A DNA stretch of 64,000 nt from Eubacterium sp. (GTDB taxonomy: Bacteria; Bacillota; Clostridia; Lachnospirales; Lachnospiraceae). Shown piece after piece: positions 1 to 64,000 of this stretch. The stretch covers positions 62,001 through 126,000 of the forward strand of contig JAILRB010000021.1 in the NCBI GenBank assembly GCA_024698585.1, given 5' to 3'. Under the pieces are notes generated by a model. It saw only the letters and a list, made by a program, of their open reading frames with translations. It had not been told where the DNA came from and made no database searches. Each line of letters starts with the position of its first letter. Position 1 is the first letter of the stretch. Position numbers and translations under genes: made by a program.

Positions 1-737
1 CCAACCATTGTAATCACACCTAAAATCATTGGATTCGCCTCATGAATTTTTGTTACATCAAATCCTTCTTTATTCTGAATCATCCAGAACAAATAAATAA
101 AGTCTGCAACAATTGCGATACAGAAAAAGAATACGCTATATGCAATTGCAGAACTTTTAGTGTTTCGCTTCTTCACTACCGGCTTATCTTTTCTGAAATC
201 AATGGTATAAGATAATAGAGCCAGCAAATAAACGGTAATGACTGTTTCCGGAATCATATAGGCCATATTATAAATTATGGAATTCACCATACTATCCACG
301 GTAGGAATAGAAACATTCACCCAAGCGGTGGCACCTGCCAATACATGGAAAACAAATCGTAAGAAACAAACAAAAATTCCGGCTGTCACAACCGTGGATG
401 TCTGTGGTCTTTGTCTCTTCCACCATCCCACAATACCAACAATCGTATATGCAAGGATGTAATCCAACAAAACAATTTCGACTGCGCTTACGGTATCCGA
501 AGCATTAGAAACATTATGAAAACCGGCAGCCAACTGTAACAAACTAAATACAAATGCTGAAAGCAATCCCCATAATAAGCCCTGGCGATAACTTAATACA
601 ATCAGCGGGAGCATACATGCCAAAGTAACACCGCCACCATAAGGCATTTTCACGATCACAATAAAACTTAAAATAAATGCAACAACAATTACTACTGCAC
701 ATTCAATGAGAATATCTTTTGTCCCCTGTTTACTCAT
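1..737 (-). CDS. thiT: Energy-coupled thiamine transporter ThiT-like membrane protein (3' end truncated by window edge)
   Basis: Not in the ORF track because it runs off the window. Reverse-complement reading from ATG at 737 gives MSKQGTKDILIECAVVIVVAFILSFIVIVKMPYGGGVTLACMLPLIVLSYRQGLLWGLLSAFVFSLLQL..., the ThiT/YuaJ pattern, with an AGGAGG RBS. Confidence 0.8.
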   Translation of the reverse strand, partial: MSKQGTKDILIECAVVIVVAFILSFIVIVKMPYGGGVTLACMLPLIVLSYRQGLLWGLLSAFVFSLLQLAAGFHNVSNASDTVSAVEIVLLDYILAYTIVGIVGWWKRQRPQTSTVVTAGIFVCFLRFVFHVLAGATAWVNVSIPTVDSMVNSIIYNMAYMIPETVITVYLLALLSYTIDFRKDKPVVKKRNTKSSAIAYSVFFFCIAIVADFIYLFWMIQNKEGFDVTKIHEANPMILGVITMV

Positions 738-894
738 ATGCAAACCTCCTTTTCTGTGCTTACCGAAGGTCTGAATCTGAAAAACATAAGATTTTTCCTT
801 TTATACAGCTATTGTCCGAATCATATATAATTGAAATAAAATCCATTTCAAACCCAGAATTACCTCGGCAATATTCCGAATCTATTATAAGAAA

Positions 895-923
895 ATTTTA
901 TCTTTTTCCTATACATTTGTCAA
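895..923 (-). promoter_or_regulatory. Sigma-A-type promoter for thiT (TTGACA-17-TAAAAT)
   Basis: Minus strand TTGACA (923-918), 17-nt spacer, TAAAAT (900-895), immediately after the trpA stop codon. Confidence 0.65.
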
Positions 924-929
924 TAAATT

Positions 930-1718
930 CTACAAGGATTCCGACACAGAAATACAGGCATCTTTCATGGATTTTACGTATTCCCCAACATAAGGAACTG
1001 CATCTTTTCCATGCTCTGCAATGATTCGTACAATGGCACTACCAACAATGGCACCATCTGCATATTTGCAGACATTTGCTGCCTGTTCCGGTTTTGAAAT
1101 TCCGAAACCAATGGCACATGGAATATCTGTTGCTTCTTTTACTAATTTTGTCATAGCTCCTAAGTCGGTAGTAATATTATCTCTCACGCCGGTAACGCCT
1201 AAGGAAGATACCACATAGACATACCCTTGAGCAGATTTTGCAATCTTATGAATTCGTTCCTTGGAAGTCGGTGCAACCAATGGAATCAAGTCAATTCCTG
1301 CCTTTTCACAGTACGGAGCCATTTCTTCCCGCTCTTCGAAAGGAACATCTGGAACAATGATTCCGGAAACGCCACATTCGTTGCAACGTTCTAAAAACTT
1401 TTCCGTTCCGTATTTAAAAATAACATTAGCGTAAGTCATGAAAATCAATGGAATGGTAACCTGATCCTTAATTTCCTTTAAGGCATCCATTAATTTATCT
1501 GTGGTAGTTCCGGCATTCAGTGCTCTTAAATCCGCTTCCTGAATTACCTCACCTTCCGCAATCGGATCTGAAAATGGAATACCTACTTCAATGATATCTG
1601 CTCCGTTTTTCTGAATTTCCAAAATCAGTTTTTTCGTTGTTTCAAGGTCCGGATCTCCACCGGTAATAAACGGAATAAATGCCTTTCCGTTTTTAAACGC
1701 ATCACTTATTCTACTCAT
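930..1718 (-). CDS. trpA: Tryptophan synthase alpha chain
   Basis: [28 protein letters not shown]...; start moved to the internal Met overlapping the trpB stop. Confidence 0.95.
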
Positions 1719-2895
1719 AAATCTGTACTCCTCTATATCTTGCAATGGCTGCCACGTCTTTATCTCCACGACCTGACACGTTAATAACTACAATTTTATC
1801 CTGATCCAATGTTGGAATATATTTCAATGCATATGCAATGGCATGAGAACTTTCAATGGCTGGAATAATTCCTTCCACTCTGGAAAGATATTCGAATGCC
1901 TGCACAGCTTCTTCATCCGTAATTGCTTCATAACGGGCTCTTCCAATATCACGAAGCATCGCATGTTCCGGTCCGATTCCCGGATAATCCAGACCTGCTG
2001 AAATAGAATATACCGGTGCGATTTGTCCGTATTCATTCTGACAGAACAGAGTCTTCATTCCATGGAAAATTCCTTCTGTTCCGTTTGCCATGGTTGCCGC
2101 ATTTTTTGGATTGTCCACACCTAATCCTGCCGCTTCACAACCGATCAATTCCACACCTTCGTCTTCAATGAAGTGATAAAATGCACCAATGGCATTGGAT
2201 CCACCACCGACACAGGCGATCACTGCATCCGGTAATTTCCCTTCTTTTTCCTTCATCTGTTCTTTGATTTCCTTACTAATGACACTCTGGAAATCACGAA
2301 CCATGGTCGGGAACGGATGTGGGCCCATGACAGAACCAATCACATAAAGGGTATCGTCCATTCGATTCGTCCATTCTCTCATGGCATCATTAATGGCATC
2401 CTTTAAGGTCTGGGTTCCACTTTCCACCGCATGAACCTTTGCACCTAATAATTCCATACGGAATACATTTAATTTCTGACGTTCGCAGTCTTCCTTTCCC
2501 ATGAAGATTTCACATTCCATCCCCATAAGAGAGGCTGCTGTTGCAGTGGCAACCCCATGCTGTCCGGCACCTGTTTCTGCAATAACTCTGGTCTTACCCA
2601 TTTTCTTTGCCAAAAGAACCTGTCCCAAGGCATTATTTAATTTATGAGAGCCGGTGTGATTCAGGTCCTCACGCTTTAAATAAACTTTTGCCCCGCCTAA
2701 ATCTTTTGTCATTTTCTCTGCATAATATAATCTGGATGGACGACCAATATATTCATTAAATAATGTCTTTAATTCTTCATTAAATTCCGGGTCATTCTTA
2801 TACTTTTCATATGCTTCCTCTAATTCATTGACAGCAGTCATTAACGTTTCCGGAACATACTGTCCTCCATGAATTCCAAATCTCCCTTTACTCAT
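1711..2895 (-). CDS. trpB: Tryptophan synthase beta chain
   Basis: [16 protein letters not shown]...[19 protein letters not shown]...; TrpB signature. Confidence 0.96.
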
Positions 2896-2908
2896 TAATT
2901 ATTTCCTC

Positions 2909-3682
2909 CTAACTATCCAGTTCTTTCAACATTTCCATTTTATTCTCACTGCGCATGAAGGTTTCGCCAATCAACACGCCATTTACCTGTGCGGCTTTCA
3001 GTCGACGAATATCTTCTTTCGTCTTAATTCCACTTTCCGCCACAAACAGAATATCAGATGGAACCAATTTACGCAAACGTTCACTGTTCGAAATATCTAC
3101 TGTGAATGTTTTTAAATCTCGATTGTTTACACCGATCATGCGGGCACCTGCGCGAATTGCGTTCTCGATTTCTGCTTCATCATGTGCTTCAACCAAAGCG
3201 GATAATCCTAAGGTATCACAAATTGCAATATAATTCTTTATGGTTTCCTCGTCTAACAGGGAACAAATCAGTAACACTGCGGATGCACCATGAATTTTTG
3301 CATCGTAAATCATGTATTCATCCACCACGAAGTCCTTTCGAATTAACGGAACGGATACTTCTTCACTGATGGCCTTCAGATATTTTTTATCTCCTTTGAA
3401 AAACTCCGGTTCGGTTAAAACGGAAATACATCCGGCACCGGCTTTCTCATATTCCTTTGCAATCTCCACAAAAGGGAAGTCTTCTGCAATGATTCCTTTG
3501 GACGGAGATGCTTTTTTCACTTCACAAATAAAAGTCATTCCATCTTTTGCAATGGCCTTTTCAAAAGAAAAGGTTCCTTTCGGGAGTTTCATTGCTTCTT
3601 CCCGGACGAGTTCCAAAGCCTTTTCACTTTTTTCTTTTTCAACACGTTTTCTGGTAGCTTCTGCTATTGTATCTAATATCAT
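2909..3682 (-). CDS. trpC: Indole-3-glycerol phosphate synthase
   Basis: MILDTIAEATRKRVEKEK...CEVKKASPSKGIIAEDF...GVNNRDLKTF; start set to the internal Met. Confidence 0.95.
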   Translation of the reverse strand: MILDTIAEATRKRVEKEKSEKALELVREEAMKLPKGTFSFEKAIAKDGMTFICEVKKASPSKGIIAEDFPFVEIAKEYEKAGAGCISVLTEPEFFKGDKKYLKAISEEVSVPLIRKDFVVDEYMIYDAKIHGASAVLLICSLLDEETIKNYIAICDTLGLSALVEAHDEAEIENAIRAGARMIGVNNRDLKTFTVDISNSERLRKLVPSDILFVAESGIKTKEDIRRLKAAQVNGVLIGETFMRSENKMEMLKELDS

Positions 3683-3692
3683 CTTATTTCCT

Positions 3693-4703
3693 CTATGCAT
3701 TTGTTGCCTGAACAAATTCTTCTAATTTTGCTAATGCCTTACCACTGTCGATGGTTTCTTCTGCAATCTTAATTGCCTGTCCGTAAGAAATACCTTCCTT
3801 GTAAAGATAAATACATGCAGCTGAATTTAACAGAACCGCATTTCTCTTTGCTCCGGTAATCTTACCACTTAAGATATCTCTTGCAATCTGAGCATTTTCC
3901 GTTCCGTCTCCGCCTTCTAATTCAGACTTATCGCTTAATTGAATTCCGTAAGCTTCCGGATTTAATTCATATGTTGTTGTAGTACCATTACGAATTTCAC
4001 AGACTGTTGTTTTAGCGCTGGCAGAAATTTCATCCATGGTATCCTGTCCAAACACAACCATTCCTTTGGTTACTCCTAATTTAATAAGAACCTGAGCAAT
4101 CGGCTCTACTAATTTTTCATCATAAACACCAATGATATCCATGGTAGCACCGGCTGGATTTGTTAATGGTCCAAGAACGTTAAAGATGGTTCTAATTCCC
4201 AATGCGCCTCTAACCGGTCCTACAAATCTCATTGCCGTATGATATTTCTGTGCGAACAAGAAGGTCATGTTTGTTTTTTCCAAGACTTCTTTCGCCTTTT
4301 CCGGTTCAATGGTAATCTTTGCGCCTAAGCATTCCAATACGTCTGCCGCACCGGACTTACTGGAAACACCACGATTTCCATGTTTTGCAATCTTACATCC
4401 TGCAGCTGCAGCCACAAAAGCGGATGTGGTAGAAATGTTAAAGGTGTTCGCCTTATCTCCACCGGTTCCTACGATTTCCATCAATTCAAAATCATGTTCC
4501 AGTTTTGTTCCGTTATCTCTCATTCCCTGAGCAGAACCTGTGATTTCTTCTACGGTTTCCCCTTTCATACGAAGTGCAACTAAATATGCACTAATCAGAA
4601 CTTCCGGTGTTTCTCCGCTCATAATTTCATTCATACATTCCTTTGCTTCATCAAAGGTTAAATTCTGTCCTTCTGTTAATTTTCCGATCGCTTCTTTAAT
4701 CAT
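3693..4703 (-). CDS. trpD: Anthranilate phosphoribosyltransferase
   Basis: EIVGTGGDKANTFNISTTSAFVAAAAG...KHGNRGVSSKSGAADVLE. Confidence 0.96.
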   Translation of the reverse strand: MIKEAIGKLTEGQNLTFDEAKECMNEIMSGETPEVLISAYLVALRMKGETVEEITGSAQGMRDNGTKLEHDFELMEIVGTGGDKANTFNISTTSAFVAAAAGCKIAKHGNRGVSSKSGAADVLECLGAKITIEPEKAKEVLEKTNMTFLFAQKYHTAMRFVGPVRGALGIRTIFNVLGPLTNPAGATMDIIGVYDEKLVEPIAQVLIKLGVTKGMVVFGQDTMDEISASAKTTVCEIRNGTTTTYELNPEAYGIQLSDKSELEGGDGTENAQIARDILSGKITGAKRNAVLLNSAACIYLYKEGISYGQAIKIAEETIDSGKALAKLEEFVQATNA

Positions 4704-4721
4704 TTTTGATTCCTCCTGTAT

Positions 4722-5297
4722 CTATCTGATATTTAAAAAATTCGTTAATATTGTTTTTCCTTCCGGTGTTAAAACCGATTCCGGATGGAATTGTAAACCG
4801 TAAATCGGATATTCCTTATGCTGTACTGCCATAATTTCCTGATCCAGTTCATCGATGGCGATGACTTCCAGTTCTTCCGGAATGCTGTCAGCCTTCGCAG
4901 ATAAAGAATGGTATCTGGCACCTTTAAAAGTGTCTCCCAATCCCTCAAACAACGGTGATGGATTTGTTACCGTCATCTCACTTTGTTTTCCGTGCATTAG
5001 CTGTTTTGCATAGGTTACTGTGGCTCCAAACACTTCACAAATGCTCTGGTGTCCCAAGCAAACACCTAAAATTGGATATTTACCTTTCAGTTCCCGAACA
5101 ACCTCTTCACAAATTCCGGCATCTTCCGGTTTTCCCGGTCCCGGTGATAAAATGATGTGACTCGGATTTAACTGAATAATTTCTTCAATCGTATACTCGT
5201 CATTTCGAACAACCTTGACATCTCCGTTGCTTAACTCTCCAACGTACTGAACCAGGTTGTATGAGAAGCTGTCATAATTATCAATTAACAATACCAT
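4722..5297 (-). CDS. trpG: Anthranilate synthase glutamine amidotransferase component
   Basis: LLIDNYDSFSYNLVQYVGEL...GVCLGHQSI...GLQFHPES. Confidence 0.95.
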   Translation of the reverse strand: MVLLIDNYDSFSYNLVQYVGELSNGDVKVVRNDEYTIEEIIQLNPSHIILSPGPGKPEDAGICEEVVRELKGKYPILGVCLGHQSICEVFGATVTYAKQLMHGKQSEMTVTNPSPLFEGLGDTFKGARYHSLSAKADSIPEELEVIAIDELDQEIMAVQHKEYPIYGLQFHPESVLTPEGKTILTNFLNIR

Positions 5298-6754
5298 TAA
5301 TCATTCACCTCGCTTCCCTTTTTTACAGCATCCATTGCCGCTGCAGCTTTATGTGCACATTCCATATATTCATTGATTGGAACACTATCTGCCACGATTC
5401 CGGCTCCGGCCTGAACACAAACCTTGTTTCCTTTTTTCACAGCAGTTCGAATGGCAATACAAACATCTAAGTTTCCGGATAAATCAATATATCCGATTGC
5501 CCCGCCATACACACCTCTCGGTTCCACTTCCAATTCCTGAATAATTTCACAGGCGCGGAACTTTGGTGCTCCGGATAAGGTTCCTGCAGGAAGTAATGCG
5601 GAAACCGCATCGCAGGCATCATACTGTTTTCCTAATTTTCCACAAACAGTGGAGGCGATATGCATTACCTTGGAAAAACGATGTATTTTCATATATTCTT
5701 CCACGGTCACACTTCCGAATTCAGCGATTCGTCCAATATCATTTCTTGCCAGATCCACCAGCATGTTGTGCTCAGCCAATTCCTTCTCATCCTGAAGTAA
5801 TTCTACCTCTAATGCCTGATCTTCCTCGTCGTCCTTTCCACGAGGTCTTGTTCCCGCTACTGGGAAGGTTGTCAATTTTCCGTTGACCAGTTTTACCATG
5901 GTTTCCGGAGATGCTCCGGCAATCTGTAAATCTCCAGCCTGAATGTAGTACATATACGGAGAAGGATTTGTTGTACGAAGTACTCTGTATGCATTTAATA
6001 AAGAGCCTTCATATTCTGCTTCAAACTTTCTGGAAACAACCCCCTGGAAGATATCTCCTTCCTTGATATAATGCTTCGTTTTTTCCACCATATCGCAATA
6101 TTCTTCCTCCGTCATATTGCTTTGGAATACGACCTGCTGACTCTGTTTCGTTTTCTGCAATGGTTTCTCATCATTGATCAATGCAATCATTTTTTCGATT
6201 TCCAATAATGCTGCATTGTATCCCTGTTTTCCGTCCTTTGCCTTCATGTTTGCAATAACAATAATTTTCTGCTTCAAATGGTCATATACGAAAACCTTGT
6301 CAAAAAGCATCAAATGAAAATCATCCACATCGCTGCTTCCCAACTGTAGTTTCGGTTCTGCATAACCAATCATGTTATATCCGAAATATCCCACAAAACC
6401 ACCGGTAAAGGTTGGGAATCCTTCCATCTTCGGTGACTTATATTTATCCAACAAAGTTCTTAAGAAATTCATTGGATCTGTTTCCAATGTGGTTTCAATT
6501 TCTCCACTCTTCTGAGTCACCTTTCCATCCTTACAGGTCACTTCTAAAACCGGTTCGTATCCTAAGAAAGAATATCTTGCCCATTTTTCTCCACCTTCCA
6601 CGCTCTCCAGTAGAAAAAAGTTTTTTGCAAAAGCTTCCATCTTTCTTAACAAAGTAATCGGTGTGATTACATCTGCATAGATTTCTTTTGCAATTGGAAT
6701 CAGACTGTAATCATTCAAGTAATTTTCAATCGCTTCGTAAGATGTTGTATTCAT
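5297..6754 (-). CDS. trpE: Anthranilate synthase component I
   Basis: FPVAGTRPRG...ELAEHNMLVDLARNDIGR...GTLSGAPKFRACEII; chorismate-binding family. Confidence 0.95.
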   Translation of the reverse strand: MNTTSYEAIENYLNDYSLIPIAKEIYADVITPITLLRKMEAFAKNFFLLESVEGGEKWARYSFLGYEPVLEVTCKDGKVTQKSGEIETTLETDPMNFLRTLLDKYKSPKMEGFPTFTGGFVGYFGYNMIGYAEPKLQLGSSDVDDFHLMLFDKVFVYDHLKQKIIVIANMKAKDGKQGYNAALLEIEKMIALINDEKPLQKTKQSQQVVFQSNMTEEEYCDMVEKTKHYIKEGDIFQGVVSRKFEAEYEGSLLNAYRVLRTTNPSPYMYYIQAGDLQIAGASPETMVKLVNGKLTTFPVAGTRPRGKDDEEDQALEVELLQDEKELAEHNMLVDLARNDIGRIAEFGSVTVEEYMKIHRFSKVMHIASTVCGKLGKQYDACDAVSALLPAGTLSGAPKFRACEIIQELEVEPRGVYGGAIGYIDLSGNLDVCIAIRTAVKKGNKVCVQAGAGIVADSVPINEYMECAHKAAAAMDAVKKGSEVND

Positions 6755-6824
6755 TTTGTCCTCCTTAAATAATTTCTTTTTGGGACAAGATTTACTGCAT
6801 TTTCTTCATTATGCAAATAAAAAA

Positions 6825-7125
6825 AGCTCTCGTCCCTCTTCACAAGGGACAAGAGCTATCATATACTCCTGCGGTGCCACCCAAATTAATGTATAACACA
6901 TTCACTCATCGCATACCATCATATGCTTACCTTTTTAACGGCAGGTACCCGTCAGCGTCTACTTTTCACGATATTCGTAAATTTCAAGCTGCCCTCTCAG
7001 GTCCATTCACTTCTGACTATCTGCTATCTCTCACCAACCGATAACTCTCTGTATAGAATCGTCTGGAAGCTACTCCTCCTGATCAACGGTTTCTCAACTA
7101 ATTCACAGTTTAATGCCTGAACGCA
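6825..7125 (-). promoter_or_regulatory. T-box leader of the trp operon, tryptophan (UGG) specifier candidate
   Basis: Minus strand TTTGGGTGGCACCGCAGG (T-box core, about 6869-6883), then a terminator hairpin AGCTCTTGTCCC...GGGACGAGAGCTTTTTTT (6825-6857). Specifier loop GAATGGACC carries TGG at 7003-7005. Confidence 0.92.
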
Positions 7126-7195
7126 TTCTTGTCAATATTTTTTCTGAAAAATATCGAAAAGAATCCAGCGTTCCTTTTCTAATGATTTTCAAAGA

Positions 7196-8311
7196 CTAAG
7201 CAATGATTTCTTTACATAAACGTAATGCAGAATCAATGACCATATCCATATCATAGTACTTATACTCTGCCAATCGACCTCCGAAAAGAATTTTTTCTTC
7301 CTCATCTGCTTTCTTCTTATATTCCTGATAAAGTTTCGTATTCAGTTCATCATTTACCGGATAATATGGTTCATCACCAAATTTCCATTCCGAACTATAT
7401 TCTTTACTGATAATCGTTTTCGGAATATCATTTCCATCATCATCTTTTCCAAACTCAAACCACTTATGTTCAATGATTCGTGTCCAAGGAGTTTCACGGT
7501 CTGTATAATTTACTGCCGCATTTCCTTGGAAGCTTGGCTGATCCAACAATTCATTTTCGAATCGTACGGAACGATACTGAAGATATCCCAGTTCATAATT
7601 AAAATATGCATCGATCGGTCCGGTATAAATTACATGCTCTGCCATGGCATCAAATTCAGCTTTTCGATCGAAATAATCCGTATTCAGTAAAACCTCAATT
7701 CCATCCAGCATATTGGCAACCATCTTCGTATAACCGCCAACAGGGATTCCCTGATATAATGCATTAAAATAATTGTTATCAAAAGTCAGTCGTACCGGCA
7801 AACGCTTAATGATAAACGCCGGCAATTCCTTACAGTCTCTTCCCCACTGTTTTTCCGTATATCCTTTAATCAGTTTTTCGTAGATATCACGTCCCACAAG
7901 AGAAATCGCCTGTTCTTCTAAATTCTTCGGTTCTCCTGTAATTTCTTTTCTCTGTTCTGCAATTTTATCCGCTGCTTCCTGTGGTGTTACTACCCCCCAC
8001 ATTTTATTAAAGGTATACATGTTAAACGGTAAGGAATATAACTCTCCTTTATAGTTAGCAACCGGCGAATTGGTAAAGCGGTTAAATTCTGCAAAACGAT
8101 TCACGTATTCCCAAACTTCTTTCAGATTCGTATGGAAAATATGCGCTCCATACTTATGTACATGGATTCCCTCAATCTTTTCGGTATATACATTTCCTGC
8201 AATGTTCGGACGCTTATCAATTACAAGAACTTTATTTCCTGCTTCTTTTAATTTCTGAGCACACACGGAACCGAACAAACCGGCTCCCACAATTAAGTAA
8301 TCATATTTCAT
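7196..8311 (-). CDS. glf: UDP-galactopyranose mutase
   Basis: MKYDYLIVGAGLFGSVCAQKLKEAGNKVLVIDKRPNIAGN...; Glf family. Confidence 0.95.
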   Translation of the reverse strand: MKYDYLIVGAGLFGSVCAQKLKEAGNKVLVIDKRPNIAGNVYTEKIEGIHVHKYGAHIFHTNLKEVWEYVNRFAEFNRFTNSPVANYKGELYSLPFNMYTFNKMWGVVTPQEAADKIAEQRKEITGEPKNLEEQAISLVGRDIYEKLIKGYTEKQWGRDCKELPAFIIKRLPVRLTFDNNYFNALYQGIPVGGYTKMVANMLDGIEVLLNTDYFDRKAEFDAMAEHVIYTGPIDAYFNYELGYLQYRSVRFENELLDQPSFQGNAAVNYTDRETPWTRIIEHKWFEFGKDDDGNDIPKTIISKEYSSEWKFGDEPYYPVNDELNTKLYQEYKKKADEEEKILFGGRLAEYKYYDMDMVIDSALRLCKEIIA

Positions 8312-8326
8312 ATTCTGTTTCCTTCT

Positions 8327-9046
8327 CTAACTGTTTTTCTTCATACCCTTCTTTAATTTTCTGAAATCTCCTAACGCCTTCCATCCAATTTTGATAATTC
8401 TCTTGATGTTGATGGAGTTCGTTCCTGCCTGACGCGGTTTAAAAGTTATTTCCTTAAAGGTAATCTTTTCCTTGTAGTATGAAAAGTAAGTCGTAAACAT
8501 AATGTTCGGAAGATTATAATCTTCCCACATACGATCAATATATTTTCCTACCAAATCACTTTTCATTAAACGAAATGGTGCATTAGCATCTTTTACCTTC
8601 ACACCAAAATAGAGTCTTAAAAGAAAACATACAACATTTTCCACAAACTTTCTGGATTTTCCATCTCCACGAACAGTTCTGTTTCCGATGATGGCATCAT
8701 ATTCATTTCTCAAATCCCAAAATGCCTGAAATTCGTCCGGATTCGTCTGTCCGTCAGAATCTGTCTGAAAAATATAATCTGCCCCTTCCTGAATCGCATA
8801 GCGATAAGCATAAAGAACGGTAGGGCCATGTCCGCCATTCGGTTTCGTCAATGGTAAGAATAACGGCTTGTCTTTCGCATACTCCTGCATCATTTCAAAA
8901 GTGCGATCCTTACTACCGTCATTTACAATGACCAGACGGGATTCCCCACCAACTTTCTCCACAATCGGATACCATGCATCAATAACTCCCTGAATATTCT
9001 CTTCTTCATTGTATGCAGGCATCACAATATATAACTTGTCTCCCAT
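8327..9046 (-). CDS. Glycosyltransferase family 2 protein
   Basis: YIVMPAYNEEENIQGVIDAW...LVIVNDGSKDRT...QTDSDGQ; GT-A fold family 2 motifs. Confidence 0.9.
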   Translation of the reverse strand: MGDKLYIVMPAYNEEENIQGVIDAWYPIVEKVGGESRLVIVNDGSKDRTFEMMQEYAKDKPLFLPLTKPNGGHGPTVLYAYRYAIQEGADYIFQTDSDGQTNPDEFQAFWDLRNEYDAIIGNRTVRGDGKSRKFVENVVCFLLRLYFGVKVKDANAPFRLMKSDLVGKYIDRMWEDYNLPNIMFTTYFSYYKEKITFKEITFKPRQAGTNSINIKRIIKIGWKALGDFRKLKKGMKKNS

Positions 9047-9153
9047 AATTTCACGTTCCTATCCTTCTGTCTTTTTTCCATCATTATTTTATCATAACAG
9101 TAAGAAAAGTCCACACTTTTTCGACAAAGTAAGGACTTTTCTGCTACCCTCTG

Positions 9154-11235
9154 TTATTGATTAGAATTTTCAGCCACCTGTTTCGCCTGAACGTCTCCCG
9201 GTGCCTGTTCATATCTTGCCACAACGTATTCAAAATCACCGCTTCCGCCGGTAATAGAACGAAGGGATGTTGAGTATCCGTATAACTCTAACATTGGTAC
9301 TTCTGCCTCAATCATCTGTTTTCCGCCTTCCACAGAAGTCATATTCATGACTCGGCCACGTCGTTTATTTAAATCTCCCATAATATCTCCGGAGAATTTA
9401 TCCGGTGCCGTAACGGTTAAGGAGGCAATTGGTTCCAATAATACCGGGCTGGCTTCCATAAAGCCTTTCTTAAATGCAAGAACCGCTGCTGTCTTAAATG
9501 CCATTTCTGAAGAATCAACCGGATGGTACGAACCATCAATCAAGGTAGCCTTAACACCTACAACCGGATAACCGGCCAACGGTCCTGCCTTGACACATTC
9601 CTGAATCCCCTTTTCAACTGCCGGGAAGTAATTCTTCGGAACAGCTCCACCCACAATTCTTTCCTCAAATTCATATGCTTCCGACAAATCACCGGAAGGT
9701 TCAAATTCCATGATAACATCTCCGTACTGTCCATGACCACCGGACTGTTTCTTATGTTTTCCCTGAACCTGAGATTTCTTACGAATAGTCTCCCTAAAAG
9801 CAATTCTTGGTCGTTCCAGTTCAATTTCAACTTTATATTTATCTTTTAACTTTGAAGCCACAACTTCCAACTGCTGTTCTCCAATACCGTAAAGCAATGT
9901 TTGTTTATTTTCATCATCCACAATAAACTTCAAAGTCAAATCTTCAATGGCAAGCTTTGTTAATGCCTGTGCCACCTTATCTTCATCGCCTTTATTCACC
10001 GCTCTATATGCCATATAAGTATATGGTTTTGACATGGTGGTCGGATGATATTCGATTGGCCATCCTCTGGTCGCTAAAGTATCACCGGTTCTGGTACTCG
10101 CCATTTTACCAATGGCACCAATGTCTCCGGAATGAAGTTCCGGAACTTCAATGACATTCTTTCCACGCATTACATAGAGCTTCGATAATTTTTCTTCCAC
10201 GTCCTTTGTGGCATTATACACTGTATCGCCTGCTTTTAAGATTCCGGTACGAACCTTAACCAGGGAATACTTTCCAACAAAAGGATCCATGATTGTTTTA
10301 AATACATATGCTGAGACAGGTTTTGAGGAATCAAAATCTGCAATAACCTCTTCTCCTGTTTCCAGATTCGTCGCTTTCTTCATTACCTCTGCTTTATCTG
10401 CAGATGGGAAATACTTTTCACAAGTCTGAAGGAAGCTGTTTACTCCCTGTGCCGTCACACCGGATCCAATCTGCACCGGTACAATGTCACAGCTGATAAC
10501 ATTCTTACGAAGAGCCTTAGAAATTTCTTCTGTGGTAAACTCTTCTCCCATAAAGTATTTATCCATTAATTCCTCGTCGGATTCTGCAACTGCTTCCATC
10601 AGCTGTTCCCGACAAGGTTCCAAATCAGCTTTTACAGAATCCGGAATATCTCTTTCTGTATAGTTTCCCGCATCATCTGTAAACTGACGACCACCCATTT
10701 TTACTACATTTACGTATCCTGTGAGTTTTTCATCTTCAATAATCGGTAAATGGAATGGGGCGACCTTTTTTCCGAACCGTGCCTTTAATTCCTCTACCGT
10801 TTCCATATATTTCGCATTCGGATCATCCATGTTCGTAATGAAGAAAATTCTAGGAATCTTTCTTCTTTCACAGATTTCCCAAGCCTTTACTGTTCCGACC
10901 TCTACTCCGGCTTTTCCGTTTACAACAATTACCGCTGCATCTGCAACACTCATGGCATCTTCCATCTGTCCCACAAAATCAAAATATCCTGGCGCATCCA
11001 GAATATTGATTTTTAATCCGTTCCATTCTACCGGGACAACAGATGCACTAATAGAAAACTGTCTCGTGATTTCTTCCTTGTCGTAATCACTAATCGTATT
11101 TCCATCAGCAATTTTTCCCATACGGTTAATTGCTCCAGTGGCAAAGGCAACTGCTTCAGCCAAAGTAGTCTTGCCCGCCCCTCCATGGCCTAAAAATACA
11201 ACGTTTCTGATACTTTCTGTTTGATAAACATTCAT
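9154..11235 (-). CDS. Elongation factor G-like translational GTPase (EF-G paralog)
   Basis: GHGGAGKTTLAEA P-loop, DAPGYFDFVGQ, NMDD and the domain IV/V pattern; diverged from canonical FusA. Confidence 0.9.
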   Translation of the reverse strand: MNVYQTESIRNVVFLGHGGAGKTTLAEAVAFATGAINRMGKIADGNTISDYDKEEITRQFSISASVVPVEWNGLKINILDAPGYFDFVGQMEDAMSVADAAVIVVNGKAGVEVGTVKAWEICERRKIPRIFFITNMDDPNAKYMETVEELKARFGKKVAPFHLPIIEDEKLTGYVNVVKMGGRQFTDDAGNYTERDIPDSVKADLEPCREQLMEAVAESDEELMDKYFMGEEFTTEEISKALRKNVISCDIVPVQIGSGVTAQGVNSFLQTCEKYFPSADKAEVMKKATNLETGEEVIADFDSSKPVSAYVFKTIMDPFVGKYSLVKVRTGILKAGDTVYNATKDVEEKLSKLYVMRGKNVIEVPELHSGDIGAIGKMASTRTGDTLATRGWPIEYHPTTMSKPYTYMAYRAVNKGDEDKVAQALTKLAIEDLTLKFIVDDENKQTLLYGIGEQQLEVVASKLKDKYKVEIELERPRIAFRETIRKKSQVQGKHKKQSGGHGQYGDVIMEFEPSGDLSEAYEFEERIVGGAVPKNYFPAVEKGIQECVKAGPLAGYPVVGVKATLIDGSYHPVDSSEMAFKTAAVLAFKKGFMEASPVLLEPIASLTVTAPDKFSGDIMGDLNKRRGRVMNMTSVEGGKQMIEAEVPMLELYGYSTSLRSITGGSGDFEYVVARYEQAPGDVQAKQVAENSNQ

Positions 11236-11461
11236 ATCCGTTACCTCCTTATTCAGTTTTTATTTCTAAGAGCGCCCTGCTCTAAAGTCCGTCTCAATCT
11301 TCTTTTATTTTACTGTATTTTCCCCTTGAACACAAGAAAGGTTAAAACTTTAACAAACTTATGTTTTTGCCAAAAAGTCTCTCGTTCATCTGTTTTTCAC
11401 CCTTTCCATTATCTCCGGTTTGCGATATACTTATACAACATTTATAAAGGAGAAAAACACT

Positions 11462-12526
11462 ATGAAAAACATCGAAAAACTGAACTTAAAACACTTGTTT
11501 CTGGGAGGATTATTTCTTATCTCCCTGTCCATTTTTCCAACAAATGTACAAGCAGATGCTGAGACGACCACCGCATCTTCGGAACCGGTTTCCACGATTG
11601 TACAGGAAACCACTACGCTTCCCATAGAAAAAGCGACTATCCGGGAGCCGATCAAAAAAATCCCCCCTTGCAGAAAAGTCAAAAAATTATTCCTGAATCA
11701 ATCTAAAATCAGATTGAACAAAGGAGATCATCGTTATCTTAAAATCCGTGTTAAATATCGTGGAAAAAGAAAACGCAAAGAACCGATTATCTGGCGAAGC
11801 TCCAATCCTTCTGTTGCAAGAGTCAATAAAAAAGGAATTGTAACCGGCCGCAAAAAGGGAACTGCCACAATTAAAGTCTATTCCAAATACACGAAAAAAA
11901 TAGCAAAATGTAACGTCACGGTAGGTCCTACGAAATATATTGCAATCACCTTTGACGATGGTCCGGGTGACAGCACTCCAAAACTATTAAAAGCATTAAA
12001 CCGTTATGACAGCAAAGCCACCTTTTTTCTTGTAGGACAATATGCTGTGAAGAAACCGAAACTGGTAAAGAAACAATATCGAAGTGGTATGCAGATTGGA
12101 AATCATACCTGGAGCCATGCGAACCTGAATGTAGTCTCCACCGCTGAAATCAAAAGCCAGATCAACAAAAATAAATCTGCCCTAAAAGGAATTCTCGGAA
12201 CCAAACCTTCCATTTTCAGACCGCCTTACGGAAACTACAATCCTACTGTTTCAAAAACTGTGGATGTTCCAATGCTTTATTGGAGTGTAGATACCCTGGA
12301 CTGGAAAAACAGGAATGTCCAATATGTTTGTAAGACCATTCTGAACAATGCTTACGATGGTGCCATCGTATTACTACATGACAGTCACCCTACTACAGTC
12401 AATGGATTTATTCAGGCTCAGCCAAAACTCATCCAGAGACACTTTGAGTTAGTCACTGTGGAAGAACTCTTTCGAATTAAACACAAGAAAATGAACAACG
12501 GTGTCATGTATTATAACGTGAAATAA
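11462..12526 (+). CDS. Polysaccharide deacetylase with signal peptide and Ig-like (BIG2) domain
   Basis: AITFDDGPGDSTPKLL, GNHTWSHANL, RPPYGNYN (NodB homology); N-terminal signal peptide; WRSSNPSVARVNKKGIVTGRKKGTATI is a BIG2 pattern. Start set at 11462 after AAAGGAG. Confidence 0.9.
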   Translation: MKNIEKLNLKHLFLGGLFLISLSIFPTNVQADAETTTASSEPVSTIVQETTTLPIEKATIREPIKKIPPCRKVKKLFLNQSKIRLNKGDHRYLKIRVKYRGKRKRKEPIIWRSSNPSVARVNKKGIVTGRKKGTATIKVYSKYTKKIAKCNVTVGPTKYIAITFDDGPGDSTPKLLKALNRYDSKATFFLVGQYAVKKPKLVKKQYRSGMQIGNHTWSHANLNVVSTAEIKSQINKNKSALKGILGTKPSIFRPPYGNYNPTVSKTVDVPMLYWSVDTLDWKNRNVQYVCKTILNNAYDGAIVLLHDSHPTTVNGFIQAQPKLIQRHFELVTVEELFRIKHKKMNNGVMYYNVK

Positions 12527-12548
12527 CTGTTTTCTTTCCAGAGAGCAC

Positions 12549-12577
12549 TTGAAAAAGCAACGAAAATAAGATAGAAT
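12549..12577 (+). promoter_or_regulatory. Sigma-A-type promoter for tyrA (TTGAAA-17-TAGAAT)
   Basis: TTGAAA 12549-12554, 17-nt spacer, TAGAAT 12572-12577. Confidence 0.55.
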
Positions 12578-12631
12578 ATGTATTATCTCGCTTTAAAGCG
12601 TTGAAGTTTAAACTATGAAAGTGTGGTTTTT

Positions 12632-13732
12632 ATGAGATTTTTAACTTTTGGTTTTGTAGGAATAGGTTTGATTGGGGGTTCTGTTGCAAAAGCATTACGT
12701 AAAGAATACCCTGGTTGTAAAATCATTGTATATAATCGCAGTGCGGAATCCAGAGTCATGGCTTTGAAAGATGGTACTGCAAATGTTGCGGTTGGCTCCG
12801 TAGACGAGACGTTTCATGAGTGTGATTACATTTTCCTCTGTACTCCTGTGGAACGAAATGTGGAATATTTAAAAACATTAAAAGAGATTGTTAAAGAAGA
12901 TTGCATCATTACAGATGTGGGAAGTGTAAAAGGAAATATTCATGAAGCGGTAAAAGCTTTAGGTATGGAACAGCAATTCATTGGGGGACACCCTATGGCC
13001 GGTTCGGAAAAAACCAGTTACGAACACTCCAGTGAACATTTGCTGGAAAACGCATATTATGCAGTAACACCGGGTGACGGGGTTCCCGAAGAACGAATTC
13101 AGGAATTTATCGAAATCATCGACGGGATTGGCGCCATTCCAATTCACCTCAGCTATCAGGAACATGACCGTGTGGTTGCGGCAATCAGTCATCTGCCCCA
13201 TATCATTGCTTCCAGTCTCGTAAATCTGGTAAAGCATAACGATTCCCCACAGGAATATATGAAAACCATTGCTGCCGGTGGATTTAAGGATATTACAAGA
13301 ATCGCTTCTTCTTCTCCGGAAATGTGGGAACAGATTTGTATGACCAATACGGAGAATATTGTGGACATGATCCAGTTATATGTAGACGATTTATTATCTG
13401 TAAAATCAGAATTAGAGAAAAAAAATGGCAAAGCAATTTACGATATGATTTCTGAAAGTCGTGATTACAGAGATAATCTGGATGACCACTCCAACAGTAT
13501 CATTCAAAAGAGTTACAATGTATACTGTGACATTATTGATGAATCCGGTGCTATTGCTACCATTGCAACAATTCTTGCAACAAACGGTGTTAGCATTAAA
13601 AACATCGGTATTATTCATAACCGTGAATTTGAGGAAGGCGTTCTTAAAATTGCCTTCTACGACGAACTTTCAGCGGACAAGGCCATTGAACAGTTAGAGC
13701 GTCATCGCTATAAGGTTTTTAAACGAAAATAA
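12632..13732 (+). CDS. tyrA: Prephenate dehydrogenase with C-terminal ACT-like domain
   Basis: GFVGIGLIGGSVAKALRKEYPG...GGHPMAGSEKTSYEHSS; C-terminal ESGAIATIATILATNGVSIKNIGI is ACT-like. The track's GTG start lies 9 nt upstream of this ATG. Confidence 0.92.
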   Translation: MRFLTFGFVGIGLIGGSVAKALRKEYPGCKIIVYNRSAESRVMALKDGTANVAVGSVDETFHECDYIFLCTPVERNVEYLKTLKEIVKEDCIITDVGSVKGNIHEAVKALGMEQQFIGGHPMAGSEKTSYEHSSEHLLENAYYAVTPGDGVPEERIQEFIEIIDGIGAIPIHLSYQEHDRVVAAISHLPHIIASSLVNLVKHNDSPQEYMKTIAAGGFKDITRIASSSPEMWEQICMTNTENIVDMIQLYVDDLLSVKSELEKKNGKAIYDMISESRDYRDNLDDHSNSIIQKSYNVYCDIIDESGAIATIATILATNGVSIKNIGIIHNREFEEGVLKIAFYDELSADKAIEQLERHRYKVFKRK

Positions 13733-13737
13733 ACCAT

Positions 13738-13783
13738 AAAAAGAATGGATCTCAGAAATGTAATTCTGAAATCCATTCTTTTT
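13738..13783. terminator. Bidirectional intrinsic terminator between convergent tyrA and aroA
   Basis: AAAAGAATGGATctCAGAAatgtaaTTCTGaaATCCATTCTTTTTT inverted repeat. Confidence 0.85.
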
Positions 13784-13793
13784 TATTGGATCA

Positions 13794-15080
13794 TTACTCC
13801 TTCGTCAAACGCTCTAATATTTCAAAATAATTTTCAAAAGTCTTCTTGCAACACAATGGATTTAAAATGGTAATTCCTTCCACTTTCGTTCCCGCCATCG
13901 CAAAACTCATGGCTACTCGATGATCCTCGTAGGTTTCAATTTCTGCGCCATGTAAACTTCCCGGAACAATTTCCACATGGGTCTGTCCCTGTTCTTCCAC
14001 AATCTTCGTATCACAGCCGATTTTCTTTAATTCTGTTGCAATCACTGCCACACGGTCAGACTCCTGTTTTCTGATATGACCTATATTTTTAATTACCGTC
14101 TTGGAAGACGCAAATGCTGCTACCACTGCCAAGGTCAGTGCCTGATCCGAAAAATCTGACATATCCAATGTAATTCCAGAATAAGAATCAAGTCCTGTGG
14201 CATCGACTTCCACCCCTAAGGATGTTTCTGAAACACTTGCTCCCAGTTCCTTTAAAACATCCAGAAATTTCTTGTCTCCCTGCAAGGAATCCATGTGAAT
14301 TCCCTTGACAATGGATTTCGTCTTTAAAATCAATGCCATTGCGTAAAAATAACAGGCTGCAGACATATCCGGTTCAATCTCATACTGCAAAATACCAAAC
14401 TGCTGTGATGCAACTTCATATGTATTTTCTTTTTTCTTATAACCGATACCAAATTGTTTCATCATGGCAAGGGTAATTTTAATATATGCACCATTCACAC
14501 GGGAACCTGTCAGATGAATTTTCATTCCATTCATTGGAGCTGCCATCAATAAGGCACTGGCATACTGACTGCTGGTTGTGGTATCAATTTCTGTTTCAAT
14601 CATTCCAATCCCTTTCGATTTCATTCGAAACGGAAAATGGTCCGTTTCCTCCAGAAATTCCAGTTCCACTCCCTGTTCCTTGATTTTATCTAAAAGTTCC
14701 TTCATTGGGCGTTTTTTCATCTGTTCCGAAGAATTTATTGTATAGGTTCCTCCTGAAACAGCTAACAACACAGTAATGAATCTGGCAGCTGTTCCTGCAC
14801 TTTCCACATTGATGGTCACATTGTCTTCCGGAATTTTTCCATTTTCCCCTTTTACAATGACCGTGGCCTTTTCTTCATCTACCGAGACCTGAAAGCCCAG
14901 TGTCATAAGGCAATCCAGAAAAGCTCTGGAATCTGCAGAAAATAAAACACCATGTAATTCACAGGTTTCATTTGATATTGCAGCCAGCATCAGGGCTCGA
15001 TTTGTAATACTTTTTGATCCCGGCACGGAAACGCAAAGATTCTTTTTATTTTTTATTGGTGTTACACAATATTTTTCCAT
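13794..15080 (-). CDS. aroA: 3-phosphoshikimate 1-carboxyvinyltransferase (EPSP synthase)
   Basis: VPGSKSITNRALMLAAI...NVESAGTAARFITVLLA...EDHRVAMSFAMAG. Confidence 0.95.
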   Translation of the reverse strand: MEKYCVTPIKNKKNLCVSVPGSKSITNRALMLAAISNETCELHGVLFSADSRAFLDCLMTLGFQVSVDEEKATVIVKGENGKIPEDNVTINVESAGTAARFITVLLAVSGGTYTINSSEQMKKRPMKELLDKIKEQGVELEFLEETDHFPFRMKSKGIGMIETEIDTTTSSQYASALLMAAPMNGMKIHLTGSRVNGAYIKITLAMMKQFGIGYKKKENTYEVASQQFGILQYEIEPDMSAACYFYAMALILKTKSIVKGIHMDSLQGDKKFLDVLKELGASVSETSLGVEVDATGLDSYSGITLDMSDFSDQALTLAVVAAFASSKTVIKNIGHIRKQESDRVAVIATELKKIGCDTKIVEEQGQTHVEIVPGSLHGAEIETYEDHRVAMSFAMAGTKVEGITILNPLCCKKTFENYFEILERLTKE

Positions 15081-15088
15081 GATTACTC

Positions 15089-16126
15089 CTACTTAATAAA
15101 CATCGCATCTCCGAAACTGAAGAACCGGTATTCCTGTTTCACGGCTTCCTCATACGCGGCCAGAACATGCTCTCTGCCGGCCAATGCAGAAACCAACATC
15201 AATAATGTGGATTCCGGAAGATGGAAGTTCGTGATCAGACAGTCAATGGCCTTAAACTGATATCCCGGATAAATAAAAATCTGAGTCCATCCGCTTCCGG
15301 CATGAACCACACCATTATCATCCGTTACCGTCTCTAAAGTTCTGGTACTTGTGGTTCCTACAGAAATTACACGGCCACCATTCTGTTTGGTCTCATTAAT
15401 CATCTGAGCATCCTTCTCGTCCACCATATAAAATTCAGAATGCATGTGATGTTCTAAAATATTTTCAACCTTTACCGGACGGAATGTTCCTAAACCTACA
15501 TGCAAAGTAACATGTGCGATTTTTATTCCCTTGGCTTGAATCTGTTCCAATAATTCCTTTGTAAAATGAAGACCGGCAGTCGGCGCAGCCGCAGAACCTT
15601 CATACTTGGCATAAACCGTCTGATATCGGTTCTTATCTTCTAATTTATGGGTAATATACGGTGGTAACGGCATTTCCCCTAACTGATCCAGAACCTCTTC
15701 AAAAATCCCTTCATAAGAAAACTGAATCAATCGATTTCCTTCTTCCACTACATCTAACACTTCACCGATGAGCAAGCCATTTCCAAAACTGATTTTGGTT
15801 CCCGGCTTACACTTCTTTCCCGGCTTCACCAAGGTTTCCCATACATCATTTTCCTTTCTCTTTAACAGGAGAACTTCGATTTTCGCATCAGTTCCTACCT
15901 TTGCACCATACAATCTGGCAGGGATGACCTTTGTGTCATTAATGACGAGACAATCTCCTTCCTGAAGATAATCGATAATCTCTTTAAATACATGATGTTC
16001 CACATTTCCTGATTCCTTATCTAAAATCATCAGTTTGGAACTGCTTCGATCTAACAAAGGATCCTGCGCGATCAGTTCCTCCGGTAAATCATAATAATAA
16101 TCATGTAAGCTCATTTCCTTTTTCAT
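15089..16126 (-). CDS. queA: S-adenosylmethionine:tRNA ribosyltransferase-isomerase
   Basis: [26 protein letters not shown]...[14 protein letters not shown]...[16 protein letters not shown]. Confidence 0.96.
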
Positions 16127-16149
16127 TTCTTGCTCCTCAATTTACAGGT

Positions 16150-16602
16150 TTATTTCATTATTTCATCACTATCCAAAATCACGGTAAATGGTCCGTCGTT
16201 GACTAAGGACACTTCCATATGGGCTCCAAAAACCCCCTGTTCCACCACCGGAATTTCGCTCTTACACTGAGCAATGATGTATTCGTACATTTCCTCAGCA
16301 AAGTCCGGAGCTCCCGCCTTTGTAAAAGACGGTCTGTTTCCCTTTTTACAATCTGCGTATAGTGTGAACTGAGAGACCAATAACAATTCTCCCTCCACAT
16401 CCTTCAATGCAAGATTGGTTTTTCCTTCTGAATCATCAAAGATTCTCATATTGCATAATTTTTTTACCATCTTATCTGCAATTTCTTTAGTATCAGAATC
16501 TGACACGCCAATCAGAACTAAAAATCCTTTCCCGATGGATCCGGCGGTCTCCTCATCTACCCGGACAGCCGCTTCTGTCACTCGCTGTATTACAAATCTC
16601 AT
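16150..16602 (-). CDS. dtd: D-aminoacyl-tRNA deacylase
   Basis: [18 protein letters not shown]...[23 protein letters not shown]...[11 protein letters not shown]. Confidence 0.95.
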
Positions 16603-16614
16603 TCCTATCCCTCA

Positions 16615-17763
16615 TTATTCCAAAAGCCACAGATGATTGTCCTGCATGAATTTTTCCTCATTGAAAAGGAAAATCACAGCATCAATCTGTTCTAATTCAT
16701 TCAATGTATCAAAAATACTGGAATTCAAATATCTTAAATCAATTACTTCGATATTTTCATAATTATATGTTAAATGCGGAATCATACAATTCGCAAAAGA
16801 ATCCTTAATCAATACAAGGGTCTTTCCATTGGTGCATCCAGTGTGAATATGGATAGCACCAAAATTCCCTCCAAGGAAATAATTGTACTTATCTTCCGTT
16901 TTTAAAGCCTCTTCATCATAAAGGCTGTTGGTTTCCTTCTTTTCTCCGGAAATGTCATAAACTAACGTGCAGTTTTGCGCGCTTTCAATTTCACATTTTT
17001 TAATTGTATCCATTGATGGAGAATAGTGAATTTTGTTAAATGTAGTTCCTCGGAAATTCGTGCAGACCGTCTGTTCCTTAATGACAACACACTTTTCCTG
17101 ATTCATGGAATCCATTAACGCTTCATAACCATATTCTGCTCCTAAAGTTGTCCAATGATGATCCGTCTTATAATAAATATATTCATTTCGATGTTTCATC
17201 AGGACTTCCTTCAGGTCTACAAGAATCTCCTGGTTCTTCAGCTTGCTTTTAAGAAGATTCTTCATATAATCATTCATTTTTGACTTTCGAATAAACTTCG
17301 GAAGTTTATTCGAAAGTACACTCACCTTACTTGGAACCAATGCAATTCTGACCTTCTCCGGTCCCAGACTTTCTGCCACCATGTTAGCGAATCGTGACAG
17401 ATATTTTACATTATCTTTAATATCCTTTTTTGAGAAATCCCGATCTTCATATTTTTCGATCAGATACTGTTGTTTTCCAAAATAGACACCGTTTTGTTCT
17501 CTTTTTCCCATGGACTTACTAGTCAGAGAGGAAACGGTAATGCACTGGTCTCTTAAAACCATGTGATCATTCAAATAATCATTCAGTTGTTTCTGAAATT
17601 CCCCTTTCATGATGGTCTTTGCTTTCACCTTCGGGAAATCAGCTAATTTTCTTTTTTCAAATTCTGAGTATTCATTTTTCTTTTGAACCAGCGTTACAAT
17701 GCCAATTCCATAAATAATCACAAGAAAAATGAGGACTGTTAAAAACCTTATTTTCTTTTCCAT
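16615..17763 (-). CDS. DHHW/AlgX-AlgJ-like SGNH-type membrane-anchored protein (putative O-acetyltransferase partner)
   Basis: N-terminal TM; YYKTDHHWTTLGAEYGYEAL motif; KDSFANCMIPHL. Directly downstream of the MBOAT gene. Confidence 0.8.
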   Translation of the reverse strand: MEKKIRFLTVLIFLVIIYGIGIVTLVQKKNEYSEFEKRKLADFPKVKAKTIMKGEFQKQLNDYLNDHMVLRDQCITVSSLTSKSMGKREQNGVYFGKQQYLIEKYEDRDFSKKDIKDNVKYLSRFANMVAESLGPEKVRIALVPSKVSVLSNKLPKFIRKSKMNDYMKNLLKSKLKNQEILVDLKEVLMKHRNEYIYYKTDHHWTTLGAEYGYEALMDSMNQEKCVVIKEQTVCTNFRGTTFNKIHYSPSMDTIKKCEIESAQNCTLVYDISGEKKETNSLYDEEALKTEDKYNYFLGGNFGAIHIHTGCTNGKTLVLIKDSFANCMIPHLTYNYENIEVIDLRYLNSSIFDTLNELEQIDAVIFLFNEEKFMQDNHLWLLE

Positions 17764-17784
17764 ACCACCGCTCCTTTACAATAC

Positions 17785-19188
17785 CTAAAATCTAAAATAC
17801 AAAAACGGATTGTATGTATCCGAAACGATATAAGCAATGGACAATGCCATAACAATCGTCACAAAAATCAATTCCAGAATACTTCGAATCACTTTATGAT
17901 GTTTCAATAAGTGCTTCACAACTTTTTTCGGCAGAGACGTTGCCCCGACGATTGCTGACACCATTAAAATTCCATAACTGAGCAATAAATACGCTGTATG
18001 TTTATCCGTCAGATCCTGTTTTGCATGAAAGAACATGGCCTCAAAAAAAGCTTTGCGATAGAGTAAATCATCCATGGCAAAAATTGCCCATCCAAACATA
18101 AACGCTCCAATGGTATAAATTCTGCTAAGAATTGACGGAACCTTCTGCAAAAGTTTTCCTAACAGTACTTTTTCCAAAATCAAAATCACAGCATAGTACA
18201 CGCCCCAAAGAACGAAATTCCAGGAAGCACCATGCCATAATCCGGTCAGAAACCACACAAGAAACAGATTAAAAATCTGTCGTTTCATTCCCTTGCGGTT
18301 TCCTCCTAATGGATAATATACATATTCCCGAAACCAGGTACTCAGACTAATATGCCATCTTCGCCAAAATTCCGTAATGGATTTTGATTCATAAGGATAA
18401 TCAAAGTTTTCCAGAAAATGAAAGCCTAGCATTCTTCCCATTCCAATTGCCATGTCTGAATATCCTGAAAAATCAAAATAGATCTGTAATGTAAAGGCAA
18501 GCACAGCCAGCCATGCCATAGATGTGGACAATAACTCCGGTGCCGTGCCTGATATTTCCCGAAATACCAGGGCAACATTATTTGCAATAAGTACTTTCTT
18601 TCCTAATCCAATCGTAAAGCGCAAAACACCCTGATAAAAATCATCAAAGGTACATTTTCGCTCACGAAGTTCCTTTTCCACGGTTTTATATCGAACAATT
18701 GGTCCGGCAATCAGCTGTGGAAACATGGTGATGTAAGTTGCAAAGTTAATCAGATTCTTGTTTCCCTTTACCACTTTACGGTACACGTCAATCACATAAG
18801 ACATTGCCTGGAAGGTATAAAAACTGATTCCAATCGGTAACGCCAATTCTAATAGCTTCACGTGTTTTCCAAATATTAAATTATAGGAACCAATAGTAAA
18901 ATCAGCATATTTAAACACAAAAAGTAAACCAATATTAATCACCACCGCGGTCACTAATATTCGTTTTCTTTTTCCTGTTTCTTCGGTTCTATCTAACCAC
19001 AATCCGGAAATGTAATTGAGTAAAATAGAGAAAACCATTAACAAAATATAGACCGGTTCTCCCCAACTATAAAAAATCAGACTAACAACCAGTAACCAGA
19101 AGTTTCTTGCTTTCTCAGGTAATACATAATAAAGCAATAACGTAATGGGTAAGAATATTATCAAAAAAATCAAACTGCTAAATACCAT
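17785..19188 (-). CDS. MBOAT family O-acyltransferase (AlgI/DltB-like)
   Basis: MVFSSLIFLIIFLPITLLLYYVLP...FDFSGYSDMAIGMGRMLGFHFLENFDYPY...FWRRWHISLSTWFREYVYYPLGGNR...TGLWHGASWNF. Confidence 0.93.
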   Translation of the reverse strand: MVFSSLIFLIIFLPITLLLYYVLPEKARNFWLLVVSLIFYSWGEPVYILLMVFSILLNYISGLWLDRTEETGKRKRILVTAVVINIGLLFVFKYADFTIGSYNLIFGKHVKLLELALPIGISFYTFQAMSYVIDVYRKVVKGNKNLINFATYITMFPQLIAGPIVRYKTVEKELRERKCTFDDFYQGVLRFTIGLGKKVLIANNVALVFREISGTAPELLSTSMAWLAVLAFTLQIYFDFSGYSDMAIGMGRMLGFHFLENFDYPYESKSITEFWRRWHISLSTWFREYVYYPLGGNRKGMKRQIFNLFLVWFLTGLWHGASWNFVLWGVYYAVILILEKVLLGKLLQKVPSILSRIYTIGAFMFGWAIFAMDDLLYRKAFFEAMFFHAKQDLTDKHTAYLLLSYGILMVSAIVGATSLPKKVVKHLLKHHKVIRSILELIFVTIVMALSIAYIVSDTYNPFLYFRF

Positions 19189-19226
19189 ATGCTTCTATTC
19201 CTTTATCAATCGTCTATCCAATGCAC

Positions 19227-19733
19227 CTATACGTTCTTCTTAAATGCCTTAACTGCTTTGCTGTTTTTTGCGGTATCAAGAATAAAAAGATACACGTAAC
19301 TGCCCTTCGTCCCAATCTTCGCATTATTTAACAAAGTTTTTCCCTTTGCAGAAAAATAGTTGACATTTCCTGACTTTTCCTTGTTTACATATTTCTTCAA
19401 CGCGCTCTTAATTTTCTTGGCATTCTTTTTATTTGTTGCACGATATACAACACAAACATATTCTTCTGTGCTACTGGCTTTTCGTGCAGCTTTATAAGAC
19501 TTGAAATATTTTGCGGATACCCCTAAAACCTTGGAATATTTTCCAAAAATATTCTTTCTTGCTGTTTTGATTTCATTCGCAGAATTCATAGGATAAGCTG
19601 TTCCATACGCCTTCTGTACTGCTGTAAAGGCTGACACCTCTGATGCCTGAACGGAATCATTCTCAATCACAGCCCCCTGTACCAGAATTGCCATGGTCAT
19701 CGCTACTGCTAATAATCTTTTCATTTGTTTCAT
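19227..19733 (-). CDS. Small secreted Lys-rich protein, possibly DUF4358-like
   Basis: Signal peptide MKQMKRLLAVAMTMAILVQGAVIENDSVQA; C-terminal KGSYVYLFILDTAKNSKAVKAF resembles DUF4358 proteins near MBOAT/DHHW genes. Start set to the internal Met at 19733. Confidence 0.5.
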   Translation of the reverse strand: MKQMKRLLAVAMTMAILVQGAVIENDSVQASEVSAFTAVQKAYGTAYPMNSANEIKTARKNIFGKYSKVLGVSAKYFKSYKAARKASSTEEYVCVVYRATNKKNAKKIKSALKKYVNKEKSGNVNYFSAKGKTLLNNAKIGTKGSYVYLFILDTAKNSKAVKAFKKNV

Positions 19734-19738
19734 AACTC

Positions 19739-20833
19739 CTACCTCTTTTCTTTTGCTAACTTCTTTTCGTATTTTATTATTTTTTTCAAAACATCCACAG
19801 TGGCACGGGAACTCCAATGTCCTCCATCCCCACCGTCGGCGTATGATTTCAGGTATCCCTGTGAATCTGTAAGCTTCTTTCTATAACCATCATAGTAATA
19901 CACGTTTTTCTTTTCCTTCGCCAGTTTTTTATATGCTGCGTTATACTTGTTAATCTGAGTATTATTTGCAAAACCGGATACATGATTTCTTCCTACCGGT
20001 GGCAATGAAATCAATACGATTTCAATCTTCGGATTCACTGATTTCAATAGAGAAATAATCTTCTTGTAATTATTGATTGTATTTTCCGGATTCGGATTCG
20101 CAGCCTCATTCATTCCTACCAGAAAGAACACTCTTTTCGGATGATAGTATGCAATCCGTTCTACGGCTGTCAGCGTCATTCCGTTATAAGGAATGTAATT
20201 CGTATTTAATAATCCATAGGTGCTGATTCCCACTTTATAAACCAATCGATAGTTCTTTGGCAGAATGCTTTTCGCGAATAAATCCATTCCCTCCACATAA
20301 CATTCTCCACAAATAACCACCTCTGCCTTTTCATTTTTCGGCAGCTTTCTCGGTTCCTTCTTTACAGCTTTCACCAAGACCGTGACCGTTTTCGATTTAC
20401 GACTTGTCACAGTTTTTCCCCGAACCGTTCTGCAAGCCATAACCCTGTAATAATATTTCTTTCCCCCTTTGGTATTTGTATCAACAAATTTCCGTCGGGA
20501 TGTTTTATATATTTTTCTGAATTTCTTTCCCTGTTCTTTTTTATATATAATATAGCTTTTCGCCTTCTTAACCTTTTTCCATGAAAACTTAACTTTTTGT
20601 TCCCGTTTTCTTTTCACTTTAACTTTCGGACGACTTAGCTTTATTTTCTTCTTTTTTTTCTTTTTCTTTGTCGCATTGGTTTTCTGCTTTTCCTTTGCAA
20701 CGGATGTGTTTTTTGTGGATGCGGCTTTCACCGTTTTCCCGCTTAACCCCCAATCATTGGCCTGAAATTGCAGCATAATTGCAATAACAAGGGCAATGAT
20801 CCCTATTCTTTTTCCAAGTTTCTTCCGTCTCAT
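19739..20833 (-). CDS. Secreted SGNH/GDSL-type hydrolase with N-terminal fibronectin-III-like domain and polylysine linker
   Basis: N-terminal TM/signal; KKKKKKKKIKL linker; FN3-like VKFSWKKVKKAKSYIIYKKEQGKKF...YYYRVMACR; SGNH-like VFFLVGMNEAANPNPENTINNYKKIISLLKSVNPKIEIVLISLPP and C-terminal GDGGHWSS. Confidence 0.75.
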   Translation of the reverse strand: MRRKKLGKRIGIIALVIAIMLQFQANDWGLSGKTVKAASTKNTSVAKEKQKTNATKKKKKKKKIKLSRPKVKVKRKREQKVKFSWKKVKKAKSYIIYKKEQGKKFRKIYKTSRRKFVDTNTKGGKKYYYRVMACRTVRGKTVTSRKSKTVTVLVKAVKKEPRKLPKNEKAEVVICGECYVEGMDLFAKSILPKNYRLVYKVGISTYGLLNTNYIPYNGMTLTAVERIAYYHPKRVFFLVGMNEAANPNPENTINNYKKIISLLKSVNPKIEIVLISLPPVGRNHVSGFANNTQINKYNAAYKKLAKEKKNVYYYDGYRKKLTDSQGYLKSYADGGDGGHWSSRATVDVLKKIIKYEKKLAKEKR

Positions 20834-20913
20834 GATTATTTTAATGTCCTTTCAATTAGGCTGTCTTTTCATTATAGCACAAAAAATGTCGAATGATTCA
20901 TTTTTTTCAAAAA

Positions 20914-20941
20914 AGAACCACGCCCCAAAGGCGTGGTTCTG
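20914..20941 (-). terminator. Intrinsic terminator downstream of pheT
   Basis: AGAACCACGCCccaaaGGCGTGGTTCT perfect hairpin; minus-strand T-tract follows. Confidence 0.85.
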
Positions 20942-20946
20942 AGCTG

Positions 20947-23364
20947 CTATCCTCGAAGTTCAATTCCTAATTCTTCTAACGCTTTCAGGATCTTATTCAT
21001 GGAAGCCTGAACATCTGCGTCTTCCAATGTTCTGTCTTTCGCACGGAACACAATGGAATATGCCACAGACTTAAAGCCTTCCTTAATCTGATCTCCTTCG
21101 TAAATATCAAACAGATTGTAGCTTTCTAAAATCTTTCCAGCCTTCTGTTCAATCACTTCTTCAATCTGTCCTACCGGAATTTCCTTTGGTACTACCATGG
21201 AAATATCTCTTGTTACAGCAGGGAATTTTGCAATGCCATCATACTTAATTGTGAAATCAGCCATTTCATATACATAAGGCATATCAATCACTGCAATGTA
21301 TGCTCTTCCCTTCATATCATAATTTTCAGAAACTGCCGGATGTACTTCTCCAAGGAAACCAATGACCGTATCTTCGTAAATGATATTTGCCTGACGTCCC
21401 GGATGAAGGAAGCTCTTTCCTGCCTTTCCATCATAGGAAACTTTCTTTTTCATTCCGACCTGATCCAGGAATTCTTCTACAACACCCTTCATGGTAAAGA
21501 AGTCTCCGTCTCCGTAGAATCCTAACGTATACTGCATTCTTTCGTCCGGTAATTCTGTTAATGGCAATGCCTTTGGTAAATAAACATTTCCCATTTCGAA
21601 TAAACGAACATCTTTATTTCTACGATTGTAGTTTGTTGCCAAAGAAGTCAACATACCATCAAGGGATGTTGTTCTCATGACACTGAAATCTTCTCCTAAT
21701 GGATTAGATATTTCAATGGCCTGACGTAATTCTGAGTCAGCCGGCAACAATAATTTATCAAACACCTTTGGACTTTCAAAAGAATAAGACATTCCCTGAG
21801 AAAATCCACAGTATAATGCAACACTTCTTGCAATTTCATCAATTCTTAATTTTTCGGACAGCTTTCCTGTAGTTGCTTCTCCGGAAGGAAGTGTTGTCGG
21901 AATATTATCATATCCGTAGAAACGGGCAATTTCTTCTGCAATGTCACACATTCCAATCAAGTCCTGACGGAAGGTTGGAACAGTAATCATCTTTGTCTCT
22001 GCATCATATTTTAATTCCAATGCAGGGAAGTAACTAATCATCTGTTCTTCCGATAAGTTAAATCCGATAATCTTGTTTACTTTATCTGCATCAAACTGAA
22101 TGGTTCTTGGTTCTCTCTTTTCCGGATAAACATCAACGATTCCGGCTACCACTTCACCTGCACCCAATTCTTCAATTAACTGACATGCACGATTGATTGC
22201 TGCTTCTGCATTGTTTGGATCCAGACCCTTTTCGAATTTTCCGGAAGCATCGGTACGAAGTCCGACTCTCTTGGAAGAAAGACGAATATTGGTTCCATCA
22301 AAACAAGCAGCTTCGAAAAGCATGGTTTCAACATTGTCTGTAATCATGGAATTTTCTCCACCCATGATTCCTGCAAGACCAACCGGTTTTTCTCCGTCAC
22401 AAATCATCAGCATTTCGGAATCCAGGGTTCTTTCCTGACCATCTAATGTCACAAACTTTTCTCCATCCTGTGCTCTACGAACAACAATCTTATTGTCTGC
22501 AATGGTAGAAAGGTCATAGGCATGCATTGGCTGACCATATTCTTCCATAACATAGTTTGTGATATCTACTAAATTATTGATTGGTCTGATTCCGCATGCA
22601 GAAAGTCTTCTCTGCATCCATTCCGGTGAAGGACCAATCTTAACATTTTTAACAACTCTTGCACAAAATCTGGAACATAAGTCTGCATCTTTTACTTCCA
22701 CAGAAATGTAATCATTTACATCCCCTTCGGTTCCTGTTTCTTTCACTTCCGGTGCCACGAAAGGCTTCTTGAAAGTTGCAGCTGCTTCTCTGGCAATTCC
22801 CAAAACACTGTAGCAGTCAACTCGGTTGGAAGTTACTTCATATTCGAAAACGGTATCATGAAGTCCTAACACTTCTACTGCATCTGCTCCCACTTCAACA
22901 CTGTCGTCAAAGATATAGATTCCGTCTTCCGGAGCTTCCGGATAGAAATCTGTAGAGGAACCTAATTCTTCGATGGAACACATCATTCCATAAGAAGGTA
23001 CTCCACGAAGTTTTCCTTTCTTAATCTTAATTCCGCCCGGTGTCTTGGAACCGTCATGGCCACCGGCCACACGACCGCCATCTAATACAACCGGTATTTT
23101 CTGTCCTTCTGCAACATTTGGTGCTCCGGTAACAATCTGAACGGTTTCTGTTCCAACGTTTACCTGACAAACAACTAATTTATCTGCATCCGGATGTCTT
23201 TCAATTTTTTCAATCTGTCCAACGACAATCTTTTCCAAATCAGCGTCCAGTCTTTCAAAACCTTCACACTTTGTACCTGATAATGTCATTGCATCCATGT
23301 ATTCCTGATCCGTACATTCCAAGTCAGGAACATAAGCTTTTATCCATGATAATGGTGTATTCAT
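20947..23364 (-). CDS. pheT: Phenylalanine--tRNA ligase beta subunit
   Basis: MNTPLSWIKAYVPDLECT... tRNA-binding domain, B3/B4, B5 and FDX-ACB domains; 805 aa. Confidence 0.96.
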   Translation of the reverse strand: MNTPLSWIKAYVPDLECTDQEYMDAMTLSGTKCEGFERLDADLEKIVVGQIEKIERHPDADKLVVCQVNVGTETVQIVTGAPNVAEGQKIPVVLDGGRVAGGHDGSKTPGGIKIKKGKLRGVPSYGMMCSIEELGSSTDFYPEAPEDGIYIFDDSVEVGADAVEVLGLHDTVFEYEVTSNRVDCYSVLGIAREAAATFKKPFVAPEVKETGTEGDVNDYISVEVKDADLCSRFCARVVKNVKIGPSPEWMQRRLSACGIRPINNLVDITNYVMEEYGQPMHAYDLSTIADNKIVVRRAQDGEKFVTLDGQERTLDSEMLMICDGEKPVGLAGIMGGENSMITDNVETMLFEAACFDGTNIRLSSKRVGLRTDASGKFEKGLDPNNAEAAINRACQLIEELGAGEVVAGIVDVYPEKREPRTIQFDADKVNKIIGFNLSEEQMISYFPALELKYDAETKMITVPTFRQDLIGMCDIAEEIARFYGYDNIPTTLPSGEATTGKLSEKLRIDEIARSVALYCGFSQGMSYSFESPKVFDKLLLPADSELRQAIEISNPLGEDFSVMRTTSLDGMLTSLATNYNRRNKDVRLFEMGNVYLPKALPLTELPDERMQYTLGFYGDGDFFTMKGVVEEFLDQVGMKKKVSYDGKAGKSFLHPGRQANIIYEDTVIGFLGEVHPAVSENYDMKGRAYIAVIDMPYVYEMADFTIKYDGIAKFPAVTRDISMVVPKEIPVGQIEEVIEQKAGKILESYNLFDIYEGDQIKEGFKSVAYSIVFRAKDRTLEDADVQASMNKILKALEELGIELRG

Positions 23365-23379
23365 TTTTATCTCCCTCCT

Positions 23380-24399
23380 TTAGAACTGTTCCAAGAAACG
23401 ATCATCGTTCTCGTATAATAATCTCATATCATCAATTTCATATTTTAACAGTGCAATACGCTCTAATCCGACACCAAAAGCGAATCCTTGGTATTCTTCC
23501 GGATCAATGTTACACATTTCCAAAACGTGTGGATGAACCATTCCACATCCGAGGATTTCAATCCATCCTTCACCCTTACAGAAACGGCATCCTTTTCCAC
23601 CACACTTAAAGCAGCTTACATCCATTTCCGCACTTGGCTCTGTGAATGGGAAATGATGTGGACGGAATTTTGTCTTTGTTTCCGGTCCAAATAATTCCTT
23701 GGCAAATTCTTCCAAGGTTCCCTTTAAGTCTGCAAAATTGATGTTTTTATCAATTGCAAGTCCTTCCACCTGATGGAATGATGGGCTATGAGTCGCATCT
23801 ACCTGGTCAGAACGGAATACACGTCCCGGTGAAATAATACGAATCGGTGGCTGTGTCTTTTCCATGACTCTGGCCTGTACAGAAGATGTCTGTGTACGAA
23901 GCACAATGTTCTTATTGATATAGAAAGTATCCTGTTCATCCTTTGCCGGATGATTTGCAGGAATATTTAAAGCTTCAAAGTTATAGTAATCGAATTCCAC
24001 TTCCGGACCTTCTACTACTTCGTAACCCATTCCGGTAAAGATTCGTTCCATTTCTTCCAATGCCAATGTGTTTGGATGCTTATGGCCAATCTTATTCTTC
24101 TTTGCCGGAAGCGTAACGTCAATGACTTCTGCCTTTAACTTTGCTTCTCTGGCCTTAGCCTGAAGATCATTTTTAACTTCTTCCAACTTTTCTTCAATGG
24201 CTTTTCTGGTATCGTTCACTAACTGACCAAATTTCGGTCTGTCTTCCGGTGCAACGTCCTTCATGCCTTTCATTACTTCAGTCAGTTGTCCTTTTTTTCC
24301 AAGGATTTCAACACGAATCTGATTCAATGTGTCCAGATTGTCAGACGCTGCAAGCTTTGCAATTGCTTCTTCTTTAATTGCCTGTAACTTTTCGTTCAT
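23380..24399 (-). CDS. pheS: Phenylalanine--tRNA ligase alpha subunit
   Basis: [28 protein letters not shown]...[20 protein letters not shown]...[22 protein letters not shown]. Confidence 0.96.
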
Positions 24400-24464
24400 C
24401 TTTTCTCTCCTTTATTTCATAAAATCATTTGATTGAATCCATCGTCCGAGTCCATTTTTTCAAT

Positions 24465-24722
24465 AAAAAAATCCCTCCGAACAATCAATTCGAAGGGACG
24501 AAATATCTCCGCGGTACCACCCTGATTTTTGTATTTCTACAAACGCTCATTTCTGTTTAACGCACATCTTACGTCTTTTCCTACTCTGTTTTCAGAAAAG
24601 CAGCTCCTGTGGGAAATTCAATACTTACCTGAACCTAAAGGATCTTCCAGCCCGTGAATCCTTCTCTCTAAAGGGAAATAAGTATCTACTGACACATTCA
24701 TAGCCTTTAAAACTAATGATTA
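24465..24722 (-). promoter_or_regulatory. T-box leader of pheST
   Basis: Minus strand CAGGGTGGTACCGCGGAG (24507-24524) is a strong T-box core match. Terminator hairpin about 24472-24498 is followed by T7. Possible UUC specifier in GAATTTCCC (24613-24615); that placement is uncertain. Confidence 0.92.
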
Positions 24723-24779
24723 TTCTAGCACAGAGAAAAAATAGTGTCAACAATCAGCACACAATTCTATCATATGTAA

Positions 24780-24808
24780 TTGTTGAATTCCGAAAAAAAT
24801 GGTATACT
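24780..24808 (+). promoter_or_regulatory. Sigma-A-type promoter for the YihY-family gene (TTGTTG-17-TATACT)
   Basis: TTGTTG 24780-24785, 17-nt spacer, TATACT 24803-24808. Confidence 0.5.
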
Positions 24809-24863
24809 ATTGCATATACTTTCAGTAGTATCAAACGATTAAGAACATGGTGGAGCTAATACA

Positions 24864-25697
24864 ATGAAAAAGATTTGGAATATGTGTGTCAACATCTATA
24901 ATTTTTTCTGTGATATGTCAGATGATCACGTCGGGATTTATGCCGCACAGGCATCCTTCTTTATTTTTTTGTCCGCATTTCCTTTTTTTCTGCTTTTATT
25001 GAATGCATTAGCCCATACTGCGTTGGATGAATCATATGTGATTTATTTAATAAACACGTATATTCCTCACTCCCTGAATCCGATTCTGATTCAGTTAGTG
25101 AACGAACTTTATACCCACGCTTCCGGAGCATTGCTTTCCATTACTGCGATTTTAGCCGTATGGTCTGCATCAAAAGGATTCTTAGCCGTTATGTTCGGTC
25201 TCTATGAAATTTTTAACATTCATCAGAAACGAAATTATATTATTCTGCGATTAACCTCCATGATTTACACCATTTTCTTTATTTTTTTAATCGTTTTATC
25301 CATGACATTCATCGTGTTCGGTAACAAATTATTGAAATTGGCATTTTCTTATATTCCGGGACTTCAGGATATTCATTTTGCCCTGGACCTGATTCGTTAC
25401 GGATTTTTCTTTTTAATCATGGTGTTATTTTTTGCGTTACTATTCCGCATCATCAATTTTAAGCTGACAACATTCCATATCGTTTTACCGGGAGCTGTTG
25501 TTTGTGCCTTAGGATGGAGTATTTTCTCCTACGCCTTTTCCGTATACATTGACAACTTTTTTAACATGTCTTATATGTACGGAAGTTTTACCGGTGTGGT
25601 CTTACTTATGATGTGGTTCTACTTCTGTATCTATATCCTGTTTATCGGTGCAGAAATCATTCGTCATGCCTATCCCGGAAGCCGAAAGGACTCATAA
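24864..25697 (+). CDS. YihY/virulence factor BrkB family membrane protein
   Basis: DDHVGIYAAQASFFIFLSAFPFFLLLLNAL...WSASKGFLAVMFGLYEIFN...YGSFTGVVLLMMWFYFCIYILFIGAEI. Confidence 0.93.
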   Translation: MKKIWNMCVNIYNFFCDMSDDHVGIYAAQASFFIFLSAFPFFLLLLNALAHTALDESYVIYLINTYIPHSLNPILIQLVNELYTHASGALLSITAILAVWSASKGFLAVMFGLYEIFNIHQKRNYIILRLTSMIYTIFFIFLIVLSMTFIVFGNKLLKLAFSYIPGLQDIHFALDLIRYGFFFLIMVLFFALLFRIINFKLTTFHIVLPGAVVCALGWSIFSYAFSVYIDNFFNMSYMYGSFTGVVLLMMWFYFCIYILFIGAEIIRHAYPGSRKDS

Positions 25698-27029
25698 CGT
25701 TTCTCGTTTCTGAATTCTGATTTTTTTATAAAAGTGATTCAGGATTTGTTTGTAGTCACATCCTTGTTTTGCCATTTCCATGGCACCATTCTGACTCATT
25801 CCTGATCCGTGTCCAAATCCCCCTCCATAAATCTTCAAACCGGAGACCACTCTCCCCTGATAAACGGTATCCATGGCTATGAAAGCACTGGGAAGCATCA
25901 ATAATCCGGTCTTTATCGTTCCATCCTGTAGTTCAAGATTCATATAAGACGAACAAAGTATTTTTCGAATCTGCATCTGGTTATTCACCACAACCTGTCT
26001 TTCGTCTCCATAAATTGTGATTTGGGAGGCAATGCCTCCCACACCTCTTTCATTCACCTCCGCTTTTTCAAATCTTCCGATATCTACCCCTGTCATTAAC
26101 GCCACAGCATTTTCAATCTGCCCACTATTCAAATAACATTTCCAACGATAATAGGGCTGTTTTTTTTCATACCCATCTCCTTTTCCACGAATGTATTTCT
26201 CGAAATTAACAGATGGCTGATTCCATTTCTTTGCCACTTTACACCCGGACAAATATGGTTTTTTCTCCCTTCCCCAGATTCGATAATTTGTGGTATATCC
26301 ACAGGATGTGGAAAAATAATATGCAGTAATGGTTTTTCCCTGATACGTCAGAATTAAGTTTCTTGTTTCTTTAGCGGCCTGAAAACACCTCTTATTCGGT
26401 GCATTTCTGTTATAAACCTGATAATCTGTACTATCATCCGCTTCCGCCTTGTATTTCTTATATTTTTTTATTTTTGAACTGACAATATAGGTTCTGGCAC
26501 AAACTGCCTGAGCTTTCATTGCTTCTTTTGGAGCATCGACTCCGATTTCACTGGAGACCACACCGGCCACATAGTCTTCCAGTTCCACCTGATTCACCAT
26601 GACCAATCCACTATTCTCCCGATATATGTAGAGTGTTCCATAATAGACCACATCCTTATCCCAGGTTCCCTCGATTGTAATTCCATCTTTCGCTTCCACC
26701 ATTATCACCCTATCATCTTGAAACACGGAACTGTCACGATTCAAATCCAACGAAGCCACTTCCGTCTTTTCCTTTGCCCGGTATATCTTCATTTGTGTTC
26801 CCCGAAGTTTTATATTGCGGTGCCAGCGTTGTTTACTTTCCGGATTCAGAATCACAATGCGCACCCACGCCTTGTCCTCTTTTTTCTTTTCCTTCTCTAA
26901 AGTTTTCAATTTCACTGCCGGTTCTGACTCCGGTATTTGCACACTTTCCATCAACTCTGCAGAATCAATTCGAAATGCAGTCGCTGTTAAAATCAATAAC
27001 ACAATCCAACCAATAATTACTTTTTTCAT
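25692..27029 (-). CDS. SpoIID/LytB domain protein
   Basis: YRENSGLVMVNQVELEDYVAGVVSSEIGVDAPKEAMKAQAVCARTYIVSS...GGGFGHGSGMSQNGAMEMAKQGCDYKQILNHFYKKI. Start at the internal Met 27029 after GGGGGGAA. Confidence 0.9.
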   Translation of the reverse strand: MKKVIIGWIVLLILTATAFRIDSAELMESVQIPESEPAVKLKTLEKEKKKEDKAWVRIVILNPESKQRWHRNIKLRGTQMKIYRAKEKTEVASLDLNRDSSVFQDDRVIMVEAKDGITIEGTWDKDVVYYGTLYIYRENSGLVMVNQVELEDYVAGVVSSEIGVDAPKEAMKAQAVCARTYIVSSKIKKYKKYKAEADDSTDYQVYNRNAPNKRCFQAAKETRNLILTYQGKTITAYYFSTSCGYTTNYRIWGREKKPYLSGCKVAKKWNQPSVNFEKYIRGKGDGYEKKQPYYRWKCYLNSGQIENAVALMTGVDIGRFEKAEVNERGVGGIASQITIYGDERQVVVNNQMQIRKILCSSYMNLELQDGTIKTGLLMLPSAFIAMDTVYQGRVVSGLKIYGGGFGHGSGMSQNGAMEMAKQGCDYKQILNHFYKKIRIQKRETL

Positions 27030-27056
27030 ATTCCCCCCCTTATTTTTACACATAAA

Positions 27057-27085
27057 AAACGCAGTATATAAATATACTGCGTTCA
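27057..27085 (-). terminator. Intrinsic terminator downstream of the putative 6S RNA
   Basis: AACGCAGTATATaaATATACTGCGTT hairpin with T6 on the minus strand. Confidence 0.7.
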
Positions 27086-27104
27086 TTAAAAAATCTTTTG
27101 TAAA

Positions 27105-27300
27105 AACCTAAGGTGCCAGGCCTGTTTTTTGAGTCCTAGCTTCCGCCAGGTGGGCAACCGCATCTAAAGTTCTGTCTTCCACTAACATTAATGAGGCCTG
27201 ACATCTCTTTAGAGATTAGGAATCCCTTCATTCATACTGTAGGTTCAAAATTAACAGTATCCATAACACTTCAGGTCTCAAAACAGATAACTGTTTTGAT
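27105..27300 (-). ncRNA. ssrS: Putative 6S RNA
   Basis: About 190 nt non-coding. Near-consensus promoter TTGCAA-17-TATAAT (27335-27307, minus). Long terminal stem CUGUUUUGAG.../...CUCAAAAAACAG, ends ACCTGAAGTG.../...AGGACTC, and a mostly double-stranded layout resembling Firmicutes 6S RNA. Confidence 0.65.
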
Positions 27301-27447
27301 AGTTATATTATAGTCTATTCATGCTACTTTTGCAATCACTTTTCGTCTACACTTTCCCCTATTTTTCGCCCTGTCACTGACACGCAATCACGGTGGTCAA
27401 ATGAGTAAAATCAAGCTTCTCTATTTGCCTCGATTTAGAAGCAAAAA

Positions 27448-27474
27448 AAGAAAAGACCTGAACGGTCTTTTCTT
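27448..27474 (-). terminator. Intrinsic terminator of pckA
   Basis: AAAAGACCtgaacGGTCTTTT hairpin just beyond the pckA stop. Confidence 0.75.
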
Positions 27475-27483
27475 AAAAATCAA

Positions 27484-29094
27484 TTATTTATCAAGCTGTG
27501 GACCTGCAGGAACAAGTGCTTTACCAGCTTCGTTTCCTGTATACTTCACAAAGTTCTTGTTAAATCTTGTAGCAAGATCTACTGCCTTAGCTTCCCATCC
27601 AGAAGCATCTGCATATGTATCTCTTGGATCAAGGATTGCAGGATCTACACCTGGAAGTTCTGTAGGTACTTCGAAGTTGAAGATTGGAATCTGCTTTGTA
27701 GGTGCATTGTTAATATCACCATTTAAGATTGCATCGATGATTCCACGAGTATCCTTAATAGAGATTCTCTTTCCTGTTCCATTCCATCCTGTATTTACTA
27801 AGTAAGCCTTTGCTCCACTCTTTTCCATCTTCTTAACAAGTTCTTCAGCATACTTTGTTGGGTGTAATTCTAAGAATGCCTGTCCGAAACATGCTGAAAA
27901 TGTTGGAGTAGGTTCTGTGATTCCACGTTCTGTACCTGCAAGTTTTGCAGTAAATCCTGATAAGAAGTAATACTGTGTCTGTTCTGGTGTTAAAACAGAT
28001 ACTGGAGGTAATACTCCGAATGCATCTGCTGATAAGAAGATAACGTTCTTAGCAGCTGGTGCTGAAGATACCGGACGAACAATGTTTTCAATGTGGTTGA
28101 TTGGATAAGAAACACGTGTGTTTTCTGTAACACTCTTATCATCAAAATCAATCTTTCCGTCAGCATCTACAGTAACGTTTTCTAATAAAGCGTTACGCTT
28201 GATTGCGTTATAGATATCCGGTTCAGATTCCTTATCAAGGTTGATAACCTTAGCGTAACATCCACCTTCGAAGTTAAATACGCCATTGTCATCCCAACCA
28301 TGTTCGTCATCACCGATTAATAATCTCTTAGGATCTGTAGAAAGAGTAGTCTTTCCTGTTCCTGATAAGCCGAAGAAGATTGCTGTATTTTCACCGTTTA
28401 AGTCAGTGTTTGCTGAACAGTGCATTGAAGCAATTCCCTTTAATGGAAGGTAGTAGTTCATCATCGAGAACATACCCTTCTTCATTTCTCCACCGTACCA
28501 TGTATTTAAGATAACCTGTTCACGGCTTGTGATGTTAAATACTACTGCTGTTTCTGAATTTAATCCTAATTCTTTATAGTTTTCAACTTTAGCCTTAGAA
28601 GCATTGTATACTACGAAGTCAGGTTCAAAGTTTTCTAATTCTTCATCTGTTGGAACGATGAACATGTTCTTTACGAAATGTGCCTGCCAAGCAACTTCCA
28701 TGATGAAACGAACTGCCATACGTGTATCCTTGTTTGCACCACAAAATGCATCAACAACGTATAACTTCTTATTAGAAAGTTCCTTAATAGCTAATTCCTT
28801 ACATGCTTCCCATGTTTCTTTAGATGCACGGTGGTTATCGTTTGGATATTCTGCGGAATCCCACCATACAGTATTTTCTGAATTTTCGTCCTCAACGATA
28901 AATTTATCTTTAGGAGAACGTCCTGTATAAATACCTGTCATAACGTTTACTGCGTCAAGTTCAGTATTCTGTCCTTTTTCATATCCTGTAAGTTCAGGAT
29001 TTGTCTCGTCTTCAAATAATTTTTCATACGAAGGATTATAAATAATCTCTTCTACATCTGTAATGCCATACTTACTTAAATCAATAGTTGCCAT
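27484..29094 (-). CDS. pckA: Phosphoenolpyruvate carboxykinase (ATP)
   Basis: [17 protein letters not shown]...[44 protein letters not shown]. Confidence 0.97.
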
Positions 29095-29258
29095 TTTTTT
29101 ACCTCTTTCCTTTCAGTATAATAAGCTATTCCTCTATTTCCTCGCATATAAAGGCAATAACTCCACAGTGAATTATATACGAACCATTTTACATTGTCAA
29201 ACCGAACCGCCTTTTAAATTAATTTTTTAATAAAATAAAGTAAAAAAATCTATCATTC

Positions 29259-31139
29259 TTAACCAAACTGTTCTACAAACTCGTCCATCGAAACCGGTCT
29301 GCCAAAATAATACCCCTGAAGATAGTCGCATCCGAAGTCCCGCATGGTATTCGCCATTTCTTCGGTTTCAATTCCTTCTGCGGTCACACTGACATCCATG
29401 CCTTTTAAGATTTTCAATTCACTCGGAAGAAACTCCGTAGGATTATTAAAATGCGCATGAATCACATCCTTATCCAATTTCACATTGGTCAACGGATAAT
29501 TCAAAACACTGATGGCATTGGAATAACCACTTCCATAATCATCCAATGAAAACTGGAATCCCTCCTGAACAAACGATTCCATATTTTCCCGAATCAGTTC
29601 GATATCCATGATATTTCGTTCTGTAATCTCCAGGTGAATTCGATTCGGAGAAAGATTATATTTCGAAAGGATATTTTCATAGTTCATCAGAATGTTCCTA
29701 TTCTTAAATTGGATTGGAGACATATTCACATTAATCCATTCTAAGCCAAGCTTTTTTCCGACTTTACTATAAAAATCACAGGTTTTTTCAAACACTTGAT
29801 ATCCAAGTCTCGTAATACTTCCATTCTTCTCAGCAATCGGAATAAATTCCTTTGGTCTGATCTCCCCAATCACTCCATCATTAATTCTCACTAAGGATTC
29901 TGCACCGACAATCTTAAAATCAGAAGTTCGAACAACCGGTTGCAGGAATACTTCCACGCTATAATCGTCTAATGCCATTTCCAGAGCTACCTTTACTGCC
30001 TCTAAGCGATTGATCTTATCCAACGTTTTTCTTGTAATTTCTATTGTCTCTGTGTTCTGTTCAACCGATTCGTTTAGTGCTTCTTCAATAGCCTGAAAAA
30101 CCACCTCTGGTTTTTCTTTTAACTTCGAATCATATTCGGCAATGCCAATATCGAGAAACATTTCTGTTTTATCCGTAACCCATGCATACTCAAAACGGCT
30201 TCTGATTTTTTCAATCATTTCTTCTGTATTCTGTTTTCTGGTTACAATGGCAAACCGTCCATCGCGAATATAAAAGTTTTGAGATCCACGAAACTCCTTT
30301 TTCATGAAATTTGCAATTTCCACGAGACAATTATCCATATGTCTCGGACCATACATTTCTCTATTCTTCCTATATCCACGGATTGAGAAAGCAATAATTC
30401 TATATTCGGTAAATGTATTCCACTCTTCTAACAATAGTAACAGACTATCATAATGGAAAATACCGGTTTTACTATTCAAATAAAACTCAGGATTTTCAAT
30501 GCCCAGGTAAACAACCAGGATAGAAATCACATAGAAAAAATCCACAACAAGGAATTGAGGATATGTCTTTCGCACGATAAATGCAACCGTTATGATTCCT
30601 ATGTAGAACAATATTACCGCTTTTTTTCGTTTGATTATCTTACCTTTATTCGCCCCTAGTAATAACAGGGACAATGCCTGAAAGAAAAAAGCATAAACAT
30701 ATAAAAGATTATAATATTTTCCGGCTTCATATCCGTGCTCTGTTATCCGGAAAATCAAATGGTTCCAATTCGATGTAACAATTACCCCAAGTACAACAAA
30801 ATGAATCATGAACAATGCAACTGAAGATACGGGCATTGTTCTCGCATTCATTCCCAGCATGGTCATCGTCAACATGAAGAATAAAAATATTCTGGAAAAG
30901 AATAAAAAGAAATAGATACTGTTTGCCGTATACAACATTCCCGTGGAATACTCATAATAATGTTCATCCATTCTTGTAGATGTATAATCTGTTAACATCG
31001 TTAATGCTTCAATCAAAACAATAAACGCAAAGGTATAACGACTCCGAATCGGCAACTTCGGTCTGGTAACATAGAAAATATGGATTACAAATAAAATACA
31101 TACGGATGGTCCTAACAGATGGTAATCCCACATTGGCAC
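29259..31139 (-). CDS. Membrane EAL-domain c-di-GMP phosphodiesterase with degenerate GGDEF domain
   Basis: Multiple N-terminal TM helices; GGDEF position reads RDGRF; EAL domain AESLVRI, INVNMSPIQF, HLEITERN, LDDYGSGYSN, VKLDKDV, TAEGIETEE. Confidence 0.9.
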   Translation of the reverse strand: MPMWDYHLLGPSVCILFVIHIFYVTRPKLPIRSRYTFAFIVLIEALTMLTDYTSTRMDEHYYEYSTGMLYTANSIYFFLFFSRIFLFFMLTMTMLGMNARTMPVSSVALFMIHFVVLGVIVTSNWNHLIFRITEHGYEAGKYYNLLYVYAFFFQALSLLLLGANKGKIIKRKKAVILFYIGIITVAFIVRKTYPQFLVVDFFYVISILVVYLGIENPEFYLNSKTGIFHYDSLLLLLEEWNTFTEYRIIAFSIRGYRKNREMYGPRHMDNCLVEIANFMKKEFRGSQNFYIRDGRFAIVTRKQNTEEMIEKIRSRFEYAWVTDKTEMFLDIGIAEYDSKLKEKPEVVFQAIEEALNESVEQNTETIEITRKTLDKINRLEAVKVALEMALDDYSVEVFLQPVVRTSDFKIVGAESLVRINDGVIGEIRPKEFIPIAEKNGSITRLGYQVFEKTCDFYSKVGKKLGLEWINVNMSPIQFKNRNILMNYENILSKYNLSPNRIHLEITERNIMDIELIRENMESFVQEGFQFSLDDYGSGYSNAISVLNYPLTNVKLDKDVIHAHFNNPTEFLPSELKILKGMDVSVTAEGIETEEMANTMRDFGCDYLQGYYFGRPVSMDEFVEQFG

Positions 31140-31157
31140 GTCCTCCCTTTCACATAA

Positions 31158-31805
31158 TTAATCAGATATCCTTGTGACAGAAACCGGAACCCGCAGTTTA
31201 TGATAATCAATCCCCATAAGAGTTTTCTTCCATCCATCATAAACTAAAACAATCGGATAACGTTTCTTTCCCCAAAACCTTCCCTTCTTCTCATATATCT
31301 CATATCCGGCAATCGTAACCGTATGATCCCTATAGTAACCAAAGGAAATATTCATCAACAATGGATTTTGCATGTCGATTTGTTTCATTATCGTTTTAAA
31401 AATCCTAATACAATACACACTACGGGTTTTTCTACTGGCAATCCCATAAATTTCCGCACAGCGTTTCATCACGGAACTGATTCTACAAAAACCGAGACCT
31501 TTGTTCCGTCGATATCCTTTTCTTACGGCATTCTCCTTCACCAGGTCATATATAATTTCCGAATCGACCATTTCATCACTTCGATTCAAATAATAAGACA
31601 AAATTCTGGTAATTCCGGTTAACACGCAATTATTGGCATCTTCTCCTAAATCCCTCATGGAAAAATCATCCATAATCAGGACTTTTCGTGCTACCAAAGT
31701 TGTGTTTTCCCCATAGTGCTGACTGATATATTTTCTACTGTTTTCAATCCCCCCATAATTCACAAAAAAACGGGACACTTTATTATTTTTTGTCAATAAT
31801 ATCAT
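31158..31805 (-). CDS. Putative papain-like (C39-type) cysteine peptidase
   Basis: GEDANNCVLTGITRILSYYL (candidate catalytic Cys) and DHTVTIAGYEIY (candidate catalytic His); YDGWKK near the C-terminus. Confidence 0.55.
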   Translation of the reverse strand: MILLTKNNKVSRFFVNYGGIENSRKYISQHYGENTTLVARKVLIMDDFSMRDLGEDANNCVLTGITRILSYYLNRSDEMVDSEIIYDLVKENAVRKGYRRNKGLGFCRISSVMKRCAEIYGIASRKTRSVYCIRIFKTIMKQIDMQNPLLMNISFGYYRDHTVTIAGYEIYEKKGRFWGKKRYPIVLVYDGWKKTLMGIDYHKLRVPVSVTRISD

Positions 31806-32445
31806 TTCTCCCTTTAAAAATACTGTTTGTCGGAATCACTCCTCGAACACTGGATAACGGATAGATATTCGTATTTCTACCAATGACAGTTCCCGGGTTC
31901 AAAACGGAATTACATCCAACTTCCACATAATCTCCAATCATGGCACCAAATTTTTTCAATCCGGTTTCAATCTGTTCTTCTTCATCCTTTACAACCACTA
32001 AAGTCTTGTCCGATTTCACATTCGACGTGATGGAGCCTGCTCCCATATGGGAATGGGTTCCAAGAATACTGTCTCCCACATAATTATAGTGTGGAACCTG
32101 TACCGTGTTAAACAATACAACATTCTTTAATTCTGTGGAATTTCCAACCACACAGTTCTTTCCTACAATGGCTTTTCCACGAACAAATGCACCCGGTCTT
32201 ACTTCTGTATCTGCGTCAATAATCAATGGACCTGTTAATGTAGCAGTTTTAGCAACAGACACGGATTTATGAATCCAGATATCTTCTGCCGGATGTTCAA
32301 ATTCTTCTGCCGGCAGGGTTGGGCCTAACTTTAAGATAAAGTCTCCAATATCTGCTAATACTTCCCATGGATATGTCTTTCCATCAAATAATTCTGCAGC
32401 GATTGTTTCGCTTAAATCATATAAATCACTAATCTTATAAATCAT
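31783..32445 (-). CDS. Left-handed beta-helix (hexapeptide) nucleotidyltransferase/acyltransferase-like protein, GlmU C-domain related
   Basis: IWIHKSVSVAKTATLTGPLIIDADTEVRPGAFVRGKAIVGKNCVVGNSTELKN...NVLNPGTVIGRNTNIYPLSSVRG repeats. Confidence 0.82.
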   Translation of the reverse strand: MIYKISDLYDLSETIAAELFDGKTYPWEVLADIGDFILKLGPTLPAEEFEHPAEDIWIHKSVSVAKTATLTGPLIIDADTEVRPGAFVRGKAIVGKNCVVGNSTELKNVVLFNTVQVPHYNYVGDSILGTHSHMGAGSITSNVKSDKTLVVVKDEEEQIETGLKKFGAMIGDYVEVGCNSVLNPGTVIGRNTNIYPLSSVRGVIPTNSIFKGRNDIIDKK

Positions 32446-32480
32446 GTTTGCTCCTCTTTCTATTCCTTTGTATTATCTTC

Positions 32481-32604
32481 TTACACAAGTGCAAGAACTT
32501 TTTTTCTACCTTTTTTATAAACGGTGTCCCGTTCTTGCACTTGTGCAAGAACTTTTCTCCTCTTTTTTCTAAACGGTGTCCCGTTCTTGCACTTGTGCAA
32601 GAAC
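32481..32604. repeat. Two to three tandem copies (about 52-54 bp) of a palindrome-containing unit
   Basis: ACGGTGTCCCGTTCTTGCACttGTGCAAGAAC at 32521-32552 and 32573-32604; a degenerate copy TTCTTACACaaGTGCAAGAAC near 32478-32498. Confidence 0.9.
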
Positions 32605-32623
32605 TACGCGCGCATGCGCGCTA

Positions 32624-32688
32624 TAATCAGAAAAACAAATGAACAATTGCAAATAAATTTGCAATTGTTCTCTTGTTTTTCTGATTAC
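32624..32688. terminator. Long imperfect hairpin downstream of glmS, probable bidirectional terminator
   Basis: AATCAGAAAAACAAatGAACAATTGCAAAtaaaTTTGCAATTGTTCtcTTGTTTTTCTGATT. Confidence 0.75.
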
Positions 32689-32708
32689 ACCGTTTATTGC
32701 CTCCGCGA

Positions 32709-34529
32709 TCATTCTACGGTTACGGATTTTGCAAGGTTTCTTGGTTTATCTACATTCAGTCCTTTTAAGACTGTTGTGTAATATGCAATTAACTGTAATG
32801 GAATTACAGTAAGCATTGGCATCAATACGTCCTCAAGAACAGGGACTTCAATAATTTCATCCATGACACCTTCGCTAAATTCTGTTCCTTCCTTACATAC
32901 TGTAATGGTAAATGCGCCTCTGGATTTTACTTCCACGATGTTACTTACCATTTTTTCCATCAAATCACTCTGAGTAGCCACACCAATAACCGGCATACCT
33001 TCTTCGACCAGTGAAATAGTTCCATGCTTTAATTCTCCGGCAGCATAAGACTCTGAGTGAATATAAGAAATTTCTTTCAGTTTCAGGGAACCTTCCATAC
33101 TTAATGCGTAATCAAGTCCTCTACCAATATATAACAGACTCTGTGCTGTGATCAGTTTTGATGCAACATACTGACATTTATCTTCACATTCCATTGTTTT
33201 TTCAATTAAATCAGGAATGTTTGTAAGTTCTTCTGTAAGTCGTTTACATTCTTCTTCTGAAATGAATCCTTTCGCATAAGCCATTTCGAATGCTAACAGA
33301 TACATTACTGACATCTGAACGGAGAATGCCTTTGTGGATGCTACGGAAATTTCCGGACCTGCATGGGTATAAAGAACCATGTCTGCCTCTCTGGCAATGG
33401 ATGATCCCTTAACATTCACGATAGCAAGAACTTTCGCTCCTCGATCATGTGCCAAATGTAATGCTGCTTTTGTATCTGCTGTTTCACCAGACTGTGAAAT
33501 AACAATTACTAAGTCATCTTTTTCAATGATTGGATCTCTATATCGGAATTCTGAAGCAATATCAACCGTTACTTCGGTACGTGCCAATTTTTCAATGACA
33601 TACTTTCCTACTACTCCGGCATGCATTGCGGTACCACAGGCAACAATGAATAACTTTCTGTAATTCTTTAATGTTTCCGCTGTTAGACCACATTCGGATA
33701 AATCCGGCATTCCATTCACGATTCTTGGTGAAATAGTGGTCTTAACTGCAGTCGGCTGTTCATGAATTTCCTTTAACATAAAGTGTTCATAACCACCTTT
33801 TTCTGCAGCATCCATATCTAAATTAGAAACTTGAACTTCTTTTACAATCTGCTGTTTATGAATATCACAAAACTCTACTCTGTCAGCCTTGATTGTAGCA
33901 ATTTCATTTTCTTCCAGTAAATAATACTTTCTTGTGTACTGAAGAATCGCCGGTACATCAGAAGCGATAAAGTTTTCATTTTCGCCTACTCCGATAATCA
34001 ATGGACTGTCTTTTCTCACGGAAAAGATGCAATCCGGATAATCCTTAAATAATATTCCCAGTGCGTAAGCACCTCGAACATCAGCCAATGTCTTTACAAC
34101 TGCATCAATCGGATCCCCGTTATAATAGTAATCCAATAACTTCGCTACCGTTTCTGTATCTGTTTCACTTTCAAAGCTATATCCCTTACTGATTAAGAAC
34201 TTTTTAATGTCCTTATAGTTTTCAATGATACCATTATGAACAATGGATACTCTCTTGCTTCCATGTGGATGAGAGTTAATGTCAGAAGGTTCTCCGTGTG
34301 TAGCCCATCTGGTATGTCCAATACCACAATGACCAACCGGCTTATGATTTTCTTCTAACTTTGTTCTCAGATTCTTTAACTCACCCTTGGACTTTTCTAC
34401 TGTAATCTGATTCTTCTCAAATACAGCGATTCCAGCAGAGTCATATCCACGATATTCCAGTTTCGATAAGGCGTTTAACAACACCTCTGTGCAGTCTCTT
34501 TCACCTGCATAACCAACAATTCCACACAT
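32709..34529 (-). CDS. glmS: Glutamine--fructose-6-phosphate aminotransferase (isomerizing)
   Basis: MCGIVGYAGERDCTEVLLNALSKLEYRGYDSAGIAV...LARNLAKSVTVE-type C-terminus (KPRNLAKSVTVE). Confidence 0.97.
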   Translation of the reverse strand: MCGIVGYAGERDCTEVLLNALSKLEYRGYDSAGIAVFEKNQITVEKSKGELKNLRTKLEENHKPVGHCGIGHTRWATHGEPSDINSHPHGSKRVSIVHNGIIENYKDIKKFLISKGYSFESETDTETVAKLLDYYYNGDPIDAVVKTLADVRGAYALGILFKDYPDCIFSVRKDSPLIIGVGENENFIASDVPAILQYTRKYYLLEENEIATIKADRVEFCDIHKQQIVKEVQVSNLDMDAAEKGGYEHFMLKEIHEQPTAVKTTISPRIVNGMPDLSECGLTAETLKNYRKLFIVACGTAMHAGVVGKYVIEKLARTEVTVDIASEFRYRDPIIEKDDLVIVISQSGETADTKAALHLAHDRGAKVLAIVNVKGSSIAREADMVLYTHAGPEISVASTKAFSVQMSVMYLLAFEMAYAKGFISEEECKRLTEELTNIPDLIEKTMECEDKCQYVASKLITAQSLLYIGRGLDYALSMEGSLKLKEISYIHSESYAAGELKHGTISLVEEGMPVIGVATQSDLMEKMVSNIVEVKSRGAFTITVCKEGTEFSEGVMDEIIEVPVLEDVLMPMLTVIPLQLIAYYTTVLKGLNVDKPRNLAKSVTVE

Positions 34530-34562
34530 ATAGTCTTTTCTCCTTTTTGATTCCCGATGAAC

Positions 34563-36680
34563 TTATTTTTTCCCCTTTTTCTTTGTGTTATAAAAGGTTG
34601 AAACGTAATTATAATATTGAGTCATCTGCCCAACGTTATTCAGTTTAATTACGTTCTGAAATCTCCCGATAATAAATTCATCTAATTTTTTCATATATTT
34701 TTCGGCGGAAAGCTCCCCTTCCGCAACCTTGGTAAGTCCCATTTCCCAACTGGCTGTCAATTCCGGATTCAATAAGGATTTAATGGACCCGTGTACCACA
34801 CCGAAAATCATTTCTCCCAACTGCGTCGGTGTAACAACCTGTGTTTTCTTACTCAATGAAATATATTTAATGTTCGTCAGCTTTTTAATGATTTCAGCAC
34901 GGGTAGCACTGGTTCCAATTCCCGACCCCTTAATCTGTGCCCGTAAATCTTCATCTTCTATCAGCTGTCCTGCGTTCTCCATAGCAAGAATTAACGAACC
35001 TGATGTATACCGTTTTGGTGGGCTCGTTTCCCCTTCTTTTATGGACAAACTATCAATTACTATTTTAGCACCTTTTCCTATATTATTCAACAAATCAAAG
35101 AATTTCTCGTCCAGTTCCAAAGACTCATTTTCCTCTTGTTCTGCGGACTCTGTCTGCGCTTCAACTGCTTCGTTTTTCACCGCTTCTGTATCGTCGCCCC
35201 CCTTGGAATCTGTCGCCTTCTTTTTTGACTTTGGAACCCCTGCAATTTCCAAATATCCTTTTTGAGCCAAGATTTTGAAATTTGAGCTAAACTGCTCTGT
35301 CGTTGTGGATTCATCTGTAAATGTTGCAGGCATAATTCCTGTCAGCGTAGCCTTTTTATAAATGGCCGGTGGATAGAAAATACTCAAAAATCTTCGGACA
35401 ATCAACATATAAACTTTCTGATTGATTGGCTTTTGCTTCGCCAGTCCGTTCAGTCCCTGCCCCGTCGGGATAATTGCATAGTGGTCTGTGATTTTCTTGT
35501 CATCCACATATTTGGTCTTTTCCAACCCCTTGAAACTCCCCTGTGTAAGAATATTCTTCGCAAACTGTCCACAAGGCTGGTAATACTGTAATCCGGAAAT
35601 GTTTTTATGAATTTCCTTGGAAACCGCGGTAGACAGCACTCTGGCATCTGTTCTTGGGTAAGTGACCAGTTTTGCCTCATATAACTGCTGTACCACATTC
35701 AAAGTTTCATCCGGACTGATTTTAAACATCTTCGAGCAGTCATTCTGTAATTCTGCCAAGTTATATAGCAGTGGTGCCTGTTTTTTTTCATCCTTCATAG
35801 TAATGGATTTCACTGTCAGTTCCATCGGTTGATGAGATTCCAGTGCCTGAATCAAGGCCTGAGCCGTAGTGTTTTCCTTAAATCCATTTTCCTTATACAA
35901 TAATGGAGACTCAAAGAACTTCGAACCTTTTACAGCCTTCCATTCCGTATCTATTTTTCTTCCTTCAATGTCTGTCTGAGCAATCACACGATAAAACGGT
36001 GTCTTCACAAAACCACGGATTTCCCGTTCCCGATTACAAATCATTCCCAAGACGCAGGTCATGACACGACCTACATTGATGGACTTCCATTCTCCTTTTA
36101 AATAATTCTGAATGGAATTCCCATACTTTAATGTCAAAAGTCTCGAGAAATTGATTCCCATCAGATAATCTTCTTTCGCACGCAAATAAGCAGCATCGGA
36201 CAAATGATTATATTCACTTAAATCCTTTGCCTCTTTAATACCTCGAATGATTTCTTCTTCTGTTTGGGAATCGATCCAAACTCGTTTTTCTTTTTTTCCT
36301 GTAACCCCTGCTTCCTGTGCCACCAATCGATAAATGTACTCTCCTTCACGTCCCGAGTCAGTACAGACATAGATTGTGTCCACGTCTTCTCTCGTAAGAA
36401 GTCCTTTTACGATTCCAAACTGTTTTTTCACACCGGGAATCACTTCGTATTTCCACTCTTTCGGAATAAATGGTAAGTCCCTTAAATTCCACTTTTTGTA
36501 TTTTTCATCGTACACTTCCGGATAACTCATGGTAACCAGATGACCGACACACCAGGTCACAATGGCAGTATCCCCTTCCATATATCCGTCTTTTCTCGTC
36601 GTATTCAGTTTTAATGCTTTTGCAAACTCAGCTGCCACGCTGGGCTTTTCTGCAATAAATACTGCTTTTCCCATGGTCAC
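34563..36680 (-). CDS. topB: Type IA DNA topoisomerase III-like
   Basis: AVFIAEKPSVAAEFAKAL...CTDSGREGEYIYRL...LVTYPRTDARVLS (active-site Tyr)...GIGTSATRAEIIKKL. Confidence 0.93.
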   Translation of the reverse strand: MTMGKAVFIAEKPSVAAEFAKALKLNTTRKDGYMEGDTAIVTWCVGHLVTMSYPEVYDEKYKKWNLRDLPFIPKEWKYEVIPGVKKQFGIVKGLLTREDVDTIYVCTDSGREGEYIYRLVAQEAGVTGKKEKRVWIDSQTEEEIIRGIKEAKDLSEYNHLSDAAYLRAKEDYLMGINFSRLLTLKYGNSIQNYLKGEWKSINVGRVMTCVLGMICNREREIRGFVKTPFYRVIAQTDIEGRKIDTEWKAVKGSKFFESPLLYKENGFKENTTAQALIQALESHQPMELTVKSITMKDEKKQAPLLYNLAELQNDCSKMFKISPDETLNVVQQLYEAKLVTYPRTDARVLSTAVSKEIHKNISGLQYYQPCGQFAKNILTQGSFKGLEKTKYVDDKKITDHYAIIPTGQGLNGLAKQKPINQKVYMLIVRRFLSIFYPPAIYKKATLTGIMPATFTDESTTTEQFSSNFKILAQKGYLEIAGVPKSKKKATDSKGGDDTEAVKNEAVEAQTESAEQEENESLELDEKFFDLLNNIGKGAKIVIDSLSIKEGETSPPKRYTSGSLILAMENAGQLIEDEDLRAQIKGSGIGTSATRAEIIKKLTNIKYISLSKKTQVVTPTQLGEMIFGVVHGSIKSLLNPELTASWEMGLTKVAEGELSAEKYMKKLDEFIIGRFQNVIKLNNVGQMTQYYNYVSTFYNTKKKGKK

Positions 36681-36683
36681 CTC

Positions 36684-37259
36684 TTATTTGTTAATATCAT
36701 CTAAAGTCTCATTATATGACGGAAGGAATTCCTTCATGAAGAAATCCAGTTCTTCCATATGCATTGCCTGCAACGTCTCATAAATGGTTTGTTCCGCCTT
36801 AATAAAGTCGGTATTCCCCATATCCCGTTCTTCCAGACATTTAATGTATGCAGACAATTTATCTGCCGCCTTCACATATTTCCAGTCTTCATTTTCCTCT
36901 TCAATCAAAACAGACTCATAAGCCGGTCGCATTTCTTCCGGAAGTTCAGACAATAATTGTCTTGCTGCAGTGCGCTCTACCTTTTTATAGGCATCTCTGA
37001 TTTCCGGCGCATAATATTTAATCGGTGTAGGCAAATCACCTGTAAAGATTTCCGTGGTGTCATGCATAATACCAAGCATTGCAATATGTTCTGCATTCAG
37101 TTTTTTTCCAAAATAAGTATTTCCAATGACAGCCAGTGCATGGGCAATAATCGCCACATCCAGACTGTGCTCTGCAATATTTTCGTTAATTGTATTTCTC
37201 ATAAGCCCCCAGCGGTCAATATAACGCATACGGGCAAGAATTCCATAAAAGTTATTCAT
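36684..37259 (-). CDS. HD-domain phosphohydrolase, YfbR-like 5'-deoxynucleotidase
   Basis: RWGLMRNTINENIAEHSLDVAIIAHAL...MLGIMHDTTEIFTGDLPTPIKYY. Confidence 0.9.
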   Translation of the reverse strand: MNNFYGILARMRYIDRWGLMRNTINENIAEHSLDVAIIAHALAVIGNTYFGKKLNAEHIAMLGIMHDTTEIFTGDLPTPIKYYAPEIRDAYKKVERTAARQLLSELPEEMRPAYESVLIEEENEDWKYVKAADKLSAYIKCLEERDMGNTDFIKAEQTIYETLQAMHMEELDFFMKEFLPSYNETLDDINK

Positions 37260-37381
37260 TTCCAGTCTCCTTTCATTGAACCAATAACTGTTTCATTATA
37301 CCAAATAACTTGAAAAGAAACCACAAAAAAGTATTGTTTGCGCCACTTTGTGCGCGAGCGAATGCGTTAGCATAAAAACAT

Positions 37382-37485
37382 CTCCGCGAGTTGTGTATCC
37401 TTGCGGAGCATTTTTATTGCATAGGAAAGTTCAGAGAACATTCCTATGCAATAAAAAAAACCTGTACTATTTCTAATACAGGTTA
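37382..37485. terminator. Three stacked hairpins, terminator-like
   Basis: CTCCGC...GCGGAG; TTTTTATTGCATAGGAA-13nt-TTCCTATGCAATAAAAA (17-bp perfect stem); AACCTGTA-9nt-TACAGGTT. Confidence 0.7.
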
Positions 37486-37598
37486 TTTTTCGTCGCCTTA
37501 ATTGATTAAAAGAACACGAATATCGCCTCTTTTTTGGGCAAAAAAATCAAATAATCCTTTGGTTTCATTTTATCGTTTCAATTTCCTTAACATTTTAT

Positions 37599-38429
37599 TT
37601 ATTGAAAATCATAATATGCTTTTCCCTTTTTTAACTTTATGTGTTTCATATTCGCCAATTCACTTACCGTCACGAAAACATACCCCTGTTTCTGCATGGT
37701 CGGAACAATTTCTTTCACTGCTTCCACACTCCATGAATGAATATCATGCAGTAAAATAATATCTCCATCCTTAATATTTTTCGTAGCTCTCTTTACAGTC
37801 TTCTTTTTGTTTTTTGTCTTCCAATCCAGCGTGTCCACATTCCAGCAAATCATCGGTGTCTCTACATACTTTCTTAACTTCTTACTTCTTGCTCCGGCAC
37901 CATACGGCGGGCGTAAGAATTTGGTCTTATGACCGGTGAATTTTTTCACCTTCTTGTCCACACCTTTGATTTCTTTCTTTAATTTCTTCACTGATGCCTT
38001 GGATAAATTTGCATGATGTACCGTGTGATTTCCAATATCACAGTGCAACGCATCCATTCGCTTCAGAATCTTCTTTGCATCATTTCTGTCAAGTCCGTCT
38101 CCACAGACAAAGAACGTGGCTTTTGCATTATACTTTTCCAATGTATCCAATAATTCCATGGTATATCGTCCTGGGCCGTCATCAAAAGTCAGGGCAACAT
38201 ACTTCTTTGGAACCGGCTTTGGTGCCGCAGTGGTTTCTTCCACTGTGGTCACTTCCGCGGTAGTTTCCTGTACAGAGGTTTCCTTCTCCGCAATTTTTCT
38301 GTTTTCCAACTCTTTTCCCTGTTTTTCTCTATAAATGCTTCCGCTTACAAATCCGGCACAAAACGTTGCGATAATCACAAGGATTGCCACAACCTTGCGT
38401 GCCAGACTATTTTTTTTACGATTTTCCAT
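37599..38429 (-). CDS. Membrane-anchored polysaccharide deacetylase
   Basis: N-terminal TM; YVALTFDDGPGRYTMELLDTLEKYNAKATFFVCG...GNHTVHHANL...RPPYGAG (NodB homology). Confidence 0.92.
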   Translation of the reverse strand: MENRKKNSLARKVVAILVIIATFCAGFVSGSIYREKQGKELENRKIAEKETSVQETTAEVTTVEETTAAPKPVPKKYVALTFDDGPGRYTMELLDTLEKYNAKATFFVCGDGLDRNDAKKILKRMDALHCDIGNHTVHHANLSKASVKKLKKEIKGVDKKVKKFTGHKTKFLRPPYGAGARSKKLRKYVETPMICWNVDTLDWKTKNKKKTVKRATKNIKDGDIILLHDIHSWSVEAVKEIVPTMQKQGYVFVTVSELANMKHIKLKKGKAYYDFQ

Positions 38430-38528
38430 TCGGACATTCCTTCTTTTGTACTTTTTTGACTAGGTTCTCATAGCCGTATAGTATTTTATATCGAAATGTC
38501 TTTCTTGTATATAGATTTCACAAAAAAT

Positions 38529-39926
38529 TTACGATTTAATATTTACCGGTGCCCATCCATAAGCTTTATAGTACTGAATATCCAGCTGATGCTCCTCTGC
38601 ATACATTTGAATCAATTCCTTCCGTGCCTTTTCCTTTAATTTACCATTCTCATACTCATCCTGTTGAAAGCGCTCCCAAGCCCCCGGAATGTCCTGAGTC
38701 ATTTTTTCTACATCCTCGTGCCAACCTGCGCCATCTCTCGGAACCTGACAATCCACAACTTTATAGCCGGTTTTTGTCTTCTTTAACTGAAGCCGGGCAA
38801 GACAACCATCCGTATCACATTCTTCCAATATGTTTCCAATTTTATAATATGCATAACTGTCGAAATTTCCAAAAGCATAGAGAGAACCATCTTTTTCCAC
38901 CGTTCCATAAATCACATAGGCAGGAATCCAAACCCTACCATATGACCGCTCTGATTGTCTCTTACTCTTAACCAAATCCAGAGAATCCGACTGCCATACT
39001 GCTCTTATCACTTCATCCTCTGCATTATATTCAAAGCAAGGAATATCCTCTTTTTCCACAGAAGCCCCCTCAGGAATCAACTGAATAGCTTCCTCCTCCA
39101 TCTTTTTATTCTCAGGACTGTATGTGTTTAACAGATAGCGACCATATCCCCCATCATAAACCAGAAAACTGTAACAGATTTTTTCACCATCATTCCAACG
39201 ATAGTAATGTGTGCTCCATCGTTTTCTGAAATCACTGACCGATATGTTGCTCTTCTTCCGAAGACCTCTGTTTACCTGATCCACATTCTGTTCCTGTTGT
39301 TTCTTCCATTTTTCATAATAATCTTTTTTCGTTTCCAAATCCGTTCCTGTTTTTTCATACTCCCACTGTTCCAAACAAGCCTGTTTTATGGAGTAAACAT
39401 AATAGGTTCCAACCGGCTTTCCATCTTTCACGTTAAAGATTACCACCCGGTCTTTTTCCCGGTAAATCACTGTCTGCATTTCGTCATCATTCATTTCAAA
39501 GTAAACACAGCCGATTTTCTGCAAATCAATGCTAGCTGCTAATGCCTTGGTCTCCTGGTCAATTAATACCAGCCCCTGCTCGGATGCAAAGGCGAAATAG
39601 GTTTCATCAATAAACTGTATATCCGGCGTATACTCTGTATTTCCGCTTCCCGGTGCCATTGTCAGTTGTGTAGCAACCTTCCCGGTTTCCTTTCCAATCC
39701 CCAAAGCCTGCTTTACCATTGCCCAGGTTTTTCCACCGTTGGAAAAGTTTACCACTGCAAAAGTCGATAGTAAGACAGCCATCAAAACCACTGCCACTTT
39801 CACAATTTTCCTCGGGTGAAAACGCACAATCCGATTCTTATGTTCCAATTGTTCCCATATTTGTTCCTGTAATCCCATCGGTTCCTGAATGGAATCAAAG
39901 GCATCATGTATCTTTTTATCTTTCAT
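38529..39926 (-). CDS. Membrane protein, putative anti-sigma factor partner of the adjacent ECF sigma
   Basis: About 45-aa cytoplasmic N-terminus, one TM (VKVAVVLMAVLLSTFAVVNF), large extracytoplasmic domain; overlaps the sigma gene end by 11 nt. Confidence 0.6.
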   Translation of the reverse strand: MKDKKIHDAFDSIQEPMGLQEQIWEQLEHKNRIVRFHPRKIVKVAVVLMAVLLSTFAVVNFSNGGKTWAMVKQALGIGKETGKVATQLTMAPGSGNTEYTPDIQFIDETYFAFASEQGLVLIDQETKALAASIDLQKIGCVYFEMNDDEMQTVIYREKDRVVIFNVKDGKPVGTYYVYSIKQACLEQWEYEKTGTDLETKKDYYEKWKKQQEQNVDQVNRGLRKKSNISVSDFRKRWSTHYYRWNDGEKICYSFLVYDGGYGRYLLNTYSPENKKMEEEAIQLIPEGASVEKEDIPCFEYNAEDEVIRAVWQSDSLDLVKSKRQSERSYGRVWIPAYVIYGTVEKDGSLYAFGNFDSYAYYKIGNILEECDTDGCLARLQLKKTKTGYKVVDCQVPRDGAGWHEDVEKMTQDIPGAWERFQQDEYENGKLKEKARKELIQMYAEEHQLDIQYYKAYGWAPVNIKS

Positions 39927-40407
39927 TCTCTGCGCCCTCCTGTTCCAGTTTTTCTTTTAACAATGCTCGTGCTTTCGCAAGTCGGGACCCGATGGTGCTT
40001 TCTTTTTTCTTTAAAAACTTTGAAATTTCCCGGATACTCCGTTCTTCATAATAAAAGAAAAATAATACTTCTCTGTATTTTATCGGCAGTTCCATAATTC
40101 GCTCCAACAACGAATCCTCTTTCGATTCTTCACTGATTGATTCCGGCACATCCCCCACATCTACGTTTTTTTTCCAATAGCTTTTCAGAACATCCTTGCA
40201 ATAGTTTTTAGTCACGGTGATATACCATGCTCGTTCCTGCTGTTCATCTCGAAACTGCTTGCCTTTTTCCATCTGTTTTAAAAAGATTGCCTGGACTGCA
40301 TCTTCCACATCTTCTTTTCGCTTTAGATAAAGAAAGGCTACCTGATACACGGTATGAAATTGTCGTTCATATATTTCTTTCCACTTGTTCAATTCTTTTG
40401 AAGTCAT
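39916..40407 (-). CDS. ECF-family RNA polymerase sigma factor
   Basis: FHTVYQVAFLYLKRKEDVEDAVQAIFLKQM...LPIKYREVLFFFYYEERSIREISKFLKKKESTIGSRLAKARALLKEKL. Confidence 0.9.
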   Translation of the reverse strand: MTSKELNKWKEIYERQFHTVYQVAFLYLKRKEDVEDAVQAIFLKQMEKGKQFRDEQQERAWYITVTKNYCKDVLKSYWKKNVDVGDVPESISEESKEDSLLERIMELPIKYREVLFFFYYEERSIREISKFLKKKESTIGSRLAKARALLKEKLEQEGAENER

Positions 40408-40577
40408 TCCTGCTCTCCCGGTAATTATTTTTGCGCGCTTATTTCCATGGCTTTTGAAGAGTTTCCTTACCCCTTCACTATATAAACGATTGAGGACTCA
40501 GATTTTTCCATTTTCTGTAAATATTTTCGTGAAATACATGAAAGAAAGCTTTCTGCTTTTTTCCTGATTGTATACGC

Positions 40578-40611
40578 AAAAAGAGGCACTGTTTTTACAA
40601 TGCCTCTTTTC
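40578..40611 (-). terminator. Intrinsic terminator of thrC
   Basis: AAAAAGAGGCAcTGtttttaCAaTGCCTCTTTT hairpin. Confidence 0.8.
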
Positions 40612-40625
40612 ATAAAAAATGTCTA

Positions 40626-42116
40626 TTACATTCCTAAAAATTTCTTAACAATTGCTTCCATTCCGTCAGCTTCACACTTGTTGTTATGACGAACTTCAGC
40701 ATTTCTAATTTCTTCGATTGCATTTGGAACCTTCACATTTCCAATCTTAGAAAGTTCATCAACCAAATCGAAATCTTCCCAGCTATCATACTTTGGATCA
40801 ATGGCATCCATTACACTTCTTGTAAACTTGAATGGACTGGCTGTAGAAGCGATAACCGTTACGTTGTCATCCTTTGTTTCTGCTTCATATTTTTCAAAGA
40901 CACATCTTGCAACAGCCGTATGAGTATCCATAACATATCCTGTCTTTTCGTAAATATCCTTGATTACAGCAGCTGTTTCTGCTTCAGAAGCATAGTTTCC
41001 GTAGAAATCAGCCAATTCTGCTTTCATTTCATCGGTAATTGTGTAAACGCCCTTTTCAGTTAAATCAGCCATTAACTGACTGTTCTTTTCTGCATCGTTT
41101 CCAGCAATCTTATAGATTAATCGTTCCAGGTTACTTGAAATCAAGATATCCATAGACGGAGATGTAGTAAGAATAAAGTCGCGATTCTTATCATAAGAAC
41201 CTGTGGTAAAGAAATCAAATAACACTTTATTTTCATTGGATGCACAGATTAACTTGTCAATTGGAAGTCCCATGTTCTTTGCATAGTAAGCAGCAAGAAT
41301 ATTTCCAAAGTTACCTGTAGGAACTACAACATTCATCTTCTGTCCATCAGACAATTTTCCTTCTGCATATAATTTAGCGTATGCATAAACATAATATGCC
41401 ACCTGAGGAACAAGACGTCCGATATTGATAGAGTTTGCAGATGAGAACTGGAATCCTGCAGCGTCCATTTCTTTTGCTAATTCCTTATTGTTAAAGATGG
41501 CTTTCACACCACTCTGTGCTTCATCAAAGTTTCCTTTGATTGCTACAACGTATGTATTGTCACCCTTCTGAGTAACCATCTGTTTTTCCTGAATTGGAGA
41601 AACACCACCGTCCGGATAGAATACGATGATACGTGTTCCCGGAACATCCGCAAAACCTGCCATGGCAGCTTTTCCTGTATCTCCTGAAGTTGCTGTTAAG
41701 ATAACAATTTCATTTTCAACGCCATTCTTCTTAGCAGATGTTGTAAGAAGATGTGGAAGGATGGACAATGCCATATCCTTAAATGCGATGGTCTTTCCAT
41801 GGAATAATTCTAAGAAGTATGCACCTTCTACTTCAGCTAATGGTGCAATTTCTTCGGTATCAAATTTTGAATCATATGCATTGTTGATACAATTCTTTAA
41901 TTCTTCTTCTGTAAAATCTGTGAAATACAGTTTCATGACTTCGTAAGCCACTTCCTGATAAGACATCTTTGATAATTCTTCTACAGTCGCTTCCAATTTA
42001 GGAATTTCTGTCGGAACAAATAATCCGCCGTCCTTTGCAAGTCCCTGAAGAATTGCCTTGGAAGCTGTGAAACCTTTTTCCTGTCCTCTGGTACTATTGT
42101 ATAAAATTTCTTTCAT
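40626..42116 (-). CDS. thrC: Threonine synthase
   Basis: YNSTRGQEKGFTASKAILQGLAKDGGLFVP...FHGKTIAFKDMALSILP...LTATSGDTGKAAMAGF. Confidence 0.96.
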   Translation of the reverse strand: MKEILYNSTRGQEKGFTASKAILQGLAKDGGLFVPTEIPKLEATVEELSKMSYQEVAYEVMKLYFTDFTEEELKNCINNAYDSKFDTEEIAPLAEVEGAYFLELFHGKTIAFKDMALSILPHLLTTSAKKNGVENEIVILTATSGDTGKAAMAGFADVPGTRIIVFYPDGGVSPIQEKQMVTQKGDNTYVVAIKGNFDEAQSGVKAIFNNKELAKEMDAAGFQFSSANSINIGRLVPQVAYYVYAYAKLYAEGKLSDGQKMNVVVPTGNFGNILAAYYAKNMGLPIDKLICASNENKVLFDFFTTGSYDKNRDFILTTSPSMDILISSNLERLIYKIAGNDAEKNSQLMADLTEKGVYTITDEMKAELADFYGNYASEAETAAVIKDIYEKTGYVMDTHTAVARCVFEKYEAETKDDNVTVIASTASPFKFTRSVMDAIDPKYDSWEDFDLVDELSKIGNVKVPNAIEEIRNAEVRHNNKCEADGMEAIVKKFLGM

Positions 42117-42261
42117 TTGAATCTCCTTTTACTTTGCGCTCTGCAAAGCTCGAAAATATTTCTGCTGATGCAGAAATACAAGCTTCGCTTGTTTACTTAT
42201 TTTCTCGCTAAACAGCCAGTAAAACCGAATGTTCGCTTCGCTCCATTCTCTTTTACTTTGC
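42117..42261. repeat. Hairpin-rich leuD-thrC intergenic segment bounded by a direct repeat
   Basis: CTTTTACTTTGCGCT occurs at about 42126-42141 and about 42249-42264; between them are hairpins TATTTCTGCatcaGCAGAAATA, CAAGCgaaGCTTG and AATGgAGCGAAGCGaaCATT (minus strand). Confidence 0.75.
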
Positions 42262-42741
42262 GCTGTTTATGTAGTTAATCAAACCACCATTTGCAATAAT
42301 CTTCTGCATGAATTCAGGGAAAGCCTGTCCCTGAAATTCAGTGCCTTTGGTCTTATTGTAAATCTTTCCGCTGTCAAAATCCACTTCAACCTGATCACCG
42401 TCTTCAATGCCCTTTGCAGCTTCCGGACATTCGATAATCGGAAGACCGATGTTAATGGCATTACGGTAAAAGATTCTGGCAAAAGTTTCTGCGATTACAC
42501 AGCTTACTCCTGCAGCCTTAATGGAAATTGGTGCGTGTTCTCTGGAAGAACCACAACCAAAGTTTTTATCCGCTACAATGATATCTCCTTCAGATACCTT
42601 GTTTACAAATTCCTTATCAATATCTTCCATACAATGTTTTGCAAGTTCTGCAGGATCTGGAACGTTCAAATATCTTGCAGGAATAATAACGTCAGTATCT
42701 ACATTGCTTCCAAACTTAAATACTCTTCCTTCTGCTTTCAT
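42253..42741 (-). CDS. leuD: 3-isopropylmalate dehydratase small subunit
   Basis: [17 protein letters not shown]...[42 protein letters not shown]. Confidence 0.95.
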
Positions 42742-42750
42742 ATCTGCCTC

Positions 42751-44016
42751 CTATAATCCTAATTCTTCCGGTCCTGAAATCTTTCCGGTAATGGCACTGG
42801 CTGCAGCTACTGCCGGAGAAGCCAGATAAACTTCTGATTCAGGATCTCCCATACGACCTACAAAGTTACGGTTTGTGGTAGCGACTGCGCGCTCACCCTT
42901 TGTCATGATACCCATATGTCCACCAAGACAAGGACCACAAGTCGGTGTACTTACCGCACAACCAGCCTTAACGAAAGTTGTCATGATTCCTTCTTCGATA
43001 CACTTCAGATAAATGTCCTGTGTAGCCGGGAAGATGATACAACGAACACCTTTCTTTACTTCACGTCCTTCTAAAATCTTTGCAGCAATACGCATATCTT
43101 CTAAACGTCCGTTGGTACAAGAACCGATAACAACCTGATCAATCTTTATCTCACCGACTTCATCGATTGTTCTTGTATTTTCCGGAAGATGTGGGAATGC
43201 AACCGTTGGCTTTAATGTACTTAAGTCAATGGTATATTCCTCATCATATTCTGCATCTGCATCTGCTTCATAAACAGTAAATTCCTTTGTGGAATGTTCT
43301 TTCATATATTCTTTGGTTAAATCATCAACAATAAAGATTCCGTTCTTTCCGCCGGCTTCGATTGCCATGTTTGTCATGGCAAATCTATCATCCATGGAAA
43401 GATACTGAATTCCGTCTCCCACAAATTCCATGGAACGGTAAAGAGCTCCATCCACACCAATCATTCCGATGATATGAAGAATAATATCTTTTCCGCTAAC
43501 CCATTTTGCAGGCTTTCCTGTTAAATTAAATTTAATCGCTGATGGAACCTTGAACCAAGCCTTTCCTGTTGCCATACCGGCAGCCATATCGGTACTACCA
43601 ACACCGGTAGAAAATGCTCCAAGAGCTCCATAAGTACATGTATGTGAATCAGCACCGATGACTACATCCCCAGCTACAACCAAACCTTTTTCCGGTAAGA
43701 GTGCATGCTCAATTCCTACTCTACCTGTTTCGAAATAGTTTGTAATGTCATTTTCTTCAGCAAAATCTTTTACACACTTATAAAGTTCTGCTGACTTAAT
43801 ATCCTTATTCGGTGTGAAATGGTCAGGAACCAATGCAATCTTATCTTTACAGAATACACAGTCCACATCCATCTTCTTCATTTCACCAATGGCAACCGGT
43901 GCAGTAACGTCATTTCCTAAAACCAAATCAAGATCAGCCTCGATTAACTGTCCTGCTTTTACTTCTGGAAGACCTGCATGTGCTGCAAGGATTTTCTGTG
44001 TCATAGTCATTCCCAT
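42751..44016 (-). CDS. leuC: 3-isopropylmalate dehydratase large subunit
   Basis: [43 protein letters not shown]...[25 protein letters not shown]; start at the internal Met. Confidence 0.95.
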
Positions 44017-44105
44017 GATGATTTCCTCCTTTAAAATCTTACTTATCATTATAACAATGTCATAATCCATACTATTTTAAAGCAAAACCTATTAATCGTC
44101 AATGG

Positions 44106-45566
44106 TTAATGAGGATTCCTGCAGTTTTCCACCAATGCATCCATTTCTTCCTGCTTACAATACGGTATATCCAAATAGCTCTGATCCATCTTTGCCAAAA
44201 TATGAACACCGCCACGACAAATCCCAAGTTTCTTTGTCAATACATTACTTTTTATGGAGATGTGCTGAATTTTGTCGATGTGAACAATCATATGTTTCGT
44301 TCCAAAAATCCCTTCCTTATCGTTAAAATAGTGATTTTTAACGGTAGCACCTTTTACCATGTAAGACAAATAATATGCTAACAGAATGAAAAACACTGCT
44401 ACTATCCATCCATAGATTCCTACACCAACAGGGACCTCATCAAACTTCTTCTTTACCGAAAAAAATATTCCACCAAAAATCATTGTGAAGAATAACAAAT
44501 TCTTAATTTTCAACACCCATACCATCTTCGGTTGTCTCATTAGATGAAATTCTATCGCATCGGAGTATTCTGGAAGAAGTATTTTTAAAATCTGTTGTAA
44601 CTGCTTCAAACTACAATAAAGGCAAAAAAAGGTTTTCTCTTTTTCTTCATCCCCCATTCCAACATTAATCAATTCTGCCGAATATTTTTTAAAGATTCTC
44701 GCCATAAACGTTTGACGAATCACAATTCCATTTACCTTCTCCACCGGAATGGAATACTCAACTCTTTTGATTTTCCCATATCGAATATATATTTTATTAT
44801 CAGTTCGTTTTGTTGCAAACTCTGCATATTTCAAGTAATAACAAATCCCCTGATACGTTATCCAGCATCCAAAAATGACAATATTTATCAGAATAATTAT
44901 TCCACTGGAAAAAAGTAAATTCTCCCCTTCGATCACCATACTTATAAAGCTTATTATACTCCCGAAGAAAACAAAGAATGTCAGTAAAGTTAAATATCTA
45001 ACAGAATAAACGGTATTCATAATAATATCCCTTGGTTCGGAAACAAAATCAAACATTTCTATATCATTGTTTGATACTTCCTCACCATTCAGATATGCCA
45101 TTCCAGCAAGGATTTCTTCCTTTAACGCATTTGCATCATCCTTTTTCAAAGTAAGCTTCATATCTGTTGTATCTGCGGTAGAAAAACTATTGGTATTAAT
45201 TTTAAGATTACAAATTCCAAAAAGCCTTCCTATAATCGTTTGCTCTAGATTTACATTGGATATATTTCCAATACCGATTGTATTCTTTTTAAAAAAGACG
45301 GTGTTTCTTTCCATACTGATTGTCCCGTCTTCTATGACTATCCATGTCTTATACCAAACACGAATTTTCCATAAGAAAATAATTATAAAAAAAACAAATG
45401 CACCGACTATGATTTTCGTCAATTCAGATTTTATTTCATCCATGGATTGTTTTCCCTCAATAATATTATTATAAATATTCAATCCAACTCCAATCAGAAT
45501 GGTAAAAACAGGTATGACATTCTGGAAAACACTAAAAAAATGATTTCTAAATCTTTGTTTCCTCAT
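44106..45566 (-). CDS. Bacterial PH (bPH2/DUF304) domain membrane protein, YdbT-like
   Basis: TM pairs alternating with bPH2-like segments (DGTISMERNTVFFKKNTIGIGNISNVNLEQTIIGRLFGICNLKINT). Confidence 0.8.
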   Translation of the reverse strand: MRKQRFRNHFFSVFQNVIPVFTILIGVGLNIYNNIIEGKQSMDEIKSELTKIIVGAFVFFIIIFLWKIRVWYKTWIVIEDGTISMERNTVFFKKNTIGIGNISNVNLEQTIIGRLFGICNLKINTNSFSTADTTDMKLTLKKDDANALKEEILAGMAYLNGEEVSNNDIEMFDFVSEPRDIIMNTVYSVRYLTLLTFFVFFGSIISFISMVIEGENLLFSSGIIILINIVIFGCWITYQGICYYLKYAEFATKRTDNKIYIRYGKIKRVEYSIPVEKVNGIVIRQTFMARIFKKYSAELINVGMGDEEKEKTFFCLYCSLKQLQQILKILLPEYSDAIEFHLMRQPKMVWVLKIKNLLFFTMIFGGIFFSVKKKFDEVPVGVGIYGWIVAVFFILLAYYLSYMVKGATVKNHYFNDKEGIFGTKHMIVHIDKIQHISIKSNVLTKKLGICRGGVHILAKMDQSYLDIPYCKQEEMDALVENCRNPH

Positions 45567-46054
45567 CCTTCTTCGTACTCCTGTTTTTGTTTTTCTTTTA
45601 GTGCCTCTTGATTAATGGATTTTAGCAGACTTTTGGAAATCTGTTCCGCCTTTTCCTCTTCTAGGAAACGAATTGTCACATCTCCTCCTGCTGTAGTCAC
45701 ATTCACTTTCGCAACCCCACAGATTTTATCAAACGGACCCTTTAGAATTTCCAATTTATGTAACCGTTCAATAGGAACAATTTCTCTTGTTGTAAATATA
45801 TATCCTTCGATAATATCAATACATTCCTCATCAATTTTATATCGGTAACGATGAAACCGAAACCATGGGCTGATGACTGCATTCAAGAGACATATCACCA
45901 TTAAAATAATTAATAGTATACTCAAAACCGGGATGTGATTCGGCAAAATAAAAGAAAACTCAATAATCAATAATGTGCCGATACAAAATATCATGGCTCC
46001 CCCGGTTCCAAGGTACATATTGATTAATGCTCTTTTTGTTAATTTCTCGTACAT
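45563..46054 (-). CDS. Bacterial PH domain membrane protein, YdbS-like
   Basis: Two TMs followed by YRYKIDEECIDIIEGYIFTTREIVPIERLHKLEILKGPFDKICGVAKVNVTTAGGDVTIRFL; overlaps the downstream partner by 4 nt. Confidence 0.85.
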   Translation of the reverse strand: MYEKLTKRALINMYLGTGGAMIFCIGTLLIIEFSFILPNHIPVLSILLIILMVICLLNAVISPWFRFHRYRYKIDEECIDIIEGYIFTTREIVPIERLHKLEILKGPFDKICGVAKVNVTTAGGDVTIRFLEEEKAEQISKSLLKSINQEALKEKQKQEYEEG

Positions 46055-46165
46055 TGAAACCTCCTCAAAATAAATCAGGAAATATTATAACATAAATTCT
46101 TTTGGGTATGTTATAGTTTCAGTAAACATATTCAGCATAAAATACATAACGATATTGGAGGGATT

Positions 46166-47074
46166 ATGCATTACAATTCACTGAATCAACATTTAAAAAC
46201 AACCTTTGGCCAGAAGGTTTATAAGCTATCCATCTCATCAGGTCTGTCCTGTCCAAACAGAGATGGAACCCTCAGCGAACTTGGATGTACTTTTTGCAGT
46301 GAGGGAGGTTCCGGAGATTTTGCTACTTCTGCTTCTCTTTCCATTACAGAACAAATTGAATCAGCCAAAGAAAAAGTATCAAAAAAAATAAAGGATGGGA
46401 AATATATTGCATACTTTCAATCCTTTACGAATACTTATGGTCCTGTGGACTATTTAGAAAAAATATATACCGAAGCGATCAGTCATCCGGATGTTGTTGC
46501 CCTATCCATCGGTACACGACCGGATTGTTTAGGTCCTGAGGTTCTGGAACTTTTGAAGCGTCTGAATCAGGTGAAACCTGTCTGGATAGAATTAGGACTT
46601 CAGACCATTCATGAGGAAACAGCGCTTCATATCAATCGCGGTTATCCATTGGAAGTCTTTCACGAAGCCGTGAAAAATCTTAACCGCATTGGTGTGGATG
46701 TGATTGTCCACCTAATTTTAGGGCTACCTGGCGAAACCAGGGATATGATGCTTGAAAGCGTCCGATATGTTTCCGGTTTAAACATTGCCGGCATTAAATT
46801 ACAGCTTTTACATGTATTAAAAAATACTCCTTTGGAAAAGGAGTACATAGAACATCCATTTGAGCTTTTCTCAATGGAACAATATATTGATTTTCTTGCG
46901 GAATGCTTAAGCTACATCCCTCCACGAATTGTGATCCATCGCCTTACCGGCGATGGTCCAAAACGTAGTTTAATCGCACCCCTTTGGAGTGCTGATAAAA
47001 AGCGGGTACTCAATTTTATGAACCATCGGTTTGACGAACTGGATGTCCGCCAGGGTTCAAATTGCCTCGATTGA
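46166..47074 (+). CDS. TIGR01212-family radical SAM protein (YtqA/YhcC-like)
   Basis: GLSCPNRDGTLSELGCTFCSEGGSGDF; YIAYFQSFTNTYGPVDYLEKIYTEAI; LGLQTIHEETALHINRGY. Confidence 0.92.
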   Translation: MHYNSLNQHLKTTFGQKVYKLSISSGLSCPNRDGTLSELGCTFCSEGGSGDFATSASLSITEQIESAKEKVSKKIKDGKYIAYFQSFTNTYGPVDYLEKIYTEAISHPDVVALSIGTRPDCLGPEVLELLKRLNQVKPVWIELGLQTIHEETALHINRGYPLEVFHEAVKNLNRIGVDVIVHLILGLPGETRDMMLESVRYVSGLNIAGIKLQLLHVLKNTPLEKEYIEHPFELFSMEQYIDFLAECLSYIPPRIVIHRLTGDGPKRSLIAPLWSADKKRVLNFMNHRFDELDVRQGSNCLD

Positions 47075-48091
47075 TTATTCACTTACCTGTTCGGCGTTAT
47101 CAATCGGTTCGGGATCAGCGACATCCTCTCCCGAACCGGTTGTGTCCATTTCGCCTACAGTTTCTTCCTCTGTATCAAACTCTTCGCTGGTTTCTTCATC
47201 AACCCATTCTTCCGAAGTCGATTCTTCTTCCATAGATTCTGATTCTGTTTCTAATTCCATTCCTTCCTGGAAGTTTTCATCAAATTCCATATCTTCATCG
47301 TCATTCACAACGCCATCTTTCTGTGCTTTCTTTAAAAGCTGTGGAATGGATTTCTTACAAAGTTTTTCCACCTTGCCGTCTTTCTTATCAGCAATCTTGA
47401 TACATAAGGCTGCTTTTCCGTAAGAAACATCGTTCTTTTCAGAAACTTTTTTCACCTTTTTCGTAACAACACACTTCTGGTATAAGGTCTTACATTTTAC
47501 CTTTTCATCTTTCTTAATTCCGTCTGTTACTTTCTTGATTTCCTTTGCCTTGCCCTTAATTGCCTCCTCATCATCTGAAGAGACGGAAACAAGCATTGCA
47601 CTGTTTTTCTTTTTCAGGTACTTCTTATTAAGCTGAACTACAACCAGTCTCATTGCTTCTTCATAAGAAGCCTTTTCCCCTAATTTCTTATTTACCTTTT
47701 TAACAATCGGCTTCGCATCATCATTGCCTGCCTTGACCTTTTCTACATATCCATCCTTACCGACACGAATCTCAATACTTGGATTTACGTCAATTAAGAT
47801 AGAGTATGCCATCTGTTTTTGAGCTGGATGGGAAGGATTCTGTACCTGCTGATTGTTTATATTAAAGAATGATGTAATCACAAAAATCAATGCAACTGCC
47901 GCTGCTACAGCGCCGGCCCATGCTAGCGGACGAATCACCTTACGTTCCTTGAACAATGGTGCATCATCACCTAACAGTTCTTTTTCATCTGTAATTGGAA
48001 CTCTCGGCTGCGCTAAAATGTTTTGTAAAATATCAGGAGCCACTTCTGACAGTTCCTGATCCAATCTTTTTTTCATATCTTTTTCCTGCAT
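47075..48091 (-). CDS. RsgI-like membrane anti-sigma factor with acidic C-terminal tail
   Basis: Short cytoplasmic N-terminus, TM (PLAWAGAVAAAVALIFVITSFF), extracytoplasmic YSILIDVNPSIEIRVGKDGYVEKV (RsgI-type NPS motif), then a Glu/Asp/Ser-rich tail. Follows the ECF sigma gene by 10 nt. Confidence 0.75.
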   Translation of the reverse strand: MQEKDMKKRLDQELSEVAPDILQNILAQPRVPITDEKELLGDDAPLFKERKVIRPLAWAGAVAAAVALIFVITSFFNINNQQVQNPSHPAQKQMAYSILIDVNPSIEIRVGKDGYVEKVKAGNDDAKPIVKKVNKKLGEKASYEEAMRLVVVQLNKKYLKKKNSAMLVSVSSDDEEAIKGKAKEIKKVTDGIKKDEKVKCKTLYQKCVVTKKVKKVSEKNDVSYGKAALCIKIADKKDGKVEKLCKKSIPQLLKKAQKDGVVNDDEDMEFDENFQEGMELETESESMEEESTSEEWVDEETSEEFDTEEETVGEMDTTGSGEDVADPEPIDNAEQVSE

Positions 48092-48101
48092 AATGACCTC
48101 C

Positions 48102-48653
48102 TTATCCTTCTAAATATTGCCTCATTTTTTTCAAACACCGGTTATACTTCGTAATCACGGTATTCTGAGGCAAACCAACAACATCTGCTATTTCTCTGAA
48201 TTTCAACCCATCCCCTAAATGAAGAATGAAAATACTTCGTTCAATATCGTTGAGTATTTTCATTGCTGCCGAAAGAATCATCTTCGTCTCAACCTTATCG
48301 GAAACACTGAATCCGGAACCTTCCGAGATATAATTCTGCATCTCCGTAATATCCACGGTTTGCGTCTTGCTGTTCTTTCTGGCCAAATCAAGGAATTGAT
48401 TTTTCGCCACTGTACACATCCACGTTAGTGGGGTACCTTGTTTCTTGTATAGATGCGCACCATTTCGGATTTTGATGTATGTATTTTGGAGTAAATCTTC
48501 TGCATCCTCCTTATTTTTTGTAAGGGATAGCAAAAATCCGTATATTTTCTTATAGGTGGCGTAATACAATTCTGTAAAGGCTTCATCATCACCTTGAGCG
48601 ATTTTATCAAATAAAGTCTCGTCAATTTCTTTATTCGCCTTACTCACTTCCAT
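48102..48653 (-). CDS. ECF-family RNA polymerase sigma factor
   Basis: FTELYYATYKKIYGFLLSLTKNKEDAEDLLQNTYIKI...LNDIERSIFILHLGDGLKFREIADVVGLPQNTVITKYNRCLKKMRQYL. Confidence 0.92.
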   Translation of the reverse strand: MEVSKANKEIDETLFDKIAQGDDEAFTELYYATYKKIYGFLLSLTKNKEDAEDLLQNTYIKIRNGAHLYKKQGTPLTWMCTVAKNQFLDLARKNSKTQTVDITEMQNYISEGSGFSVSDKVETKMILSAAMKILNDIERSIFILHLGDGLKFREIADVVGLPQNTVITKYNRCLKKMRQYLEG

Positions 48654-48851
48654 CTCTTTACCTTCCTGCTTTTCTGTAGTTTTTCAAACACAACCTAGAT
48701 ATATGAATCCCTTGACATAGAAATAAGTTTTTCACCTCAACCTTGCGTATTTTTCATTTCTCAATTCCCTTTACACTATTAAAACGCAAGGCTTTCAAGA
48801 ATTATTTCATTTTCCCCAAAAAAATTCATATATTTTCGGTTGATGTCTTTT

Positions 48852-49121
48852 TTATATTATTTTCATTCCCAAATAAATCAGTAATCCAATCCAAATCACG
48901 GAAATCACCGGGATTCCAATGACAAATTTCATATGCTTTGTCTTATGTCGAAAACATTGCATTCCTAAAAATGCACCGGCAAAACCACCAACGGCTGCAA
49001 AGCCAATCAATGTTTTCTCAGGAACTCTCCAAAGATTCTTTTTTGCCTTATATTTATCCACGCCATATGCCAAAAATGCAATGACATTCACAAACACCAG
49101 ATATATTCCTAAATATTGCAT
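48852..49121 (-). CDS. DUF1294 family membrane protein
   Basis: FLAYGVDKYKAKKNLWRVPEKTLIGFAAVGGFAGAFLGMQCFRHKTKHMKF. Confidence 0.9.
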   Translation of the reverse strand: MQYLGIYLVFVNVIAFLAYGVDKYKAKKNLWRVPEKTLIGFAAVGGFAGAFLGMQCFRHKTKHMKFVIGIPVISVIWIGLLIYLGMKII

Positions 49122-49135
49122 TACTTTCTCTCCCT

Positions 49136-49171
49136 TTTAGAAAAGGTGGCACTCATACATGCCACCTTTTA
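49136..49171 (-). terminator. Intrinsic terminator of aspS
   Basis: AAAAGGTGGCActcatacaTGCCACCTTTT hairpin. Confidence 0.8.
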
Positions 49172-49176
49172 ACTTC

Positions 49177-50964
49177 TTACTCGGTTTCCTCTTCCGTAAT
49201 TTCAATTGATAATTCCTGTAACTGTTTTTCATCAACTCTTCCCGGCGCCTCTGTCATAAGACAAGAAGCATCCTTCACCTTAGGAAACGCAATGACTTCA
49301 CGGATGTTGTCCTCGCCGGTCATATGCATCACCAAACGATCTAATCCGTAAGCAAGTCCTGCATGTGGTGGAACACCATATTTAAATGCATCTAAAAGGA
49401 ATCCGAACTGTTCCTGTGCTTCTTCATCGCTGAATCCTAATGCACGGAACATCTTCTCCTGAATATCTGCCTGATGGATTCTTACACTACCTCCACCGAT
49501 TTCTGAACCATTTAAAACAATATCGTATGCTTTCGCACGAACCTTTCCTAAATCTGTTTCAAGGTATGGAATATCTTCTTCCAACGGCATAGTGAACGGA
49601 TGATGCATTGCAAGGAAACGCTCCTGTTCATCAGACCATTCAAACTGTGGGAATTCCACAACCCAAAGGAAATTGAATTTTGACTGATCAATTAATTCCA
49701 GCTGTTCTCCTAATTCCAATCTTAAAGCGCCTAAAACGTTCCATACAATCTTATCGCGGTCAGCAGCAAAGAGTAATAAATCTCCCGGTTCACCGTCCAT
49801 TGCTGCAACCAGCTTGTTCAGTTCTTCTTCTGTCATGAATTTTGCAAAGGATGACTTGAAAGTTCCATCTTCATTGATGCAAAGATATGCAAGGCCTTTC
49901 GCACCATTTCCCTTTGCTGATTCCACTAATTTATCAATTTTCTTACGTGGCATTGCTCCCTGTCCCTTGACATTGATACCACGAACAGATCCACCATTTT
50001 CAATTGCACCGGTAAATACACCGAATCCACAGCCTTTTACCACGTCTGTAACATCCTTTAATTCCATACCAAATCTGGTATCCGGCTTATCAGAACCAAA
50101 ACGGTCCATCGCTTCCTGCCAGCTCATTCTAGGGAATGGTATCGGAACATCCACATCCAATACTTCCTTAAACAAAGCCTGCATCAGACGCTCATTTACA
50201 TCAATAACATCATCAATATCCACGAAAGATAATTCCATATCCACCTGTGTAAATTCCGGCTGTCTGTCGGCACGTAAATCTTCATCACGATAACATCTTG
50301 CAATCTGAAGATAACGGTCATATCCGGAACACATCAACAACTGCTTAAACAGCTGTGGTGACTGCGGTAACGCATAAAATCTTCCCGGATGAACACGGCT
50401 TGGAACCAAATAGTCTCTGGCACCTTCCGGTGTACTCTTACAAAGTGTTGGTGTTTCGATTTCCAGGAATCCTTCCTTGGACATAAACTGACGAATGAAA
50501 GTCGTTACATCACTACGCACTTTCAGATTCTTCTGAAGGTGTGGCTTTCTTAAATCAAGATAACGATATTTCAAACGTAATTCTTCTCTCGTATTCACAT
50601 CTTCTTCCACCGGGAATGGAGGTGTTTCTGATTCCGAAAGAATTCTTAAAGAATCCACAGTTACTTCGATATCACCGGTTTCCATTGCTTCATTGATTGC
50701 TCCGTCTCTCTTACGAACCTTACCAACTGCAGCAATAACAAATTCACTACGAAGAAGTTTTGCTTTTTCGAAAACTTCTCCATCATTTTCATCGAAAACT
50801 AACTGTAATAATCCGGTTCTGTCTCTTAAATCGATAAAGATTAAGCTTCCTAAATTTCTTCTTTTCTGAACCCAGCCCATGACGGTAACTGTTTCACCAA
50901 TGTTTTTATTTGATACTTCTGTACACCTGTGACTTCTATGAAGTCCCTGCATTGACTCTGCCAT
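49177..50964 (-). CDS. aspS: Aspartate--tRNA ligase
   Basis: HRCTEVSNKNIGETVTVMGWVQKRRNLGSLIFIDLRDRTGLLQLVF...PPHAGLAYGLDRLVMHMTG. Confidence 0.97.
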   Translation of the reverse strand: MAESMQGLHRSHRCTEVSNKNIGETVTVMGWVQKRRNLGSLIFIDLRDRTGLLQLVFDENDGEVFEKAKLLRSEFVIAAVGKVRKRDGAINEAMETGDIEVTVDSLRILSESETPPFPVEEDVNTREELRLKYRYLDLRKPHLQKNLKVRSDVTTFIRQFMSKEGFLEIETPTLCKSTPEGARDYLVPSRVHPGRFYALPQSPQLFKQLLMCSGYDRYLQIARCYRDEDLRADRQPEFTQVDMELSFVDIDDVIDVNERLMQALFKEVLDVDVPIPFPRMSWQEAMDRFGSDKPDTRFGMELKDVTDVVKGCGFGVFTGAIENGGSVRGINVKGQGAMPRKKIDKLVESAKGNGAKGLAYLCINEDGTFKSSFAKFMTEEELNKLVAAMDGEPGDLLLFAADRDKIVWNVLGALRLELGEQLELIDQSKFNFLWVVEFPQFEWSDEQERFLAMHHPFTMPLEEDIPYLETDLGKVRAKAYDIVLNGSEIGGGSVRIHQADIQEKMFRALGFSDEEAQEQFGFLLDAFKYGVPPHAGLAYGLDRLVMHMTGEDNIREVIAFPKVKDASCLMTEAPGRVDEKQLQELSIEITEEETE

Positions 50965-50973
50965 GATATCCTC

Positions 50974-52257
50974 CTATTTCAACGGATTTTTGAAAAACTC
51001 TTTAAAGTTTTCATATCCCTGTGATTTCAACTGTTCCTTCTGGAATTTCTTATTCTTGTTCATTCTGGTAACCAATACCTGTGTGCCATTCTTTCGTTCT
51101 TCCTGGGCCTGTGCAATCACATCACAGAGCGCCTGTCCATTGACACCTTTTTCAATCAGGTAAACAACCTTATCATAATCTTCCGGAATCTGGAATCCCT
51201 GTTCCATTAACAATAAAACAATTCGTTCGAATCCAATAGAGAATCCACACGCCGGTACATCATGTCCGGTAAATTTGCCAACCATCTTATCGTATCTTCC
51301 GCCACCGCCGCAGCTTCCGCCAAATTCAGGAATGGCAATTTCAAAAATGGTTCCTGTATAATAAGACATGCCTCGAACCAATGTCGGATCAAATACAATT
51401 TCAAAATCAGAAGACTTTGTAGCCTTCACGCTATCAATGATTTCATCCATCCACTGTTTCACATCATCACCCATATAGTCTCCAAGCTTTTCTGCCAGGA
51501 AGGCAATTGGATTTTCTTCTTTTTCAATCATTGCAAACAGTTCTGTGTATTTTTCAACACTTTCTTCTGCAAAATCATATTTAATCAGTTCTTCCTTCAC
51601 GCCGTCCAAACCGATTTTGTCCATTTTATCTAAAATAATGAATACACTGTCAAAACTTTCTTCCGGGAATCCACTGTAGGTAGCCATCGCTTTTAAGATT
51701 CTTCGTTCATTAATACGAATCTGAAAATTCTTAAATCCTAACTTTCCAAGGGTTGTGGTGGTCGCTAAGATCAACTCGATTTCTGCCAGATTACTTGGAT
51801 CTCCTAAGATATCAATATCGCACTGCATGAACTGACGATAACGTCCACGCTGAGGACGATCCGCTCTCCAAACATTTCCCATCTGTAATGCCTTAAATGG
51901 TGACGGTAAATCATTGGCATGGTTGGAATAATAACGAACCAATGGAACCGTTAAGTCATAACGGAGTCCGTTATCCACTAAATCTGCTTCGCTTTCTGCT
52001 GTTTCCAAATTTAATTTTTCCCCTCTCTTTAATACCTTAAAGATTAACTTCTCGTTTTCTCCACCCTGCTTATTGGTGAGGTTTTTTATATTTTCCACAC
52101 ATGGCGTTTCAATCTGTGTAAATCCAAACGCCTTGTAGGTATCCTTAATTACATTCTGTACATAATTTCTGATTTTCATCTCTTCCGGAAGAATATCTTT
52201 CATTCCGGTAACCGGTTTCTTACTTAATGCCATATTAACCACTGGGTTTCCCGACAT
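50974..52257 (-). CDS. hisS: Histidine--tRNA ligase
   Basis: VTGMKDILPEEMKIRNYVQNVI...QMGNVWRADRPQRGRYRQFMQCDIDILG...GGGGRYDKMVG. The internal Met at about 52233 is an alternative start. Confidence 0.95.
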   Translation of the reverse strand: MSGNPVVNMALSKKPVTGMKDILPEEMKIRNYVQNVIKDTYKAFGFTQIETPCVENIKNLTNKQGGENEKLIFKVLKRGEKLNLETAESEADLVDNGLRYDLTVPLVRYYSNHANDLPSPFKALQMGNVWRADRPQRGRYRQFMQCDIDILGDPSNLAEIELILATTTTLGKLGFKNFQIRINERRILKAMATYSGFPEESFDSVFIILDKMDKIGLDGVKEELIKYDFAEESVEKYTELFAMIEKEENPIAFLAEKLGDYMGDDVKQWMDEIIDSVKATKSSDFEIVFDPTLVRGMSYYTGTIFEIAIPEFGGSCGGGGRYDKMVGKFTGHDVPACGFSIGFERIVLLLMEQGFQIPEDYDKVVYLIEKGVNGQALCDVIAQAQEERKNGTQVLVTRMNKNKKFQKEQLKSQGYENFKEFFKNPLK

Positions 52258-52330
52258 TTTACGGGAATTCCTTTTCCTTTCTATTCATTAAATATTCACA
52301 TCGTTCTATTTTACTATTTTTTTTTAAGAA

Positions 52331-53788
52331 TCACAACCCCCGAAAGAACTCAGCCTTTCGCTCAATCATCTCATCTATTCGCTCAATATAAAGATCCACA
52401 TTCTTTAAGGTGTCAATTCGTTTCCCTTCTAATCTGTTTTCTGACAGAAGTTTTGTGACAGCTCCTGCACCAACCGCCCACACATCCTGATAGTCTCCCA
52501 TCATCAGAATATTGTAGAGACATTCCTTTCCCGGAATGGCATAGCCAATATTTTCCTGATTTCCCGCCATATTCTTCTGACGATATAAATAGTAAGGTTC
52601 CATCTGAAGTCCTTCCGCATAGGATGCAGCAATCTTCATCAGGTCGCTATCGTTCTCCATTTTAAGATCCTGATACTTTCCATAGTTCATGCTCATTCGG
52701 GAAGCACGCTTTAATGCCAGAGAATGCACTGTCAGGGATTCCGGCTGAAGTTTTGCCGCCTCTTCAAAGGAATACCGAATCATTTCCTCTGTTTCCTCCG
52801 GCAGTCCAAGGATAAAATCCATATTGACATTGTCAAAGCCTGCTTTTCTTGCCATCTTAAAAGCATCCTTCACCTGCTCTACCGTATGCTTTCTGCCAAT
52901 AATCTTTAAGGTTTCCTCATTCATAGTCTGTGGATTAATGGAAATCCGATCCACACCACATTCCTTTAACACCATTAGTTTTTCTTCTGTAATACTATCC
53001 GGTCGTCCTGCTTCCACAGTAAATTCCCGAACAGTAGTAAAATCGAAATTAGATTTCAAAGCCTCAATCAACCGTTTTAAATGCTCCGGTTCCAATGTTG
53101 TGGGCGTTCCACCGCCGATATAAACCGTATTCAGTTCTCTTCCCTTTAACTGTTCCCCCAGAAACTCCATTTCCTTAATCACTGCGGAAACATAGTCGTC
53201 TATTTTTTCCCGGTAACGTTGTACCGGAAAAGAAGTAAAGGAACAATACAAACATGTCGTTGGGCAAAAAGGAATCCCAACATACAGGCTGTATCCATTC
53301 TTATAATCCATATTCTGAAGTAGCTGGCGTTCCTTATTTGCCACCTGCATTGCCAGATTCAGTTTCTCCTCTGAAATCAGATATTCTTCTTTCATAAATA
53401 AACGGATTTCTTCCTCTGTTTTTCCTTCTTCCATCATCAATGCCGGGATTTTTGCCGGACGGATTCCTGTGAGGTTTCCCCATGGAAGTTCCTTTCCTGT
53501 ATCTTTTACAAACAGTTCATACAGCACTTTCTTTAATTCATTTTTCACAATTCTTCGCTGTGCTTCATCCTGACAATCTACCGAGATTTTTTTCTGTGCT
53601 TTCAAAAATTCCAGCCCTTTTGCAGAGATTTCCGCTGTAATTTCATTGTCACGAAAGAAAACCTGAATGGTTTTCGAAGCAGAAGCGTCTTCTTTATTCA
53701 CTTGAAAATCCTGTCCCGGATAAAACGCCTGCACCAATGACTGTACATCGTATTCAAAAACTGCCGGAGTTATTTTTATTGCTATCAT
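52331..53788 (-). CDS. hemZ: HemZ-type coproporphyrinogen III oxidase-like radical SAM protein
   Basis: SLYVGIPFCPTTCLYCSFTSFPVQRYR...NTVYIGGGTPTTLEPEHLKRLIEAL. Confidence 0.9.
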   Translation of the reverse strand: MIAIKITPAVFEYDVQSLVQAFYPGQDFQVNKEDASASKTIQVFFRDNEITAEISAKGLEFLKAQKKISVDCQDEAQRRIVKNELKKVLYELFVKDTGKELPWGNLTGIRPAKIPALMMEEGKTEEEIRLFMKEEYLISEEKLNLAMQVANKERQLLQNMDYKNGYSLYVGIPFCPTTCLYCSFTSFPVQRYREKIDDYVSAVIKEMEFLGEQLKGRELNTVYIGGGTPTTLEPEHLKRLIEALKSNFDFTTVREFTVEAGRPDSITEEKLMVLKECGVDRISINPQTMNEETLKIIGRKHTVEQVKDAFKMARKAGFDNVNMDFILGLPEETEEMIRYSFEEAAKLQPESLTVHSLALKRASRMSMNYGKYQDLKMENDSDLMKIAASYAEGLQMEPYYLYRQKNMAGNQENIGYAIPGKECLYNILMMGDYQDVWAVGAGAVTKLLSENRLEGKRIDTLKNVDLYIERIDEMIERKAEFFRGL

Positions 53789-53844
53789 ATGACATCCTTT
53801 TCAAACATTAAGGTGCCACCTGCGAAATCACAGGCGGCACTTTC

Positions 53845-54465
53845 TTAATAAATTCTTTTTTCATTTCCTATGGTAGTCTGTTCCATATGTCCGGCAAAAA
53901 CATCTGTTTCCTCCGGTAATACCAACAGTTTTTCTCGAATGGATTTCAAAAGCTGTGCTTCGCTTCCACCCGGAAAATCCGTTCTTCCACGACTACAATA
54001 GAAGATGGTATCTCCACTAAACAAAAGATTGGCATCCTTGATATAGAAGCAACCGCTTCCCGGCGTATGTCCCGGTGTCAGAATAAACTGCATCGGCACC
54101 CCTGCCACTTCAAATCGCTGCCCGTCCTTTAAGAACTGATCTGCGCAGACAGTAACATTTCCCATTCCTAACATTGCTGATAAATTATTTATCGGGCTTA
54201 ATAAAACCTGTTCTTCTTTTTCAGAACAATAAATCGGAATATGAAATCGTTCTTTCAAAGCTTCTGCAGCCCCCATATGATCAATATGACCATGGGTTAA
54301 CAGGATTGCCTTCGGCTTCATTTCCATCTTTGCAATATTAGCGAAAATCTTCACCTCATCATCTCCCGGATCTACAATAAAGCCTTCTCCGGAATCTGAA
54401 TTCTTTACCAAGTAACAATTCGTATATAATTGTCCTACTAAAACATTTCTTACTTCTAATTCCAT
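53845..54465 (-). CDS. MBL-fold metallohydrolase (glyoxalase II-like)
   Basis: YTNCYLVKNSDSGEGFIVDPGDDEVKIF...LTHGHIDHMGAAEAL...TPGHTPGSGCFYI...SGDTIF. Confidence 0.92.
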   Translation of the reverse strand: MELEVRNVLVGQLYTNCYLVKNSDSGEGFIVDPGDDEVKIFANIAKMEMKPKAILLTHGHIDHMGAAEALKERFHIPIYCSEKEEQVLLSPINNLSAMLGMGNVTVCADQFLKDGQRFEVAGVPMQFILTPGHTPGSGCFYIKDANLLFSGDTIFYCSRGRTDFPGGSEAQLLKSIREKLLVLPEETDVFAGHMEQTTIGNEKRIY

Positions 54466-54474
54466 TATTCCATC

Positions 54475-55320
54475 CTACTGTTTATTGGAAATCAACTTTA
54501 GCGAAAGGGGAAGATTTCCAATAATCATTCTTCTGCCAATCACATTTGCATGATCAAAGCTGGCTGTACTAAGAACCCGAATCGGGTCATTTTCCAATTC
54601 TCCCAATCCAATCGTTCCTAGCAATTCCTTGTTATACATCAAATATAGATTTTCTTTCTTCTGACCGGAAAGACGTTTTTTCAGATTTTGTCTTTTTCCC
54701 TTGGACAAGGTCAAAACGAAAATCCCCGTAACTTCTTCTGAAATAGCATCCGTAACCGATTCAATCCGGAAGTCGGAAATTTCATTCCATTCCAGGACCC
54801 TCTGGTAATAGTTCTTTCCCGACCGGAAAAACTGCTCTGACATTTGTTCTTCCATCGTAGGTGCCTGTTCACATTCCATGCAGACATAAACATCTTCTAC
54901 TCGGGTCAGCGTTTCGATATTTGCCTCTCCGGCATAATTTCGATCCATTCGTACTTCAATGGTGTCATCGCTTAATTGTTTTACTTCTGCTTTTTCATCC
55001 CAGGACTGTGCCCTGTATTTCAATCGGTCCATCGTCTGACGCAATTCTTCTTCCGTATAGTTCTCGGATTGAATCCGATAGGTCAGTACGGCATAAAGTT
55101 TAGGTTCCTTGGTTGTCGTTTCTTGTGGTTTCTGCGTCATCGATGAAACCCATTTTATCGGATTTCCAAAAGAGAAGGCTCCCATATATATTCCAAAAAA
55201 GATTGCCGTAATTGCCGCCAATATTCCCAAGAATCGATAGGGCGTCTTTCCTTTACGCTCTGTTTCTTCCATCCGTTCTCCTTTATCCCATGGTTCTTTC
55301 AATATCAATAATACTGTCAA
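54475..55320 (-). CDS. Membrane-anchored protein with diverged SecD P1-like extracytoplasmic domain
   Basis: One TM (FLGILAAITAIFFGIYMGAFSFG); YRIQSENYTEEELRQTMDRLKYRAQSWDEKAEVKQLSDDTIEVRM resembles SecD 'tRakLekRv...I.VeiPG'; GIFVLTLSKGKRQNLKKRL and STASFDHANVIGRRMIIGNLPLSLKLI resemble the SecD P1 C-terminal half. Confidence 0.6.
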   Translation of the reverse strand: MTVLLILKEPWDKGERMEETERKGKTPYRFLGILAAITAIFFGIYMGAFSFGNPIKWVSSMTQKPQETTTKEPKLYAVLTYRIQSENYTEEELRQTMDRLKYRAQSWDEKAEVKQLSDDTIEVRMDRNYAGEANIETLTRVEDVYVCMECEQAPTMEEQMSEQFFRSGKNYYQRVLEWNEISDFRIESVTDAISEEVTGIFVLTLSKGKRQNLKKRLSGQKKENLYLMYNKELLGTIGLGELENDPIRVLSTASFDHANVIGRRMIIGNLPLSLKLISNKQ

Positions 55321-57568
55321 TGGAACGAATCTTCTTAATCAGTCCATTTAACTCATCCGTTCCCTGAATCTCAAAGCCCATGGAGATGGTGGCAACATCA
55401 GATTTGCTCACACGACTGCTCATGGACATAACGTCGATATTTCTCTCTGTGAACACTTTGGAAAGGTCTGCCAGAATACCAACACGGTTATGTGCATAAA
55501 TGGCAATTTCAGCCATATATTTGCCATCCTGCTGACCTTCATCCGCAGCCCAGCTGGCTTCAATCAGTCTGGCTCTGTCAAAGTCAGGCAGATTCAGGAT
55601 ATTAATACAATCGGTTCGATGAATGGAAACACCACGTCCGCGAGTAACAAATCCTACGATTTCGTCTCCCGGTACCGGACTACAACATTTCGAGAATCGA
55701 ACCGCCACATCATCCATACCTTCCACGATGATTCCACTCTTGGAAGATTTTGATGTGCTTTCTCTCTTATAATCAGCCGCTGCTTCCAGCACTTCCTCAT
55801 CGGTAACCGGCTTCTTATGATCCTTCTCATATTCGTCCAACAGTTTATTGACAATCTGTCCTTCCTTCAGTCCACCATGCCCGATGGAAGCCATCAAAGA
55901 ATTCCAGTCCTTGTAACTGTATTTCAGACGAACCTTATCCATATATTCCGGTTTCAAAATATCTGCAAGCACAATTCCCTTTGCCTTACAATATTTATCC
56001 ACCATGTCTTTTCCTTTAACAACATTTTCTTCTTTGTTCTGCTGTTTAAACCACTGGTTGATTTTGTTCTTTGCCTGTGTACTCTTTACAATCTTCAGCC
56101 AGTCCATGCTTGGTCCGGTTGAATTATTGGAAGTCACGATTTCCAGACGGTCACCATTCTGAATCTTGTAATCAATGTTTACCATCTTTCCATTGACACG
56201 GGCGCCAATCATTTTATTCCCTACCGCACTATGAATGCTGTAAGCAAAGTCAATCGGCGTGGAACCGTTCGGAAGATTCTTTAAATCTCCGTTTGGTGTG
56301 AAACAATATACATATTCCGAGAACATGTTTAAATCGTCTTTTAACAGATTTAAGAATTCATGGTTATCAGACAAATCTCTCTGCCATTCCAGAATCTGTC
56401 TCAGCCACGCAATCTTCTGTTCCTCATTGTTTCCATCACCGGTAATGTTTTCCTTATATTTCCAATGAGCTGCGATACCATATTCCGCAGTCTTATGCAT
56501 TTCCATGGTACGAATCTGAATTTCAAATGGCTGTCCGTTCGGTCCAATCAACGTCGTATGCAATGACTGGTACATATTCTGCTTCGGCATGGCAATGTAA
56601 TCTTTAAAACGTCCCGGTACCGGGGTGTATTTTTCATGAATGATTCCCAAGGCACCATAGCATTCCATAACGGAATCCACAATGATACGGATGGCAAATA
56701 CATCGTAAATCTGATCCAGTGTCTTGTTCTGATTCACCATCTTTTTATAGATACTGAAATAATGCTTTACTCGACCATCAATAGTCGCTTTAATTCCAGC
56801 CTTTTCAATATGACCTGCCACTTCTGCAATCAGGTCTGCCATAAATTCTTCACGATGCTCCAGACGTTCATGAACGCCATCCACGATTTCACGATAACGT
56901 TCCGGCTCCAGATAACGAAGAGCCAAGTCGTCTAATTCAATCTTAATCTTGGAAATACCGAGTCTGTCAGCAATCGGTGAATAGATATCCATGGTCTCAC
57001 GGGATTTTTCTTTCTGCTTTTCCGGTCTCATATACTGCAAGGTACGCATGTTATGCAGACGGTCAGCCAGTTTAATCAGAATAACACGAATATCCTTCGC
57101 CATGGCGAGGAACATCTTTCGCAGATTTTCTGCCTGTTCCTCAACTTTATCCATATCATAATCTAACTTTGTTAATTTTGTTACACCATCCACCAGGTCA
57201 GTAATTTCAACACCAAATTCCTTAATCATCTGTTCCCTGGTAACGGTAGTGTCTTCCATGACATCATGAAGCAATCCTGCCATGATGGACTCTTTATCCA
57301 ATTCCAAATCCGCTAAGATTAAAGCGGTATGAAGTGGATGAATAATATAAGGTTCTCCGGATTTTCTCTTCTGGTCTCCATGAGAAGCCTTTGCGAACTC
57401 ATAGCCTCGTTCAATTAATTCCAAATCGTCAGCTGACGGATGATAGTGCTTAATCTTATCAATTAAGCGTGCATACAGTTCCTCCGGTGTTGCATGTTCC
57501 TCTTCTTTTGGAATCACACCATGATTTTCAATTTTTACGTTTCTGATTTCTTCGCTCATAGTCAACAC
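55283..57568 (-). CDS. relA: Bifunctional (p)ppGpp synthetase/hydrolase RelA/SpoT
   Basis: HD domain (LLHDVMEDTTVTREQ), synthetase (YQSLHTTLIGPNGQPFEIQIRT), TGS and ACT domains; 761 aa. Confidence 0.96.
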   Translation of the reverse strand: MLTMSEEIRNVKIENHGVIPKEEEHATPEELYARLIDKIKHYHPSADDLELIERGYEFAKASHGDQKRKSGEPYIIHPLHTALILADLELDKESIMAGLLHDVMEDTTVTREQMIKEFGVEITDLVDGVTKLTKLDYDMDKVEEQAENLRKMFLAMAKDIRVILIKLADRLHNMRTLQYMRPEKQKEKSRETMDIYSPIADRLGISKIKIELDDLALRYLEPERYREIVDGVHERLEHREEFMADLIAEVAGHIEKAGIKATIDGRVKHYFSIYKKMVNQNKTLDQIYDVFAIRIIVDSVMECYGALGIIHEKYTPVPGRFKDYIAMPKQNMYQSLHTTLIGPNGQPFEIQIRTMEMHKTAEYGIAAHWKYKENITGDGNNEEQKIAWLRQILEWQRDLSDNHEFLNLLKDDLNMFSEYVYCFTPNGDLKNLPNGSTPIDFAYSIHSAVGNKMIGARVNGKMVNIDYKIQNGDRLEIVTSNNSTGPSMDWLKIVKSTQAKNKINQWFKQQNKEENVVKGKDMVDKYCKAKGIVLADILKPEYMDKVRLKYSYKDWNSLMASIGHGGLKEGQIVNKLLDEYEKDHKKPVTDEEVLEAAADYKRESTSKSSKSGIIVEGMDDVAVRFSKCCSPVPGDEIVGFVTRGRGVSIHRTDCINILNLPDFDRARLIEASWAADEGQQDGKYMAEIAIYAHNRVGILADLSKVFTERNIDVMSMSSRVSKSDVATISMGFEIQGTDELNGLIKKIRSIDSIIDIERTMG

Positions 57569-57631
57569 CTTCTCCCTTTCTTCTGAACAATTTTTCTCCT
57601 CAAATTCGAAGACTCTCCCCAGGTTCGAATT

Positions 57632-58207
57632 CTATTTTCCATCATAAGTAACCACTGCTTCCACGTTATAATTCTTCAGTTTTTCTCTCCCCTTTAATCC
57701 TGCTAATTCAATCAGGAATAAACATCCCACTACTTCTCCACCAAGCTGTTCAATCAGTTTAATGGACGCTTCTATGGTACCACCGGTTGCAATTAAATCA
57801 TCCACAATTAATACCTTCTGTCCCGGCTTGATTGCATCCGTATGAATTTCAATTTCTGCCTGTCCATATTCCAAATCATATTTCTGAGAAATAGTCTCGC
57901 AAGGAAGCTTTCCTTTTTTACGAACAGGAATGAATCCCTTCTTCCAATCCTTTGCAATCGGCATACCAAAAATAAATCCTCTGGATTCCAGACCAACGAT
58001 TGCATCCACATCCTCTTTTAAGTAGTCAGCCACTTTCTCCATGGCTTCCACGGATGTTACCAATCCCTCTGCATCCTGTATCACCGTTGTGACATCTCTG
58101 AAGATAATTCCCGGTTCCGGAAAATCAGGAATACTTCTCACATAAGTATCTACCTGTTCTGCCAATGCTTTTCTCTCATTTTCTTTTAGTTTTAATGCTT
58201 CCTGCAT
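57632..58207 (-). CDS. apt: Adenine phosphoribosyltransferase
   Basis: IPDFPEPGIIFRDVTTVIQDAEGL...GLESRGFIFGMPIA...KVLIVDDLIATGGTIEAS; start at internal Met MQEALKL. Confidence 0.95.
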   Translation of the reverse strand: MQEALKLKENERKALAEQVDTYVRSIPDFPEPGIIFRDVTTVIQDAEGLVTSVEAMEKVADYLKEDVDAIVGLESRGFIFGMPIAKDWKKGFIPVRKKGKLPCETISQKYDLEYGQAEIEIHTDAIKPGQKVLIVDDLIATGGTIEASIKLIEQLGGEVVGCLFLIELAGLKGREKLKNYNVEAVVTYDGK

Positions 58208-58236
58208 GTCTTCTCCTCCACGTATCATTAATCTAT

Positions 58237-59991
58237 TTAACAAAATCTGTCGATAATCAGCTGTAAACTTTGTCTTCCCTGAAATTCATTGATTGACGGA
58301 TAATAGGTCGCCATAAACCGAATTTTATTCGTTCTGCCGGACATTGCCTTATCAATTTCTTCCTGACCGAACCGTTCCTTTAAAAAAGCAAGAAACTGAT
58401 CCGTCCGCTGAAACAGAATTCCTTCCATCCTCGTATGATGTTCATCTTCCAAAAACATGGATAGAACATTTCCCTGTTTTCCTCTGATTTTCAGATGAAC
58501 CAATTGAAGATTCTTTTCTGCAAAAACCGGCTTCGGATTTCCATTGCCAAAAGGCTCCAAAACCTTCAGTTCTTCAATCAATTCCCTGGATACATATTCC
58601 AAAGGTAATTGCATATCTATCCATACCTTTAAATATAAGTCATCTTCAGATAAATTACAATTTTCATTTAACGTTTTTCGCAAAATTTCTACATTTTCTT
58701 TCGGCAAAGACACCCCTGCCGCTAATTTATGTCCTCCAAACTTCGTAAGCAGGTCTTTAATCTCCATAAGTTTTTCAAACATGTCATATTCTTCAATGGA
58801 TCTTCCGGAACCTTTTACCCCCTCTTCTCCATCGGTCAGAATGAAGGTGGGCTTATTAAATTCCTCCCGAACTTTCCCGGCAATGATTCCGGCGATACTC
58901 TCATGACATTTCGGGAAATATAAAACCAGCACTTTATCCTCGCATCGGGCTGCTTCCCGAATTGCTTCCAGACGATAATGCTCCGTCATTTCCTTTCGTT
59001 CCGCATTGAGTTTACAGATTTCCTGCGCCAGACGGTCTGCCTGCTCCACATCCTTTGCATCCAGCAAATCAATGGCTTTTTTTGCAGTATCCAGTCTTCC
59101 GCTGGCATTCAGCCCCGGACCAATAACAAAGCCAAGATGGTACGGCGTAATGTTCTTTTCCGCCAATTGATTGGCATGAATCAGGGCATTAATTCCAATA
59201 TCACGGCATTCCTTTAACAGCTCAATGCCATACTTTACAATCGCTCTGTTTTCACCCACCAGACGCATCACATCACAAACCGTGGCAATGGCTCCGTAAG
59301 GAAGAAGTTTCTTCACCTTTTCTACGGACTGATTTCTACTTTCATACACTGCACGAATGAACTGATATGCCACCATGGCACCGCATAGTTCCTTGAAAGG
59401 ATAGTCACAATCCTGTTGTTTATGATTGACGATTGCATCTGCCGGTGGAATCAGGTACTTTGTTGTCCCATCCACCAGTTCAAAAGGAACTTCATGATGG
59501 TCTGTAATAATAACAGACATTCCCAAACGCTTTGCCTCTTTTACCGGCTCCATGGCAGCAATTCCATTGTCACAGGTAATGATGGTATCAATACCATCCT
59601 CATATGCATTCTGAATCAATCGTTCATTGATTCCATAACCGTCTTCGATTCGATGTGGCACCACGATATCAACCAGTGCCCCCATTTCACGGAGGGAACG
59701 AAGAAGCATATACCCGGAACAGATACCATCCACATCATAATCGCAGATGATTCTGATTTTTACCTGAGAATCAATTTTAATATTGATTAAATCCACCGCC
59801 TGATCCATGTCCTTAAACAACCAGGGCGAACTTAATGCAGAAATATCCGGATATAGATATTGCTCCATTTCTTCCTCACTGACCACGTCTCTGTTTCGAA
59901 TCAACCGTGCCGTAATCGGACTAATATGATATTTTTTTCCAATGCCGTTAAAATCGGCTTTTTTCGTCTGTAAATACCATCGTTCCTTCAT
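58237..59991 (-). CDS. recJ: Single-stranded-DNA-specific exonuclease RecJ
   Basis: IRIICDYDVDGICSGYMLLRSL...ITDHHEVPFE...GPGLNASGRLDTAKKAIDLL. Start set to MKERWYLQTKK because the longer ORF runs through an intergenic hairpin. Confidence 0.93.
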   Translation of the reverse strand: MKERWYLQTKKADFNGIGKKYHISPITARLIRNRDVVSEEEMEQYLYPDISALSSPWLFKDMDQAVDLINIKIDSQVKIRIICDYDVDGICSGYMLLRSLREMGALVDIVVPHRIEDGYGINERLIQNAYEDGIDTIITCDNGIAAMEPVKEAKRLGMSVIITDHHEVPFELVDGTTKYLIPPADAIVNHKQQDCDYPFKELCGAMVAYQFIRAVYESRNQSVEKVKKLLPYGAIATVCDVMRLVGENRAIVKYGIELLKECRDIGINALIHANQLAEKNITPYHLGFVIGPGLNASGRLDTAKKAIDLLDAKDVEQADRLAQEICKLNAERKEMTEHYRLEAIREAARCEDKVLVLYFPKCHESIAGIIAGKVREEFNKPTFILTDGEEGVKGSGRSIEEYDMFEKLMEIKDLLTKFGGHKLAAGVSLPKENVEILRKTLNENCNLSEDDLYLKVWIDMQLPLEYVSRELIEELKVLEPFGNGNPKPVFAEKNLQLVHLKIRGKQGNVLSMFLEDEHHTRMEGILFQRTDQFLAFLKERFGQEEIDKAMSGRTNKIRFMATYYPSINEFQGRQSLQLIIDRFC

Positions 59992-60013
59992 GTATTTGTT
60001 CCACCTTATGTTG

Positions 60014-60046
60014 AACAGCCCTCTGCCAACTGGCAGGGGGCTGTTA
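60014..60046 (-). terminator. Hairpin between secDF and recJ (attenuator/terminator-like, no strong T tract)
   Basis: CAGCCCTCTGCCaactGGCAGGGGGCTG. Confidence 0.6.
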
Positions 60047-60070
60047 TGATAATTCTTATAAATTGAATTC

Positions 60071-62326
60071 TTATTCTGCTTTCTTTTCTGCACCCTTCTT
60101 CATTACATACCATAATGAACCTGTTACACAAACAGATGAGTACATACCGGCAATAACACCAACCATCAATGGTAATGTAAATTCTCTGATAGAAGATACA
60201 CCCATGATGAAAATCATAAAGATCATAACGAATGTTGTTAATGTTGTGTAGATACTTCTTGTTAATGTCTGTGTAATACTTGCATTAACCACATCAATCA
60301 ACTGATCACCACGCTTCATGGACGCTCTGTTTTCACGAATTCTATCGAAGATAACGATTGTGGCATTGATAGAGTAACCGACGATAGTCAACAGACAGGC
60401 AATGAATGTTGTACCAACAGTAACTCTTGAAATACCATAGAATCCTACAACAACTAATACGTCATGTACTAAAGCAACAACCGCTGCCAAAGCGAACTGG
60501 ATGTTCTTGAATCGAATCCAGATGTAAATCAACATACAAATTGTAGCAATGATTGTAGCGAGAACAGCGTCTCTTCTCATTTCTGAACTGATTGTATCAG
60601 AAATTTCTGTATTACCGAAGTTTTCTTCTTTATCGACTGCCTTAAAGTTCTTAACTAAAGTTTCTCTAACTTTCTTGAATTCTTCTTCACTTAATGATCT
60701 AGTCTTAATCTTATATAACTTTCTGTTTGCAGTATCCTGCTGTCCCTGAACGTCTGTTGTATTTAAGATTTTTTCAAGTTCCGGCTTAATGGAATCATTG
60801 AAGTAGTTTACATCATATTCTTTTGCGAACTCAACATCGATGGAGATACCACCCTTGAATTCGATACTGTAATCGAATGCTGATCCCTTTGATGCATGGA
60901 ATGCGATGGAACCTAAACCAATTACAATAGTAACAATTGAAACGGTAAATAAGATTGCTTTCTTCTGAACGAATTCAATGGTCTTTCTGATTTTTTCCTT
61001 ACCATAGAATTTTTCTGTCTGGAATCCCATGTAGTACAGTAACCAAACAAGTGCTCTGGAAATAACAAGTGATGCGAACAACTGAACTAAAATACCGATA
61101 GCAAGTGTTGTTGCAAATCCCTGAACTGTTCCTGAACCTCTCCAAAGAAGTACTAATGCAGCAATTAATGTTGTGATGTTACCATCCACGATTGCTGATG
61201 TAGCCTTCTGGAAACCTGTATGAATTGCATTCTGAACCTGACGTCCTGCAGCAATTTCTTCACGAATACGAGCGTAAATAATTACGTTCGCATCTACTGC
61301 CATACCGATATCCAGGATAATACCTGCGATACCAGGAAGTGTTAATGTCAAATCAAATCCGTTTAATGCTAAAAGCATCATTTCAACATATGCTACTAAT
61401 GATAATGCAGCTGCAAGTCCCGGAATTCTGTATACAAATAATAAGAAGATACAGATAATAATAAATCCGATTAAACCAGCCTTCAAACTCTTAGATAATG
61501 CATCATTACCAAGCTGAGCACTCTGTACGCTATGGCTTAATTCCTTGATTTCAGCTTTTAATCCACCGATACGAATGTTTGTAGCAAGGTCATTTGCTTC
61601 ATCAATAGTCTTAAAACTACCACTGATTTCACAAGAACCACCTGTAATTGCTTCATTAATGTTTGGTGCTGTGATTACTTCGTTATTGTAAATAATGTAG
61701 TTCTGCTTTCCAACATTTGCAGTTGTCATGTCAGCGAATTTCTTTCCACCTTCACTGGTAAATGTTACATTAACTACATTTTCAAGTTCGTTCGTCTTAT
61801 CATCGGCTCTGCTGGCACCCTTTGCATCAGCAACTTCATCACCGGTCAACCAAACTTTGTAGTATCCTTCCTGATACTTAATGTAGTCTTCATTCTTTAA
61901 CTCTTCTTCTGTCGGTGTGTAACCGTCTTCCGCAGCGGTAGTGAAGTACATCTTACCCGGCTTACCTAATTCATCAACAGCTTTATCAGCATCATATGCA
62001 CCTGGAATTTCAACAGTGATTCTGTTGTCACCTTCTCTGTATGCTGTTGCTTCAGAACTGAACTTGCTCTGAACTCTCTTTTCAAGCTTTGCTCTGGTAT
62101 CTGCAATATCCTTCTGGCTGGCACCCTTTTCCACTTCATAAGTAATACTTGTACCACCCTTTAAGTCTAATCCCTGTGTGATATAAGAGGCTTTACCTCT
62201 GTCTCCGATTCCAGGAATTTTCTTTGGGATACCCCACATTACAATTGCACCCGCAACGACTACAAGTACCATGCATAAAATAAAGCATGAGATACTTTTT
62301 GCCTTACTCATTGTTTTAAACTTCAT
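60071..62326 (-). CDS. secDF: Protein translocase subunit SecDF (fused)
   Basis: SecD half: GLDLKGGTSITYEVEKGASQKDIADTRAKLEKRVQSKF...NEAITGGSCEISGSF; SecF half: FDYSIEFKGGISIDVEF...VGYSINATIVIFDRIRENR. Confidence 0.95.
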   Translation of the reverse strand: MKFKTMSKAKSISCFILCMVLVVVAGAIVMWGIPKKIPGIGDRGKASYITQGLDLKGGTSITYEVEKGASQKDIADTRAKLEKRVQSKFSSEATAYREGDNRITVEIPGAYDADKAVDELGKPGKMYFTTAAEDGYTPTEEELKNEDYIKYQEGYYKVWLTGDEVADAKGASRADDKTNELENVVNVTFTSEGGKKFADMTTANVGKQNYIIYNNEVITAPNINEAITGGSCEISGSFKTIDEANDLATNIRIGGLKAEIKELSHSVQSAQLGNDALSKSLKAGLIGFIIICIFLLFVYRIPGLAAALSLVAYVEMMLLALNGFDLTLTLPGIAGIILDIGMAVDANVIIYARIREEIAAGRQVQNAIHTGFQKATSAIVDGNITTLIAALVLLWRGSGTVQGFATTLAIGILVQLFASLVISRALVWLLYYMGFQTEKFYGKEKIRKTIEFVQKKAILFTVSIVTIVIGLGSIAFHASKGSAFDYSIEFKGGISIDVEFAKEYDVNYFNDSIKPELEKILNTTDVQGQQDTANRKLYKIKTRSLSEEEFKKVRETLVKNFKAVDKEENFGNTEISDTISSEMRRDAVLATIIATICMLIYIWIRFKNIQFALAAVVALVHDVLVVVGFYGISRVTVGTTFIACLLTIVGYSINATIVIFDRIRENRASMKRGDQLIDVVNASITQTLTRSIYTTLTTFVMIFMIFIMGVSSIREFTLPLMVGVIAGMYSSVCVTGSLWYVMKKGAEKKAE

Positions 62327-62405
62327 TTTCTAACCTCTTTCTAAGCCAATCGACTTATTTTATATCGCCGTCTCCTCCGGCTGTCCTTATACGGCTAAAA
62401 CCGCT

Positions 62406-63155
62406 TTATTTTTTTGTACCACAATCAACTTTCTTAACTTCTGCTTTCAAGCATCCGCTATTGATTTGTGCCGCAATCACCGATGCATGTCCAATGGAAT
62501 CACAACCACTGATTACACACGCACCACAGGTAATCGCTTCAGCAATCATCGGCGAAACAACCTCTTGTTCATCCAAGATAATGAAATTCTGAACTCCTAC
62601 ATTGGATGATGTCATTTCTGAAAACTTATCTGCCCCCTCACTGTTAAACGAAACATTGATGACATTCTCTGTTATACCCTCGTCATCTATCTGGGTGGCA
62701 GCATCTGCTTTTTCCACATCGTTTCCTGTAAGCCAAACCTTGTAATAAGTTTCGTTCAACTTGATATAAGATTCACTTTCCAGTTCTTCCTTTGTCGGTT
62801 CATACCCGTCTTTTGCTTTTATGGTAAAAAACAGTTTTCCCGGTTTCGCAAGTTCATCCAGTTGTTCTTCTATGTCATACTTTTCCGGAATATTGACTTT
62901 GATCTTATCATCTTCCTGAAGGTATGCCTTCGCATCCGGTGTATACAAAGATTTTGCTCTCTTTTCAAGTATCGCTCTGGTATCTTCCAAATCCTTCGGA
63001 TTGGTTCCTGCCTGAACTTCATAAACAACCCATGTTCCCTTTTTCATGCCGTCGTTTACCTTGGCTTCTTTCTTTTCCGGTGTTCCACATGCTGTCAAAG
63101 CACCAATTGACAAAATCATTGTCATATATAAAATACTAAGCTTTATCTTCTTCAT
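62406..63155 (-). CDS. Stand-alone SecD P1-domain lipoprotein
   Basis: Lipobox GALTACG; body VYEVQAGTNPKDLEDTRAILEKRAKSLYTPDAKAYLQEDDKIKVNIPEKYDIEEQLDELAKPGKLFFTIKAKDGYEPTKEELESESYIKLNETYYKVWLTGNDVEKADAATQIDD aligns nearly end-to-end with the P1 region of the adjacent SecDF and stops before the TM bundle. Confidence 0.88.
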   Translation of the reverse strand: MKKIKLSILYMTMILSIGALTACGTPEKKEAKVNDGMKKGTWVVYEVQAGTNPKDLEDTRAILEKRAKSLYTPDAKAYLQEDDKIKVNIPEKYDIEEQLDELAKPGKLFFTIKAKDGYEPTKEELESESYIKLNETYYKVWLTGNDVEKADAATQIDDEGITENVINVSFNSEGADKFSEMTSSNVGVQNFIILDEQEVVSPMIAEAITCGACVISGCDSIGHASVIAAQINSGCLKAEVKKVDCGTKK

Positions 63156-63166
63156 TTTTATCCCCT

Positions 63167-64000
63167 TTATTCATCGGCCAAGGCCGCTTTAATCATAATT
63201 GAGCACTCTACTCTCTTCCGTTCCATTTCACACCCGACTTCATAAGCATCGTTAATATTTCCATGGAAGTTATAGGAGTTTGCTGCACAACCGCCGCTGC
63301 AATAGAATCTTGCAAAGCAGTTCTTACACTTTTCTTTCGTGTATACGTTACAACAACCGAATTCTTTCACGATTTCCGGTTTTGTAATTCCATCATCCAC
63401 ATTTCCCAGCAGGAATTCTTCATTTCCAACAAACTGGTGACACGGATACAAGTCACCCCAAGGCGTTACCGCCAAGTACTCTGTTCCGGATCCACAACCG
63501 GACAGACGCTTGTAAACACAAGGTCCCTGCTGCAAATCAATCATGAAGTGGAAGAAGTTAAATCCTCGTCCTTCCTTCTCACGCTTGATGTACTCCAGTG
63601 CCAGTTTATCATATTCCTCTAAAATCTGAGGAAGATTTTCCTCACGAATGGAATATGGATCATCATCCGGTCCTACAACCGGTTCAATGGACATCTGTTT
63701 AAATCCTAAATCTGCAAAATGTTTTACATCCTCTGAAAAATCCAGATTGTTTCTTGTGAATGTTCCACGAATGTAATAATTCATCTGGTTTCTGCTCTCC
63801 GCAAGTTTCTGGAACTTCGGAACAATCAAATCGTAACTTCCCTTTCCGTTACGGAACGGTCTCATTCGATCATTGACTTCCTTTCGTCCATCCAGACTGA
63901 TTACAACATTGGACATTTCTTTATTCAAATATTCCATGATTTCATCATTGAGCAACACGCCATTGGTGGTCAATGTGAATCGGAACTTTTTATTGTTCGG
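63167..64000 (-). CDS. scfB: Thioether cross-link-forming SCIFF peptide maturase (radical SAM/SPASM), N-terminus beyond the window
   Basis: RFTLTTNGVLLNDEIMEYLNKEMSNVVISLDGRKEVNDRMRPFRNGKGSY...SGCGSGTEYLAVTPWGDLYPCHQFVG...CCNVYTKEKCKNCFARFYCSGGCAANSYNFHG; adjacent to secDF as expected for SCIFF loci. Reading frame is open to the window edge. Confidence 0.88.
   Translation of the reverse strand, partial: PNNKKFRFTLTTNGVLLNDEIMEYLNKEMSNVVISLDGRKEVNDRMRPFRNGKGSYDLIVPKFQKLAESRNQMNYYIRGTFTRNNLDFSEDVKHFADLGFKQMSIEPVVGPDDDPYSIREENLPQILEEYDKLALEYIKREKEGRGFNFFHFMIDLQQGPCVYKRLSGCGSGTEYLAVTPWGDLYPCHQFVGNEEFLLGNVDDGITKPEIVKEFGCCNVYTKEKCKNCFARFYCSGGCAANSYNFHGNINDAYEVGCEMERKRVECSIMIKAALADE

Follow-up and report, generated by a model that had tools for sequence, protein, structure and literature searches.

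The closest described relatives of the protein reported here are SecD and SecDF. Their P1 head binds translocon-engaged substrate, and the P1 domain of SecD crosslinks to the chaperone PpiD (PMC7793623). An Asp required for proton transport is located in the transmembrane bundle (PMC9508474). No paper describing stand-alone P1 proteins was found in a literature search that left subscription journals mostly outside its reach. The window (the whole 64,000-nucleotide stretch analysed, from the Eubacterium sp. genome G000) encodes such a protein, termed P1lipo, between a SCIFF peptide maturase gene (scfB) and secDF. The features of the locus are collected in Table 1.

Table 1. Features of the P1lipo locus, in window coordinates
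Feature	Position	Strand	Evidence
SecDF, complete, 751 aa, parent of P1lipo	60071..62326	-	Pfam and NCBIfam SecD/SecF models; tree
Ancestral spacer between scfB and secDF, retained 3' of P1lipo; almost the same sequence as in sister G009	62327..62386	-	junction alignment
Second copy of scfB 3' end (AAAGCGGTTTTAGCCGTATAA), 15/21 identical, directly after P1lipo stop	62387..62407	-	junction alignment
Stand-alone P1 lipoprotein (P1lipo), 249 aa	62406..63155	-	ORF; PF22599 60.8 bits; 46% identity to SecDF P1
Mature P1 domain (base and head), without H+ channel or TM helices	62409..63086	-	AlphaFold pLDDT 88.5; Foldseek; collinear with 3aqo
Predicted lipoprotein signal peptide up to lipid Cys23 (MKKIKLSILYMTMILSIGALTAC)	63087..63155	-	agrees with PS51257-type rule
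Ribosome-binding site AAAGGGG of P1lipo	63162..63168	-	sequence
SCIFF peptide maturase scfB, C-terminal part	63167..64000	-	TIGR03974 499.7 bits, cut-off 425
scfB 3' end, first copy of 21-nt imperfect repeat (AAAGCGGCCTTGGCCGATGAA)	63170..63190	-	junction alignment with G009, G007, G006

Architecture of P1lipo and its locus

The P1lipo reading frame is intact and opens with ATG. The original prediction gave the same coordinates, but the gene lies on the minus strand, and the plus-strand frame across the interval contains four stops. The N-terminus carries an n-region Lys, a hydrophobic core and the lipobox MKKIKLSILYMTMILSIGALTA directly before C23 (LTA/C23). A PS51257-type lipobox rule picks out Cys23 and is matched by 0.25% of shuffled P1lipo N-termini, and by these criteria P1lipo is a predicted bacterial lipoprotein, in agreement with the lipobox first noted.

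BLASTP aligns P1lipo with the downstream SecDF at 46% identity (254 columns, E 8e-70, 216 bits), its identity to the P1 of this SecDF being 46-48%, and the mature protein is collinear with the whole SecDF P1 domain. The collinearity originally proposed thus holds, and all of the shared stretches quoted in its favour were found. The two SecD P1 models suggested as a check gave different answers: SecDF_P1_head (PF22599) scored 60.8 bits against a cut-off of 27, whereas SecD_1st (PF21760) reached 12.7 bits, below its cut-off of 27. The ORF stops after P1, and no Pfam match was found in P1lipo to SecD_SecF_C (PF02355), which covers the transmembrane bundle and its proton-related residues, to Sec_GG (PF07549, GxDLxGG; P1lipo has NDGMKKG versus GLDLKGG), or to SurA_N or a rotamase domain. 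The NCBIfam secD model TIGR01129 scored 60.2 bits, below its cut-off of 244.4. An AlphaFold2 model of P1lipo, built from an alignment with 37 SecDF P1 regions, had a mean pLDDT of 88.5 and a pTM of 0.73. When this model was compared with the PDB using Foldseek, SecDF P1 entries and the holotranslocon were the only matches at E < 0.001 (best 4.6e-15). TM-scores to PDB SecDF P1 structures were about 0.5 with a large rmsd, which we tentatively read as a changed base/head orientation. At the sequence level, P1lipo covers the P1 domain crystallised alone in 3aqo (E 1.9e-15).

On the minus strand the gene order is aminopeptidase, SCIFF precursor, SCIFF maturase, P1lipo, SecDF, recJ-like, apt, relA, a second P1-like protein, an MBL hydrolase and hemZ; neighbours without a family search are named for what we take them to be from their sequence. 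The scfB gene runs past the window edge (whole gene L004:4168-5526, 452 aa), and the SCIFF precursor gene (46 aa) lies upstream of it at L004:5621-5806. The scfB stop is separated from the P1lipo start by 11 bp, and no strong minus-strand promoter was found between the two. The highest-ranking promoter-like sequence in this orientation is upstream of the SCIFF precursor (11/12 matches plus a TG extension), and this site and the short gap make it likely that P1lipo is co-transcribed with scfA-scfB and secDF. The second P1-like protein (54475-55320, minus strand), between relA and the MBL hydrolase, is TM-anchored and not lipidated. It has no Pfam match but is recognised by profile comparison with SecDF P1 (99.5%, E 1e-22), and its AlphaFold model (pLDDT 72) has a P1-like order of elements; it is fast evolving and occurs only in G000, G009, G007 and G006.

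P1lipo is a real, lineage-specific gene, and we are highly confident of its architecture and local origin. The notion that it is an assembly or annotation artefact can draw on the draft state of the genome (65 contigs) and on the absence of an ortholog, but is barely conceivable: the gene sits deep within a 141-kb contig, its identity to SecDF of only 48% shows that it is no mis-assembled repeat, and it has an intact ORF, its own ribosome-binding site and a lipobox. A frameshifted or broken secD, against which the original prediction was to be judged, is ruled out because the SecDF downstream is complete.

Origin, age and selection

The scfA, scfB and secDF genes are adjacent in all 20 relatives examined, none of which has P1lipo; the gene interrupts this order in the present species only. 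Within the genus 1 of 23 genomes has it, and searches of 60 relatives, of these 23 and of 392 genomes of the order yielded no ortholog. A plain protein scan of genome contigs with P1lipo found no relative, and a contig scan with a small alignment returned only SecDF, from the closest named relatives, the rumen/gut MAGs Lachnospiraceae RUG11188, Eubacterium sp. Tb.RUG.99 and RUI397. P1lipo is absent even from the sister genome G009, whose SecDF is 98.4% identical.

In the phylogenetic tree P1lipo groups with the SecDF sequences of G000, G009, G007 and G006 (100/100) and falls nearest to those of G000 and G009, although with weak support (92/31). The repeat copy that follows the P1lipo stop, succeeded by the ancestral spacer, is the arrangement expected from a tandem duplication extending from the end of scfB to the P1 region of secDF. 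Such a local duplication, from the scfB 3' end into secDF, would have given rise to P1lipo, with the transmembrane part subsequently lost and a lipoprotein signal peptide acquired. The homology of this lineage-specific paralog to the P1 domain of its own SecDF is demonstrated, and its local origin is well supported.

A recent event confined to G000 does not fit the synonymous divergence, which is saturated between P1lipo and SecDF (pS 0.755) but only 0.08 between the SecDF genes of G000 and G009; P1lipo therefore probably predates the split of these two genomes. A similar pS (0.746) separates the G000 and G007 orthologs of the second P1-like gene. The likeliest history is that P1lipo was present in the G000-G009 ancestor and was then lost in G009; the alternative is that G000 acquired it horizontally from a relative outside the sample. 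In G009 the scfB stop is gone and the frame continues into the spacer (GATGAA/GGACAG), whereas at this place G007 has TGA and G006 has TAA. The SCIFF maturase of G009 (L058:5579-6961) is extended by 8 aa as a result, probably a scar left when P1lipo was lost.

Because no ortholog exists, selection on P1lipo could be gauged against SecDF alone, giving a pN of 0.304 and a pS of 0.755. Neutral simulation to the 247 differences observed in 207 codons produced a mean of 6.7 stops, and none of 1000 runs was free of them, as P1lipo is. This substitution pattern demonstrates purifying selection on P1lipo. Constraint was counted over SecDF columns conserved at 90% or more. Of the 10 such columns at residues 31-44 (GxDLxGG, the TM1-P1 junction) P1lipo keeps 1; of the 43 in the head and the remaining N part it keeps 31. 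A preferentially conserved head is not claimed, the base-versus-head Fisher p of 0.02 rising to a non-significant 0.31 without the GxDLxGG region. The P1 lipoproteins of G535 and G1024, described below, likewise lack the GxDL part, as do the full-length ones of G236 and G233.

Detached P1 proteins in other genomes

Further detached P1 proteins were sought in other genomes with PF22599 and P1. G535, from another family of the same order, encodes a P1 lipoprotein (L117:3963-4703) 70 bp upstream of secD that is 75% identical to the P1 domain of its own SecD. G1024, from another family of the same class, has one (L126:5019-5741) 54 bp upstream of secD; it is 48% identical to its own SecD, a grouping weakly supported in the tree (73/63). 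In AU tests a single origin of the three secD-adjacent lipoproteins was rejected (p 3e-63), and so was a shared origin of the full set of six (6e-52), these p values being indicative since the groupings were chosen after the data were seen. The secD-adjacent P1 lipoproteins are thus convergent rather than one family by descent.

Lipoproteins with P1 are also found elsewhere in the genome, not beside secD, in G236, G233, G646, G999, G1085 and G1118, and G726 has two lipoproteins (L129:3691-5088 and L131:101-1498) that fuse SurA_N to a P1 head, all domains above Pfam cut-offs. More than one PF22599 match was present in 9 of 399 phylum-wide genomes (G000 included), several of these being second full secD genes; detached P1 proteins are sporadic. 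Short P1 candidates on L112, L114 and L115 were rejected as cut or broken secD(F) genes. An ORF in G549 (L132:3831-4367), 98 bp upstream of secDF, has a TM1-like anchor and a P1 head with the base missing, and looks like an intermediate stage. Other architectures include zinc-ribbon proteins with a DUF4190-like TM segment and a P1 head (L108:4949-5692, L109:4607-5365, L111:4096-5094 and L130:4636-5379), the genes on L108, L109 and L130 adjoining a putative restriction-modification locus. A second, divergent SecDF type (GIDIRGGVEAVFEP) was seen in several Lachnospiraceae (L082, L084, L092, L102 and L103).

Possible role and comparison with known systems

P1lipo would be exported by Sec, lipidated on Cys23 and held on the outer leaflet, presumably near the translocon, with its substrate-handling P1 fold retained. 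With neither a TM channel nor GxDLxGG it would be unable to use proton flow, and since it keeps P1 without the TM bundle it cannot be a proton-driven motor. It would instead bind chains emerging from SecYEG/SecDF passively and stop their back-sliding or early misfolding, which would help a late export step. We accordingly prefer for P1lipo, at about an even chance of being right, a role at the Sec exit as a passive holdase or an aid to late translocation. This role is supported by retention of the whole P1 domain in a confident model collinear with the 3aqo crystal, as well as by purifying selection and the convergent P1 lipoproteins upstream of secD; the SurA_N-P1 fusions of G726 add circumstantial support for passive capture. 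Against it, presence in a single genome of the genus marks P1lipo as dispensable, a plain holdase leaves four new cysteines unexplained, and to our knowledge a passive P1, unlike SecDF, has no energy source. The original prediction of a tethered, proton-uncoupled P1 paralog acting as an export chaperone or SecDF modulator remains the most natural reading of function, strengthened by the secD-adjacent lipoproteins and SurA-like fusions.

The second half of that prediction is the main rival to the holdase role: P1lipo might compete with or dock on SecDF P1, or on YajC, YidC or SecY partners, and so tune the motor without itself handling substrate. This is somewhat unlikely. Its identity to its own SecDF P1 and its adjacency to secDF fit such a role, as do the lipoproteins of G535 and G1024, each of which stems from the SecD of its own genome, as expected if a partner match is needed. 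Adjacency is equally a plain consequence of tandem duplication, however, and most other P1 lipoproteins found are not beside secD. A transient, weakly useful or neutral duplicate, the product of frequent tandem duplication of the secD 5' region with capture as a lipoprotein and later loss, would account for the species-level distribution and for the probable loss in G009, with its read-through of the old scfB stop. We consider it unlikely, in that pN/pS well below 1 and zero stops at saturated synonymous divergence indicate that P1lipo has been long maintained, and lipidation has evolved repeatedly and independently.

Two narrower proposals have less in their favour. Besides the lipid Cys23, P1lipo has five cysteines (C210, C213, C218, C235 and C245) versus 0.56 expected (Poisson P 3e-4). 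The extra cysteines of the original prediction were said to be absent from the SecDF copy; this is so for four, whereas C213 is the counterpart of the one Cys of SecDF (GSCEISG). That these residues confer a redox or metal-binding role is suggested by their excess and by a sub-threshold zinc-finger match at 213-225 (E 0.077), but is quite improbable: the match is far under the cut-off, and such cysteines are not general in secD-adjacent lipoproteins, that of G535 having the lipid Cys only. As the clusters are not common to other P1 lipoproteins, no general role is claimed for them. The further proposal, that P1lipo assists release or export of a SCIFF (ranthipeptide) product, can draw on its position immediately after scfB and before secDF. 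This is very improbable given its distribution: a survey for co-occurrence found P1lipo missing at the 20 other scfA-scfB-secDF loci, where the SCIFF peptide is near-identical, and in G535 and G1024 scfB is not beside the secD-adjacent lipoprotein (L117, L126). No papers linking SCIFF and SecD were found in the literature search.

P1lipo alone would be a curiosity; what merits testing is that P1 has become lipidated next to secD several times independently. The independent detached copies in other Firmicutes suggest that P1 may serve, and be useful, without its proton-driven part. Detached and tethered P1 domains that are under selection and have arisen several times offer a direct test of whether P1 needs proton flow, and if a detached P1 aids export without the channel, then P1 is of use simply by capturing substrate. 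We tentatively suggest, holding this more loosely than the holdase role, that SecD P1 is possibly a separable export-chaperone module that Firmicutes repeatedly detach and lipid-anchor, giving proton-independent late-translocation factors, some with a SurA-like fusion.

Compared with the P1 domain of SecD/SecDF (PF21760 and PF22599; PDB 3aqo and 3aqp), P1lipo shares the fold and extends over both base and head in full. Its nearest relative is its own SecDF, and SecD/SecDF P1 has also been crystallised alone (3aqo). It differs from SecD/SecDF in lacking TM helices, P4, the proton channel and GxDLxGG and in having a lipid anchor and four new cysteines. The lipoproteins of G535 and G1024 resemble P1lipo in having a lipobox and a complete P1 directly upstream of secD, but differ in having originated separately, each from its own SecD, in having separate secD and secF genes, and in lacking adjacent SCIFF genes. 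Those of G726 share with P1lipo a lipoprotein architecture with an outer-face P1 head but carry a SurA-like N-terminal domain that P1lipo lacks. Extracytoplasmic chaperones of the PrsA, PpiD and SurA types resemble P1lipo only in its proposed role, the ATP-independent handling of exported chains; their folds are unrelated, and P1lipo has neither a peptidyl-prolyl isomerase nor a SurA_N domain.
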